Origin: Closterium sp. NIES-65
Lineage: Eukaryota; Streptophyta; Zygnematophyceae; Desmidiales; Closteriaceae
Reading direction: 5' to 3'
NCBI GenBank assembly: GCA_948144175.1
Contig: CANXME010000550.1
Location: forward strand, 1 to 64,000
Length of the DNA stretch: 64,000 bases
In this document: in pieces, positions 1-64,000 of the stretch
Layout of the letters: each line of letters begins with the position of its first letter
Position numbering within the stretch: the first letter of the stretch is position 1
Notes under the pieces: generated by a model
Database searches by the model: none
Told to the model about the DNA's origin: nothing
What the model saw: only the letters and a program-made list of their open reading frames with translations
Position numbers and translations under genes: made by a program

Positions 1-66
1 GCAGTCATCATGAGCATGTATGCAGTCATCATAGCATGTATGCAGTCACCATGAGTACGGTATGTA
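1..66. repeat. short tandem repeat, about 20-23 bp unit
   Basis: Three successive imperfect copies of a unit beginning GCAGTCATCATGAGCATGTAT. The window begins inside the array, so its true length is unknown. Confidence 0.7.
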
Positions 67-1595
67 TGCCGTTCATTCTGTCACTGCATGGGGCCAAGAA
101 TCTGCTCGTGGAACTGTGACTCACAAGTTGTGAGAGCGCGTGCGGTGTTCTTTTCAATCTCTGGGCTAATCACCGCTCCAACCGAAAATTCCTCTTTCCC
201 TACCGTACTCCAGCCTTAGTAATGTCTTGAATAGACGCTTGACACCAATCATTATAGCTTTAGGGTTCAACATACAATCATAGACAATTTTTTATGCTTG
301 CGAGCGATTCATTGTGTGCACAGGGTACAGCCGAAACATAGTGTATGGATCCAGAACGAGATTTTAGTCTACAGACCTCCACTCCCCCGGTTTGGCCCCT
401 GCTTCATAAGGACACTGCCCTAAGGACAGAGGCAATGGTTTATGATAATGGATTTCGCGGAAACCCACGATCTGGTAGCTCTCTCATTTGTCCACTCTGA
501 TGTTTGTAGCGCTCGTGCTACTTGTCAGGCCTATCACATCACGATAGGAGACACGTGTAGCATGCTGAAATCATGCTCTCCTTTCTTAGCCCCAACCTAG
601 TGTTTAAAACAGCCATGTATTTACAGGGAGCTGGCACGGTCAAACATTGCTGGAACCTAGCCCCTCTATTGAACCCTGAGTCACCTTGACATCTCGCCAA
701 CCATAACCCATCCCTGTAGCTTCTCTCTTGGTGTTTGCCTTGCTTGCCTGGTGTGTTGCTGGTGGCAACCTCTTGTGCACGTATGATTCCGAGTCTCCTT
801 GGCTTGGCATCAGTCTATGTCAGTAGCTTTGAGGACAAGAGTCATCAGAAAAGGTACTGAGACATTGCGTGTTAAAGACATATATGCAGACTGCAATAGA
901 ATGCGCTCTCTCTTCGTTCACTCAAGGACTCCTTATCGTTCCATCATCATAGTATGTGATGTATCACGTGTGCACACGACGTCTTCCACGCTGTTGGTTG
1001 AGGTAGCTGGAGGGTGTGGGCTCAGGGGCACGGTCCCCAGATCATTCTCCTTCAGAACTTGGGCTTTTTGTGTGTGCACCCTGGCTGCTTGCTGTTGTAT
1101 CCAGTGTCCCTTGGCGTCTGGTCCAATCACACTTATCCAAGTTCCAACCTTGACATGTAGTTGAAATCATGCTTGTATGCAACGCAACTGCATGCAACAA
1201 CAGCACTCCATGCTACTACCATCCGCTGAGGGCCTTAGGAAGCGCACTCAACCCTGCTAGGATGGGAGTCCAAGTGCTGCCATGCCATGCACGCCGCGTT
1301 CACGAGTTGTCTTCGGATGTGCTTTCTTCCAGCTACCTGAAACAGGAACGTCCTCTTTGGCGATGTGTACGGCATCACAACGCAATATGACCAGCCTTGT
1401 CACGCTGCACGTGCATGGGGGGAATCGCATATGGCATGCACCATGTGCTATTTGCCATGTCCCAGGTCCCATGTGCCAATGGGCCCATGTGTCATTTGTT
1501 ACTTGCCTTGGTGTGTTGAGGGGGTCCTGAAAGAGCCCATTCTAAGAGAGCATTGGATTGGGAAGGAGGACTACAGATAGGACTGAAAATGCTTG
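67..1595. other. no gene recognised
   Basis: All reading frames are short and low in complexity. I see no domain, no convincing exon chain and no RNA gene in this stretch. Confidence 0.5.
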
Positions 1596-1725
1596 TTACA
1601 CCAAGCCCTTCCTTTGGTCCGATGGCTTACACCAAGCCCCTTCCTTTGGTCCGATGGTTTACACCAAGCCCTTCCTTTGGTCCGATGGTTTACACCAAAG
1701 CCCCTTCCTTTGGTCCGATGGTTTA
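1596..1725. repeat. tandem repeat, about 32-33 bp unit, four copies
   Basis: Four direct copies of a unit containing TTACACCAAGCCC and CCTTTGGTCCGATGG follow one another. Copies differ mainly by the number of A and C in CCAAGCCCC. No gene is associated. Confidence 0.85.
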
Positions 1726-1935
1726 TCTGTATGTTCAAGGCTCATCTGCTTGCGCGCTGGTAATTGCTGACCAGCATCAAACACATTCTTCCAACAGAAC
1801 ACTGCATCTTTCGTCTGCACCACCCTGTGCGTGCTCACTTCTCACCCACTCTTGTCACAACCCCTGCTCATGCGCCATTTTCCCTACCCACTCCTCGCCT
1901 TGGCTCTCCCTGCCCTCGCCCCCCCTTCTTTACAG

Positions 1936-2170
1936 TGACATGTCAGCCAACCAGTGACAGGGTGACTGCCATTGCCCCTGTCGCCCTACCTGCAGCCAAC
2001 CCGTTCCCGCCCTACCTACCCTACACCCACCGCAACTTCTTCTTCCACGGGACCATCATCCCGCCCGAGGCCAACCACACCTACCTTGGCAACGCTTTGA
2101 GCATTGTCTGCTCAACGCATCCCGAGGCGCCTGGAGACTACTTGGAGCAGAGGAGTGCAGAGGAGTGTGG
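1936..2170 (+). CDS. possible internal exon, unrecognised protein
   Basis: A polypyrimidine tract and TTTACAG acceptor precede an open stretch that ends at GTGTGG|GTGCGT, a usable donor. The encoded segment is Pro-rich at first and then contains HGTIIPPEANHTYLGN and several Cys, which looks more like protein than the flanks. A related phrase (FNGTIILTPPTSNTSG) occurs about 600 bp downstream after another acceptor-like site (near 2588), so this may be a duplicated exon. I do not recognise the family, and no start or end of a gene is visible. It may be noncoding. Confidence 0.2.
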
Positions 2171-2802
2171 GTGCGTTCTGTGGGGTTTCTGCTGGGGATT
2201 GCCAACCCCTGTGCAGCGGGCATGGCATGTGGTCCTTCAGTGAGTCTGTGCAGGAATCAGTATACACCTGCGATAGCAACTTCGACAACCAGGCCGGACT
2301 GCCTTGTGCTCCTACAGTGGTGTGTATACACAAGTTTTGGGAGAGACTGAGTGATCTGGTGTAAGAAGCAGATGGCACTATCTTGTTGTAGCCCTTTGAT
2401 TGCATTGCATACCCTGCTCATTCCTCGTAATTGTTACCATTACAGCTGCATCGCAGTTGAAACCTCTCGAACTCCTAGTGTTGATCTATTTACATCCAAG
2501 CATATTTCTTCCAGTTCCGTTTGCACCCATCTGCCTTGCCTCGCTCTGGATAACCCTGCAATTCTCCCTTCAACCAAATCATCACAGACAACAGCAGTCT
2601 CCCTGGCAGGTGCAGCACCGCAACCATTCAATGGCACCATCATCCTCACGCCCCCCACCAGCAACACGTCAGGAGCAGCACAGTGCAGCGCCCATCTGCC
2701 TCTTCCTTTTCATCGACAACCCTGGCCCGTGTAGCACGCCCTTTGTGTTCAATGCCTTCTTTAGCTTCGCCAGTCAAGTACATGGGGGGAGAAGGTTTTG
2801 TG

Positions 2803-3090
2803 TCAGTCGTAGGTCACTTTCAGGTCACACTCAGATCGCTCTAGAAACTCTCATAACGAGAGTCTCATATCACTTTCAGGCCACTCTCAGGTCACTTTCA
2901 GGTCACTCTCAGGTCAAACTCAGGTCAATTTCAGGTCAATTTCAGGTCAGTCTCGTATCAGTTTCAGGTTGGTCTTAGGTCAAATAAGGTCAAATTCAGG
3001 TCAGTCTAAGGTCAAACACGGGTCAGTCTTTTGGTCAGTTTCTGGTCAGTCTCATGTCAGCCTCATGTCAGTCTGAGGCCAGTCGTGGGT
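2803..3090. repeat. 11-bp minisatellite (CAGGTCANNYT)
   Basis: At least twenty degenerate units with strict 11-bp spacing, most containing AGGTCA. The first copies are the most degenerate. No coding function is suggested, because an 11-bp period changes frame at each unit. Confidence 0.85.
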
Positions 3091-3984
3091 GCAGGTATGA
3101 TGCAGGGCCATGCCTTCCACAAACACGAGATACCCACAATCTCCCACACTACCCTTGTCCTCCCCCACCCTACCGTTAGCAACCAACTGACCTACGTACT
3201 ATTGGCGCTTTAGCCCCAACAAGCCATATTTAGCAGCCACAAGGCCAAGATTGGCACCCAGAACAATGAGCAGGGGACTCTCGATGCTGAACTGGCTCTC
3301 ATGAGAGGTTAGGTACATTATTAGAAAGTGTGCCCTACTTCTTAGCATTCAGATTCCTCACCTCCCTGCCTTTTTTCCTGCCATGATAAAGCGTACGTTC
3401 ATGATTTCTTGGCGGTTGAAGGCTGAGTTCGTAGTCAAGCTGCAAGGATACATTATGGTTCAAACTACAAATTGTAACAATAAAGATTTCATTAACCTTG
3501 GACTGTGCGTGCTCCATCCATTCCACAACACAGTAACTTGCACTGTTCCAAATTAAAATGGTTCACAACCATCTGCAGTGCCTTGTTTGAATGATGTGTT
3601 TTCATCTAGAATAGAGAGCAATTAATCAGAAATGTTACAAATTGGTTAGCTTGGAAGATGTCACAGCGTGTGAGCACAGTCAGTGACAAATCAGGCTAGG
3701 AGATGTAATCAAAGACACCATTTTTCTATGCACATTCACAAATATCTATCAAGCTTATGGTCGGTACGGTAGCACTTTTTATGAACAGGCTTTATAATTT
3801 CTAAACAGCACTAGAATTCTAGCGCAAGCATCTTGCTCTTGCACAGGTTCTTCTAGTCCAAAATATCCATTGTGCATGGAGGGAGTGGACGAGACAATGG
3901 TGCAGGAGTCCAAAGGCTCAATGCAGGAGCGCATGCATAGGAAGCAAGACCATAAGAAACTGCGACTACTTGGAATAAAATGAT
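3091..3984. other. no gene recognised
   Basis: AT-richer sequence without a convincing exon, RNA gene or repeat. Confidence 0.5.
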
Positions 3985-4930
3985 TGGGAAGAGTGGGGGG
4001 TATGAGAGGAGTGGGGTGGGTCTATGACATAATTGGGGTGTGTAAACGGAGTTGGGGACATGAGAGGAATTGGGGGTATGGGAGGAGTGGGGAGATGGGT
4101 GGAGAGGGGGGTATGCGAGGCATGGCTGGTAATAGAATCGTGGTGGTTATGAGGTGAGTGGGGTGTATGAGAGGAATGGGGGGCATAGAGGTATGGTGGG
4201 TATGAGAGGAGTGAGGGGTATGAGAGGAACCGGGTTTATCAGAGAGTGGAGGTTTGAAAGGAGTGAATGTTATGAAAAGAGGGGATGTGTGAGGAGTGGG
4301 GGATTCAAGAGGAGGCTGGTATGAGAGGAGTGGGGGGTATAAGAGGAGTGAGGAGTAACAGAGGGGGTATGGTAGGATTTTAGGGGCATGAGAGGAATAT
4401 AGAGGCATGACAGAAGTGGGGTTTACGAAAGGAGGGAGTTTATGAGAGGAGTGGGGAGTATAATACCGTCATTGCCCGGTAAGTAGACAGTGTTGAACAG
4501 TAGACAGGGGTTGTCTATTATCCGGGTGTCTCTTATAAACAAGCTCGCCTCATTATAAGACACCTATTTGTGTGTACGCGTTAAGCCAGTGTAGAGGTTA
4601 GGGGCAATCTTATAGTGAGAAGGTATCTTCTAAACAGTTCTTTCTCCATTTATAAGAGTTATAAGACACCCCAAATCGTCCCAAATACAAGACAACCCCA
4701 GCATTCTTGCCCGTGTACGAGATAAGACATATATGTCTACTATCCGGGCGATGACGGTAGGAGTTGGGGTTGGGGAATGGTATGGGTGGGGGGTAACAGT
4801 GGATAGGGGGGTGTGAGAGAAGTGGTGGTATGAGAGGAGTGGTGGGTATGAGAGGAGTGGTGGGTATGAGAGGAGTGGTGGGTATGAAAGGAGTGCTGGT
4901 GTGAGAGGAGAGGCGGCATGTGAGTGGGGA
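3985..4930. repeat. GA/GT-rich degenerate minisatellite, interrupted by a MITE
   Basis: The plus strand is built from variants of GGTATGAGAGGAGTGGGG in units of roughly 15-20 bp. The array is present on both sides (3985-4463 and 4760-4930) of an inserted 292-bp element, so it was one array before the insertion. The C/T-rich frames on the minus strand are repeat artefacts. Confidence 0.8.
4466..4757. mobile_element. Tc1/mariner-type MITE, 292 bp, TA target site
   Basis: The ends are inverted repeats: CCGTCATTGCCCGG at the left and CCGGGCGATGACGG at the right, both flanked by TA (4464-4465 and 4758-4759). The inverted homology continues inward with mismatches (AGTAGACA/TGTCTACT, then GGGTTGTCT and GTGTCTTATAA motifs on both arms), so the whole element can fold back. 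It has no ORF. TA duplication, small size and long imperfect TIRs fit a Stowaway-like or pogo-like non-autonomous element of the Tc1/mariner superfamily. The superfamily is inferred from the TA flank and structure, because no transposase is present. Confidence 0.8.
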
Positions 4931-5310
4931 GAGGGATAGGGGATATACAGAGGAATGTTAAGCTTTTCAAGCTTCATGTTTGAAGAGCGATATTCTGTCT
5001 AAAAACCCCAAAACAACCCTATACGTGAATCTAATTCACAATCCAGAAAATCATGCATGCAACAGCTAAAAGTTTCAGGAAGAAGGTGACAAGCATAAAA
5101 TCTGGCCCATGGACAAGCCGAAGCTACAGTGTACTACATAGCCCAATTTTCCTGTCCCATTTTTGTGCTCATCAAAAGATGCTACCAGTATCCCTTCCAC
5201 AGCCTCTGTCAGTGTTCCTAAGTGTCCCATACCATGTTTTCATTTGAAGCAAACAATTGGCATCAGAAGCACAAGGTAAACCAGTAAGCTACATGTGAAA
5301 ACAAACTTGA

Positions 5311-8300
5311 TTACGTGGAAGAGCCACTTGGCATGCCCCCCTCGCGCTCCGCACGGGCCATTTCAGCAGTGAAGCTGGAGGAGCCAATGGAGCTCCCAAG
5401 CTCCATGTCAATGCGAGATTTGGCCTCGCCCACATGACCCTCATGTGCTCCGGACGCCTCCTGCTTCAACTTCACCAGCTCCCAAAGCACTTGATTCATG
5501 GAGGGGCGGGAGGCTGCAGGCATGGCGGTGCACGAGAGGGCAAGGCGAGCCCAGCGCAGCACCAAGTCATCTGGTGCGTCCAAGTGAGGGTCCTTGAATG
5601 CCAATACAGCACCGGAGTCCACCAACGGGGCCACCTGCGAGGTTAAATGCATACATCACATGGAATTTGGTGATACAAAATGTTCACAGAGGTTCACATT
5701 AAAATAAAACCTGTGAAGAATGGTAGAAATGTGGCAACGCAGAGATTGATGGAATGATGTATGATCATAGGAAATTAGTGCTACATAGAAAGCAGGATGA
5801 TAGGAAGGTGAATCCTATTACAGATACAAGGTGTGATTCAAAGGTAAGTGCTCGTCTTAATCATTGCAGCATGTATCCTGTTGGGAATGGAGGTAAGGAG
5901 AACATGAATTGGCCTACATATGTTTGGCTAAGGGCAACAAGGAAACATTGATATTATCAAGCAAACTCACTACGCAGTGCAGCTGGCTTTCTCATACGTT
6001 GTGTTACAAGATCTGCCATCCTTGGCATGATACACTTCTGTCTCTCACCCATTGTTTGAGATTGATCTGGTTTTCCTCTGTTACATGGACAGCCTTGCGC
6101 GCCGTGATAACCACCAGCGTCACCACGCCAAAACTGCAACCCGTCAATAAACAAAGGCATCATACTTGAAATCACGCTCAGATGTACAAAAGCTTTATGG
6201 TCACAATGAAATTTGTTTCCCCAATCATTCCACAAGTGATCGTCACGCAAGCCCCATCACCAAGCATCACCAAGCTACTCGATTGGTAAGAACGCCTGGA
6301 AATGGCTTCAATGTCAGGCATGGACCTTCTTTGGGTGTGAGGCAAAGGAAACATAGAAATCACTGCAAGCCCGAAACCCAAACCCTATCTTCCCTAGAAG
6401 AAACGAAAATCATGAGCATTTCTCATCAAATTTGGAAGCCTCCTTGAACAGTATTCTCATGCCAAAGTGCTCATCTGCTAACCTTCACTGTTTTCTCATG
6501 CCATTATAACTTGCATGGATTTGCTAGCATAACCTACTCTGCTCACCTGTGCCAATCTGCTCACCTGTGCCAATCTGCTCACCTGTGCACATCTGCTGCT
6601 GGAGTGGCCTTATGAGACTTGAAATACGCAGGGTCCACATAGCCCGGTGTTCCCATCACTCGAGTGGCAGCCACAGACGTGCCCATAGCAGTGCCCCCAC
6701 CAAGCTTCACAAGCCCAAAGTCTGCAATCTTGGCCTGCCCATGGACAACAAGAGCATTGATGTGAAAGATTCAGAGCATGCGAGGTTATGCAAAACACCA
6801 CATGATAGTTGCTAAGGGATGGATACGAGTAGGCATCTTTCACCATGTACAGCAAGGCCTACAACAATATTGACATGCCTGCATCTTTGCATCAAGGAGA
6901 ATGTTGGCAGGTTTGATGTCGCGATGCACAATGCCAAAGCCATGAAGATACTGCAACCCCTTTGCCACTCCAATCAGAACGTCAAGCCTTTGACGAAGCG
7001 AAAGAGGATGGGAGACACCAGAACCAATCCAGCTCTCAAGGTCGTGGTTGGGCATGAACTCGTAAACGAGGATCTGCTCCATGAGTCGTGTGGAGAGGTC
7101 GAAGTCGATGCAATAGCCCAACAGACGCACAAGATGCGGATGGTGCTTGCTTGCCATCTCCTTCACCTGAGAGGGAAAACAGTAAACATATCAAAGGAAG
7201 ATTGAATAATCAGACCACCAGCTATGCTTGGGGTTGGCAGAAGAAACTAATGAGAAACGTGCCACTAACATATCAACAAAAACTCACACCATGGTACCTC
7301 TCTTTGGAAGTCGTTCGTGAGCACTCGAGCTCGCTTGACTGCCCAGGCTTGATTGCAATCGTGGGGCGACACACCCTTGTAAACATCCCCAAAGCTACCA
7401 CTTCCTATCCTGTTCCCCTCTGCCCAATCTCCTGTGGCCTTAGACATCTCTGCCAAAGAGTACTCTCGACACACGTATGGCCGTGCTGCCTCCATCTCCA
7501 CCACAAAATCATCACCCTGCATCCCTTGTACTGCTGGTAATGGTAGCGCTGCTGCGGCAGCTGCTGCAGCTGCTGCGGCCTCCCCTTCCGCTGCTGCTGG
7601 GTCCTCATCCTCATTATTTGGTACTGCAAAGAGATGTAAAAGATGGTGAACGTGAAAGAGAAGACCGATAATTCAAGGGGCCTGGGAATTTAAACCACCT
7701 ACTCTGGATTGCTAATGACCCAGGAAGGACCAGCAAGCACCATTGTTTCATTCGTTGATTCCTGACAAGTCGAGGTTAAGGCTGGATGAATTTCTACAAG
7801 AAGGTGAATTCAGTCACATCCATGGTGAACAGTTTCGCCAACTTTTTCTACTGCCATCTCAACACCATACCTGTGGCTGTGTGATACCTGGCAGTGAACC
7901 CCAGTCCAGATATCCAGCTTAAATTTTGATCGTTCAACTGGAACCAATCCTGCCCAGTTCGACCCAGACCCATTATTCCGAACTTGGGACCAGGCGATTC
8001 ACATTCTGCAAAATAAAAAAAATCAGCCAGTCTGGTTGTCTCATTTCCTCATGACTATTTCGCATAGAGCAGCAGGCAAAAGACAGTGCCATTACATGCA
8101 ATTTTGTGGGGTTTTGCGTCGCAACCCAAAAATAAGGTTCAGACCAGTGATTCTGAGTCTTTAACCCAAAACTCATGAGTCAGACCCAACCAAGAAGACG
8201 GCTTGACATCTGGGAGGACCTGGAATGTTCCATGGTGAGAAATTGCACATGCATTTGTAGCTTTTACTCTTGGATTTTTTCATGATCTTCTGATTTTGAT

Positions 8301-11300
8301 GATACTCTGATTTTCTTTCGATTGCCTGGCGTTTGCCTTGTTATTGCTTCATCTAGGCTCAGCATCTACGTAAATATCTTACCTTGAAACAAAATGTTAT
8401 TTATTGATTTCTTGCCATCCACATTGGTGCTAGTATTGTCTCCTCCTGCTGCCCCTTTGGTGCGGTATCGCTTCCACAGAAGCCAGGTCAGCAGCACCAG
8501 CAGCACGAGGACAGCCAGAGTGCCAGCAGCAGCAATGCCAGCAACGGCTCCGCCGGATAAACCGTCTCCAGTTTGGGAGAGAGAGCCTGTAGGCTCACTG
8601 GGAGATGACGTTGGAGGAGGTGGAGAGGGGTTTGGCACTGGCGATGGGGAGGGTGTTGGCACTGGCGACGGGGAGGGTGTTGGCACTGGCAACGGGGAGG
8701 GTGTTGGCACTGGCGACGGGGAGGGTGTTGGCACTGGCGACGGGGAGGGTGTTGGCATTGGCGACGGGGAGGGTGTTGGCACTGGCGACGGGGAGGGTGT
8801 TGGCACTGGCGATGGGGAGGGTGTTGGCACTGGCGACGGGGAGGGTTTCAGCACTGATGATGGGGAGGGTATAGTTATGGGGTAGAAAGACAGAGAGAGG
8901 GAAGGGAAAAGGCAATCAAACATGAGGATGGCGGTTGGCTTGGTGAAAGTGGATGTGGCATCAGGCACAGTTTGCATGGGGGGAGGAAGCAAAGGAAGGC
9001 AATGAGGGATGGAAACACGTATTCTTCAGTAAAAGCCATGAGGATGCATACAACAGAAGCACATATTGAGGAGTAGCGAAGCTGTAATTGTTACCGCACC
9101 TGACAGTGGAAAAGCTAGCTAAGTAGGTGGCTATGCACTGTTCATCCTCTTAGCGCTAGTGAGAGCAAAGCAAAAATGGGCTGTGAAAGCAGCAGCCACC
9201 TGCAAAAGGCTAGCCTTACCTGGTGGTGGCTTGACACATGTGGTGCAGAAGGAGCCGCACTCGCTGCAGAAAGCACTTGAATTGGTCTGTGGGACCACGC
9301 AGCCGCTGTAGTCAGGTGGGCATGTGATTGCAGTCGAGGATATGTTCCTGCATGCGAAACGGGTTCTCGAACAGAGCATGTGACCGCAGCTGCATATGGA
9401 GTGTTTTCAAACTATGGATCGGGAATGGGTTTCAGCTCTAACTAAAGCGCTTTGAGGTTGCTATTTGAGATTTATGGTAACACGTTGTAATACTTTACCA
9501 TGCCAAGTAGACATGAGCACAAGGGCGAACACTTGATTATTTCTGGCCCAGCATGTTCAGGGCGAACATGTTTGTGTTTGCCTTGTGTTTAGGGCGTTTA
9601 GGGAAGAAACCAGCTGGAAATATAAACTTGCTGAAACTGCCGCCCATATCATAAATAGTAGCCCATTCTACACATCCTGGGCTAGTGCACGGATGTTGAA
9701 AAGTTGAGCTTGAATATGCACATCCTGGGCTAGTGAACATGTTCGGGGCGAACTTGAAGGTGACGTGTTTGCCTTGCATCGAACACACATGTTCAGCGTA
9801 CCGAACATGTTTGTGTTCGCCCGAACACTTCCAGGGAGGAAGGTGGAGGAAGGTGTTCGGGTGTTCCCCTTTGGGAGGTGAACACCTTGATGTTTGCCCA
9901 AAAACGAGCATGTTTGGGGCGAACTGGTTCGTGTTGGCCATATCAGCAGTCTTCAAGACACATAATCCTGGATGGTGGATTTTGGCATCCAGGTTGGTGT
10001 GGCTATACTTGGTGGACGTTTGGGAGTGAAGGAAATAAAACAAGTAGATTTTTGTTCCACCACAACTATTTCATTAGAGTCTAGGTACCCTAGCTGCTGG
10101 AGCTTGCACTCTAGGCTGTGGAAGGAGGGTTGGGAAAAAAGGCGAGCTAAAAAATGAGCTTGATTAGTGTGTTTCATCAACCTTTTTTAACGAGCAGATT
10201 TGCGTTCGTTGGAAAGGGATGTCAAAACGAACACGAACATATTCGGCCTGAACACGTTGAGCCACAAAAACAAAACATGTTCGAGGCGCACCGAGCAGGT
10301 GCGTGCCCTCGTGTTTGTGTCTAACATGTATCCTGTGTATGTCTAATTACATATACCCTGTGTACATAGAATTAGTGTAGACATTAAGGTTTGGTCATAT
10401 TAGATATAGGGTGTTCCTCGAGTAAATTTTATCAACAGCTAAGTACCCCAATTAAGCACGTTTCTCAACCTTGAGTTCGCGGTTCCAGCCTGGACCCACG
10501 AAGTCCAACATTGGAAACGCGCTTTGGCAAACTTTGTTACCCACATCCCTATCTCGACTGTGGGTGAGTTGAGCATCCATTTGGCACCCCAAGTCCATTG
10601 GGGAACACTTTCTTCACTTGGACCAGCCCAAGTCGCCTCCAAGCTAGCCCTCTTCGAATTCTGTCAATTGGTTCATGTTTTGCTTGTATCCGCTTGCCCC
10701 GCCTTGGTTACGCGACATATTTCTCAAGCATTTCTACAATGCTAAGTGCCTTACAGCTTTGAGAGAAGTTCGAGGTTGCCTATTGTTGGAGGGAGTTGGC
10801 CCGTGAGGTTGTTCTGGCTGACGTCACTGCAGTGGATGGAAACAGATAAAAGACAGAATAGAAACAGTCAAAGCATTGCTAACAAGATACCTAACCGTGC
10901 ATACATGCAAGAGATTTTACCTTTACAGGGATGGAAACACAAAGGAATAAACCAAAGATTGGTTGAAGTTAGGAGACAGTCAGAGGAGATGGAAAAGCCG
11001 TGGATTGTGGCAGGGGGCGCATATCTTATTAGGCTATTCCAGGTCAACATGGTTAAGTTGCAATAGAGATTTTTGTTCACCCAACGTGACAGAGTCCAGT
11101 CAAGCATGAGATGCATAACCTGCTTCATGTGAGATATTTCCCAACCAGGCAAAACACATTCCAAAATCAACATAAGATGTTTGTTGGGCGGAAGAAGGTT
11201 AAGCCAAAGAAGTCACAATTCGGCACTAGGTTTTATATATACCTCCAACCTATAGCCAGTGCAAGATCTCTCAATGAGCTCAAGCGACCCGACATTGTGT

Positions 11301-12711
11301 TACACACTGCATGCATTATGAGTTCCTTACGGTGTCCTGAGGCATGGCTGAAAACCATGCTCACGTAAACCTGGGAAAGAGTGATGTTGAAGTATCAAAG
11401 CAAGAGTGCATAAAGGCACAAACCACTTGTTAGGCTGCTCATGCTTGCATTGCAGCCCCTCTCATTAGTCATAGCCAAGGGCAGGCCCCAGTTCACCCTT
11501 AAAACTGATAAACTAAGGGGTGAATCCACGTTTTGAACAAGCCTAGGATCAAGCTAGTCAACCCCGCGTTAGGAAGATTATGACAACTACAATAAGTCCT
11601 GCTGGGTTCTGGTCTTCAGTAAAATCCTGTTCCCGTTCGACCGAGACCCACAATACCCGACTCATGAGTCGCGTTGGACACATGTGGGTTACGGTTTGAA
11701 TAAGTCAAAGCTGTTTACTCTTCAATGCAGATGCATTTTCTGGACTCTCCCTTTCTGGGATAGGTACAACGTGGGTCAGACATGCTCATGTGTCGAGTCG
11801 ATTCAAGTCACTTTGAGTGGAAGTCGAGTTGGGAGTTGTGTCAAGTTGAGCAAAGACCAGACGTTTTCTTAACTGCCAGCTCTGGGCCTCATATTTATGA
11901 GCATGTGAGCGGTCATGTTGGCTCTCTTTATGATCTCTTGATGTTACTCGCAAGTCTCTGAGGTTTGTCATGTTGCCGATGGTGGATGGAATGGACCCAG
12001 TCAGCGCATTGTGGTTGAGATACCTTATGGTGAAACATGCGAAGGGTTTTACGAGTGGTAAGATTACACATAAAGGGCTTCAAATGTGTTAAAAAAAGAT
12101 ACGGCGAAACACTAGTTACCAAGCACATGGGAAGGTGCCATGAAATTCAATCAAGAATAACAAATGAATCAACTGAATAGTAGGAGAGGGAGGATTGATA
12201 TCAAACAACAAGGACTAAAGAACTCATGACATGGTGAAATATGATTGTGATACAAGCTACCTACTCTAAACGGTGCCTGATAAACAGGTGCTAAACGTTA
12301 CCATCGACTATATAGCACAGTGTGCAAGAAGTAGCCCTTTCAAAAAGAAAAGCGAATGAAAACAATGGGCAATTATTTGAGCCTCACACAAACATGCAAA
12401 TATGTAGACATTGAGAAGCAACACAAAGGGATACACATTACAAAACGTCAGTGGTGGTGGAAATGCATATCAGGACACGAGAATGAGTTGAAACTTGTGA
12501 GCGTGTACATTGGTCATGCCTAGCATGTATGCTCGTTCTCAAATCAAGTTGACTTGGTGTTGCCATTGCAGGCCCTCTAATTTCTGAACCTGTGCGAGGT
12601 TATGTTGGCTCTCTTTCCTATTCCCTTCATAATACTCACAACCAATAGAGGTTTCTCATGTTGCCGATGGCAGATGGAATAGACCCACTCAGGGAATTGC
12701 GGAAAAGAATC
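5311..12711 (-). CDS. LRR receptor-like serine/threonine kinase (multi-exon)
   Basis: Exons, all minus strand: LRR 12711-12640, 12023-11952 and 10826-10755 (72 bp each, 24 residues), Cys-rich 9389-9220, linker plus TM 8853-8383, kinase 7623-7298, 7166-6879, 6734-6583, 6133-6049, 5634-5311 (stop). Every junction keeps phase; the last six exons alone give 547 codons without a stop. The LRRs read like NNLTGQLPPTIGNL. The juxtacrystalline linker is (VPTPSPSP)n, followed by one hydrophobic span and KRYR. The kinase has IGSGSFGDVYKG, AVK, HRDIKPANILLD, DFG, GTPGYVDPAYF and SRPSM, so it is catalytically complete and RD-type. Expected role: plasma-membrane receptor signalling; the ligand is unknown. 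Two introns appear to use GC donors (after 6879 and 11952). More LRR exons lie upstream to 37.2 kb; the signal-peptide exon was not found. Confidence 0.85.
6538..6596 (-). repeat. 20-bp triplication carrying the kinase exon splice donor
   Basis: On the minus strand, CACAG|GTGAGCAG occurs three times, spaced by 20 bp. The copy at 6583/6582 gives the correct phase into the next exon (DVH-SFGV). The two further copies lie just inside the intron and would add 20 or 40 nt, shifting frame. Confidence 0.85.
8629..8853 (-). repeat. 24-bp coding minisatellite encoding VPTPSPSP
   Basis: About nine 24-bp units lie inside the receptor-kinase exon. On the minus strand each encodes eight residues, so copy-number change keeps the frame. 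The product is an extensin-like extracellular linker between the Cys-rich domain and the membrane span. Confidence 0.9.
9508..10323. mobile_element. non-autonomous hAT-like element (degenerate)
   Basis: The left end TAGACATGAGCACAAGGGCG and the reverse complement of the right end (TAGACACAAACACGAGGGCA) resemble each other and the TAGGGATGAGCAAA terminus of the intact hAT element at 27.4 kb. The interior is rich in CGAACATGTTCG-type words, as are the subterminal regions of that element. No transposase is present. A clear 8-bp target duplication is not seen, so the exact borders are approximate. Confidence 0.5.
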
Positions 12712-12999
12712 CTGATGATACAACATACAAAAGGGTTTATGGGTGGAAAGAAACATTGAATACAGCAAGAAAATATTCCTAGTGAAAAACAGCACACTAC
12801 ATAAACAGTGCTGCAAGAAACAGCCCTTTTAACAAGTGAAAACAACGGGCAATGATTTGAGCCTCACACAAACGTGAAAATATGTGGACATTCGGAAGCA
12901 ACACGAAGGGATAAACATTACAAAATGTTAGTGGTGGTGGAAATGCATAGCAGGACACGAGAATGAGTTGAAACTTGTGAGCGTGCACACTGCTTAGCG

Positions 13000-13804
13000 T
13001 ATACATGGGCAAACGAGTCGAGTTTTTCCTCGACTTGTTCGAGGGACTCGAAAAGCTCGAGTTTCAAGTTTGTTTTTTTGTAAAAAAAACTCGGTTGCTC
13101 GAGTCGAGTTTTGCTCGCGAGTTAAGAAAACTCGTGAAAAACTCGGCTACCAAGCAAGTTTTTTCAAAACTCGCAAGTTTTTGGGGCTCGTAAGCATTTT
13201 GCCACCAGAACCGCCCGCGCCTAGCATTCCGCCACTAGATCCGCCCGCACCTAGCATTCCGCCGCCAGATCCGGCCGCCCCTAGCATTCCGCCGCCAGAT
13301 CCGGCCGCACCTAGCATTCCGCCTCCAGATCCGCCCGCACATAGCATTCCGCCGCTAGATCCGCCCGCACCTAGCACTCCGCCGCCAGATCTGAACGCAC
13401 ATAGCATTCCGCCGCTAGATCCGCCCGCACCTAGCATTCTGCCGCCAGATCCGCCCGCACATAGCATTCCGCCGCTAGATCCGTCCGCACCTAGCATTCC
13501 GCCGCCATATCTGCCCGCACCTAGCATTCCGCCGCTAGATCCGCGCGGCATTTCCTTTCACTAAACTGGTTTCGTGGGGTGGTGGGTAAGGGGGGTGTTT
13601 AACAACGAGTCGAGTTTTACTTGACTCGGACGAGTTTTCTTTGAACTCGTCCGAGTGTTGAAAAAACTTGGTAAAATGGTCGAGTTTCGAGTTTGCTTTG
13701 TGGCACAAAAAACTTGGCGAGTTTTCCTCGACTCGACTCGTGTGTGACAAAAAACTCGTCAAAACGAGTCGAGTAAAACTCGACTCGTCTTTTGCCCATG
13801 TATA
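13000..13804. mobile_element. non-autonomous hAT element with internal minisatellite
   Basis: The element is flanked by the perfect 8-bp direct repeat GCTTAGCG (12992-12999 and 13805-13812). It starts TATACATGGGCAAA and ends TTTGCCCATGTATA, a perfect 14-bp TIR. Subterminal zones are dense in ACGAGTCGAGTTTT and its complement. It has no transposase. An 8-bp target duplication with short TIRs is the hAT signature. It lies upstream of the LRR exon at 12711, in probable intron. Confidence 0.9.
13193..13555. repeat. 30-bp minisatellite inside the hAT element
   Basis: About twelve 30-bp units of the CCGCCAGATCCGCCCGCACCTAGCATT type. The 30-bp period keeps one plus-strand frame open as a Pro-rich decapeptide repeat (PPDPPAPSIP) and a Gly-rich frame on the other strand. 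I regard both as consequences of the repeat, not as evidence of a gene. Confidence 0.85.
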
Positions 13805-14539
13805 GCTTAGCGGAGCGTGGTGGTGTGCCAATTGTGCACACAGACACTTGTAAACACCAACAACACTTCCATATCCAAGACCATGTTGGTGAAGAAGTGC
13901 ACGGCAATGCTCTCGTGTACAAAGTGGTCGAAATGGTTCAATATGATTCTGATCACCAAGCAGCTTACAAAATGGTTGAGTTATTCCGACTCATACTGAA
14001 GAGAAGGGATCGCGGCCTGTGACGTACCTTGTTGCTACTTGACAGGCAACCATGACCAATGATCCTCTTCATCAATCACAAGCCAGGGGTCCAAGACGGT
14101 GATGAACCCAAGCCAACTTTCTTGCTCTGCTGGCTGTACTCCAGTGGAACTGTGCTGTCTTAATGATCCAAGAACTTGCTTGCTGAACTTGCGCCGACAA
14201 GCATACTATCAACTCTTTGAGAAGCCTTGTCATGCTCGACGTAAAATGAAATAATAATATCAAATACACTTATGAACAGATGGTTGTTAGTTACCATGAA
14301 TTGTCCATTTGAGTTCCAATCGTATACGACCTTCATCTTCTTGCTTGTTTTTACCTCAAAGCCACAGGAAGGAGCACTACATATGGATATGGCAAGAAGA
14401 AGCTTGACATTTCATGTGAATGTGGCAGTAAATTCCACGTACATCTAACAGCAAACTGGCATACCCATGGGGGTTTGAGGGGCAGTTTTTTTTTTTAAAT
14501 CCGAGACATGATTTGTGTATGATGGAACTAATAGACGCT

Positions 14540-14900
14540 TTACCTGGTAAGATTGTGCCTTTGATCGTCACTGCCAGCTTGATTTCAAAGGTTCCCACTC
14601 TCGTCATCCTCCCATGTATGGAATAACCATCCTCGCCCATGTAACTTGTCGCCTGAATGTTGCAGGACCATATTTCGAGGCTAATGAGGAGATATCGGCT
14701 GCGGAAGAACCTGGTACCCACGAGGTTACCAATGTGAGTGGCGGGCTGGACAGCTGACATAATGACGCTGTTGGGAGAGATCTCCTGCTCCGCCAATGTT
14801 GGTCACCGCCGTGCACCATCTCCATCCCTAGCCCTGGAGTCAAAAGTGCACAGTGGTTCAGCCATATGTGCCAAAGTGTACCTGGATAGAGGACATTGAA
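14540..14900 (-). other. repeated upstream module, possible degenerate ectodomain exon
   Basis: This block recurs in diverged form near 24.9, 26.9, 33.9, 36.8 and 37.7 kb, each time upstream (minus sense) of an LRR exon. In several copies one minus frame is shared and open, around (R)SLxISLxIWSCNVQA. Here the frame continues to TFEIKLAVTIKGTILPG before a GTAAAG donor-like site, faintly recalling the end of malectin-like domains of plant receptor kinases. Other copies lose the frame. It could be a duplicated exon, an exon relic or conserved intron sequence. Confidence 0.3.
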
Positions 14901-15381
14901 ATCCCCCCAGTGTCACCGGCGGTCCTCCCCTGCTCGGCTGTCATACAGCGCTGTGAAAAGGTGGGTCTGGCTGCAAGTAGAACGTAGGTTTGCCAATCAG
15001 GCCGACCCTACACCTGCCTGCCATACCTGCAGCCGTAATCTCCCCACGAATTCCACCCCGAATGGATCTCGAGTCAAATATGTGCTGGTGCATATGCTCC
15101 CTCCTCACACGAAGCTTCCTATGGGACCATCACGAGTTATGAACCTCGGCAATGGGCTTCCATTCTTCCTGCCACAGATCCGCACACTCGACCCACTGCT
15201 GCCACCTCCCTTGGTCCCGGACGCACCTGTCTCTCCTGGGTGAACTTTCCCCTGTCCACATTTCCTCCTAGGATACAGCCACCGCCACTGGTGCCATGCC
15301 AGCCTCCTTGTGGATGGGCAGGCTGAAGCTGTAGCGGAGAGGATGGAGCTTGTGGCTATCGCAGGCTTAGGAGGAGGCCAG

Positions 15382-15514
15382 TGTCAGAATGCTATATAGC
15401 TTATACATTTGTGTAGGCTATAGTGGGGTATCCTATAGGGGGTACAACACAATTAGGGTTAGTACTTGTACTCACTCATTTCATAGTTGATTCATTCTCG
15501 TTTGACTTTCCTCA
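15382..15514 (+). repeat. 5' LTR of the copia element
   Basis: 133 bp, starting TGTCAGAATG and ending TTTCCTCA. It matches the 3' LTR except for T versus C at two positions. Confidence 0.95.
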
Positions 15515-15528
15515 TGGTATCGAGCAGG
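15515..15528 (+). other. primer-binding site, initiator-tRNA-Met type
   Basis: TGGTATCGAGCAGG immediately follows the 5' LTR. TGGTATC is the usual start of the copia primer site complementary to the 3' end of initiator tRNA-Met. Confidence 0.75.
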
Positions 15529-15669
15529 TTCCCCCGTGGGAACTGTGCCTAGGGCCCACCATATTGAGAATTATTTTTTTCCTGCCCGAAGCGCGCTCCC
15601 CCCCCCCCCTTGAGTCGCGCCTCGGGCTTTCACCTCGTCGAGCCGCCCTAGTGGCCACTACGCCCTAGC

Positions 15670-16330
15670 GGCCCTCCCTCTCCTGCGGCCCCGCCGCCCT
15701 ACGTCGCGGCCCCGCCGCCCTACGTCGCGGCCCCGCCGCCCTACTCCTGCGGCCCCGCCGCCCTACGTCGCGGCCCCGCCGCCTTTCTTGGCGGCCCCGC
15801 CGCCTTGCTCCTGCGGCCCCGCCGCCCTACGTCGCGGCCCCGCCGCCCTACTCGTGCGGCCCCGCCGCCCTACGTCGCGGCCCCGTCGCCTTTCTCGGCG
15901 GCCCCGCCGCCTTGCTCCTGCGGCCCCGCCGCCCTACCTCGCGGCCCCGCCGCCCTACATCAGCGGCCCGGCCGCCCTACGTCGCGGCCCCGCCGCCCTA
16001 AGTCGCGGCCCCGCCGCCCTACATCAACGGCCCCGCCGCCCTACCCCTGCGGCCCCGCCGCCCTACGTCGCAGCCCCGCCGCCCTACGTCGCGGCCCCGC
16101 CGCCCTACTCACGCGGCCCCGCCGCCCTACCCTTGCGGCCCCGCCGCCCTACGTCGCGGCCCCGCCGCCCTACTCACGCGGCCCCGCCGCCCTACCCCAG
16201 CGGCCCCGCCGCCCTACGTTGCGGCCCCGCTGCCCTACGTCGCGGCCCCGCCGCCCTACGTCGGGGCCCCGCCGCCCTATTCCTGCGGCCCCGCCGTCCT
16301 ATCGCAGCGGCCCCGCCGCCTCCTGCTCCT
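15670..16330. repeat. GC-rich 21-bp minisatellite in the copia leader
   Basis: Around thirty variants of CGGCCCCGCCGCCCTACGTCG lie between the primer site and the gag start. Two plus-strand frames stay open as Pro/Ala/Arg repeats, but they are period artefacts. Between 16330 and 16540 the repeat grades into CCGAGCCGCC units. Confidence 0.85.
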
Positions 16331-16609
16331 GCCGCGCCGCCCTACAGCGGCACTACCGAGCCGCCCAACAGAAGAGGAGCCGAGCCGCCCTGCTGCCGAG
16401 TCGCACTGCAGCCGAGCCGCCCGGCCGCCCACCAGTCGAGCCGCCGTGCAGCCGAGCCACACAGCAGCCGAGCCGCCGAGCCGCCCTAGCAGCCGAGCCG
16501 CCGAGCCGCCCTACAGCCGAGCCGCCCGAGCAGCCTTGTCCGGTGAGCACAGCCCCTTTGTCACTGCGTGCCCTCACCCTACTGTTTGCACTGCTAGGCA
16601 TCTGTCGTC

Positions 16610-17742
16610 ATGGCTACCCCCAGTGTCCTCACTTTTTACGCCGAGGGTAGGGCCATTGACTTTGAGGTCTGGGTAGACGACCTGCAGCTGTTCTTACAGT
16701 GCGATAGGGCAGACGGCCTCTCTCTCTTTGACCTTACCTCTGGCGCTTCCCCTGCCCCTGCTGCTGACGCTGACGCCACTGTTTGCTCCCAGTGGGCCAC
16801 GCGCGACGCTGCTGCACGTCTTGCTGTGCGTCGCCACCTCCGTACCTCCGAGCGTGCGCACTTTAGTCAGTACAAGAGTGCTCAGACCTTGTACGACGCT
16901 GTAGTCGCGCGCTACTCCTCCCCTGCCACTGCTGCACTCAGCCGTCTCATGCTACCGTACCTCTTCCCTAACCTTGCTGCCTTTCCCACCGTGGCAGACC
17001 TCATTACGCACCTCCGCACTAGTGACACTCGCTACCGCGCTGCACTCCCCGCAGACTTCTGCGCCACGAACCCCCCCCCATGTACATCACTCTGTACTTC
17101 CTAGTCACTCGCTTTCCTGACTCCCTTCGAGTAGTCAAGGACCACTTTCTCTCAGTCTGTCCCACCACACTCACTGTCGACCTCCTCAAGAAGGCCCTCC
17201 TAGCAGCAGAGAAGAGTATAGTTGCTGTAGGAGCCTCTCGAGGTGACCCGCGCACCCCCATCTTTGAGGGGTGTTCTCCTTCCCCCCTGCTGCCCTCTGT
17301 TGCCTCTGGTGCTACGGCCGACCTCCTTGGTCTTGAGTCGGTCGGTGCGGCGTCTGCCCCTAGCAGGAGACGCCGCCCTGGCAAGGGCAAGGGGGGCAAG
17401 GGAGCTGGAGGAGCGGGCGGTGGAGGTGGAGGTGGAGGCGGTGGGGGTAGTGGGGGTGGCGGTGGGAGTGGAGGTGGGGGTGGGGGGGTCGGTGGCGGCA
17501 GTGGAGGCGGAGGCGGCGGCGTCGGTGGCGGTGGGAGCGGAGGTGGCGGAGGAGGCGGCGGTGGAGGCAGCGGCGGAGGCGGCGGCAGTAGCGGAGGCGG
17601 CGGAGGCGGTGGGGGTGGCGGTGGAGCTGGTCGCGGGTCTTCGCAGAGGAGTGGCTCCGGTGGTGGCTCGCGCCAGCAGCAGCAGCGCGGTCGTGAGACC
17701 CTGTCCCCTCAGCAGCTCTGTGAGTGGTACACTGCACGCTAG
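16610..17742 (+). pseudogene. copia gag, frameshifted
   Basis: The start is MATPSVLTFYAEG. The N-terminal gag resembles copia UBN2-type capsid (DFEVWVDDLQLFL, later SQYKSAQTLYDAVVARYSSP). A frameshift occurs at a C-run near 17070-17078, and the next frame continues sensibly with MYITLYFLVTRFPDSLR. A long Gly-rich segment (17400-17635) follows, then SPQQLCEWYTAR and a TAG at 17740. After that stop the same frame gives a C/H cluster (CTYVLRTGDRAGEQCGGPHP) that may act as a nucleic-acid-binding finger in place of a standard CCHC knuckle. Confidence 0.8.
17400..17640. repeat. Gly-codon-rich simple repeat in copia gag
   Basis: GGN-rich sequence with short GGAGGCGGC and GGTGGAGGT units encodes poly-Gly with occasional Ser. 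Frames on the opposite strand are shadows. Confidence 0.8.
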
Positions 17743-19610
17743 CGGGGTGGGGGTTTTGGTCCGTGCACCTACGTCCTGCGCACCGGCGACCGTGCGGGTG
17801 AGCAGTGTGGGGGCCCGCACCCCACCCAGCGCTGCTTTGGCCGCCTGACGGACGCGTGGCGTCACCAGTTCCCGGAGGCCTAAGAGATTCCTCGCTAGGG
17901 CGAGCTGTCTAGGGCGGGTGTTGTCATATTTGATCTTGACTTTGATGCTATTCTCTCTGTCATGTATGCTGTGTCTAATAGTGATGAGGGTGACTGCTAC
18001 CGCTGTTTCCCGCCCGATCCGGGCATTGAGGCTGCTGCCCTAGGTGCTTGCGACGCTGCTGCTCTAGGTGCTAGTGTGTCTGCGTCCTCAGGTACTAGTG
18101 AGTCTGCGCTCTCAGGTACTACGTCGGCTTCGGCCTCCCTCACCTTCACCCTTGACTCTGGGGCGTCTCGCTCCTTCTCTCGGGACCGCACCACACTCAC
18201 GCCGCTCAGTCGGCCGGTTGCGATGTCTCTGGCTGACCCCTCCGGAGGTCCTGTACTGTCTCGTTTCTCCACAGTCCTCCCGTGTCCAGCGGCTCCCTCT
18301 GGCACCCTGTCTGGTCTTTACCTCCCCTCGTTCTCGACGAACCTGGTGAGTGGTGCTGACCTACAGGATGCAGGTGTCCACCAGTTCACTCCTGCGCGTC
18401 ACCGAGGGACACACTGTACGGAGGCTAGCACAGGCCGACACCTGGCTACGTTCACCCGTCAGCCGGGGTCGAGCCTGTACACTCTCACCACTGCGTCTCC
18501 TCCAGTTGCTGAGTCTGGTAGGGTAGCTGCGTCGGGTCAGGTGTTTGCTGCGACGTCCTGGTCTGGTCCTGAGTCTGCCCCCTGTTCGTGTCGTCTCTTG
18601 TCTTACGAGACTCTCCTCTGGCACCACCGCCTTGGCCACCCCTCTCTGCTTCGGCTCAGAGGCATAGCCTCTCATCTTCTTGTGTCTGGTCTCCCCCGGT
18701 CCCTCCCTCCCCTTCCTCAGGGCCCTGGCCCTGCCTGTGTCCCCTGTGTCGAGGGGCGCCAGCGTGCTGCCCCTCACTCCTCCCAGTTTCCTTCGACAGA
18801 GGCCCCGTTGCAGACGCTTCACATGGACGTGTGGGGCCCAGCCCGCGTCTGTAGACAGAGTCACGAGCGCTACTTCCTGCTCGTTGTTGACGACTACTCG
18901 CGTTACACCACAGTCTTCCCCTTGCGCACCTAGGGTGGTGTCACTGAGGTACTGATCGATTGGATCTGCGCAGCTCGTCTCCAGCTCAGGCAGAGCTTTG
19001 GCTCGGACTTCCCTGTTGTGCGTCTGCACTTGGACAGAGGCGGAGAGTTCTCCTCTGGCCTTCTGCGAGCCTACTGTCGTGCACGAGGCATCCGTTAGAC
19101 CTTCACGCTTCCGGACTCACCGTAGCAAAATGGGATTGCTGAGCGCCGCATTGGCATGGTCATGGACGTCGCTCGTACGTCTATGAAGCATGCGGCTGCC
19201 CCCCATTTTCTGTGGCCGTTTGTGATGAGGTACGCGGCGCATCAGATCAACCTCCACCCCAGAGTCTCCAGGCCGGAGACCTCCCCAGCCTTGCTGTGGA
19301 CGGGGAAGGTTGGCGATGCGTGAGCGTTTCGGGTCTGGGGATCTAGTGCGTTTGTCCGCGACTTGTCTGCGGACAAGCTGTCCCCTCGTGCTGCTCCTTG
19401 CGTCTTCCTGGGGTTCCCCCCTGACGCGCCTGGGTGGCAGTTCTACCACCCCACCTCTCGCCGTGTTCTGTCCTCCCAGGACGTCACGTTTGACGAGTCG
19501 GTCCCCTACTACCGCCTCTTCCCCTACCGCACTCCGTCCCTCCCCCCACCCCCACTCTTCCTTATACCAGGTCCCCCCCAGGTAGACCCCCTTCCCCCTC
19601 AGGGTCTTGC
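17743..19610 (+). pseudogene. copia protease and integrase region with in-frame stops
   Basis: Reading one frame: a retropepsin-like segment with LDSGAS, then GAG-pre-integrase LWHHRLGHPS with a CVPC pair, integrase HMDVWGP and VVDDYSRY, RLHLDRGGEF, and SP*QNGIAERR where copia integrases have SPQQNG. The frame is broken by TAA 17881, TAG 17896, TAG 18931, TAG 19096, TAG 19123 and TGA 19321. Downstream CVFLGFPPDAPGWQFYHP is the usual segment after the integrase core. The catalytic Asp, Asp and Glu are all still visible. Confidence 0.85.
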
Positions 19611-19675
19611 CCCTTCAGGTGTGTCCCACGTAGACGCAGTCGAGCCTGTCGAGGTCACTGTTGACTCTGGTGCTG

Positions 19676-20240
19676 CTGGGGGTGCTGAGCCTGGGGGTGC
19701 TGGACCTAGGGGTACGGAGTCTGGTGGTGCTGAGCCTCGGGGTGCTGCGTCTTGGGGTGCTGAGCCTGGGGGTGCTGAGCTTGGGGGTGCTGCGTCTGGG
19801 GGTGCTGAGACTGGGGGTGCTGAGCCTCGAGGTGCTGCGTCTTGGGGTGCTGAGCCTGGGGGTGCTACGCCTGGGGGTGCTGAGCGTGGAGGTGCTCCGC
19901 CTGGAGGTTCTCCGGGTGCTTCTTCTCGCCGGGAGCCACTCTCTCCACAGGAGCTGCGCGAGTGGTTTGCCCGGCGCTGGCGCCGTTCTGCTGGTGCTGG
20001 AGGTTCTTCGGGTGCTGAGGGTGCTGCGGTCGCGGGTCCCGGAGGTGCTCGTACTGAGAGTACTGGAGCTGCTGGGCCTGCGGGTTCGACTAGAGCTGGT
20101 GCTGCTGAGGGTATTGGTGCTGAGACTACTACTGGCGGTCCTGCTGGGGGTGCTCCTGGTGCTGCTGGAGGTTCTCGAGCTGCTGGAGGTTCTGCTGGGG
20201 CGGTTGCTCCTGCTGAGGTTACTGGTGCTGTCCCTGCTGC
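19676..20240. repeat. GGTGCT-rich 15-30-bp coding repeat between integrase and RT
   Basis: Repeated GGGGGTGCTGAGCCT-type units encode GGAEP/GGAAS motifs in the pol frame. This expands the hinge between integrase and reverse transcriptase. Confidence 0.75.
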
Positions 20241-20259
20241 TTCTGGCGTCGCCACGCGG

Positions 20260-22519
20260 CCTCGACCGTACTTTGTTCCACTCCTGCAGCAGGTTCTTGG
20301 TCTTCCACTCCACTGGTCCGCCTCCTACCTTAAAGTGTCCACAGCTTGTCCCGTCACAGTCACAGCTACAGCCTGCCTCCCCTTTGCCTGCTCCTTCTCC
20401 CTACGCTGGTCCTACTGGAGGTCTTACTGAGCGTCGTGAGCCTGCGTCTCGTCCTGCGTCGCCTGTTCGTGCTGCTCGCGCTAGTGGTCGCGGTCCTCGC
20501 CAGCGTCCTCTTCCTGTCCCTGGCATGCAACGGATGTCTCTGCGTCCGTCTACTGCTCCTCTGCGTGCCCCTTTGCCTTCCCCTCCTGAGTCCTCTCTTC
20601 CCGCTCTTGCCGACCCTGAGTCGGACTCTCTTCGTGCTGCCACTCCTGCTATCACGCGTCTCTTTGCTACTGTTGTCACTGACGCTTCCTTCGAGTCTAC
20701 TGCTGCGTCTGCCCTAGATGCTGAGCTCGTCGACTTGGCTGCTCACTGACGCCTAGACTACGCTGCTAGTCTTGTCGCTGAGTCTGAGTCTGTCTGTCCT
20801 CCGTCCGTCGGGGGTGAGTGTGCTCCTGGCACGGACGTCCTTGAGGACAGGCAGGAGGAGTTCCAGTGTCTGGCGGCTGCTTCACCTCATCTCGTGTCCG
20901 TAGTGCTTACCCCTGAGGGAGACCCGGATGCACTTGACATCCCGACTCCGCGCTCTTACACGGAGGCGATAGAGGGTCCCTACTCCTCTCAGTGGCAGGC
21001 AGCTATGGATGCAGAGATGGCTTCCTGGAAATCCACAGGCACCTACGTTGACGGTGTCCGCCCTCCTGGGGCGAACATCGTCAGTGGCATGTGGAGCTTC
21101 AGGGTGAAGCGGCCGCCGGTTTCTCCACCTGTCTTCGAGGCGCGTTACGTGGCTCGTGGTTTCAGCCAGCGGCAGGGAGTTTACTACTTTCAGACCTTCT
21201 CCCCCACCCCGAAGATGACCACTCTTCGGGTACTGCTGCACGTTGCTGCTCACCGTGACTACGAGCTGCACTCTCTTGACTTCAGCACAGCTTTCTTGCA
21301 GGGCAGCCTGCACGAGGAGATCTGGCTGCGTCGCCCACCTGGCTTCACTGGGTCTTTCCCTCTTGGTACCAAGTGGAGTCTCCGGCGTCCAGTCTACGGT
21401 CTCCACCAGGCGCCCTGTGAGTGGCACGACACACTGAGAACTACGCTTACGCCTCTTGGGTTTGCTCCTTCTACTGCCGACCCGTCGCTGTTTCTGCGCA
21501 CCGACACCTCTCTGCCGCCGTTCTACATCCTCGTGTACGTCGACGACTTGGTCTTTGCCACAGCTGACACTGCTGGACTCGCCTACGTGAAGTCCGAGCT
21601 GCAGAAGAGACACACGTGCACAGACCTGGGTGAACTGCGCAGCTACCTTGGCTTGCAGATCGCCCGGGACAGAGCACGCCGCACCATTACCCTGACTCAG
21701 TCACACATGGTGTAGCAGGTTCTTCAGCGCTTCGGCTTCACGTACTCCTCGCCTCAGGCCACTCCTCTGTCTACTCGCCACTCGCTCTCAGCTCTGCCTT
21801 CGGATGAGTCCGTAGAGTCGTGTGGCCCGTACCCAGAGCTTGTTGGCTGCCTCATGTACCTGATGACCTGCACACGACCTGACCTTGCATACCCTCTTAG
21901 CATTCTCGCATGCTATGTTGCTCCTGGGAGACACCGACCAGAGCACATGGCTGCAGCGAAGAGGGTGTTGCGCTACCTGTGTAATACGTCGGGCATGGGG
22001 CTAGTGCTTGGAGGGCGGAGTCCAGTGGTCCTCACTGAGCACGCGGACGCTTCTTGGGCTGACGACCAGGCTACGCAGCGGTCGTCACTGGGTTACACCT
22101 TCAGCCTTGGTTTCGGCTCTGTTTCGTGGCGGGCTACTCGCTCGTCTTCTGTCCTTGGCTCCAGTTGTGAGGCTGAGATCTACGCTGGGGCCATGGCTGC
22201 ACAGGAGTTTTGCTGGCTCACCTACCTGCTGACTGGCCTTGGAGAGCCGCCTCGTTCTCCTCCAGTCCTGTATGTAGACAACAAGGCCATGCTGGCCTTG
22301 TGTCGAGAGCAGCGACTGGAGCACAGAACAAAGCACATTGCTCTCCGCTACTTTCTTGCTTGTGAGCTACTGCAGCGTGGACAGTTGCGGCTTGCGTACG
22401 TGGCCTCTGAGGCCAACACTGCTGATGTCTTTATCAATGCACTTGCGCATTGTGATCATCAGCGCTTCTGCACTCAGCTGGGTCTTGTGCCCGTCTTGCC
22501 TCACTTGCTCTCCTCTTGA
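20260..22519 (+). pseudogene. copia reverse transcriptase and RNase H, broken
   Basis: After a frameshift near 20300 the pol frame resumes and carries RT: WQAAMDAEMASW, SFRVKRP, YVARGFSQRQGVYY, LHSLDFSTAFLQG, LRRPVYGLHQAPCEWH and YVDDLVFA with the catalytic Asp pair. TGA 20747 and TAG 21713 interrupt it. RNase H follows with TEHADASWADD, SCEAEIYAG and YVDNKAMLALC and ends at 22519. The family motifs are complete, so loss of function comes only from point changes and the frameshift. Confidence 0.9.
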
Positions 22520-22731
22520 CCTTGATTGTACTCTCACATATATATATACCTGCTCTTGCTTGTCTAGCTTTATATATATGTGTGTACTCTTGCATGTGAA
22601 CTGGCCGTGTGGCCTTGACCCTATGCTCGGACTGTGTTGTGACTTTGTGATCCACCCTGAGCTTGCTTTGCTTTGCTTTGCTTGACTGGTCTTGTGACCC
22701 CTTGTTCTCCCCCACTTTGCCTATGGGGGTG

Positions 22732-22864
22732 TGTCAGAATGCTACATAGCTTATACATTTGTGTAGGCTATAGTGGGGTATCCCATAGGGGGTACAACAC
22801 AATTAGGGTTAGTACTTGTACTCACTCATTTCATAGTTGATTCATTCTCGTTTGACTTTCCTCA
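22732..22864 (+). repeat. 3' LTR of the copia element
   Basis: 133 bp, preceded by a purine-rich CTATGGGGGTG that serves as the polypurine tract, and followed by the target repeat GCCAG. Confidence 0.95.
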
Positions 22865-25215
22865 GCCAGCAAGTTCCTCATGAGCTCCCACGTGCTTGTG
22901 GAGCACAAGGTCTGTTCAGGGTGCTTTGTGCTTGCTTTTCAAGGAGGTGCATGTGCTGGCAGAGTTTTGCTGCAATTGCATGATGCTGGGGGGATGGCTG
23001 CAACTCTGCTGCTATGGGGTTAGGGGAAACTTTGGTGGAGGCAACCCGGATGACAAGCTTGGGTCCTCCCACCTGACACGTGAGTTGGCACTGGTGAGTA
23101 GCATTGAAATCGAGTAGGAGCACATATGGTCTGCAGTCACTGTATTCAAAAAGATATTCTCGCTCGTTCCTACCTCACAGCCACTGGAAGGAGCACTACA
23201 TATGAATAAGGCAATGAAAAGTTTTCTACTTTATGCGAATGTGGTGGTAAAACGCAAGATCCACATACATCCGGCAGCAAACTGGCATCTCCATGCGGAT
23301 TTGACAGATTGTGGCGAGGCATACACGCTCGTTCTGGCTCGATTGGTTGCGTATCATAAATGAGCCACAGGCTTAATTAGCTGCCCACTCATCTCGTCGG
23401 CCAGTCAGTTTGTTGTGCAATGGAACGACTAAGCTGGTCATAGGCCTATGCTCAAACCCACTATTCGTAGGAGCCTTGCAGTTGTGAGTCATTTCCAACA
23501 GCTCCAAATGCTCATACGGCCGAGCTTGGACCCTCTAGTCATGATGTAGTTCAAATTGAATGGCGTGGGACAGCGTGGTTGGGCCAGCCTGTTTGGAACA
23601 CGTTACGGACTGCCCTTTTTGCATGTACCGCTTGTCGATCTCAGCCTCGCAATTACTAGCCCGGCCTGTTGGGTCAGCTTGCTGCAGAAAATTCATGTAC
23701 AATGACTAGTTGTATCATGGTCTGAGCCCACCAACTAGTCGCCTTGGTGCAGATCTCTGACAAACTTGCTGTAGAACCGACCTACCATAGGCCGCCCCCC
23801 AGGCCCTGGGTTAGCGGGCTAGCTCAACCCAGCACCAGCCCGTGGTCATGCCTAGCATATATGCTTATTCTCAAATCAAGTTGACTTGGTGTCGCCATCG
23901 CAATCCCTCTAATTTCTGAACACGTACGATGTCATGTTGGCTCTCTTTCCCATTCCCTTCACGATACTCACAATGTCTGGAGGTTGCTTAGGCTACCGAT
24001 GGTGGATGGAATAGACCCACTCAGAGAATTGTCGTTAAGATACCTAATGATGCAACATATGAAGGGTGTATGGGCGCACATAAAGAAATACAGCAAGAAA
24101 AACAATACCTCAATTTATGGACACATGAGTATGGCTGCATATAAGGCAGATACGATCAAACCATTGCTACAGAGCGCATGAAAACGGTGCCATGAAAGTA
24201 ATAAAAAAAATAGAACTGAACTAAAATGTAGGAGAGGGATGAGTGAACATGACATGCTGATATGTGGTTTGTGATATAAGCTACCTATTCTAGAAGGTGC
24301 TTGATTGTGAGCACACCAGAAAGAAACTACTGAACTTTAACATCGAACCATCACACAATGCTGCAAGAAACAACCACTACATTTAATGAAAGCAAATGAA
24401 ACCAATTGAGGTAGTCTTAAGTGTTGAACAAGCACATAGTCACGACGCGTTACACACACTCAGTTTGGCAGTTATGGGTGGCTGCAAAAGTGGAAGACGC
24501 CACGACGAGATGTGAATGTGATCATAGGACGAGGTACCTAGCCTAGTAGGTACCTCCAGGTGTTAGCACAAACAGGAGATATCATAAGGGGTGCTGGTCT
24601 AAAATGCTACGCAAGCACACAAACACGTAGAGCCAAAGGAGCAGTGAGGAGTGCACCATGCAGACCGATGATGACCAGTTGCCAAAGTGGATAACCGGTT
24701 GTACATATGGTGCTTAAATAGTGAATGATGTGCCGGGGTAGCCGAATGTTAGCATTTTGACACTAGATAATGAATGGACAGATTGACCAACCCCTTATAT
24801 TATTGTCAATGTGCACAAAAATGCACATAACCTTGCCCATGTATCTTACCGCCAGATCAGGGGCACCCTGTGAGTCTAATGTGAAGTGATTCGCAGTAAA
24901 TCCCGCTCACCAGTGTGAGTGGTGAGACAGACCATCATGAGTTATGAACCACGAGTTAGTTACGAGCTACACTTCAGGACCATATAGTGAGCTACACTTC
25001 AGGACCATATAGTGAGGCTAATGTGGAGCGATTTGCAGCAAATCCTGCTCACCACTGTGAGTGGCGAGACGGACCGGCTCACAATGGTGACAGGTCGCTG
25101 TGGGCACACAGGAGGAATGGCTGCATCCTCTCTCTGCTAGATCAGGGGCACCTTACATCCCAAGTACCTCGCATTCGCGCTGGCGCAGATACTCCCTCCT
25201 CCTCATGCATAGCTT
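22865..25215. repeat. segmental duplication, copy A (pairs with 35478-37024)
   Basis: Together with 15037-15381 on the other side of the copia element, this block aligns in order and orientation with 35478-37024. Shared landmarks include TCCACCCCGAATGGATCTCG, the GAGGAGGCCAGCAAG insertion site, the LRR exon and GGGGTAGCCGAA. Copy B lacks the equivalent of roughly 22900-23585 and of other internal parts. Confidence 0.8.
23972..24043 (-). CDS. LRR exon (72 bp)
   Basis: The acceptor ATTAG precedes the exon and GTGAGT follows it. It encodes one plant-type repeat, YLNDNSLSGSIPSTIGSLSN then LQTL. Phase and length match the three LRR exons of the receptor kinase downstream, so it could be spliced to them. 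Confidence 0.65.
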
Positions 25216-26640
25216 CGTGTAACTCGAATTTCGAACCATGATAGTTGGTCTCTTATGCTCCCACTACAGGTTTGCACACGCGTCTGCCCAGTGATGCTGC
25301 CTCCCTTGGTCCCAGACGCACTCTTCCCTCTGGGGGTGAAAATTACTCGTCCACATTTCCTCCTAGGACCCAGCTGCTGAGAATGATGCCATACCAGTCT
25401 CCATTATTTGTGGACCAGCAAGCAGTGCTGCAGCTGAGAGGATGGAGCTCGCTTGAGGCCATCGAACGCTCACCAAGAGGCCAGGAAGCTTCTTTGTGAG
25501 CTCCCTCGTGCTTGTGGAGCACCCAAACATGGGATCGGTAAGGGGGCTTGCTGCTGGTGTCCCAAGGAGGTGTGTGTGCTGGCAAGGTTTCTTCTACGGT
25601 TGCATCATACTGGGGGGCTGGCCGTGAATTTGCTGGGAGGCTGGAGGTATCCCTGGTGGAACACACACATAAGGTGACTCGGATGACAAGGTTGGGTCTT
25701 TTTACCTGACATGTGAGTTGAGGTGGATAAACCCTTGACGCTGGTGAATAACATTGTATCTGAATAAGACCAAACGTGGTCTCCATCCGGAGTGGACATT
25801 TAGCTCAAAAAGGACCCAAAGGAGATCGTGATCTTATTGTTTGTCACCCAAGTGTGCACACTGACAGTTTTAAAAACCATTAACGCTTCCATATCCACGA
25901 TCCTGATGGTTAAGAAGTGGACGGCACGTGACTTGCAAGGTTCCTCACACGGCTTGGCCACGTGAGTGGCAGTGGCAAGTGGCACCGAGATTGTAAGTCA
26001 TACCCTGCTGAGAGGACACCATCGTTGTCTGTGTCTTCGGTGATTTGCACCACTAGTGAGTGCTTTGTCGATCCCCATCACAGAGGAAAGCTCTCTCACC
26101 ACGTCACCATGGGCGAGCGGGAGAGATCTCTCTCACATCTGATCTGACGGACTGCGACGAGCCATGCCTGCTTGTCCTGGCTCACGTATGTCACACAGGC
26201 CAAATCAGCCGCCCACTTGGCTGGTCTGCGAGTCAGCTCATTGTGGACCGAAACAACCTTGATGTGAATGGAACATAAGCACACTCCCAGTCAAAGGCGT
26301 CATGAGTGCATTAGCCATGTTCATATGGCTGAATTAGGGCACGCACGGTCGGGCCAGCCTCTGATGCATATGGGCTTGCAAATGGGCTGATCGTGCAGAA
26401 CTTGTTGCAAGTTCAGCACGATCGGCCCAGCCAATTTGCAAGCACGAACATCTCTCTGCACTGCAAAAAGGTCATGTACTATGGCCAGTCCTATGCTCTT
26501 TGCCAGATCGACACGGATCAAACCAGCGTATTGCCGTCCTTGTGCAAATTCGTGGGCGAACCCCAGCCTATCTCCTTGCGGCAGTCCTCTCCATCACAGG
26601 CCGGCTTGCTAATTTCAGTATGTATATGAGATTAGGAAGA

Positions 26641-26665
26641 TATATATATATATATTTATATATTG
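26641..26665. repeat. AT dinucleotide run
   Basis: TATATATA run with a short interruption. Confidence 0.8.
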
Positions 26666-26717
26666 TTAATAAAGAGGGCTACCTTAGGTTTGATAAGAGG
26701 ATTCCTGTTCTTTTATT

Positions 26718-26793
26718 AAAGCTCACTTAGGTTTGACCAAATATGAGGGCAGCTTAAAGCTCACTTAGGTTTGACCAAATATGAGGGCAGCTT
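26718..26793. repeat. 38-bp perfect tandem duplication
   Basis: AAAGCTCACTTAGGTTTGAC and the 18 bases after it occur twice, back to back (26718-26755, 26756-26793). A related TTTGACCAACGATGATGGCA occurs near 37553 in another module. Confidence 0.9.
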
Positions 26794-27282
26794 GAGAATG
26801 GTTGGATTTGGTATGACGAACTGATGGTAGCTATATCTCATGGCCATGGGTCGTCATCCTTCACTGCTGGCTTGATTTCAAGGAACATCACTCTCAATAT
26901 CCTGCTCACGCATGAAGAAAAATGAGTCTCCCTAGCCCATGCATCATAATTGTTTGAACATTGCAGGACTTTATTGTGAGGCTAATGTGCAGAGATCGGG
27001 GGCAGACCCTGGTTAACAGGAGGAAACCACTGTGAGTGGCAGGCTGGACTGGTGATGCGTCACCGCGGGCGGGAGAGATCTCCCTCGCAAGTGCTCTGCC
27101 AATTTTGGTCACTGCCATGCACCGCCTCCCTTCCCGGCCTTGAGTTTCAAAGTGCAAAGTGGTTCAATCATGTGGGCCAAAGTATACCTGCTTAGCGAAG
27201 CCCAAATCCAGCTTAATCTGTAGTTTCAAGAATGATTAGCCATGCAAATGAAAGTTATCGATTAAATTCCTTGGATACGGAC

Positions 27283-27354
27283 AGGTATTCAAGGCTGATC
27301 ATGTTGCCGATGGTGGATGAAATCGAACAACTGAAATTGTTAATTGATAGATTC
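27283..27354 (-). CDS. LRR exon (72 bp), diverged
   Basis: The acceptor ATCAG and donor GTCCGT border 72 open bases encoding NLSINNFSCSISSTIGNM then ISLEYL. The usual GxIP positions are changed to CSIS, so this repeat is under weaker constraint. The intact hAT element is inserted about 10 bp upstream of the acceptor (TSD from 27364), inside the intron. Confidence 0.6.
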
Positions 27355-27944
27355 CTGATGGTACATACAACTAGGGATGAGCAAAATCCCGAATGCCTGT
27401 TCGGTTCGCCTCGAACAACAGGCAATTTTTTTTGCCAGAATTGTTCGGGCCGAACATGTTCGGTGTTCGGCCGAACATGTTCGACGTTCGCCCCAGAATT
27501 TCGGGTCTCCAAGCCGAATACGAACATGTTCGTGTTCGACTTGGGGGCCACGCGAACACCAAAAAGGTTCGCGTCAAAATTGGCCGCGACCAGATTTAGG
27601 TCGCGGCCAATTTGTGTTTGAGCTCATTTCGTGAGGTCAAACTCAGAACTTGTTTTCGCCTTAGCGCTCCCTCACACAGCCGCCCTAGCCTCCTTGTTCT
27701 AGGTGCAAGCAAGTGCACGCTGATACTTGCAATGTACACTGACATTAGATCTATGCATAGGGTTTAACGTAGTGTAGGGTGTTTAGGGTTACTATTTAGG
27801 TTCAGCCAGCATCTCCGCAAAGGGCTCAAGTAGGGCGTATCCTACGCCGTAGGATTCGGATCGGGCATTTCAGAGACCTAACTGTGCAGGATAACGTTTA
27901 GGAACGTGCGGCACCATCCAACGCTACCGTTGCAGGAAGGGTGT

Positions 27945-27958
27945 TTTAGGGTTTAGGG
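27945..27958 (+). promoter_or_regulatory. double telo-box upstream of hAT transposase
   Basis: TTTAGGG occurs twice in tandem 14 bp before the ATG, with more single AGGGTTT words at 27767-27800. In plants such telo-boxes are promoter or 5' UTR elements of genes active in dividing cells. The regulatory role here is inferred. Confidence 0.45.
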
Positions 27959-27972
27959 TCGAGGGCGGAGTT

Positions 27973-30900
27973 ATGGCTTCCAGGGCTGGTGGATCCATAG
28001 GCCGAGGTGCAGGCAGGGCTCAGCGCAGCGCACCGGGATCTCCACCACGACCTATGCAGGGGCGAGTAGGGGATGGACCGGGAGGAGCCGGCGCGATCTT
28101 CGTTGGGGGGTTGCTTACCGTACCGGCGCCGACCTCTCGTCGCTCTTTCCGTTACGACGGCCCTCGACCCCCTCCTTCGGGGCAGACGCAGACGCAGCCG
28201 GAGAGCGGCAGTGAGGAGGAGGATGAGGAGGAGGATGGTGAGGGCGAGAAGGAGGAGGACACTGAGGGGAGCGGGGATGACAGCGAGGCGGCGTGGAACC
28301 CAGAGACGCATGGCGGTGGGGAGGGGGGAGATGATGATGATGAAGACCACGAGATGGATGGGTTGGAGCCAGAGGGGCGGGAGGAGGAGGTGGGAGAGGG
28401 TGGTGGAAGGGCGGCGACAGAGGCGGGATCACAGCATGTGCGTGAAGGGGGAGGGAGCGTGGGGGTTAAGGTGGGGGGGAGAAAGGCCGTGACCATTAGG
28501 GAGCCGAGGCAGAGGAAGAAGGCCAACAAGTTGAGGGAGCGGGCGTATCCCTGCACGTTCACTGGGGAGCCCTTGGGCGAGGGTGTGATCGCTCCCGAGT
28601 TCCTAGACGAGGACGGAGGGTCCGAGAGTAGTAAGGGGACTGGCAAGGGTAATAGGAAGCCGGGGTGGCAAGTAATGATGTTCGGACCGTTAGGGGCAGA
28701 CGATAAGCGTCAGTGCAAGATTTGCACAAACAGGATTTCGCGGAAGCAATCCACAACAACCCTGGGCGAGCGGCACTTTGCGAGCTTCCACACTGCGCAC
28801 ATGCATGTGTGGCATCACCGTTACCACACCCCATCCGTTCACTTGCCAGGGGAGACGTTTCCCCGTGGGGGCTACAAGGGAGTGCCGGATGGCTACGTAT
28901 ATCAGTGGCCACATGCCAAGACTTGGCCGCAGCTCGCCAAGGAGAAAGGGATGGCGATTGGTGGAGGTCATGGTTCAGGCGGGATGGAGCGGTGGATGAC
29001 AACCAAACTGACCTCGGTGCAGCTACGGCAGGCGATCACAAAGCTGGTGGTCACCTGCGACCTCCCCTTCCGCATCGTCGAGGCCGAGGCTGTAAGTGCC
29101 CCATCCCATCCCATGCATGATTGGGCAAGCATGTGGTTAGTGGACGGGTCTGTCCCTTTGTGTTTTGACTGTTTGCGCGTGGCCCAGTGCAGTGCTATAT
29201 TATTTTCATCCCATCCCCCTGACGTTTACTCCCCTCTCCCCCCTTGTCTCTACCCCTCTCCAGTTTCGTGAGCTACTCATCCTGCTAAACCGCAACTGCG
29301 CGCAGAAGAACTTCATCCCCTCGCGCTGGACGGTTTCCCGCGACACAGTGGTGTATGCGGCTGCCGCTCTTCAGTCAGCCATTGCGGAGATGCTGACGAA
29401 GGAGGGGGAGCTGGGGTGCAGGGTGTCGTTCACCATCGACATGTGGACGTCGCCCAACAACAGGGCGTGGCTAGTGGTAACAGGTCACTGGATCGACGAG
29501 AATTACCAGCTGCGCACAATGGTGTTTGAATTCCGCGAGATTCACGGGCGTCACACGGGCAAGCACATGGCGAGGGTGGTTGAGGAGACGGTGGTGCAGT
29601 GGGGGTTGGAGACGCGTTGTCTTGGGTTCACCTTAGACAACGCCTCCAGCAACACTGCCGCTTTCAGGTGGATGTCGGAGGAGGGTGGTGGCCAGTGCTT
29701 CTTCAGCTCGCGCATGCACTTACGGTACGAAAGGGAGTGTGCGATGAGGGAGTCTGGGTGCGTCGTTCCTGTGAACATGTTGTGGTTGTAGTACGGGCGG
29801 GTGGGCCTATGCGGCTTGAGAGTGGTAGTGTTTCTCGGGTCTATGCCAATGTGTACTCACACTTCCCTTTCTCTCCGCCATTAATGTTTTGTGATGTGCG
29901 CAGATGCCTGGCACACGTGATCAACCTTGCTGTGAAGGCAGCACTCGCTGTGACCGCCATCCGCAAGTTGCTGAAGATTCTGAGAGAGATGGCGTCGTGG
30001 ATAGGCTTCTCGCCGCAGCGCTCAGGGAAGTTCTTGGGCCTTCAGCGGACCCTGAACGCGCAGGGCAACCCCGCCAAACCGAAGCCGGCATTGAAGCTGG
30101 TGCAGGACAGTCCCACACGCTGGGGGTCGACCCACGACATGGTCGAGCGAGCTGGGGTTCTGCAGGAACCCATCTCTGTCTTCTTTGCCCAGACACAGGT
30201 GTGTGTGTGTGTGCCAGGTGTTGTGTATGCGGTTTTATGTGTTGGTATGTCGGTCGGGGTGTTTTGTTCTGGGACTTGCACCACTGTTGACCATGCTTGA
30301 CTAAACTTATCGGACCTCCAACAACCTCAACCACCCCACTTTCCACCCTAACACCCGCCCACCCATACGTTCTACCCGACAGGGCGTGTCGAAGGCTGAC
30401 AAGGCGAAGATGGACACCTTGCGCCTGACGGACGCAGACTCGGAGACTCTGCATTCTGTCAAGACCTTCCTCAGCCCATTCGCCAAAGTCTCAAAGGCCG
30501 CGGAGGGAGCGGCGTACCCTACAGTGGCGATGGTCCTGCCGTACTACAACGGCCTGATCGACGCTATGGAGTCGCGCCTTGCCAAGGGGCCATTGGCTAC
30601 GCTGAAGCCGATGATTGAGGCGGCGCTGGGTCTCTTGAAGAAGTATGAACTGATGTCAAGCAACGAGTTGTGGATCGCGACCTTCCTGGACCCTTCCATG
30701 AAGGCGGCGTGGGTCGACGACGCGCACTGGGAGACGCTGCATCCCGATACCGACCGGAGGGCGAGGCCTCGTCCCTTGTCAGGCGAGGTGATCCAGCTGG
30801 TTCGCGAGCGCGTGGCCGAGTACCAGGCCCGGGCTGCAGCGATTGCCCCTCGGCCGACCTTACTTGCCCCAGTGACGGAGGAGGAGGAGGGAGACGCGGC

Positions 30901-31450
30901 GGATGACGACGAAGACGCCGAGTTTCTCCCTAGTCGCCGACGCCTTGCGGCGCGTCTGTCGGCGAGCCAGGAGGCGGGGAGGGGTGGGATGGTGCAGGAT
31001 GACGAGGTTGGCAGGTACTTATCTGAGAGGGTGCGGTGCGACGTGTCAGCGTTGGAGTATTGGCGCAGCACCACCAACATGCAGACGCTGAGGCGCATGG
31101 CCCAGGATTATCTTGCCATCCCTGCCACGTCCGCGTCGAGCGAGCGCGTGTTCTCCCTCGGCCGCAACCTCATTTCCTGGAAGCGGCACCGCCTAGCCTC
31201 TCAGAGGACGCGAGCTTCCATGATTCTCAGATCATGGTACACCTCACACCCTGGACAGAGGATAGGCGAGGGCCGCCGTGCAAAAGGCGAGGCACCACCA
31301 GAGTTCGCCATTGAAGGCAAGGGGGAGGAGGAGGACGACGAGTGGGAGGAGGAGGAGGGGGAGGAGGAGGAGCAGGAGGGGGTGGGTGCTGGCGACACCT
31401 CTGACGCGGAGCATGCTGTTGTTGGTAGTAGCAGTGGTGTGCAGGCGTAG
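27973..31450 (+). CDS. hAT-family transposase, four exons, about 980 residues
   Basis: Exons 27973-29091, 29264-29724, 29904-30198, 30383-31450; the lengths sum to 2943 nt with all phases kept (donors GTAAGT, GTACGA, GTGTGT, GTCCGT-free). An acidic, low-complexity N-terminus is followed by a BED-type zinc finger near residues 248-272 (CKIC, then HFASFH). The RNase-H-like core has DMWTSP (about 432) and LDNASSN (about 498), HLRCLAHVINLAV across the second intron, and near the C-terminus the hATC dimerisation region with LAIPATSASSERVFS, whose Glu is the third catalytic residue. Cut-and-paste transposase acting on the element's TIRs. No disabling change is seen. Confidence 0.92.
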
Positions 31451-31815
31451 GATTTAATTTGACAGTGACTTTTATATAGGCAAAACATGATGGTGTGGTA
31501 TGCTGGTGTGCGTTGCATGAACACATATACACCCTCCACCCCCCCATCTATCTTCCCAACCCTCCAGATTCCATGTTTGACCAATGTGATTATAACGAAA
31601 TTGCCCACGGGCGAACTTGAACATGTTCGGTTCGAACATGTTCGAGTTCGCCCACATATACCAAATGTTCGCCCCCATGGGCGAACGGCGAACACCTCCT
31701 GCTAGCCAAATTATTCGCCGAACCGAACCTTGTTCGGTTCGGGAAATGGTGATGTTCGAGCGAACTCGAACCCGAGCGTGTTCGAGTTCGCCCTTTGCTC
31801 ATCCCTACATACAAC

Positions 31816-34260
31816 CAAAGGGGGCCAAGAAAGAGAGAGATAGAGTCAGTAGTTGGTGGGAGAGGGGAGTGGAAACAGAATGTGTAAAATCCAAGAGTGT
31901 TAAACTCGTACTTATACTAGCTTACACACACGATAATAGGAGGTGTTGGAAGTGGAAGTTGTTCCGCTCAAATTTCAAGTACCTATCCCAATAAGTGCCT
32001 CCAAGCGTGAGCGCAAACATGTTTCCTATACTTAAGTTCGACTTTCTACCACATTTTTATAAGGAGCAAACATCACAAGAATGGACAACAAGAGATGCCA
32101 TGATTGGGGCTGTTCTGAATGTTGCATAAGCACGCAAACATGTGTACACCAAAGCAGGGGTGAAAAGTATAGCCTGCAGATTGATGACAAGAGGCTAAAG
32201 TGGATCACCAGATAGACAAATGTGCTTGAGACGCTGAGCTGGGATGGCCAAATGTTAACATTTAGACCGTGAGTGCAAAATGGACAACACAACCCTTGAA
32301 AATGTTTGTCCATGTACATGAGAAAACAATTTGGAGGCTCCGCTTGTGGGGCCTGATAGCCTAGCATTTCTTCATAGTTGAGGTTGTGACTACCAACAGA
32401 TCTATAGAGATAAGCACGCGAAATCATGGTTACAGCACTTACTCCAAGGGGGAATACAAGATCCCAATCTCCCATTGCAGATTCAGAGGGGAATGGCAAG
32501 TTTTACAAGCTCAAAAGGGATGTATGCAGTCACAAGTGAAACCGGGGCCGGTTGGATTAAATTTTATCTTCACAGTTATACAGGTGTATATCTTGCTCAT
32601 CTGGCAATGAGTGAGCGTTTGGAACAGATTGGCCTTAAGATTTATCATCTAGCGGATTTGATGGGAAGATGGTTCATGAGAAAAATTGGTGAGCTCACGA
32701 TTAGCTTAGTGTTTACCATTTCAGAGAGAGGCGGCTTATTAGTAGTTGGTGGAGCTAAGACTCGATCAGGAAGTAATGGCGTCTTAGAGTATGCTGGAAC
32801 TCATGGAAGTTATTTGTGGTCTTCTTGGGACTTTTCTCTTCATGACAAGTCTAATCTGAGAGGTTTTCGCTTTCACTCCTTCCATGTATGGAGGATTCAA
32901 CAACTCCCTATGTGGAGAGTTCGGCTACAGACCCATCCCGACCCGACCCAATTTTCCTGACCCGGCCTTTTACAGATGGGTCATTTTCGAACAGGGCCTC
33001 GGTCAGGTCAACCCGAACCAGGGTCGGGTGTTTATTTGTACCCTCTTCTTGCCAGCCAATCTGAGCGGATCGGCGGTTTCACCTGCCGATCTGCCTGGAT
33101 CGGGAAATTCCAAAGCTCACCGCTGATTCACCACTGAGGTTCTCCCGTGCGGGCCAATGTGCCTCATACTTCTATGAGCTTAATTTCTTACGTGAGCATC
33201 TTCCGACTCACTCCCCTACTTGAACGTCATCACAGGACTGAGCGCAGAGTGCTCGTTGGTCAATACGCTGGTTTCGCAGCACGAGGCATATGCCTGCCCA
33301 TCCGGACGGGCCCCACACCTACCGAACCTTGTCGTGGGTGCAATGTACCCGGTGCATCATCTGTGTTGGTAGCTGATACCTCAGTCCTTGGACGAGATTC
33401 CCCTGGTTATGCTAGCATTGGTCCAGAGGGGGAATGTTGGCTGACTCTCTCGCCAGTCCAAGGGCACCTTCCACCCCAAATGCACCGGTCCAAGAACAAC
33501 CTTGCGACACATAGATTATTGTGAGATTTACGTGGCCATCATGATTAAATATCTACACCCAGTATTACCACAAGCTTTTACCCTCGGATCGTAAAAAAGG
33601 TCGCAAGGATCCTGGGCATGTCGTACGAGGTTTGCGCGGGGCTATGATTCAAGGCAAACCAGTGCAGTTCGACCTTTGACAGGCTGGCCGGATTCGGACA
33701 GGCTCGCCAATTGTTCAGCCCAGACCAAGTTTTCATGTTTGCTTATGCCTCGCGCGGGGTACATTACTGGTGATGGCATCCGTCCTTCGCACATACTCGT
33801 GCGTTGTTGGTAGGACCCATATATTGGTGTATAGGGGGAATGGCGCCAGAATCTCCCCACCACTTCAGTTCCAGAGAATTTCACGCTCAATCTCGTGCCC
33901 ACGTTTGGAAGATTCAAAATCTCTCTTGCCCATATACCTAGAAATTTGAACATTACAGGGTCTTGTCGCGAGGCTAATGAGCAGAGATCGACAGTAGACC
34001 CCCGGTACCCAAGAGGTCACCACTCTGATTTGCGGCCTGGACTGGTGAAACGTCACATGGGCAGGAGAGATTTCCCTCGTATCTGCTGTGCCAATGTTGG
34101 TCACCGCCATGCACCGTCTCCTTCCCCAGCCAGGGCTAAAGTGCACAGTGCTTCAGCCATGTGGGCAAAAGTGTACTTGGTTAGCAAAACCCGCTCGATA
34201 CCTAAGTTCGGGCCTAGGCTACTAAGCCTAGGCCCCACCTCTTAACTCACTTATTCTCTT
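31816..34260. other. decayed module sequence, no clear gene
   Basis: 32090-32290 is a diverged copy of 24560-24780, and 33840-34180 is a diverged copy of 14600-14890. The reading frames are short. It appears to continue the minus-strand receptor-kinase modules interrupted by the hAT element. Confidence 0.5.
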
Positions 34261-34329
34261 GACATGGAATCGGAGCATTTTTACGACTTGGCCTGTGTGC
34301 CCGCCTTACGCTTCCGCGATGAGTTTTCG

Positions 34330-34559
34330 GTCGCGCGCCTAGGGCGCGTGACGATTTTTTAATTAGTCCCGCCCACGGGTGTGTGGCTCCTTCTCTGCCC
34401 GTCGCGCGCCCCGTGGCACGCGACGGTGCCCTTCATCTGCCCATCGTGCGCCCCGTGGCACACGATGGTGCCCTGCTCGTCGTGCGCCCCTAGGCGCACG
34501 ATCGGGCCTGTTTTCTTCTTCTACCCGTCGTGCGCCCCGTGGCACTGGCCCGCGACGGG
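34330..34559. repeat. array of five GC-rich hairpins with variable stems
   Basis: Hairpins at 34330-34352, 34399-34426, 34441-34468, 34480-34501 and 34524-34559. The middle ones share a GCGCCCCGTGGCAC core. Stem bases differ between units while remaining paired, for example CCGTCGCG/CGCGACGG against CCATCGTG/CACGATGG. The first is followed by a T-run. The function is unknown. Confidence 0.75.
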
Positions 34560-35477
34560 CCTTTCCGCCCCTGCACTCCCTGGAGCCGCCCCTGACCCAT
34601 CTGCACTGACGCCTTTTCGCCGCTCTGCGGCTTTCTTCCTTCCCACCCCCTCCTCCTTTGTCTCCCTGCATCCGTGGGGAGGAGGGTATGGGGGTGGAGG
34701 GTGTTGGAGTGTGGCGTCACCTCTCTCCCTTCCCCTCCTCCTTCTTTCAGTCCCACCGCTGCAGCTGCCGCTGGGGGGGGGAGGGTGTGAGGATGTGGGG
34801 GAGCAGGGGGAGTGGTAACGGGGTGGCGGGTGTGAGGCAACATGCAGCCGTCCCTCCACCTCTCCCCTCTTCCCCCCCTTCTCTGCTGCTCCTGCAGCAG
34901 TGTGGGGGAGGGGAAGGAGGAGGGTGAGGAGACGGAAGGGGTACCTGCTGTTGCTTGCTATGCTGGAACTACACATCTACCTACAAGCATTATGGGGGCG
35001 TGTCGAAATATTTTGTCATGTTTTATAACTGCTTGTAGTTGTAGTTAGTGTAGTTATGTAAACTGTTGGTGGTGGTGCACCTCATTTGGTTTCTATGCTA
35101 TATATACCCTTGAACCTATAGTGAAACCATATTCATTCTCCAATTTCCCTTCTCAACTCACTCGACACCTTGCCTAGGTGAAAACCCGCTCTGATACCAT
35201 GACAAAGTTTGAAGAAAGAAAAAGAGGAATGAACTAGCAGAAATGGGGATACAAATAGCAAAACCCTAGAAGGGTTGTACTCGCTATAGAGCACCCCACT
35301 ACAGGCTAGAACATAAGATAATATTCTGACAAGGTCTGCCAACCAGGACGGGCTCCATACTTGCCGGTCGTTGCTGCAGCTGCAAAATCAGCGGCACTGG
35401 CTGCCTCTGCAGCAAGTCCAGCCTTGGAAAAGATTCCCCTGGTGATGGAGACATCGGCGCAGCAGGGGAATTTCCGG

Positions 35478-37024
35478 AATCTCCCCACGAATTCCACCCC
35501 GAATGGATCTCGAGTCAAATCTGTGCTGCTGCATACGCTCCCTCCTCACACGAAGCTTCCTATGGGACCATCACGAGTTATGAACCGCGGCAATGGGCTT
35601 CCATTCTTCCTGCCACAGATCCGCACACTCGACCCACTGCTGCCACCTCCCTTGGTCCTGGACGCACCTGTCTCTCCTGGGTGAACTTTCCCCTGTCCAC
35701 ATTTCCTCATAGGACACAGCCACCGCCACTGGTGCCATGCCAGCCTCCTTGTGGATGAGCAGGCTGAAGCTGTAGCGGAGAGGATGGAGCTTGTGGCTAT
35801 TGCAGGCTCAGGAGGAGGCCAGCAAGTTGCTCATGAGCTCCCACATGCTTGTGGAACACGTTCCAAACTGCCCTTTTTGCATGTACCACTTGTCGATCTC
35901 AGCCTCGCAATTACTAGCCCGGCCTGTTGAGTCAGCTTGCTGCAGAAAATTCATGTACAATGACTAGTTGTATCATGGTCTGAGCCCAACAGCTAGTCGC
36001 CTTGCAGCAGATCTCTGGCAAACTTGTTGTAGAAGCGACCTACCATAGGCCCCCCCCCCCCAGGCCCTGGGTTAGCGGGCTAGCTCGACCCAGCGCCAGC
36101 CCGTGGTCATGCCTAGCATGTATGCTCGTTCTCAAATCAAGTTGACTTGCTGTCGCCATCGCAGTCCCTCTAATTTATGAACATGTGCGACGTCATGTTG
36201 GCTCTCTTTCCCATTCCCTTCACGATACTCACAATGACTCGAGGTTGCTCAGGCTACCGATGGTGGATGGAATAGACCCACTCAGAGAATTGTCGTAAAG
36301 AGACCTAATGATACAACATATGAAGGGTGTATGGGCGCACAGGAACTTAGAATACAGCAAGAAAACAATACCTCAATTCATTGACACATGAGTATGGCTG
36401 CATATGTATAAGGCGGATACGAGCAAGCCATTGCTACAGAGCGCATGAAAAGGGTGCCATGAATCTAATAAAAAAAATAGAGCTGAACTAAAATGTAGGA
36501 GAGGGATGAGTGAACATGAGATGCTGATATGTGATTTGTGATACAAGCTACCTACTCTAAAAGGTGCTTGATTGTGAGCACAACACAAAGAAGCTGCTGA
36601 ACTTTACCATCGACATTATTCCACAACGCTGCAAGAAACAATGGTGAATGATGTGCTGGGGTAGCCGAACGTTAGCATTTTGACACTAGATGTTTAATGA
36701 ACAGATTGACCAACCCTTTATATTATTGTCATTGTCCAAAAAATGAACTCAGGAGGCTCAGTTACGGGGCCTCATAACCTTGCCCATGTAACTTACCGCC
36801 TGGACATTTCGGGACCATATAGTGAGGCTAATGTGGAGAGTTTCGCAGCAAATCCTCACCACTGTGAGTGGCGAGATGGTCCGGCTCACAACAGTGACAG
36901 GTCGCTGTGGTCACACAGGAGGAATGACTGCATTATCTCTCCACCAGTTCAGGGGCACCTTCCATCCCCAATGGATCTCAATTCACATTCTCGCTGGTGC
37001 AGACTCCCTCCTCCGCATGCATAG
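35478..37024. repeat. segmental duplication, copy B (uninterrupted by copia)
   Basis: It aligns with 15037-15381 plus 22865-25215. The sequence GGAGGAGGCCAGCAAGTTGC at 35811-35830 is the empty-site equivalent of the copia insertion point, and shows that only one GCCAG was present before insertion. Confidence 0.85.
36233..36304 (-). CDS. LRR exon (72 bp)
   Basis: The acceptor ATTAG and donor GTGAGT border 72 open bases encoding SLYDNSLSGSIPSTIGSLSN then LESL. It is the duplicate of the exon at 23972-24043 and is phase-compatible with all other LRR exons. Confidence 0.65.
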
Positions 37025-37141
37025 CTTGCATGCTCGTTCTCAAAACAAGTTGCTCAAATCACACCATCAGAGGCCCCTGTATGTACGAATCTGTGCAAGG
37101 ACAGTTAGGGCTCTCTTTCTGGATTCCTTGTCAATACTCAC

Positions 37142-37213
37142 AATACTTTGAGGCTGCTCATTTTGCCGATGGTGGACGGAATAGACCCACTCAGAAAGTT
37201 GTTACCAATATAT
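37142..37213 (-). CDS. LRR exon (72 bp)
   Basis: The acceptor ATCAG and donor GTGAGT border 72 open bases encoding YIGNNFLSGSIPSTIGKMSS then LKVL. It is the most upstream LRR exon seen on the minus strand. No start exon or signal peptide was found further upstream in the window. Confidence 0.65.
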
Positions 37214-37928
37214 CTGATGGTAAAGCAAGCGAAGTATATTATGGGTGGAAATAAATGAAGACAACTTGCGCCTCATGGCAAGCATGCAAATGTGTACACA
37301 TTCAGAAGCAGGAGAAAAGGATATAGAGTACACAATGTTTGTGTTGGTGGAAAGGCACAGCAGGATACAACTATGACCTGAAACAGCTGTGCATGCACAG
37401 TGCTTAAAACAGCATACTCCATCGCATAATGTCTTCACTGTCTGCATTTGAACAAATTGATTTTGTGAAGGAAAGTCTGTAGGCCAGCAGCGTTGGCAAG
37501 ACATTCTGTTTTTTTATCTGTAGCGAAAAGGAGAGTTCAGGGATGGCTCAGATTTGACCAACGATGATGGCAGCTTGAGAATGGCTGGTCTGATGACTTT
37601 ATTTGGGTATGATCAAACTGATGGCAGCCTATATATCGTGGCTTTGGGTCTTTTCGCTTCGCCATGAGCTTGATTTCATAGAATTTCACTCTCATTTGAA
37701 CATGAGGAACAGCCAGAACCTCCCTTTCCCATGTATCTTGTCGCTTGGACATTGCAAGACCCTATCATGAGGCTAATGTGCAGAGGTAGGTGGGAGACCC
37801 CAGTACCAAGTAGATGGTGAGGCTTCTTCCATACTGATCCCAGTTAGCTACCCATGGCGGTCTAGGATGCTGCCTTTGTTGTGAATGTCGTGCATTCTGT
37901 GCGTTTTCTTTTCCAAAGAGAGAAAGCA

Positions 37929-38290
37929 AAGACCGATCTAAGAGAACATTGACGCATCATAGATGCAAAAAATGGACTACCCATGCTCGCATCCCAGTGC
38001 ATCTTCTCTCCCTACACACAAAACTTAAGGCCGCGCTCAGTATGTGGCAAACCTTTCGGGGACTCCTAAAGAGGGAAATTGAAGACCAATTTATGAACAC
38101 ATTGACGCATCAAATATGCAGAAGATGGACTGCTCATGCTCACAATCCAATGCGTCTCTCCCCTCACATACAGCTTAAGGCTGTGCTCAAGTATGTGGAA
38201 AACCTTTAGGGGACAGGGAAACGGAAGACCAATTTAATAGCACATTGACTCATCAAAGACGCAAAAGATGGGCTACTCATGCTTGAAATT
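37929..38290. repeat. tandem repeat, about 150-bp unit, 2.5 copies
   Basis: Units start near 37929, 38082 and 38225 with AAGACC, then CATTGACGCATCA, GATGG(A/G)CTAC and CTTAAGGC. The copies are about 80 percent alike by eye, and the third is partial. No ORF of interest. Confidence 0.75.
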
Positions 38291-39308
38291 TATGCCTTTC
38301 ACTACAACATGACCAAGGGCAGGTTCCCTTGTGACTTGTGCCAAACTGATTTTCACCGACCAGCCTGCACTACTTGAACTGTTCTGATGTCAGACTGCTT
38401 GAATCGTTTTGGTCCTCAGTGAGAAGGTATATGCCTGGAAAACCAGGCTGCTTCAATCCCGTGGCCCATGACAAACCCCACTACTGCTGCCGGACAAGGG
38501 CACAAGACACCCGACACATATTATCCCGCAATGTGTCAAACTGGGAGCTCAATATTGCATTCAATAACAAGTACAGGCCTGAGGTGACAATTGAGTCAAG
38601 CAGAGCCAGCAAACCTGCTCTGCCGGCTGACCCCGAGTTATCGAGCTGGCCCGACGAGCGGAGACCTGGCTTGCCGGCCCGTTGAACTTATTCTTTCACC
38701 AGCCGGCCACAAGCTGGTCGAACTCAGCTGGCCCGAACTGGGCCAGAATATGCTTGACAATCTAGGCTGGTTGTCTGGCAGACCAAGATGGCCCTTGAGT
38801 CCTGTGGGATACATATAAACCTTGGATTGAGATGGTTGGAGCTCATTCATATATTTCCACCTTTTTTGAAACACGGGTCCAATATGACAATTGAGTCAAG
38901 ACAAGCTGGCAATCCGAGTATCAACTGGCTGAAATCAAACCGATCTCGACAAGCCAAGACCCTCTCTTACCCAGATGAGAAATTCGAAGCAAATCCAAAG
39001 CTAAAATGCAAGATTCACCCGAAGCAGTAAAATACCAAAACCGTGTAAGCAATGCCTGCTTGTCTACAATGGACAAGCCACGAGCTTGGTCAGCTGCCCG
39101 ACTGGCTCGTCAGCGCACCTGATCATGGCAATTTGAACCAAGCCAGCTCGTCTTAGACCTATGCTCGTGCCTAGTGTTGACGGAATAGGAGTGTTGGCCC
39201 CGCCCTCGCTTGGGCAACGTTGACGACTTGGTCCGATGTACGGGAGAAGCAGCCAACCGCTCACAATAGGAGAGCTGCTCAACCGTCTTCGTCGAGCTGC
39301 AGGGGACC
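38291..39308. other. no gene recognised
   Basis: Short similar blocks around ACAATTGAGTCAAG occur near 38588 and 38886. Otherwise I see no feature before the gypsy element. Confidence 0.45.
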
Positions 39309-39849
39309 TGTCGCATGACTCTTGCGAATGAGTGCACAAAAGTTCATGAGACAGCTCCTAAGGTGAGTATGGTTGGGTAAATCGTAAGGGAAGTAGTATT
39401 GTTGTATTGTTGTTATAAATTGTACTGTAGAGTGTACGGGTAAGGGGGGGGGTTTTGTGGTGATATTAGAATTGTGGCAGGGATAGAAGAATCGAGGCGG
39501 GGCCACTCGAAATGAGGACGGGACGACGGCTGACCTGGCAAGGGCCACCGGTGAAGCGGAAAGGGGACAGGGGTGACGAGGCTTGCCCGAGTCGCATGCA
39601 TGGAAAGGAGCCCAAGGGTTGGGCGGTGCGAGAGGTAGTTGGCAGACCCCAAGGCACAGATTCACGAGGGGTGACAGGAAGCCAAAACTAGCACAGCAAG
39701 GACACCAATTCACTTTTGTTTGTCTTCTCGTAATTGTGGGAAAGCTTGTGATTCAGTTGTGATCCGTCGTCAAGCTGAGCAACTGCTAGATCCACGTCGG
39801 AGAAGCCAAACTAGTGCGGCCATTTGTGCCTAGGGAAGGAAACTAGCCA
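39309..39849 (+). repeat. 5' LTR of the gypsy element
   Basis: 541 bp, TG...CA ends, matching the 3' copy throughout including a nine-G run. It should hold the promoter, but I do not see an unambiguous TATA box. Confidence 0.95.
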
Positions 39850-39882
39850 CTCGCGTCGAGGGCTTCTTTACAAACAAAAGTC

Positions 39883-42800
39883 ATGGCGGGCATGTCACTA
39901 CGTAGTGGTGCCAAGCTGTCCGGAATGGGAGAACCACCGGAGAAGGAAGGAGTTCCGGCGGGGAACGAAGTGGAAGGAAGCCCGGGGGAGAGATCCGATC
40001 CCGAGCGAGTAACTGCCCGGAATGACGCCGAGGACAAGGGCCGGCGGGAAGAACGACGCGGAGGTGGTATGACCCCCCGCGGATCGGGACGATTTGCGAT
40101 GCGCGCCGAGAGAACCCAGGGAGAGCTGTCGCCGTCAGAAGAACAGGCGACGGTGGCGGGGAGGGGCATCGCTGCGCCAGTTGCCAGATCAGAAGGAGGA
40201 AGGGGAGGGCAGATGACGCCATCCGGAAGCGGGAATTCAAGACGCTCGCTGTGGGAGGAGGGGTCACGCTACCGATACACCAGCCTCCCTAAGGTGGAGG
40301 TTCCGAGTCGCTTCAGTGGAGATCAAGAGTCGGGGCCGAGAGTGAAGACCTACGCGATGCACGTGCGGAACGAGAAATACGGATGGGAGATGGACGGCCT
40401 GGATTTACGGCACTTCTTCAGATCTTTGGGGAACACGCTGGCGGGGGAGGCGGAAGCGTTTTACCTGGAGATTAGGGACCCGCTGCTGCAGGAGGAAGAG
40501 CGAGACGAGGAGGGCCGACTGCTACGGGACGAAGAAGGGAAGCCCATCCGCTTACGGGACCCGACGGAGCGCTTCCTGCAAGAATTGGCGGCGCACTTCC
40601 CCACGCAAACGCCGGCCAGGATGAGGGAGTTCGACCAGTTGAGACGAGGTTCACGAGAGTCTCTCCTGGGCTATTATCGGCGAGTGCATCAACTGGCGGA
40701 GGACATCGGCTGCAGCGAACCGCGTATTATAGTAGCCAAATTTTTGGACGGCCTGGCCGGAGAGCTAGCACGGACCGTGAGGGATCGGACATACGACCTG
40801 GGTCCCAACGCCACGCTGCGACAGGCGTATGAAATCGCATGGCGACACGAGCAGTCCCTGAGCCTCTATGACCTGGGGAGGAAGACCGAGAAGCCGCCCA
40901 GGGAGAGAGAGCGCAGGGGAGTCGGCTGGGGAGGGGCCCTACTGGCTGGGGAGGAGGCGGAAGAGGAAGACCAGGAAAGGGATCGAGCCTCTAGGAGTCG
41001 GACGCGGAAGCCTCGCAGCGCGGCCCACTCTCCTGGAGAAGAGCCGGTCTGCTACAAGTGCCGGGAGCCGGGGCACTTCAAGAGGGACTGCCCCAAGCTG
41101 CAAACCTGCTCCTATTGCCAGAGAAAGGGGCATCAGGCTGACAATTGCTACACTAAGCAACGCGAGCAGAAGGGTCGCGGGGGAAGGAGAGGAAGGATCG
41201 AGGAGCTGGAAGAGGAGCTGAGGAGGCTTCGGGCAGAGGAAGAGGACACGATGGCAGAAGAGGAAAAGCCAGTCCACGTCGCAAGGTACGCGGAAGAGTC
41301 CGACGAAGAAGGACCGGAGCCCATCTTCATGGCGGCAAACCCGGGGAGGGAGAGGGAAGACCTGGGCCTGCGCAGTGGTGCCGCAGACGGCCGAAGGGGC
41401 ACGGCGACAGTAAGGAGGGGACCGCGGGCAACAGTAGACGAGGCCGTAGAGGAGGCGGCAGGAGCAGCGGAAGAAGCAGTGCAGCGGGCGGTGGCCCGAA
41501 CGGGGCCCAGGAGGCACCCGTTTGAGAGGATGGCGGCTCGTCCTTGCGTGGTGGAAGCGCTGGAGGGGACGGTAGCAGTGGAAGGGAAATACCCGGGCAC
41601 AACAATCATTGATACCGGGGCGTCCCAAGTGCTGGTGGGAAGGCGACTGGCCGAAAGGCTGGGACTGCATCGGGCCGAGAATGTGACGCCGGAAGGAGTA
41701 AGGATTCAAACGGCGGAAGGAGGGGATGGAACATGGCTACCGAGAACCATCCGACCCCAAGAAGTGGTGTTGGCGCCAGGAAGGGCCGAAGAGACCAGAA
41801 TCCGAGTACACTGTCTGGTATCCGACTCGGAAGACTATGACCTCTTGCTCGGTATGGAGCTCCTCTACAAGGTGGGGGCAGTGGTGGATACGTGGGCGGA
41901 GAGGGTCACCTACCAGCCACTGTATTGGGATTCAGAAGCGACCCGTGCTGGAGAGGAGGGAGCAGTCCTACCGGCGCGCTTTCTGCGAGGAAGGGTGGAG
42001 TATCGAGAGCCGCATCACCAGCGGGTGCCCGAGCAGCGATGGGAAGATGCGGGAGTGTACCTGGAAAGGGCAGCCAGTCGACGAAGAATGGAGGAAGCGG
42101 CTGGGGCGAGGGTGGAGGAACTGAGGGAGGCCAGAGGACTGGCCGAACCAGCCTATGACTTTGAAACTTTCAATCGGCCGGTACGGCTGGTGGAATTGTT
42201 CGGGGGTGTCGGCCCGGGGCTGGCCGCCTGTGTCCGTCTGGGCATGGTGGTGGAGCGATGGACCTACGTAGAGAAGAACCCAGAGGTCAGGAGGATGGCG
42301 ATGCATCACGCGATGATACTGCACGAGCGATTCCCAGACAAGCTATCCAGAGACGTAGTCGAGCAGGCCCGGTTGGAGGCGGAAAGGATGAGCGATGTGA
42401 CGGAGGTGACCGAGGAGGTGGTAGCAAGCTGGGGGCAAGTGGACCTGCTGGTGGCGGGATGGGAGTGTCAAGGCCTGTCCAGAGCAGGAAGAGGGAGAGG
42501 ACTAGAAGACCCCAGGACGGCTCTATTCCAAGAATTAATTCGGGTGATGAAGCTAATAAAGCGAAGGCAAGGCCCGTTCTCGTACGTGGTGGAGAATCTT
42601 GACGTGGCGGATGATGAAAGGAGCTTAGTGAAGGAGGCGCACCGGGCGGTCACACGGGAGCTGGGCCATGGGGTAGCATGGGACGCAGCACAGATGGGTG
42701 CTCGGGCACATCGGATCCGGCGGTATTGGCAGAACATGGTCCCAGAACCAGTGCTGCGGGACCAGTTGGGTCGCATGCGCCGGCCATTACCCCTGCTGGT

Positions 42801-45800
42801 GCAGGATATCCTGGAACCGGGGAGGAGGGTGGCCCCAGTGGTCAGCCCGGACATAAGGACGCAGTACCCGTGTAACGAGGTGGGGGCACCACGGCAGGCC
42901 TGGCCAACTCTGGTGTCGACACCGGGGAGCTATGCCTTTAGCATGCAAGGGGATCAACCGGGACCGGGAATGGTACAGGTGCTGGCGACGGGGGAGTGGG
43001 AGGAGCCACTAGCAGTGGAACGTGAGAGAGCCATGGGCTATCTGCGAAACGCGACGGCGGCGGAAGGGGTGTCAGAAGAAGTGAGGCGGCAGGCGCTGGG
43101 AGGAGCTATTGACCAGCATGCCTTGGGATGGTTGCTGTATCGCGCTGAAAAGAGGCATGAAACGCTGAGAGCGCAGCTGCTCATGCTGCAGAGGTACAGG
43201 GACTTCATAGAGATGACGGACACGGAACCGGAGATGGCGATGGAGGTGGCGGCTCAATGGAGGCAATCGGCAGTATATCAGAGGGAGGAGAGAGCGCGAG
43301 AAGAGGACCAGTTCAACCGTCAAGGGATGGTATTGATGGCAAAGGGAGCAAGGGCGGAGAGAAGCAAAGAGAACACTGAAGGAGAAGTAGAAGGAAGGGA
43401 GGAGGCACCGGTGGAGGGAGCACAGGACAGAGCCGGGGAGTGGCAAATGGGGGACGGTCTTAACGAGGGACAGAAGGAAAAGATGAGGAGAGTGTTGGGG
43501 GCAGCCAGAGGGGCATTTGCATTTTCTGTGAAGGAGTTGGGCAAGTGTAATCGGGCAGTGATGGACATAGAGCTGCAGAGCCAAGAGCCAGTGTACCAGA
43601 GGCGGAGACGGATGAGTCCTGGAGACCGAGACATTGCGGAGGAGAAGTGCAAAGAGCTGTTAGAAGCGGGATTGATCCGGGAATCCACCTCCGAGTACGC
43701 GGCAGCAACCGTGGTGGCAGCTCGCAAGGACCTAACAGGAGAGACGATATCAAGGCGGATGTGCGGTGATTACAGGGGATTGAATAGGGTGACCAAGAGC
43801 GACCGCTATCCCATGCCGGTGGTTGAAGAGCTCTTTGATGAGTTGTCGAAAGGACGGGTATATACCACGCTGGACCTGAGACAAGGCTTCAATCAGATAC
43901 CTATCCGAGAAGCAGATAAGCACAAGACGGCCTTTCATGGTCCCGACAAACTTTATGAATGGAATTACATGCCCTTCGGTTTGAAGAATGCGTCAGCCCG
44001 GTTCCAGAGGGTCATGGATCAGGTGCTTCAGGAATTGCCGTGCGCCCTCTGCTACATAGATGATGTGATCATCTACAGCCCTGATGGGGAGCAGCATGTG
44101 GAGGATGTGGCCAAAACACTGAAGGCCATAGAGGCGGCTGGGCTGACCTGCCATCCCGGCAAGTGCACCTTTGGGGTACGAACGGTAGGGTATCTCGGGT
44201 TCCAAGTGGGAGAGGGCGGAATGACGGTCCAGCAAGCCAAGGTGGAAGTAGTGGACCGCCTCCAGCAGCCGACCGACCGAAGCATGCTGAGAGCGCAGCT
44301 AGGGTTCTTAAACTACTACAGGAAATTCATCCCAAACTTCAGCAGGACGGCGAAACCACTGAATTTGCTGCTGAGGGAGGATGTCGCCTGGGAGTGGAAG
44401 GAGGAGCAAGAAGCTGCCTGGAGGGTGCTGAAGGAGGCAGTAAAAACCGCCCCTGTACTGCGGCTGCCAAGACAAGATGAACCCTTCCTGCTATACACTG
44501 ACTGGAGTAGCGGGGGGTTGGGAGCGGTGCTGTGCCAATTGGAAGAGGGAGTGGAGCGGGTGGTGGCATACGCCAGTCGTTCCTGCAGCCCAGCAGAAAG
44601 CAACTACAGCTCCTACGAAGGAGAGGGGCTGGCAGCTGTGTGGGCAGTGGAGTTGTTTAGACCCTACCTCCAAGGGAGAAAGTTCACCCTCATCACAGAT
44701 CACCAGCCCCTCTTGTGGCTGATGACTAATCAAACGCTGAGGGGAAGGAATGCAAGATGGGCAATGCGGTTGCAAGAATTCGATTTCGAAGTCAGACACC
44801 GCCCAGGGAAGACGCTCCAGCATGTCGACGGCCTGTCGAGGCAGGGGCCAGCGGTACCGAGTAAGGAAGGAGTGACCCCCGAGGCAGCACTGGTATACTC
44901 GGCAGTAGCCGCGGAGAAAGAGGGGTGGAGGAGGAGAAGGGATGCTGAGAAGGGGTGCGCAGAGATTTGGGAGGATAAACCAGTACTAGACTGGGTGCGA
45001 GGAGTGGGACCAGAGGGGCTGGAAGTGCCGGAAAGGGTGAGAGCTAGGGGCGTGCACTACAGGTGGCAGGATGACCAGCTGCAGTTGGTAACGGAGGATG
45101 GATGGAGAATCGTACCCAGACCTGGAGAGAGGAGAGATTTGATACTGCAGATCCATACGAAGTTCGGGCACTACGCCGTGGAGAGGACCACCCAGCTGCT
45201 GCAAACCATGTATTGGTGGCCAGGAATGAGAGGGCAGGTAAAAAGGGAGGTAGCAGAATGCGAGCCCTGCAGTAGGAATCGGGCGGTGCTGGAAAGGAGT
45301 AAGGCAGAACTACAGTCGCTGCCTATTGGGAGCATCGGCTACCGATGGTCGTTGGACTTGGCGGGGGAGCTGCCCTTGTCCAGGAGAGGAAAGCAGTTTA
45401 TCCTGGTGATGATAGAGCACACTAGCAAATGGATTGAAGTGGCGGCTCTGTCGCGTAAGACAGCCGCATCGGTGGCAGAGGCTTTCGTGCAGCAGGTGCT
45501 ATGCAGGTTTGGGGCGTGTGGAGAAGTATTGACTGATCAAGGGACAGAGTTCGCGGGAGAGTTTGAGGCATTACTGAAGGAAGTAGGTATAGTGCACAGA
45601 AGGACCTCACGGTATCATCCACAAGCGGACGGGCTGACAGAGAGAATGATTCAGACGTTGAAGAAAGGCCTGAGGAAGTATTGTGAGGAAGAAGAGAGGC
45701 GGGATTGGGACGTGAAATTACCGTGGGTGGCAGCAGGGTACCGTTTCAGCAAACAGCAAGCGTTGAAAAGCTACTCTCCTTACCAGCTGCTGTTCGGAAA

Positions 45801-46326
45801 GGAGCCCCTGCTACCCGTGGGAGCTCCTAAGGTCTTAAGAGAGGCGGTAGGAGACGAAGACCCCAACACCTGGGCGGCTGTCGCAGCGGCCAGGGCGAAG
45901 TATCTCCGGTCGATCATGCCGGCTGCACTGGAGAACCTGGAGGTAGCACAGATGAGAGATGCTCGCCGGTACAGTCAGAGGAGACAAGGGGGGAAGGAAG
46001 TCGTGAGAAAGGACAGAGGGGTGCAAGTAGGGGATGAGGTGTACCTGAGAGAGCGGCGGAAGGACACACTGGAGTGCGGGCTGAGCAAAACGAAGTGGAA
46101 AGTGCGAGAGCTACGGGAATCAGGGGTGGTTCTTTTGGAAGACTCTCAGGGGAAGAGGGTGAAGGACCATATCTCCAATACTGCTAAGGCGACAGCATCA
46201 CGACCTGTGGGCAGGGGCGCAGAACAGGTCGTGAGGGGGCATGACAGGGGTCCAGAGAGTATCATTACCTATAAGAGACGAGGAGGAGGTGTGCACAAGG
46301 AAGCGGGGAAGCAGGGAGAGAAGTAA
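39883..46326 (+). CDS. gag-PR-C5 methyltransferase-RT-RNaseH-IN polyprotein, 2147 aa
   Basis: Domains in order: gag capsid about 134-335; two CCHC knuckles 390-403 and 409-422; aspartic protease with DTGAS at 577 and LLLGMELL; C5-cytosine methyltransferase about 767-1085; RT about 1220-1420 with MPFGLKNASARFQ and YIDD 1391-1394; RNase H with TDWSSG (Asp 1540) and TDHQPLLWL; integrase with an HHCC zinc region about 1756-1795 and catalytic Asp 1825, Asp 1885 and Glu 1920. No chromodomain is evident after the integrase. Methyltransferase motifs: I LFGGVGPG (772-779), IV WECQGLSRAGRG with Cys 862, VI VENL (Glu 904), VIII AHRIRRYWQN (942-951), X-like ERERAMGYL. Motif VIII and the spacing resemble DNMT3/DRM-type enzymes more than DNMT1. 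The start ATG is the first in frame after the LTR. No stop or frameshift interrupts it. Confidence 0.95.
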   Translation: MAGMSLRSGAKLSGMGEPPEKEGVPAGNEVEGSPGERSDPERVTARNDAEDKGRREERRGGGMTPRGSGRFAMRAERTQGELSPSEEQATVAGRGIAAPVARSEGGRGGQMTPSGSGNSRRSLWEEGSRYRYTSLPKVEVPSRFSGDQESGPRVKTYAMHVRNEKYGWEMDGLDLRHFFRSLGNTLAGEAEAFYLEIRDPLLQEEERDEEGRLLRDEEGKPIRLRDPTERFLQELAAHFPTQTPARMREFDQLRRGSRESLLGYYRRVHQLAEDIGCSEPRIIVAKFLDGLAGELARTVRDRTYDLGPNATLRQAYEIAWRHEQSLSLYDLGRKTEKPPRERERRGVGWGGALLAGEEAEEEDQERDRASRSRTRKPRSAAHSPGEEPVCYKCREPGHFKRDCPKLQTCSYCQRKGHQADNCYTKQREQKGRGGRRGRIEELEEELRRLRAEEEDTMAEEEKPVHVARYAEESDEEGPEPIFMAANPGREREDLGLRSGAADGRRGTATVRRGPRATVDEAVEEAAGAAEEAVQRAVARTGPRRHPFERMAARPCVVEALEGTVAVEGKYPGTTIIDTGASQVLVGRRLAERLGLHRAENVTPEGVRIQTAEGGDGTWLPRTIRPQEVVLAPGRAEETRIRVHCLVSDSEDYDLLLGMELLYKVGAVVDTWAERVTYQPLYWDSEATRAGEEGAVLPARFLRGRVEYREPHHQRVPEQRWEDAGVYLERAASRRRMEEAAGARVEELREARGLAEPAYDFETFNRPVRLVELFGGVGPGLAACVRLGMVVERWTYVEKNPEVRRMAMHHAMILHERFPDKLSRDVVEQARLEAERMSDVTEVTEEVVASWGQVDLLVAGWECQGLSRAGRGRGLEDPRTALFQELIRVMKLIKRRQGPFSYVVENLDVADDERSLVKEAHRAVTRELGHGVAWDAAQMGARAHRIRRYWQNMVPEPVLRDQLGRMRRPLPLLVQDILEPGRRVAPVVSPDIRTQYPCNEVGAPRQAWPTLVSTPGSYAFSMQGDQPGPGMVQVLATGEWEEPLAVERERAMGYLRNATAAEGVSEEVRRQALGGAIDQHALGWLLYRAEKRHETLRAQLLMLQRYRDFIEMTDTEPEMAMEVAAQWRQSAVYQREERAREEDQFNRQGMVLMAKGARAERSKENTEGEVEGREEAPVEGAQDRAGEWQMGDGLNEGQKEKMRRVLGAARGAFAFSVKELGKCNRAVMDIELQSQEPVYQRRRRMSPGDRDIAEEKCKELLEAGLIRESTSEYAAATVVAARKDLTGETISRRMCGDYRGLNRVTKSDRYPMPVVEELFDELSKGRVYTTLDLRQGFNQIPIREADKHKTAFHGPDKLYEWNYMPFGLKNASARFQRVMDQVLQELPCALCYIDDVIIYSPDGEQHVEDVAKTLKAIEAAGLTCHPGKCTFGVRTVGYLGFQVGEGGMTVQQAKVEVVDRLQQPTDRSMLRAQLGFLNYYRKFIPNFSRTAKPLNLLLREDVAWEWKEEQEAAWRVLKEAVKTAPVLRLPRQDEPFLLYTDWSSGGLGAVLCQLEEGVERVVAYASRSCSPAESNYSSYEGEGLAAVWAVELFRPYLQGRKFTLITDHQPLLWLMTNQTLRGRNARWAMRLQEFDFEVRHRPGKTLQHVDGLSRQGPAVPSKEGVTPEAALVYSAVAAEKEGWRRRRDAEKGCAEIWEDKPVLDWVRGVGPEGLEVPERVRARGVHYRWQDDQLQLVTEDGWRIVPRPGERRDLILQIHTKFGHYAVERTTQLLQTMYWWPGMRGQVKREVAECEPCSRNRAVLERSKAELQSLPIGSIGYRWSLDLAGELPLSRRGKQFILVMIEHTSKWIEVAALSRKTAASVAEAFVQQVLCRFGACGEVLTDQGTEFAGEFEALLKEVGIVHRRTSRYHPQADGLTERMIQTLKKGLRKYCEEEERRDWDVKLPWVAAGYRFSKQQALKSYSPYQLLFGKEPLLPVGAPKVLREAVGDEDPNTWAAVAAARAKYLRSIMPAALENLEVAQMRDARRYSQRRQGGKEVVRKDRGVQVGDEVYLRERRKDTLECGLSKTKWKVRELRESGVVLLEDSQGKRVKDHISNTAKATASRPVGRGAEQVVRGHDRGPESIITYKRRGGGVHKEAGKQGEK

Positions 46327-46391
46327 GGATTAGAGGGCACAGAGCAAGAGAAGGACGGGAGGGCGGATCCACTGGGAGAGGGTGCGACAGC

Positions 46392-46932
46392 TGTCGCATG
46401 ACTCTTGCGAATGAGTGCACAAAAGTTCATGAGACAGCTCCTAAGGTGAGTATGGTTGGGTAAATCGTAAGGGAAGTAGTATTGTTGTATTGTTGTTATA
46501 AATTGTACTGTAGAGTGTACGGGTAAGGGGGGGGGTTTTGTGGTGATATTAGAATTGTGGCAGGGATAGAAGAATCGAGGCGGGGCCACTCGAAATGAGG
46601 ACGGGACGACGGCTGACCTGGCAAGGGCCACCGGTGAAGCGGAAAGGGGACAGGGGTGACGAGGCTTGCCCGAGTCGCATGCATGGAAAGGAGCCCAAGG
46701 GTTGGGCGGTGCGAGAGGTAGTTGGCAGACCCCAAGGCACAGATTCACGAGGGGTGACAGGAAGCCAAAACTAGCACAGCAAGGACACCAATTCACTTTT
46801 GTTTGTCTTCTCGTAATTGTGGGAAAGCTTGTGATTCAGTTGTGATCCGTCGTCAAGCTGAGCAACTGCTAGATCCACGTCGGAGAAGCCAAACTAGTGC
46901 GGCCATTTGTGCCTAGGGAAGGAAACTAGCCA
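46392..46932 (+). repeat. 3' LTR of the gypsy element
   Basis: 541 bp, preceded by the purine-rich CTGGGAGAGGGTG as the likely polypurine tract region. It reads identical to the 5' LTR. Confidence 0.95.
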
Positions 46933-47164
46933 CTAGCCGCTGTGGCGCTGCTGTCGGCCAGGGAGCTCGACAGCTGCAGCTGATTGGGCTAGGCGACGGG
47001 TGGGCCGTCGACCAGGACGGGCAGTTCGACCGGGAGGCCGACGCAGCTCTCCGTCGACCTGACAAGTGAGGAATGGTCGACGAGGGGAACACGACGTCAA
47101 CCGCTCACAATTCTGGTCGACGGAAGGGGTCCGTCGACCAGGGGGTAGCTTGACAGGAGCTGTG

Positions 47165-47262
47165 GTCAACTAGAGGCACCTGGTGGTCGACCAGAGGCAC
47201 CTGGTGGTTGACCGGAGGCACCTGGTGGTCGATCAGAGCAGTTGGTGGTCGACCAGGTAACC
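47165..47262. repeat. 21-24-bp tandem repeat rich in GTCGACC
   Basis: About four copies of AGGCACCTGGTGGTCGACC with drift. The surrounding 46940-47570 is dense in GTCGACC words. This may be a fragment of another repeat family; no ORF is recognisable. Confidence 0.65.
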
Positions 47263-48364
47263 TACTTGACAAGTTCTGCGGAGGCACGCGAATGTCGTCG
47301 AGGTCGCGATGGCGAAGGCGACTTCGGGCTGGTAACCCGAAGTCGATGTGGCTCGTCAGGCGCAGACAACAGCCGATGGATGCACAACGAGGCGAGTCGC
47401 GCCAATCGTTTGCACGCACCTGCGAGCGTATGCACTGCTGTCTTCTACGGGGCAACGCTGGACAGCCGCTCTGCTGCAGCGTTGGCACGCCGTCGACCTG
47501 CTATGTTGGCAGGTTGTCTTTCAGCAGTGCTGACACGGCGACCAGGCTAGCTGCAGAGTTGCTAGGTGCCTGATATAGTCATTGTTGTCATTGCTTGTTG
47601 AATCAATTATGTATTTCCGACTTTGTTAGTGGAAAATCTTGCCGATTTTTCCCGTGAATGTGCAAGCGCTAAAGAACTAAGCAAAGTTACGATCACTCCT
47701 AGTAGTTTGTGCCAACCTCCGTAGTCTAGCTCACTACCGTTGTAGAGTGACTTTCCGCACCTAGTGTTTCTTGCCTTCCCTGAACGCATTTCTTATGGTG
47801 AAAAAAGCTGATAGTGGCAAAATTGGTCCCTTCATCATGAGGCTTCCTAGGATTGTGGCAGACCAAGCTCGGTTCAACTCAAACAAACGAGCCATGGCTA
47901 TCAAAGCGAGAATAATGCCCAGCGCAAACCCTCTCAATTCCATCTTGATAATGTCTAGCCATGTAGGCATAAACAATACTGGCCTAGTTTCAGCTCTTGC
48001 TCTCGTTAGTTTTGAAACTAATATGGTTCTCATATACTTCCTACCATACGCTGTGATGGGCCTCAATGAAAGCGGGGCTTGGGTCAAAAGCGGGCCAAAA
48101 CGGCCCGACCAGGGCCGCACCTCGAGACAGGCCGGCCCAATCCACCCCTAAACGGACGGGCCAAAAGTAGGCATCTGGCCCGACCCAACCCGACTTTTTG
48201 GCGTGAAATTCGCCCCCATGGCACGTAGCAAACCCTTTAGCAGGCCCCCAACACACTCATTGCAAACCTTTCCACACCTCTCATATGCACCACCACAACC
48301 TCCCTCCTTCCACTCACCCATTTTCTCTACTTCTTTGTTGACATTGTGCACAGACCAGCTACAT
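47263..48364. other. no gene recognised
   Basis: Short frames only. 48090-48200 contains clustered GGGCC/GGCCC and CCCGACCC words like those at 32930-33030, possibly remnants of a transposon end. I cannot define borders. Confidence 0.4.
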
Positions 48365-49120
48365 CTACAACAGTTGCCATACCATTTGGCATGCCAACTA
48401 GTTTTCTGACTTGGGCATGATAGAACTACTAGAACTGTGCCTGTCCTGCTCTCTCTGCCCCTCTATAAAACCCCTGATTCACCTTCGATAAAACATGGAA
48501 GATGTTCCTCAATCATGTTTAAAGATAAATTCTAACCTTAACAAAACTTTGAACATGACTTCAACATGGAATGATTCCAAAGGGTCCACAAAAGCAGACA
48601 GTGGGTTTGGATGAGAGGAGGACCATGGGATGAACGGTTCAAGTAGCAAGGGAGGGCAAGTGAAGAACAAAGAAACACACAAAGGCATCCAGCGAATCCA
48701 TGGTCCGCAAGGGCTCAATCAGCGAACGCAAGTACATGGAGCTGCACCTGTTGCCATACCACTTGACATGCCAACTCGTGCTCTCACTTCTGCATGGTAG
48801 ACCTACTAAAGCTGTGCATGTCCTGCTCTCTTCCTCGTCAGACTTCATCTTTAAAGTGATTTAAACATACAACTGTTGCAGCATGGAAATTTATTCCAGA
48901 TGCAACATCGAAAATGTTCACTTGCCCGATGATCCTTAATTCTTAATCCTGGTGAGTTAACATGGTACCATCCTAACATGCCTTCAAGAACTGATGGGCT
49001 AATCAAAGCAGACAGTCGGTTTGGAAGAGAGAGGGACAATGGCAAGAGCAGTTAAAGAAGAAAGGGAATGCAAGAGAAATACAAAGAAACACGTAGATTG
49101 CATGGTGAGCAAGGGTTAGG
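48365..49120. repeat. imperfect direct duplication, about 375-bp period
   Basis: TTGCCATACCA(C/T)TTG(A/G)CATGCC...CCTGCTCTCT at 48375-48455 recurs at 48751-48833. CAAAGCAGACAGT(G/C)GGTTTGGA at 48590 recurs near 49003. Both are followed by related AAGAAACAC blocks. No coding potential is recognised. Confidence 0.6.
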
Positions 49121-51105
49121 TCTCCAAAATGCAACAAGGGATTGCAGACGCAGTGCACGCAGAATGGTGGAGGGAGAGAAGATGTAGAGGCACTCAATTC
49201 AAGTCTAGCAAGAGTTGGTGCACACATGGGGGGTGCAAGACCAGCTACAGTTGGTGCTCTCACATTTCAGTCACCATGCCTTGTTCATCGCAGTCCACAT
49301 TCTCGGCCAAGCTGCAGTCCCCCCCAGCCACCCACCCAGGGAAAATCGGCCCCCATGCTTGCTGCAAGTCCAACAGGACTTGCTCTGGCGGCAGATGGTG
49401 GGGGAGAGGGGTGTAGGTAGGGAAGAGAAGGACAGAAGGAGGGTGTGGGGCAGGGGACAGAGGAAGGAAAAATGTATGTCATCACCCGTGTGTCGCACCC
49501 TTCTCCTCCTCTCTCACTCATCAGCCTGTGCAGCTGACCACGGAATTGACACCTGCGGTGGTGAAGTACCAAGAAACCGTGACACGGAAATTGAAACTGC
49601 TGAGTGAAAAGCATCATGCAAATGGGACCATGGGCATGACGTGGTCTCTGATACATCCACTGGTAATGATAGTGCCATTGAAGATAGGAGGCATAAACGG
49701 GAGAGGGGGTCAAATAAGGGGTATGTATGGCTGGGGATGTGCATTCCCTGAGCTCCATTAGGCACTTGAGGAAGTGATTTACGTACGGCTGCTATGACTC
49801 ATGGTGAAGATCCTAGGCACTCGAGCTGCAGCTCTTGCCATTGCTGCATCCAGCAATGGCAGCAAGCCATCAACACATAGAATTTTCCCCCCATGACTGC
49901 TGGAAGTCCAGCCAGCAGAAGTTGCACTGGCTGCAAAGCAGTAGGGGCCGCAATGGAGTAGGGGAAAAAAATCAAAGGGAGAGGGAGAAACGCCCTGCTT
50001 CTGAGGGGGTAAGAAGGAAAAAGAGATGAATCCCTCCCTCTCTCAAACCCTGCACTGGACATTCGAGCAGACAACTTGAAGTGTGATGGGCAAGCACGCG
50101 TAAATTGAGAGGGATTAGGGAATATCGGGGAGATTTCTATCATATTGCGAAACGGCTTGCATGCTGCTGCATTCTCAAGGTGAAGTTGTCCGCTCAAGCT
50201 GCTAAGGATCATGCGTTGGATGAGAATCACGAATTTGAAGAATCATGGATCGTGCCAAATGGCACATCCGGTGTGCCCCTTGGCTTTGATAATCCGCTGC
50301 CATGCCACGATTGGTGCCACTGAGACTATCTTGTGCATGAGGTTTTGATAACTGGAGCGGCATGAGCTTGAACAACGAGACACGGGAAACATATCAGGGC
50401 ACAAAGAAGGGGGGCATAGCAGCTGCTGCAGTTTTCTCCTGCTACTCTCTTCAGAGGAAAATTGGTGACAAACCCCTACGAGTGCTGGACAAGTTTGAGG
50501 CTGAAACCTGAGCAGATTGAAACTGCTCTACACCCATACCTAAGCAAAGATAGAGGTTGAATCCACTCTACACACATTTCGACAGGCAAGAAGGCCATGG
50601 ACAAGGCAAGGAAGGCAAGGTGTCGGCAGGTTCCAGCCACATCTGAAATGTGCCAACTGTGTGAAGGAAGCCCCAGCGGGCAGGATAAACTCTTTAAGCA
50701 CTTGATCTTAAACCTCCATAGAAAACTGCGAGGGCAAGGTAGTATCTGCTACCTAGGCCCTCTAGCTACGGTTACGACCGAAGGTGTCTTTGCGTTGTAT
50801 GATGCACTTTCACCTACAAAAAACATAAATAAAAAGCTTGAACAGACTTTGTTGGTACGTTATTTCTGTTGGTGTTTCCACTGCTTCGCACTGCCCGTGA
50901 CACGATCACAGCTGAGCTGAAATGCGCTCCGCGTCATCGTGGTGACACCTGAGTGTTCCTGCTGGAATGCTCCAACTAACGTCACCAAGACTACATAAGA
51001 CATGAAAGCTATCAGGGCAATAAATACATGAGAGAGGGTGGGGGTCGAGGGCAGGGGGGGCGCCTCGGGGGACCAACTGAACGCCAACTTTAAGTTCGTC
51101 TAGTA
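49121..51105. other. no gene recognised
   Basis: A loosely similar pair of blocks (about 49290-49390 and 49840-49930, with TTTCCCCCC/CATG and AGTCCA words) suggests old duplication. Frames are short and unlike known proteins. I see no tRNA or snRNA. Confidence 0.4.
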
Positions 51106-51225
51106 CTAGAACGAACCTTGGGAGGCTGCAAACGGGACACAGCGGATGGGAGAAACCACAGCGAGAAACGTCAGAAAGAAGAGTAAGCGGAGTCGAATGA
51201 TGCGTCCCGCGCCTTCCGTTGCCAT
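51106..51225 (-). CDS. possible first exon with signal peptide
   Basis: From an ATG at 51225 the minus strand encodes a basic start and a strong hydrophobic core (RLRLLFFLTFLAVVSP) followed by IRCVPFAASQ, a typical secretory signal. The frame then meets a stop at 51106, or could be spliced at CCCAAG|GTTCGT (exon end 51117). No downstream exon was recognised. It could be a 39-residue secreted peptide, a first exon, or chance. Confidence 0.3.
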   Translation of the reverse strand: MATEGAGRIIRLRLLFFLTFLAVVSPIRCVPFAASQGSF

Positions 51226-51239
51226 CGTGGTGCGGCAAG

Positions 51240-52326
51240 CTTCCACTAAACCCTGAATTAGTAGTAATTTTAATCGCTTGTGAATCTGTGCGTAATCAGT
51301 AGCAGTGGTTCTAAGCGTCAATAGAAACGCGTAAATACTTGTGGACGGTAAATAAAGAAACTACTGTATGATGAGAGCCTACTCGTAGAACCTGGAGTGC
51401 AGACGACATCAAGTTATGATGAGGAATCCATGAAAGTTAGCTTGAAATGAAGCTAGAGGAAAAGAGAGTGGCAGGAGGAGGTGAGGGTTGGGGATGAAAG
51501 TCCACTTTCTTGCCAAGATCGCTTTGCAATTTCCCATGTGCCTGCGACAGGCCAACATAGCTGACGAGCGTCAAATTCGCGAGTTGCGGCAAATGCGAAA
51601 ATATCGTCAAGTTGCCCTGCTCTGGCGAATTCCAAGGCGATACGAGTTTCGGTGGTGGCGTTTTATGCCAACAGGGCGCGTCGAGCCACCGAAAATCTCG
51701 CCAGGTCTGCGAGTCAGAAAGATAGGACAGCGCTCCCTGTTTGACGAACACGACCTCTTCATTCGCTCGCGCAATAACGGAGCGAAACAAACAAAACCCA
51801 CACGACTACTACAGCAAATGACGAATGATTCTTCCAGCATACCTTAAGCCTACAAACATGTTTGGAAAATCGAAATATGGTATAAACGACCCGCGCCTGG
51901 TGACATGGTGAGCTCGCCGCTCATTCCGCGACCTACCTTACCGCGACCTAGAACTGTAAAGTGGTCGCTAGGCTAGTGATAAGGTAGATTTGACATACAG
52001 TTGACGGTTCAACAGAATGGGCCTCTAATAGCCATGATTGCTTCATCTGCCCTTCTTCCGTAACTTCTCTGATGTAATTTCGAAGGATAGTCGAAACCGG
52101 AACGTCACTTTGCTGGATACCGTATGAGCTGACTTAGCAATAGCACTAGTAACACTGCTCACCGCAATCCCTAATGTTTTCCATGCGATGGCAAGTCGAG
52201 CGAGGGTCACGTGCGTCGCTAGCTGCTCCGTGAGCGCCGAGAAATTCCGAATGGCCTACCAGTTGTAGCGCCACGCGTATTGAGAGAGGCGGCGTCACGA
52301 GCATCGCAGGCATCGCAGCGAGTCGA
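51240..52326. other. no gene recognised; possible divergent intergenic region
   Basis: Frames at 51450-51850 on both strands are open but resemble no family. The stretch separates a possible minus-strand first exon at 51225 from a possible plus-strand start at 52327. Confidence 0.35.
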
Positions 52327-52400
52327 ATGGCGTCAATTGACGATCAACGGAACCGTCAGCTTGCCTTTGCTGAGAATTTTCGAGTCATAATCGTTTCGAT
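52327..52400 (+). CDS. possible first exon of an unrecognised gene
   Basis: The ATG at 52327 opens a frame reading MASIDDQRNRQLAFAENF then RVIIVSML before pyrimidine-rich sequence that looks intronic. A later stretch at 52795-52875 encodes a hydrophobic segment (LAFCQVAVGIAFLIVTFS). The exon chain cannot be completed and I do not recognise the product. Confidence 0.25.
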
Positions 52401-52899
52401 GCTGCTTGGGGGGATTGTGTTCCCCCCTCTTTGCTCCTCTTCCCATGCATGTTCCCCCTGCTTCGCACCAACGTTTGCTGTTTCATTCTGTGCTTTGTTG
52501 TGCGTTCCATTTCTTATGTACCCTGCTCTCCTCCTCCCCCTCCCCTTCTCCCTGTTTCCCCTTTCTTTCCCCTCCAATCCACCTGCCTTCCCGCCTCCTC
52601 ATTTCTTCTCCCCACTCCCTCCCCCCTCCTTCATGCGACCTGCCATCCTCTCACGGGCCACGACAACCTGCTGGAGAGGATGGCAGGATTGCAGGATGGC
52701 AGGGCGACAGGGCGGCAGCCATGCACCACTCGCGTTTGCAGTGGGTCCGCGCAGCCATGTCGATCAGAAAACCATGTCGTCGCCTTAGCAACTGACCAGA
52801 CGGCCTTAGCGTTCTGTCAAGTGGCCGTCGGCATTGCCTTCCTCATCGTCACTTTCAGCACTGGTGGGAGAATTGACTTCTCCCGACCTCCTCCTCTCC

Positions 52900-53400
52900 C
52901 CTGCTCTTCAAGGAAGCGCGTTCTCCCGCGGTTAGATGACTGACGCCTTCCTCGAGGTGGGTGAGAGGGTTGGGGAGAGGTGGGCGCGGGAGAGGGGAGT
53001 TGTGGGTGCGGGGATAGGGCTGGGGGGTAGTTGGGAAGGGGCTGGGAGATGGTTAGTCGTGGAGGGGGGTGGGGGTGGGGATGGGGGAGGGGGGGAGGGG
53101 GGGGGGGGTGAGGGGGCATGGAGAACGAAAGAGGGTGTTCCCGCGACGAGATCGGACGGCTTCCTCGAGGTGCGGGAAAGGGGCGGGGAAGGGGTGGGCG
53201 TGGGGGAGGGGAGATGTGGGGGCAGGGAGAGGGCTGGTGGCTGGGAGTGGGCTAGGAGAGGGGAGAGGGGGGGAACAAGAGGGGAGGGGGAGAGTAGGGA
53301 GAGGGGTGGAAGGCATGGACAAAGAAATCGGGTGCGTTCGCAACAAGATTGCAGACGCATTCCTCGAGGTGCGCCGCGGGAGAGGGGGGGAAGGAGGGGA
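52900..53400 (+). repeat. three tandem exon-like units, about 210-bp period
   Basis: Units at about 52930-52965, 53145-53180 and 53350-53385 share GA(C/T)GCATTCCTCGAGGTG and encode DAFLEV, DGFLEV and DAFLEV in one frame relation. They are separated by G-rich simple sequence ending in runs of G. They look like copies of one exon edge plus intron. The parent gene is not recognised. Confidence 0.5.
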
Positions 53401-53649
53401 GGGGGGGGGGGGGGGGGGGGGAGGTGGGAGTGTTGGGTTGGTTGGTGATGAAAGTGAGAGGGTTGTGCAGCGAGGAGAAATGAGTGACGACGGGGATTGC
53501 TAGCAGTCGTTTTTCGCTCGAGTCCCAACCCAACCCCTCTCACTTCTCCACTCTCCGCCACCCGTGCTACATTTATCGCTCAAGTGTGCACACATTGTGC
53601 GACATCCCCAAACCTTGGTCTCCCTGCCTGTTCCCCTCTGCGCCATTCC

Positions 53650-54200
53650 CACTCTTTCCGCCTTCCTGAAGGTGCACCGGGGAAGATGTGTGAGGACTTG
53701 TGCCAGCAGTAGCAGACGGCATGTTGCTGCGCAAGCTTGGTTTGGGTTGTCTCAAAGCAACCAGGCCTTTTCTCTCCCCTCTGTGCCTGCCTGACAACCT
53801 CCGTCACCCTGCCCCTCCGTGTTCCCGTCTCCAACCCCCCCCCCCCCCCCCCCCCCCCGCTGCAGGTGTGTGTGTGAGTGTGTGTGTGAGGGCTGTGTGC
53901 CAGCAGACTGCATGGTGTTGTGCAAGCTGGTGTCGAGTCGTCCCCTCCTCCCCCCCAAACGCCCCCCCCCCCCCCCCTCTTCTGCCCCCTTTCACCCCCG
54001 CCAAGTGTGTGAGGAGGACCATATACCAGCAGTAGCAGATCGCATGGTGCTGTGCAAGCTGGTTTCAAGTTGACCCCTCCTCCCACCGCTTCCCCCTTTC
54101 TCCCCCCGCCAGGTGTGTGAGGACGTGTACCAGCAGACCGCATCATGGTGCTGCGTAAGCTCGCGCAGGACATGCGCGAGTGGATACACCGGCGGGTGAG
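53650..54200 (+). repeat. four tandem exon-like units, about 100-220 bp apart
   Basis: Each unit has GTGTGTGAGG, CCAGCAG, then GCATGGTGCTG(C/T)GCAAGCT. The last and longest reads MVLRKLAQDMREWIHRR up to a GTGAGC donor-like site at about 54195. The first three are shorter and diverge or stop. C-rich tracts separate them. This is probably a duplicated internal exon with flanking intron. Confidence 0.5.
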
Positions 54201-54801
54201 CCATGGGATAAGGGGTGATTGTTATGGGATGGTGCCGGTAAGCAATGGGGGGGGCCGCGAGGAGGGGAGAAGGGGGATTAGAAAAGACCGAGGGATAGAG
54301 GGTGCTGGCACAGGACATGCGCGAGTGGCCGGCCTGCGGGTGGGCGAGAGGGGCAGAGAAGGGGGGGAGGGAATACGGGGGATATGGAAGGAAGGGTTAA
54401 GAGGCGATGGGGGGAAGAAGATGGCAAGGGTTCAGGAACGTGAGGTCTATGAAGCAGGATGTAGGGGCTCTCTCCTCTGCTCTTTGTCACCCCATTCTTC
54501 CCCTAACCCTCCCCCCCTCCCCCTGCACGCCTCTTTCCAACGCCTCTTCCCCACTCCTCTCGCCCACACCACTCCACCACACCTACTCCCCACTCCCTCT
54601 CTCCTACCCCTCTCCCCCACGCCTTTCCCCCACGCATTTCCCTCACCCCTCTCTCCCACCTCTTTCCCCCATGCATTTTCCTCACCCCCCTCTCCCCCCC
54701 CCACCCCTTTCCCCCACGCATTTTGCTCACCCCATTCCCCCACCCACCCCCTTCCCCCACGCAATTTTCTCACCCCTCTCCCCGTTCAAGAGGATGCTGA
54801 T

Positions 54802-55248
54802 TTAAGAGTGAAGGTTGGAGAGTGCAGGAGGGTCTTGCTGCTGTAGTACAAAAGCCTGCCAGAAGTCTTGGGTTCCTATTGGGCTGCCAAGCACTTTGAC
54901 GCCTCCATCGCCTAGAGGCGGGAGGCTGGTGATGTTGGCAGCCCCTCCGGCCGAGACCCAGTGGGTCACTTTGGCGGACACTTTTGGAGCTGAGAAGGGT
55001 GTGTGCAGGGTTCTGGCGCAGGAGCAAGTGGGGAGGGCTGCCTGTACGTGTTGATGATGTACGGTGAGGAACCTTGGAGAGCTAAGTTCCGTTGGGGTCT
55101 CCAATATGCCATGCGCCCAACGGAGTCTACAGGTTACCTGCAGCTGCTCGTCTCTGTTGCTGGTCTGTGTGTGCCCATCGCACCCAGCTCGCCAAGAAGA
55201 CCTCTTTCTCTCAGAGCTTGAGGAAGGGCCCGCATGGTTCGGGCTCAC
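54802..55248 (-). pseudogene. possible reverse-transcriptase relic
   Basis: A 148-codon minus-strand frame contains HWVSAGGAANITSLPPLG followed by GVKVLGSPIGTQDFWQAF. A VLGxPIGxxxF phrase after a Gly/Asp-rich stretch is typical of the region just downstream of the RT active site in some non-LTR and DIRS-like elements. No YxDD motif or other domain is present, so this is at most a fragment. Confidence 0.3.
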
Positions 55249-55259
55249 ACCATGATCAC

Positions 55260-57060
55260 ATCAGATAACCACCTCAGTATCCCATGATCTCATCACCCCA
55301 AGATCGCATCCACCCCATGGCAGAGCACCGTGGCAGGGTGCACTAGGTGTGCTGAGTGCAGCCGTCACTATCCCTTCCCCTTACACTTTCCCATTTCCAC
55401 CCCTTTCTCCCTTTCCCTCCTGTAGCCCCTCCGATTCTCCATCCCGATTGCCATCCGCACCTCTCCAGGTGAACACAGTGCAGCAAGCAGCGTCCATCAC
55501 ACTGCTCCAATCCGCCTATCCTGCATCACCTCATTGCTCTCTCTTGCTCCCTCTCACCACCCTTCTCCCCTATCACCCACCAGTGTGCATAGTCCTGTCA
55601 GTAGCATCCACCCCCTGCCATCTCTACACCCACACATTGATCAGCAAGCCCTCATCTCTACACTGAGGTGAGTAGTGCGTTGTATCGAACCTGCTTCTAC
55701 CGAAACGGGTCTCTCCTCTAATTTGTGATCTGGCTTGCTGCCACTGCCATTGGCAACTCATCATCTCTCGTGTCCACCCATCAATTTGGAGGAGTCAGTC
55801 TCATGGTCTTATTGCTTCATCACACGTTCACCCCATCCACACAGCACCATCCCCATTACCCCATCAACCAATCAGACCATCACCTCTTCACCCAACCAGC
55901 TCTTTGCCTCATCATCCCATCACCCCATCACCCCATCCCATGATTGGTGGGGCGCATGGTGCAGGCCGGTGGTACGGGTTGGTGGTTTGCCGTCCACAAA
56001 AGTGAGGAGCTGCCCTTGATCTCCCCTACCTTTCCATTTTCCCTTCAATCCCAACAGTCCCTATTTTGCAGGCGCAGAGCCAACATCGCCAGCGTTAGAG
56101 CAGTGAGCTGTCTCAACAGTGGACTGGCTCATTCCAATTGGGCGCCTTTCCACCAGGCACTGAGCTCTGCTAGTTCTCAGCCTTCATCCTCCCTGCCTGC
56201 CCTGCCTTCCCTTCCTTCCCTTACCACCCTCGACTACCATTACCAACCCCTACTCTGCAGGCAGTACCCGGCAGGTGCAAGGCCAAGATCCCCACTCTCA
56301 TCACCGTCGCCTTCATTGAAACCTTGGGGACCTCTGGCACTTGGCTTTGCCTCGTCCCAGCCTTCACCATCCTCGCCCTCGCAATAGAGAGCAGCTCATT
56401 GCTCAACGATGTTGATTTCTGATTTCCGCGATTTGTCATTGCGTGGATGCTGCTGAATGGAAGTCTGCTGCTGCTGCTCTCCAAGGGTGGCGGCATGATC
56501 TTGTCCTTCCTTGCCCATTGATCCCCATTTTGAGAGTGTCAAGTCGTTCTACTTCTAAACAGCAGCTGGCTAGTTATGTTGCCCAGGAGTGACGGCATGT
56601 TCCTGTTATTATTACCCACGGATCCCTCCGACATTTGACCATCTGGCATCAATGCAAGAACTTCTCTTTGGTGTACCGATGCAAGGAGGGGAAACAGATG
56701 AAGGTGAAATGGAACACAACTAGAGGGGATGGATCCTCACCTGACTGCCTCCCACCGACGCCACCACCAACCCCACCAGCAACCGAGGGGAAAGGGTGGA
56801 CTCGTTTGCAGCGGACCTGGCTATATGCATTTGGTCAATCTGATAAGCACTTGAGATAATTGGTAACTTCATTCAAACTAGCCCAATTTTGCATATTTGG
56901 CAAGTAAGCAGTGCAGATATAACTTGGGGCAAACAGAGAAAAAAGGGTATCACTTTTTGAACTTAAAAAGGTCCTCATTAGACCAGGGGGACTCACTTTC
57001 CAGTTATATCCAGAAAAACAGCCGCATCTTGTCTAGGTTGCGGAACCTGCCATTCTGATT
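55260..57060. other. no gene recognised
   Basis: C/T- and CA-rich sequence with CCCCATCA words around 55850-55940. A plus-strand stretch at 56275-56390 (after CGGCAG) is hydrophobic in one frame (TLITVAFIETLGTSGTWL), but no flanking exons support it. Confidence 0.35.
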
Positions 57061-57210
57061 TGATCAACGGAACTCATGCTGGTGGATAGCAGCACATGTG
57101 AGGATAAGCTGGAGTCTGGGGTGCCGCGGTGAGAGAGAGGATACGCGGGGGAGCGATGATACGCTGGGGGGCGGACGACTAGAGCGAGGCGGGGTGGTGC
57201 AGCAGCTAAA

Positions 57211-57393
57211 GTTGCTCGGAGGGCCTGCCCGGGTGGTGAGGGAGGAGCTCATCAGTGAGCTTTTGCACCCGATGGCCTTCAGACGACTTTTGAGTCGACT
57301 CAAAAGACAGCTAGAGTTGGTCCGAGGGCCTGCCCCCGGGTGGTGAGGGAGGAGCTCATCACTGAGCGCGTGCACCTGATGGCCTTCAGACTC
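57211..57393. repeat. 105-bp-spaced direct duplication around a palindrome
   Basis: GAGGGCCTGCCC...GATGGCCTTCAGAC occurs at 57211-57284 and 57316-57391. Between them, 57287-57306 is a perfect 20-bp palindrome centred on GAGTCGACTC. Confidence 0.8.
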
Positions 57394-57419
57394 ACGTGCC
57401 TTGTTGCGCGACAGCCTGC

Positions 57420-57600
57420 CACACAGCACACACATGCACACGCATGCACACACACGCACGCGCGCACGAGCGCACACGCGCACACACAGACACACGCGCA
57501 CGCACGCACGCACGCACTCGTACACACACACACACAAACAACCCCCCCCCCCCCCCACTCCCCCCTCCCCCTCCCCCTCTCCCCCCCCCCCTCCTCCCAC
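57420..57600. repeat. CA/CG microsatellite followed by a C-rich tract
   Basis: CACACA/GCACGCACG runs followed by poly-C lie just downstream of the 57617 splice donor (minus sense), so probably in an intron of the transporter gene. Confidence 0.85.
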
Positions 57601-57616
57601 ACCCACACCCACCCAC

Positions 57617-60250
57617 CATGCAGAAGGCGAGGACGCCCCCCACGGGCATGACGGCGAGGGTCCAGAGGGCGTGAGGCCACGTGTCAAAGTAGGGCAAGGA
57701 GGCGAGCGAGGACCACGGCTCGTGCAGCAGCGAGAAGATGCCGCACACAAGCGCCATCACGGGCGCCAGATACTGCAGCAACGTGAGCAAGGTTGGTGGG
57801 AGGCAAGGGGAACTAGGAGGACTGGGAAGGAGATAGTGGCATGAGGATGGCGTGACCATAGCAAATATGCGAGGAAGGGTGAGAAACCGGAGGATTGTGG
57901 CGTGTGGGAGAGCAAGCACAGCACACAGGCACTGTGGAGCTGGGGCTGCACCCGGCAATATGAGGTGAGTGAGGAGGAAGGGGCAACGCGACAGATGCTT
58001 ACCAAGTGTGTCCCTCTGTCACCAGTAGAAGCGACGACAGCATGGTGAGATGGTGAGTAGATGTTGTGAACGTAAAGGGTAAACAGGAGACGAAAAGAGT
58101 GGGTTAGTCGGTTGATGCAGCAGCACACATAGCAGCACAACAGCAGCACAGCAGCACACAGTAGCACAGCAGCACACAGCAGCACACAGCAGCAGTGAGC
58201 AGCAGCTTACCTGGAGGAGCACTTGCAGCAGCACCCATCGGAGACCCGCCATGAATGAGGCCAGCATGACGAGGATGAAGCCCAGCAGCTCAAACTCCGT
58301 CTCCCCCACCACTGGGAGCACCACACGCCACTCGAGGGCACACCACACGGAATGTCAAAAGCGCGAATTAAGTCAAAGAACTCTGCTCGACGCCCATGTA
58401 TAAATCAGGCGTTGCGTTGCAATGCTGATTGGGGGGTGGAGCGCACGGAAATGGTAGTGATACAAGAGGAAAACTGAGGCACGGTAGAAAAAAATGTTGG
58501 ATGGTCATCGAATTACCCTCCCAGCCCCCTCCCCCTTCCGTTCTCCCTTCCGTTCCCCCTCGCCCCCCCCTCCCCACCCTATGCCGAGCACGCCGACGGA
58601 GATGATGAGCCTGGTGCCCACCCATGCTTCTACTCTATGCATCGCAACGTGCTGTGTGTGTGGAGCGCACCCAAGTTTGAGTGCCACACTGGACCTTTTC
58701 TGCAACGGATAAGATATCACAAACACTTTTGAGTACACCCACGCTTGAGCAAACCCCCGTAAGCGGATCATTTTGACCAAGGAGACTGCAGTGAATGAAG
58801 CGGATAAGATATCGCACAGTGACGACGAGGGAGAATAAGGGCGGGACAGCGTACCATGGAGTAGAAGGTGCGGGTGACGAGCGCGAGGGAGAAGCTGGAG
58901 AGGGCAATGTCAAGCGATGTGGCCACTGCCGTGGGCACCACTGCATGCACGGGGCAGAGCACACAGGGCACAGGCCAACACACGTTTAAACAAGTAAGCA
59001 TCCATTAGAAAGCCGCCTGAACCGAACCAGCCTCAATGGACAAGTTGCAGAACGTGCAAGCACGAGTTCCTGAGCGCGCCCATCCCCATTCTCAATCCCT
59101 CCCTCCCACCCACACGGCGAACCTCGCACGAAGTAGTCGCGCCAGGAGATGGGGGAGGCGGGCAGCCACAAGTGGCAGCAGAGGTGACTTTTGAGGCTAC
59201 TCAAAAGTCAGTTGACTAGAAACACTTTTGAGTCAACTCATCAAGTTACCTCGCACCACGTGACCGATCAGTACCTTGTTGTACCTGCCCACCCACCCAC
59301 GGCCACCACCGCCCCGCCACCCACCCACCCACCCATCCATTCACCACCGCCCCGCCCGTGCGTACATGCATGGCGATGCGATAGTGCAATGCATAGCGGG
59401 AGTGCACAGGTACAGCAGGGGGCGATAAAGGGTTGCTTGCAAGGGGAGATAGGAACGGGCGAAAGGGCCCTTTAGATGGATGGCCAGCCCAGTGAGCAAT
59501 TTGATCACGCCCTGGGGGAGTGGCAACTACAGGGAGGGTGGCTACACAGGAAAAGCGACATGCTTACAGGGAGCGCGGCATGCTACAGCGCCATGCTTAG
59601 AGCAGCATGCTTACAGGGAGCGCGGCATGCTACAGCGCCATGCTTAGAGCAGCATGCTTACAGGGAGCGCGGCATGCTACAGCGCCATGCTTAGAGCAGC
59701 ATGCTTACAGGAAGCGCGGCATGCTACAGCGCCATGCTTAGAGCAGCATGCTTACAGGGAGCACGGCATGCTACAGCGCCATGCTTAGAGCAGCATGCTT
59801 ACAGGGAGCGCGGCATGCTACAGCGCCATGCTTAGAGCAGCATGCTTACAGGGAGCGCGGCATGCTACAGCGCCATGCTTAGAGCAGCATGCTTACAGGG
59901 AGCACGGCATGCTACAGCGCCATGCTTAGAGCAGCATGCTTGCAGGGAGCGCGGCATGCTACAGCGCCATGCTTAGAGCAGCATGCTTACAGGGAGAGCG
60001 CCGTGCTGAAGGTGTGCCAGAGCAGCACGAGCAGCACCACCTTAACCGCCGACCACAGCCACGGCGCGCACCATGGCGACACGCGCAACGCCGATGCTGA
60101 CCCAGCAACGTCATCTTCCAGGTCCGCTGGCACGATAACATCTTCGCTATTCGCCATAGGCCGACTCGATTCCATGATCGATTTGACCTGGATGGCATTG
60201 CTTGTGGCAAGTCGCGGCGAGAGCAGCGCTTGGCTCTCATTGGTCGACAT
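57617..60250 (-). CDS. SLC35C2-like nucleotide-sugar transporter (TPT/DMT family), partial
   Basis: Recognised exons: 60250-59991 (start MSTNESQALLSP; first span VVLLVLLWHTFSTALSL), about 59187-59123 (SPISWRDYFVR), 58940-58855 (VVPTAVATSLDIALSSFSLA to TFYSM), 58311-58211 (VVGETEFELLGFILVMLASF to LLQVLLQ) and 57772-57617 (YLAPVMALVCGIFSLL, later MPVGGVLAFCM). Phases agree at 59123/58940 and 58211/57772. A short exon near 58640-58600 (RLIISVGVLG) is probable. The family moves nucleotide sugars across Golgi/ER membranes with about ten spans. Family resemblance is strongest to SLC35C2 (SWRDY...PTALATALD, EGFALVLGASF). Exons for the second span, KSS region and C-terminal spans were not found, so the gene may be diverged or incomplete. 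Confidence 0.7.
59558..60000. repeat. 47-bp minisatellite copying the exon 1 splice donor
   Basis: Nine full units of exactly 47 bp plus a partial, nearly identical. On the minus strand each begins GCTCCCT|GTAAGCATGC, the same as the transporter's exon 1 donor at 59991/59990. The array therefore starts at the exon-intron junction and extends into intron 1. Confidence 0.95.
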
Positions 60251-61805
60251 GATGGCGAACAGGAACAGCTACGATGGTCAACCCTAAACTCCGCACTAAT
60301 GAATTCTCGTGGCAGGGTGGCGTGGAGATTCGATCATAGCTCTCAACGCGAAGAGATGGACGAACGCGACTGAGTGTCGCACACAGGGTCGCCAGATCGC
60401 AAAATGCTGCGCTTGGAGCTTTTTTCCAGATAGCGCGTTTTGAGACGTCTCTAAACTAGATTGCTGCGCTTGGAGCTTTCTTTCAGAGCGAGATCGACCC
60501 GAGCAGCGAGCGACTGCACGCGCTAGTCGCTCAAAATGCGGCGCCACTCTGTAGGACGCCGTGACGGAAGCAGGGAAGCGCCAGATACGCCCAAAAAAAA
60601 AAAAAAAATCAGCATTCGGTATCAGTGCGCTTGTGATCGCTTGTGAATCCGGATACCACAAGCGCTTGTGATAACTAGAAACGCCACGCGACTCGTAGAT
60701 TTTGCGGAAACTAAGATGGTGGGAGGAGCATGTGAGCATATGTGTGTGCCCGACATTGCAAGAGCCCACTTGAACCTATTCTACGACAGTAGTTCAGCTT
60801 GCATGGTTTGCCTAGTTGATGCTCGGTTACCACTCGCCTCATTCAACGAAGAAGCACGAAGTTGCAAAAGTACAGCTAGTGGGGTACTACAAACAAATGT
60901 TGGTCGACAAACCAACAAAGGAATACGAACCATGTTTAGGATGGCAACAGCTGACTCACAAGCTCAGGCATCGAATTTGGAGTCGCGTCCCAAATTCGTA
61001 CCTTGATTACGGCCGTGCTTGGGCGAAATGAGAACGACGCAGGGCCTGCTTGTTTGGCAGTTCACTTCGCGGAACTAATAGGTGTGCGAGATAAATTTCA
61101 TCTCGCAAAACACGGGTGGTAACATACAAATGGCAATCGGCTGTGGATTCTGAAATGGAACGGTTGTGTCGAACTCGAAATTCGAGTACTGGGTCATAAT
61201 CTGACCTCCCGTATGACTCCTTCCTACTACACCTGATGCCTATTTCAGTCCCCTTCTCCATCTTCCCCTGTGCTCCTCTCTCGTGCACGCCCTCCCCATG
61301 GGGAGAATGGGACTGTATTTGGGTAGGCTAGCGTGTCTTGTCTGGGAAACTCGAAGAACTTATTCGAGGTCAAGAATATCTTAGTTTGTTCGTGGGCCAG
61401 TAACGCGCGGGCCGTTGGCTGTGAATGTCGACCACTGGGCGTATGGAATGGCAGTGAGTGTGTTCAGAGTGGGCGGTTGAGTGAGCATTAGGGTGTACAG
61501 CTATGTCTAGCCACCATAATCTGAGTCGTGACGCATACTAGGCGTGCATTGCAAGAGCGCTATCTCCCATCGCAAGAGAAGGCGACTCGAATCGCCTCTA
61601 CGAACCACTACGACTCGCGGCGGCGCCATTCCCTTTGCGACTCGTACTATACTCCGCGCATCCTGTGCTCTCGTCACTATTTTTTGGTCCGCTCGCTCCG
61701 TCGCAACACTTTCGAATTTGCCGCGTCGCGCCATCACGCGCCACGCGCTGCAGATCGACGTACCGCGCCGCCGCTGGGACACTTCGAGCCGCGGAAACGA
61801 TAGTC
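60251..61805. other. upstream region of the transporter; no gene recognised
   Basis: It contains an A-run at 60594-60608. The open frame at 60668-61006 has no recognisable domain. This is likely the shared upstream region of the minus-strand transporter and a plus-strand gene starting near 61.8 kb. Confidence 0.4.
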
Positions 61806-61809
61806 TAAG

Positions 61810-61824
61810 AAACCCTAGTTAGAG
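61810..61824 (+). promoter_or_regulatory. telo-box next to a 5' UTR splice donor
   Basis: AAACCCTAG (61810-61818) is followed at 61824 by GAG|GTAAGC. In land plants and charophytes this arrangement is common in short 5' UTR exons of housekeeping genes. A plus-strand gene whose first intron contains the minisatellite at 62.2-63.8 kb is inferred; its coding part would lie beyond the window. Confidence 0.4.
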
Positions 61825-62027
61825 GTAAGCCTCCCCATCCATTCCCCGGTCAGACCTTCGCTTTCAAATCTTTGCAAGCCTGAGGCTCACAACTCATGGT
61901 CTAGGCGCTTATAGTCTGTCAGAGGGGGTCGATGCGCAACTGTTGGTTACACACGGAGTTGCTTACGGATTCTGCACACTGCCAAGAGACTTGCAGAGCC
62001 CCTTGACGCATTCGTTGCCCTTATTAG

Positions 62028-63830
62028 CATTGCTGCTTTCGCCCTGGTTCACGGAGTCACGCTGTCACTCACCCAGGCAATGACCGTCCAAGCATGTGAC
62101 CCAGCTCAGGCTGTGACCTAGCCTGGACCCTGCGGCCCTTTTTACATCTAAGCTCATTAACCATTATACCATTATGCTCTCACTGACCTGGGCTCTCACT
62201 GACATGGGCTCTCGTTGACCTGGGCTCTCGTTGACCTAGGCTCTCGTTGACCTGGGCTCTCGTTGACCTGGGCTCTCATTGACCTGGGCTTTCATTGACC
62301 TGGGCTTTCATTGACCTGGGCTCTCGTTGACCTGGGCTCTCGTTGACCTGGGCTTTCATTGACCTGGGCTCACATTGACCTGGGCTCTCATTGACCTGGG
62401 CTTTCATTGACCTGGGCTCTCATTGACCTAAGCTCTGATTGACCTGGGCTCTTGTTGACCTGGGCTCTCATTGACCTGGGCTCTCCTTGACCTGGGCTCT
62501 CGTTGACCTGGGCTCTCATTGACCTGGGCTCTCATTGACCTAAGCTCTGATTGACCTGGGCTCTCATTGACCTGGGCTCTCGTTGACCTGGGCTCTCATT
62601 GACCTGGGCTTTCATTGACCTGGGCTCTCATTGACCTGGGCTCTCATTGACCTGGGCTCTCATTGACCTAGGCTCTGATCGACCTGGGCTCTCATTGACC
62701 TGGGCTCTCGTTGACCTGGGCTCTCAGTGACCTGGGCTCTCGTTGACCTGGGCTCTCATTGACCTGGGCTCTCATTGACCTAAGCTCTGATTGACCTGGG
62801 CTCTCATTGACCTGGGCTCTCGTTGACCTGGGCTCTCATTGACCTGGGCTTTCATTGACCTGGGCTCTCATTGACCTGGGCTCTCATTGACCTGGGCTCT
62901 CATTGACCTAGGCTCTGATCGACCTGGGCTCTCATTGACCTGGGCTCTCGTTGACCTGGGCTCTCATTGACCTGGGCTTTCATTGACCTGGGCTCTCATT
63001 GACCTGGGCTCTCATTGACCTGGGCTCTCATTGACCTAGGCTCTGATCGACCTGGGCTCTCATTGACCTGGGCTCTCGTTGACCTGGGCTCTCAATGACC
63101 TGGGCTCTCGTTGACCTGGGCTCTCATTGACCTGGGCTCTCATTGACCTAAGCTCTGATTGACCTGGGCTCTCATTGACCTGGGCTCTCATTGACCTGGG
63201 CTCTCATTGACCTAGGCTCTGATCGACCTGGGCTCTCATTGACCTGGGCTCTCGTTGACCTGGGCTCTCAGTGACCTGGGCTCTCGTTGACCTGGGCTCT
63301 CATTGACCTGGGCTCTCATTGACCTAGGCTCTCATTGACCTGGGCTCTCATTGACCTGGGCTCTCATTGACCTAGGCTCTGATCGACCGGGCTCTCATTG
63401 ACCTGGGCTCTCGTTGACCTGGGCTCTCAGTGACCTGGGCTCTCGTTGACCTGGGCTCTCATTGACCTGGGCTCTCATTGACCTAAGCTCTGATTGACCT
63501 GGGCTCTCATTGACCTGGGCTCTCATTGACCTGGGCTCTCGTTGACCTGGGCTCTCATTGACCCGGGCTTTCATTGACCTGGGCTCTCATTGACCTGGGC
63601 TCTCATTGACCTGGGCTCTCATTGACCTAGGCTCTGATCGACCTGGGCTCTCATTGACCTGGGCTCTCGTTGACCTGGGCTCTCAGTGACCTGGGCTCTC
63701 GTTGACCTGGGCTCTCATTGACCTGGGCTCTCATTGACCCGGGCTCGGACTGACTTGGGCTTTAATCTAGGCTCTCATCAATTGCCTGGTGTGTTTCGTT
63801 GCCCTGGTTCAGACACTCACGCTGTCACTA
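62028..63830. repeat. imperfect direct repeats flanking the 16-bp array
   Basis: CGCCCTGGTTCACGGAGTCACGCTGTCACT (split: 62039-62068) and a close copy GCCCTGGTTCAGACACTCACGC at 63801-63822 bracket the array. Confidence 0.6.
62174..63770. repeat. 16-bp minisatellite, about 100 copies, with 240-bp higher-order repeat
   Basis: The basic unit is TGACCTGGGCTCTCAT. Variants (CTCGTT, TTTCATT, CTAAGCTCTGATT, CTAGGCTCTGATC, CTCAGTG) recur in fixed order. For example, the 180 bases from 62521 and those from 62761 are identical, giving a 15-unit, 240-bp higher-order period. A period of 16 shifts frame, so it is noncoding. Confidence 0.95.
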
Positions 63831-64000
63831 CGCAGTCAAGAATTACCACGATTTGAAATGGATCTCTTAGCGCTGCTAACATAGTAGAAACAGCCTAAAG
63901 CTAATCGCTAGGTGCCCAAGTTAGAAACAGTCTATGCTTGATTTCAGGGTGCGAAGGTAGAGCAACCCAAAGCTGATGACTAGGTTATCTCTGACCTAAC

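What the first reader, a model, noticed from the sequence alone, without database searches (positions are those of the whole stretch)
42172..43140. C5 DNA methyltransferase built into a Ty3/gypsy polyprotein
Seen: a continuous 2147-residue ORF holds, between protease and RT, motifs of C5-cytosine methyltransferases: LFGGVGPG, Cys 862 in WECQGLS, VENL, and AHRIRRYWQN. Known: charophytes and dinoflagellates have been reported to carry DNMT genes captured by retrotransposons, with evidence that such enzymes can methylate CG de novo. Inference: this is such an element, of DNMT3/DRM-like ancestry, and may methylate its own cDNA or host DNA. This could hide the new copy by pre-methylation or mark it for a host maintenance enzyme.
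Basis: partly seen in the sequence, partly recalled or inferred. Interest (0 to 1): 0.95.

Follow-up and report, generated by a model that had tools for sequence, protein, structure and literature searches.

The report
Retrotransposon carrying its own DNA methylase
A young, intact jumping gene of what looks like the green alga Closterium carries a complete DNA-methylating enzyme inside its single long protein, and related elements in other green algae and a liverwort carry the same kind of enzyme, so it looks like a long-held part of how this group of elements lives rather than a one-off theft.

Summary
Residues 764-1095 of the intact 2147-residue gag-pol ORF form a complete, unpermuted C5-cytosine methyltransferase domain between protease and RT. 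Profile search, a confident model (pLDDT 94.4) and trees place it nearest DNMT3; DNMT3-like enzymes on viral contigs are about as near, so the donor is unresolved. The element has two identical 541-bp LTRs and intact PR, RT, RNase H and integrase motifs.

RT and MTase histories agree. The domain changed place once: before RT here, between RNase H and integrase in others. The nearest lineage outside carries a Dam-like domain in the pre-RT slot. Motif IV reads ECQ-type (Glu) in 42 of 82 domains.

DNMT-bearing Gypsy elements are published from Klebsormidium, and a review states that methylase-bearing Gypsy/DIRS elements occur in green algae; what is added is the clade and its architectures. Most likely the enzyme methylates the element's own cDNA (inferred; untested; no CpG depletion). 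Novelty: new variant of a known kind.

The parts
39309..39849 (+). 5' LTR, 541 bp, TG...CA
   Evidence: identical to 46392-46932 over 541/541 bases; shared repeat 39308-39851, 544 bases
46392..46932 (+). 3' LTR, 541 bp
   Evidence: identical to the 5' LTR; no target-site duplication seen
39883..46326 (+). single gag-pol ORF, 2147 aa
41050..41148 (+). gag zinc knuckles, two CCHC motifs (residues 390-422); Pfam reports one stretch (389-405)
41569..41865 (+). aspartic protease (residues 563-661, DTGAS at 577)
42172..43167 (+). C5-cytosine methyltransferase domain, DNMT3-like (residues 764-1095)
42466..42468 (+). codon of the predicted catalytic Cys862 in motif IV (WECQGLS)
43756..44208 (+). reverse transcriptase (residues 1292-1442; YIDD at 1391)
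44476..44781 (+). RNase H (residues 1532-1633)
45124..45282 (+). integrase zinc-binding domain H2C2 (residues 1748-1800)
45340..45621 (+). integrase core by Pfam (residues 1820-1913); the motif read as carrying the third catalytic acid, ADGLTER at 1915, lies just beyond

Best explanation
This is a recently inserted, apparently autonomous Ty3/Gypsy LTR retrotransposon, most likely of Closterium, whose Pol carries a DNMT3-type C5 DNA methyltransferase between protease and RT. It belongs to a clade of Gypsy elements, green-lineage wherever the host of an MTase-bearing member is named, that acquired the domain once and moved it once between two places in Pol. SHOWN: domain, predicted fold, intact motifs, one MTase clade, RT/MTase agreement, one change of position. 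INFERRED: single capture; the polyprotein is cut by its protease, the MTase travels with RT in the particle, and it methylates the double-stranded cDNA (CG context guessed from DNMT3) before integration, so the copy arrives already marked. That mark would let it pass as host DNA, or quieten it at once so that it does little damage; a host maintenance enzyme could then propagate it.
Against: No activity, expression or methylation data. Motif IV has Glu in place of Pro; whether ECQ enzymes are active is unknown to me. CpG observed/expected is 0.76 in the ORF and 0.74 in the LTR against a median of 0.66 (range 0.41-0.87) for 88 other overlapping stretches of the window: no sign of long-term CpG methylation and deamination. 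The Klebsormidium enzyme did nothing in yeast (inconclusive). Among named chlorophyte rows only P0108 (Haematococcus) has a full-length domain with an intact motif IV; P0127 (Pleodorina) reads CWH there, and P0048, P0094, P0106, P0115-P0118, P0137, P0141 and P0145 give partial or split matches, from decay or from truncated gene models. Two captures of closely related MTases are not excluded. No DNA of relatives was available, so no dN/dS.
Confidence: 0.65

Rival explanations
1. The domain is retained but does not act on the element's cDNA: it works as a DNA- or RNA-binding part of the particle, or methylates RNA, and its chemistry is weak or lost (ECQ).
For: Glu stands in place of the usual Pro of motif IV in 42 of 82 domains, with at least 7 changes between E and P on a FastTree tree (75 rows with E or P); 79 of 80 viral relatives read PCQ; negative yeast test of the Klebsormidium enzyme, called inconclusive; partial or decayed copies in chlorophytes.
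Against: The Cys, the Glu-Asn of motif VI and the Arg, Trp and Asn of motif VIII are kept in 79-82 of 82 domains, which simple binding would not require; the best fold matches are DNA enzymes, and DNMT2, the tRNA enzyme, scores far lower in the PDB profile search.
Confidence: 0.2
2. The enzyme acts mainly in trans on host chromatin, changing the host methylome or the target site rather than the element's own cDNA.
For: Discussed as a possibility for Symbiodinium. Many relatives have a C-terminal PHD finger (50 post-RNase H and 7 pre-RT rows of 117), a chromatin-reader type of domain.
Against: This element has no PHD finger; being inside Pol puts the domain with RT. The published Klebsormidium methylome resembles that of land plants.
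Confidence: 0.2
3. About origin (not exclusive of the others): two independent captures of related MTases, one before RT and one after RNase H, from the same kind of donor (cellular DNMT3, an algal ChloroDNMT, or a viral enzyme).
For: Both data sets allow pre-RT and post-RNase H groups to be sisters (RT data do not reject the pre-RT rows as one clade, p-AU 0.52); DNMT3-like enzymes occur on viral contigs.
Against: All retrotransposon MTases sampled form one clade apart from DNMT3A, viral-contig and bacterial enzymes (100/99*), inside one RT clade; one move is simpler. Algal DNMT3 and ChloroDNMT genes were not sampled.
Confidence: 0.22
4. Artefact: chimeric assembly or chance resemblance.
For: No target-site duplication at the ends.
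Against: Same architecture in other Closterium assemblies (P0002, 98% identical over the MTase region, RT incomplete; P0003) and in metagenome contigs; one uninterrupted frame; profile and fold support.
Confidence: 0.01

Closest known systems
KnitGypsy-Dnmt3 of Klebsormidium nitens (de Mendoza et al. 2018, PMC5890265; parts 1-4 of 7 read)
   Same: Gypsy LTR element of a charophyte alga with a DNMT3-related C5 MTase inside the Pol ORF; conserved key residues.
   Different: Its legend describes repeats arranged as in DIRS; here there are plain direct LTRs and no second repeat was found. Its sequence was not obtained, so shared descent is untested; the authors treat it as an independent acquisition in the K. 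nitens lineage.
SymbioDIRS-Dnmt3 and SymbioLINE-Dnmt of Symbiodinium (same paper)
   Same: Retrotransposon-encoded C5 MTase; the two DIRS-borne DNMT3s tested methylate CG in yeast.
   Different: DIRS and LINE elements, not Gypsy; sequences not compared here.
DNMT3A/DNMT3B
   Same: Best sequence and fold match; canonical motif order; AHRxRxxW.N-type motif VIII and a C-terminal E.E...G....T.......R..LLG block.
   Different: ECQ instead of PCN; about 23-26% identity in the fold alignments; no PWWP/ADD; sits inside a Gypsy polyprotein.
Retrotransposons with Dam-type adenine MTase (DIRS elements, cited in PMC5890265 and PMC6338049)
   Same: Retrotransposon carrying a DNA MTase.
   Different: Different methylase superfamily and, in DIRS, another element class; but P0144, the lineage next to this clade, has a Dam-like domain in the pre-RT slot.

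Membership tests
Ty3/Gypsy LTR retrotransposon | PR, RT, RNase H, then integrase in one Pol, with LTRs | tested here: met
Ty3/Gypsy LTR retrotransposon | RT groups with Gypsy RTs | tested here: inconclusive
   trees hold only hits of its own searches (Gypsy-like by domain order); no Copia or Bel-Pao RT was included as a contrast
Ty3/Gypsy LTR retrotransposon | target-site duplication and tRNA primer-binding site next to the 5' LTR | tested here: not met
   flanks differ, and no TGG-type site directly follows the LTR; ends may be recombined or priming may be unusual
C5-cytosine methyltransferase (PF00145) | significant profile match and motifs I, IV, VI, VIII, IX, X in order | tested here: met
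   (motif numbering recalled)
DNMT3 | closest to DNMT3 by profile, fold and tree | tested here: met
   viral-contig DNMT3-like enzymes are about as close; one DNMT3 (human 3A) in the tree
DNMT3 | PCN motif IV | tested here: not met
   ECQ here; first residue E in 42 and P in 33 of 82. PCN: the DNMT3A chain; as the norm of DNMT3, recalled
DNMT3 | PWWP and ADD domains | tested here: not met
   none in the Pfam scan of the ORF at E up to 1; a passage of PMC12344493 says that some DNMT3s lack identifiable companion domains
DNMT3 | de novo CG methylation | not testable with these tools
   needs an enzyme assay
DRM | permuted motif order | tested here: not met
   motif order here is canonical; the best stretch of the DRM chains covers profile positions 2-133 or 3-132 at the C-terminal part of the chain
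DRM | fold nearest to DRM | tested here: inconclusive
   no DRM chain among the 50 rows shown, which excludes nothing
KnitGypsy-Dnmt3 | DIRS-like split repeats | tested here: not met
KnitGypsy-Dnmt3 | common descent of RT and MTase with the K. nitens element | not tested
   no hit named as K. nitens was listed (one search listed 120 of 853) and supplements were closed

The most novel reading that the evidence does not exclude
DNA methylation is a core, ancestral step in the replication of this Gypsy lineage. The slot between protease and RT held a DNA methyltransferase before the green clade arose (Dam-like in the sister lineage P0144, DNMT3-like C5 in the green clade), and the C5 enzyme has stayed with its element, with one move within Pol, since early in green-lineage history. 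The selected function would be marking of the new cDNA as such, whatever the base.
Probability: 0.28. Interest if true: 0.85.

Novelty: new variant of a known kind. Interest (0 to 1): 0.58.

Why it matters
Transposons are usually the victims of cytosine methylation, so an element lineage that carries its own de novo type methyltransferase is a standing puzzle. The published view is of separate acquisitions in dinoflagellates and in Klebsormidium. A clade reaching Closterium, Marchantia and several chlorophytes turns this into a broad phenomenon with many natural experiments: two positions in Pol, ECQ and PCQ active sites, with and without a PHD finger, intact and decayed copies. The copy here is young and intact, so whether new insertions arrive methylated can be tested directly with long reads. 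[quoted passage not shown]

Tried and rejected
DIRS-like repeat arrangement: looked for a second repeat around the 3' LTR and found none. CpG depletion as a trace of self-methylation: not seen. tRNA primer site and target-site duplication: not found; a 12-nt LTR segment (ACTTTTGTTTGT, 39712) whose reverse complement lies just before the ATG could hint at self-priming, but this is one match found after looking, with no chance level computed. Pre-RT as the ancestral position: the RT trees drew the pre-RT rows as paraphyletic, but holding them together gave a likelihood 1.06 higher, p-AU 0.52, so the direction of the move is NOT resolved. Single-sequence model of the Dam-like domain of P0144: pLDDT 38.7, of no use; no PDB match. 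dN/dS: not possible, no DNA of relatives. Fold search against viral models and plain Foldseek: not answered. P0028 as a DIRS element: its N-terminal part looks DIRS-like by eye (recalled); Pfam gave only a sub-threshold MTase match.

Rows dropped: one search used 97 of 117 rows (most Cordylochernes and the Haematococcus P0116-P0118 left out); one search used 99 of 119 (20 post-RNase H rows left out) and, of retrotransposon proteins, only single-hit domains of 255 or more residues; one search used 43 of 99; one search used 49 of 117 plus P0138, whose RT match is in two pieces; one search counted single-hit domains of 300 or more residues (82, near-duplicates kept); mix proteins from three searches, two of which used the MTase; one search listed 120 of 853 hits. 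After checking the draft I lowered the main confidence (0.72 to 0.65), the novel case (0.30 to 0.28) and interest (0.62 to 0.58), and raised two rivals slightly, because many named chlorophyte copies are partial or decayed and a review already states that methylase-bearing Gypsy/DIRS elements occur in green algae.
Full report
OBSERVATION. The ORF at 39883-46326 (+) is 2147 codons without a stop. Pfam finds zinc knuckle, aspartic protease, RT, RNase H and integrase (H2C2 and rve) in Gypsy order, with PF00145 between protease and RT (E 9.6e-7, residues 834-905). The quoted motifs are at the stated residues and Cys862 is codon 42466-42468. Two 541-bp repeats, TG...CA, flank it at 39309-39849 and 46392-46932 and are identical. 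PR DTGAS, RT YIDD, RNase H and integrase motifs are present. The copy is therefore recent and apparently complete. No target-site duplication and no TGG-type primer site were found.

HOST. The nearest proteins are from Closterium: P0002 (NIES-54), 98% identical over the MTase region, and P0063 (NIES-64), whose aligned parts differ from this ORF at very few residues by eye. I take it to be a Closterium genome; no independent host gene was tested. The own-genome search did not complete.

ACTIVE SITE. Among 82 full-length domains (near-duplicates kept) the Cys is present in 80, the motif VI Glu and Asn in 80 each, Arg944 in 81, Arg946 in 79, and Trp949, Asn951, Gly1073 and Asp1077 in all. The residue before the Cys, Pro in DNMT3A and HhaI and in 79 of 80 viral relatives, is Glu in 42, Pro in 33 and something else in 7, with at least 7 changes between E and P on a FastTree tree built without that column. 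I know of no tested ECQ enzyme (recalled).

THE CLADE. The RT/RNase H search, which does not use the MTase, gave 853 hits at E <= 1e-60, of which 120 were listed. Of these 120, 83 carry the MTase and 37 do not. Of the 37, three fall in the clade (P0088, P0093, P0134), one is its sister (P0144), 14 lie outside, and 19 Cordylochernes rows were not put in the tree. In the 97-row tree all 79 MTase-bearing rows fall in one 82-row clade (99*); in the 50-row careful tree, which adds Marchantia, 100/98*. Named members: Closterium; Marchantia polymorpha P0138 (full-length domain, PCQ); Haematococcus P0108 (full-length, ECQ) and P0115-P0118 (partial); Pleodorina P0127 (full-length but CWH at motif IV); Tetrabaena P0106 and P0145, and Tetraselmis P0094, P0137 and P0141 (partial; the name Tetraselmis is read from a JGI code, recalled); and, by MTase only, Cymbomonas P0048 (split match). 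Of these, P0094, P0106 and P0116-P0118 were not placed in an RT tree; their place rests on the search and the MTase match. Most other listed members are unnamed metagenome proteins, so the host range beyond these names is unknown.

TWO ARCHITECTURES. Of 117 proteins with a usable RT, 22 have the MTase before RT (7 with a PHD finger) and 60 between RNase H and integrase (50 with PHD). The post-RNase H rows form one clade by RT (23 rows, 100/100*) and by MTase (15 rows including P0028 of unknown architecture, 98/86*). One change of position suffices. Which place came first is open: RT data do not reject the pre-RT group as a clade (p-AU 0.52), which is also how the MTase tree draws it (91/91). 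RT and MTase distances agree (Mantel r 0.68, 63 elements, 0 of 2000), as expected if the two have travelled together. For this element the MTase differs more than RT-RNase H: 53% against 72% identity to P0003, 43% against 60% to P0006.

THE SISTER LINEAGE. P0144 (1532 aa, 21 member sequences, host unknown), next to the clade when rooted on eight other Gypsy rows (99/99*), has no C5 MTase but has a Dam-family match (PF05869, 3.6e-7, 30.5 bits against a cut-off of 28.1; PHROG DNA methyltransferase 3.1e-7) at residues 363-468, between its protease and RT, and a PHD finger before integrase. Its motif reads NPDF, which departs from the usual pattern (recalled); its model failed and no PDB chain matched. 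If real, the slot held a DNA methylase of either kind.

HOW IT MOST LIKELY WORKS. Shown: an intact Pol with a complete predicted MTase whose catalytic residues are kept in most full-length relatives. Inferred: release by the protease, packaging with RT, methylation of double-stranded cDNA, integration of a marked copy. Against a simple reading, CpG is not depleted (ORF 0.76, LTR 0.74, 88 other stretches of the window median 0.66), so either methylation does not persist, or these cytosines seldom mutate in transmitted copies, or the context is not CG. De Mendoza et al. found CG activity for DIRS-borne DNMT3s, none (called inconclusive) for the Klebsormidium Gypsy enzyme, and discuss cDNA methylation as disguise or protection (PMC5890265, parts 1-4 of 7 read).

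WHAT IS KNOWN. The only named green host of a DNMT-bearing Gypsy element that I found in print is Klebsormidium nitens (PMC5890265). A 2025 survey refers to that report, naming LTR Copia and DIRS families (passage of PMC12344493). [quoted passage not shown] no sequences in what I saw). So occurrence in green algae is in print in general terms. My searches for more specific reports in other green algae or liverworts listed none that I could recognise (for most listed papers I saw only title and start of abstract); most subscription papers and bioRxiv are not held. The Closterium genome paper, as held, does not contain the words LTR or retrotransposon (search within PMC10407611). The element is thus a new variant of a known kind; the clade with its two architectures, the ECQ site and the Dam-like neighbour are what I did not find described.

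Noticed in passing
P0144 residues 363-468 (relative): The Gypsy-type lineage next to the C5-MTase clade has a Dam-family domain in the same pre-RT slot and a PHD finger before integrase; motif reads NPDF.
   Followed up: partly
P0028 (relative): An MTase nested in the post-RNase H group follows a stretch that looks like a DIRS-type RNase H by eye (recalled, no Pfam match): possible transfer of the module between retrotransposon classes.
   Followed up: partly
39712-39723 and the stretch just before the ATG at 39883: A 12-nt LTR segment is the reverse complement of a stretch between LTR and ORF, where no TGG-type primer site is seen; possible self-priming.
   Followed up: partly
window 39294-39308 and 46933-46960: No target-site duplication flanks the identical LTRs, despite their apparent youth.
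   Followed up: partly
window about 17080-22444 (+): Broken Copia-type element (gag_pre-integrs, RVT_2; tblastn to Closterium proteins P0005 and P0024).
   Followed up: no
window 30305-31447 (+): hAT transposase dimerisation domain (E 8.5e-13).
   Followed up: no
window 47000-47260: Cluster of short GTCGACC-containing repeats, some about 21 bp apart, just past the 3' LTR.
   Followed up: no
window 37915-38300: Three diverged 90-nt direct repeats about 150 bp apart upstream of the element.
   Followed up: no
L001 8001-8876, L002 1856-2902 (viral contigs): C5 MTases on viral contigs, DNMT3-like in motif VIII (clearest in L001), that group with DNMT3A rather than with bacterial restriction-type enzymes; bears on where DNMT3 came from.
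   Followed up: partly
P0127 (Pleodorina), P0145 and P0106 (Tetrabaena): MTase domains of volvocine copies look decayed or partial (CWH at motif IV in P0127; partial matches in the others).
   Followed up: no
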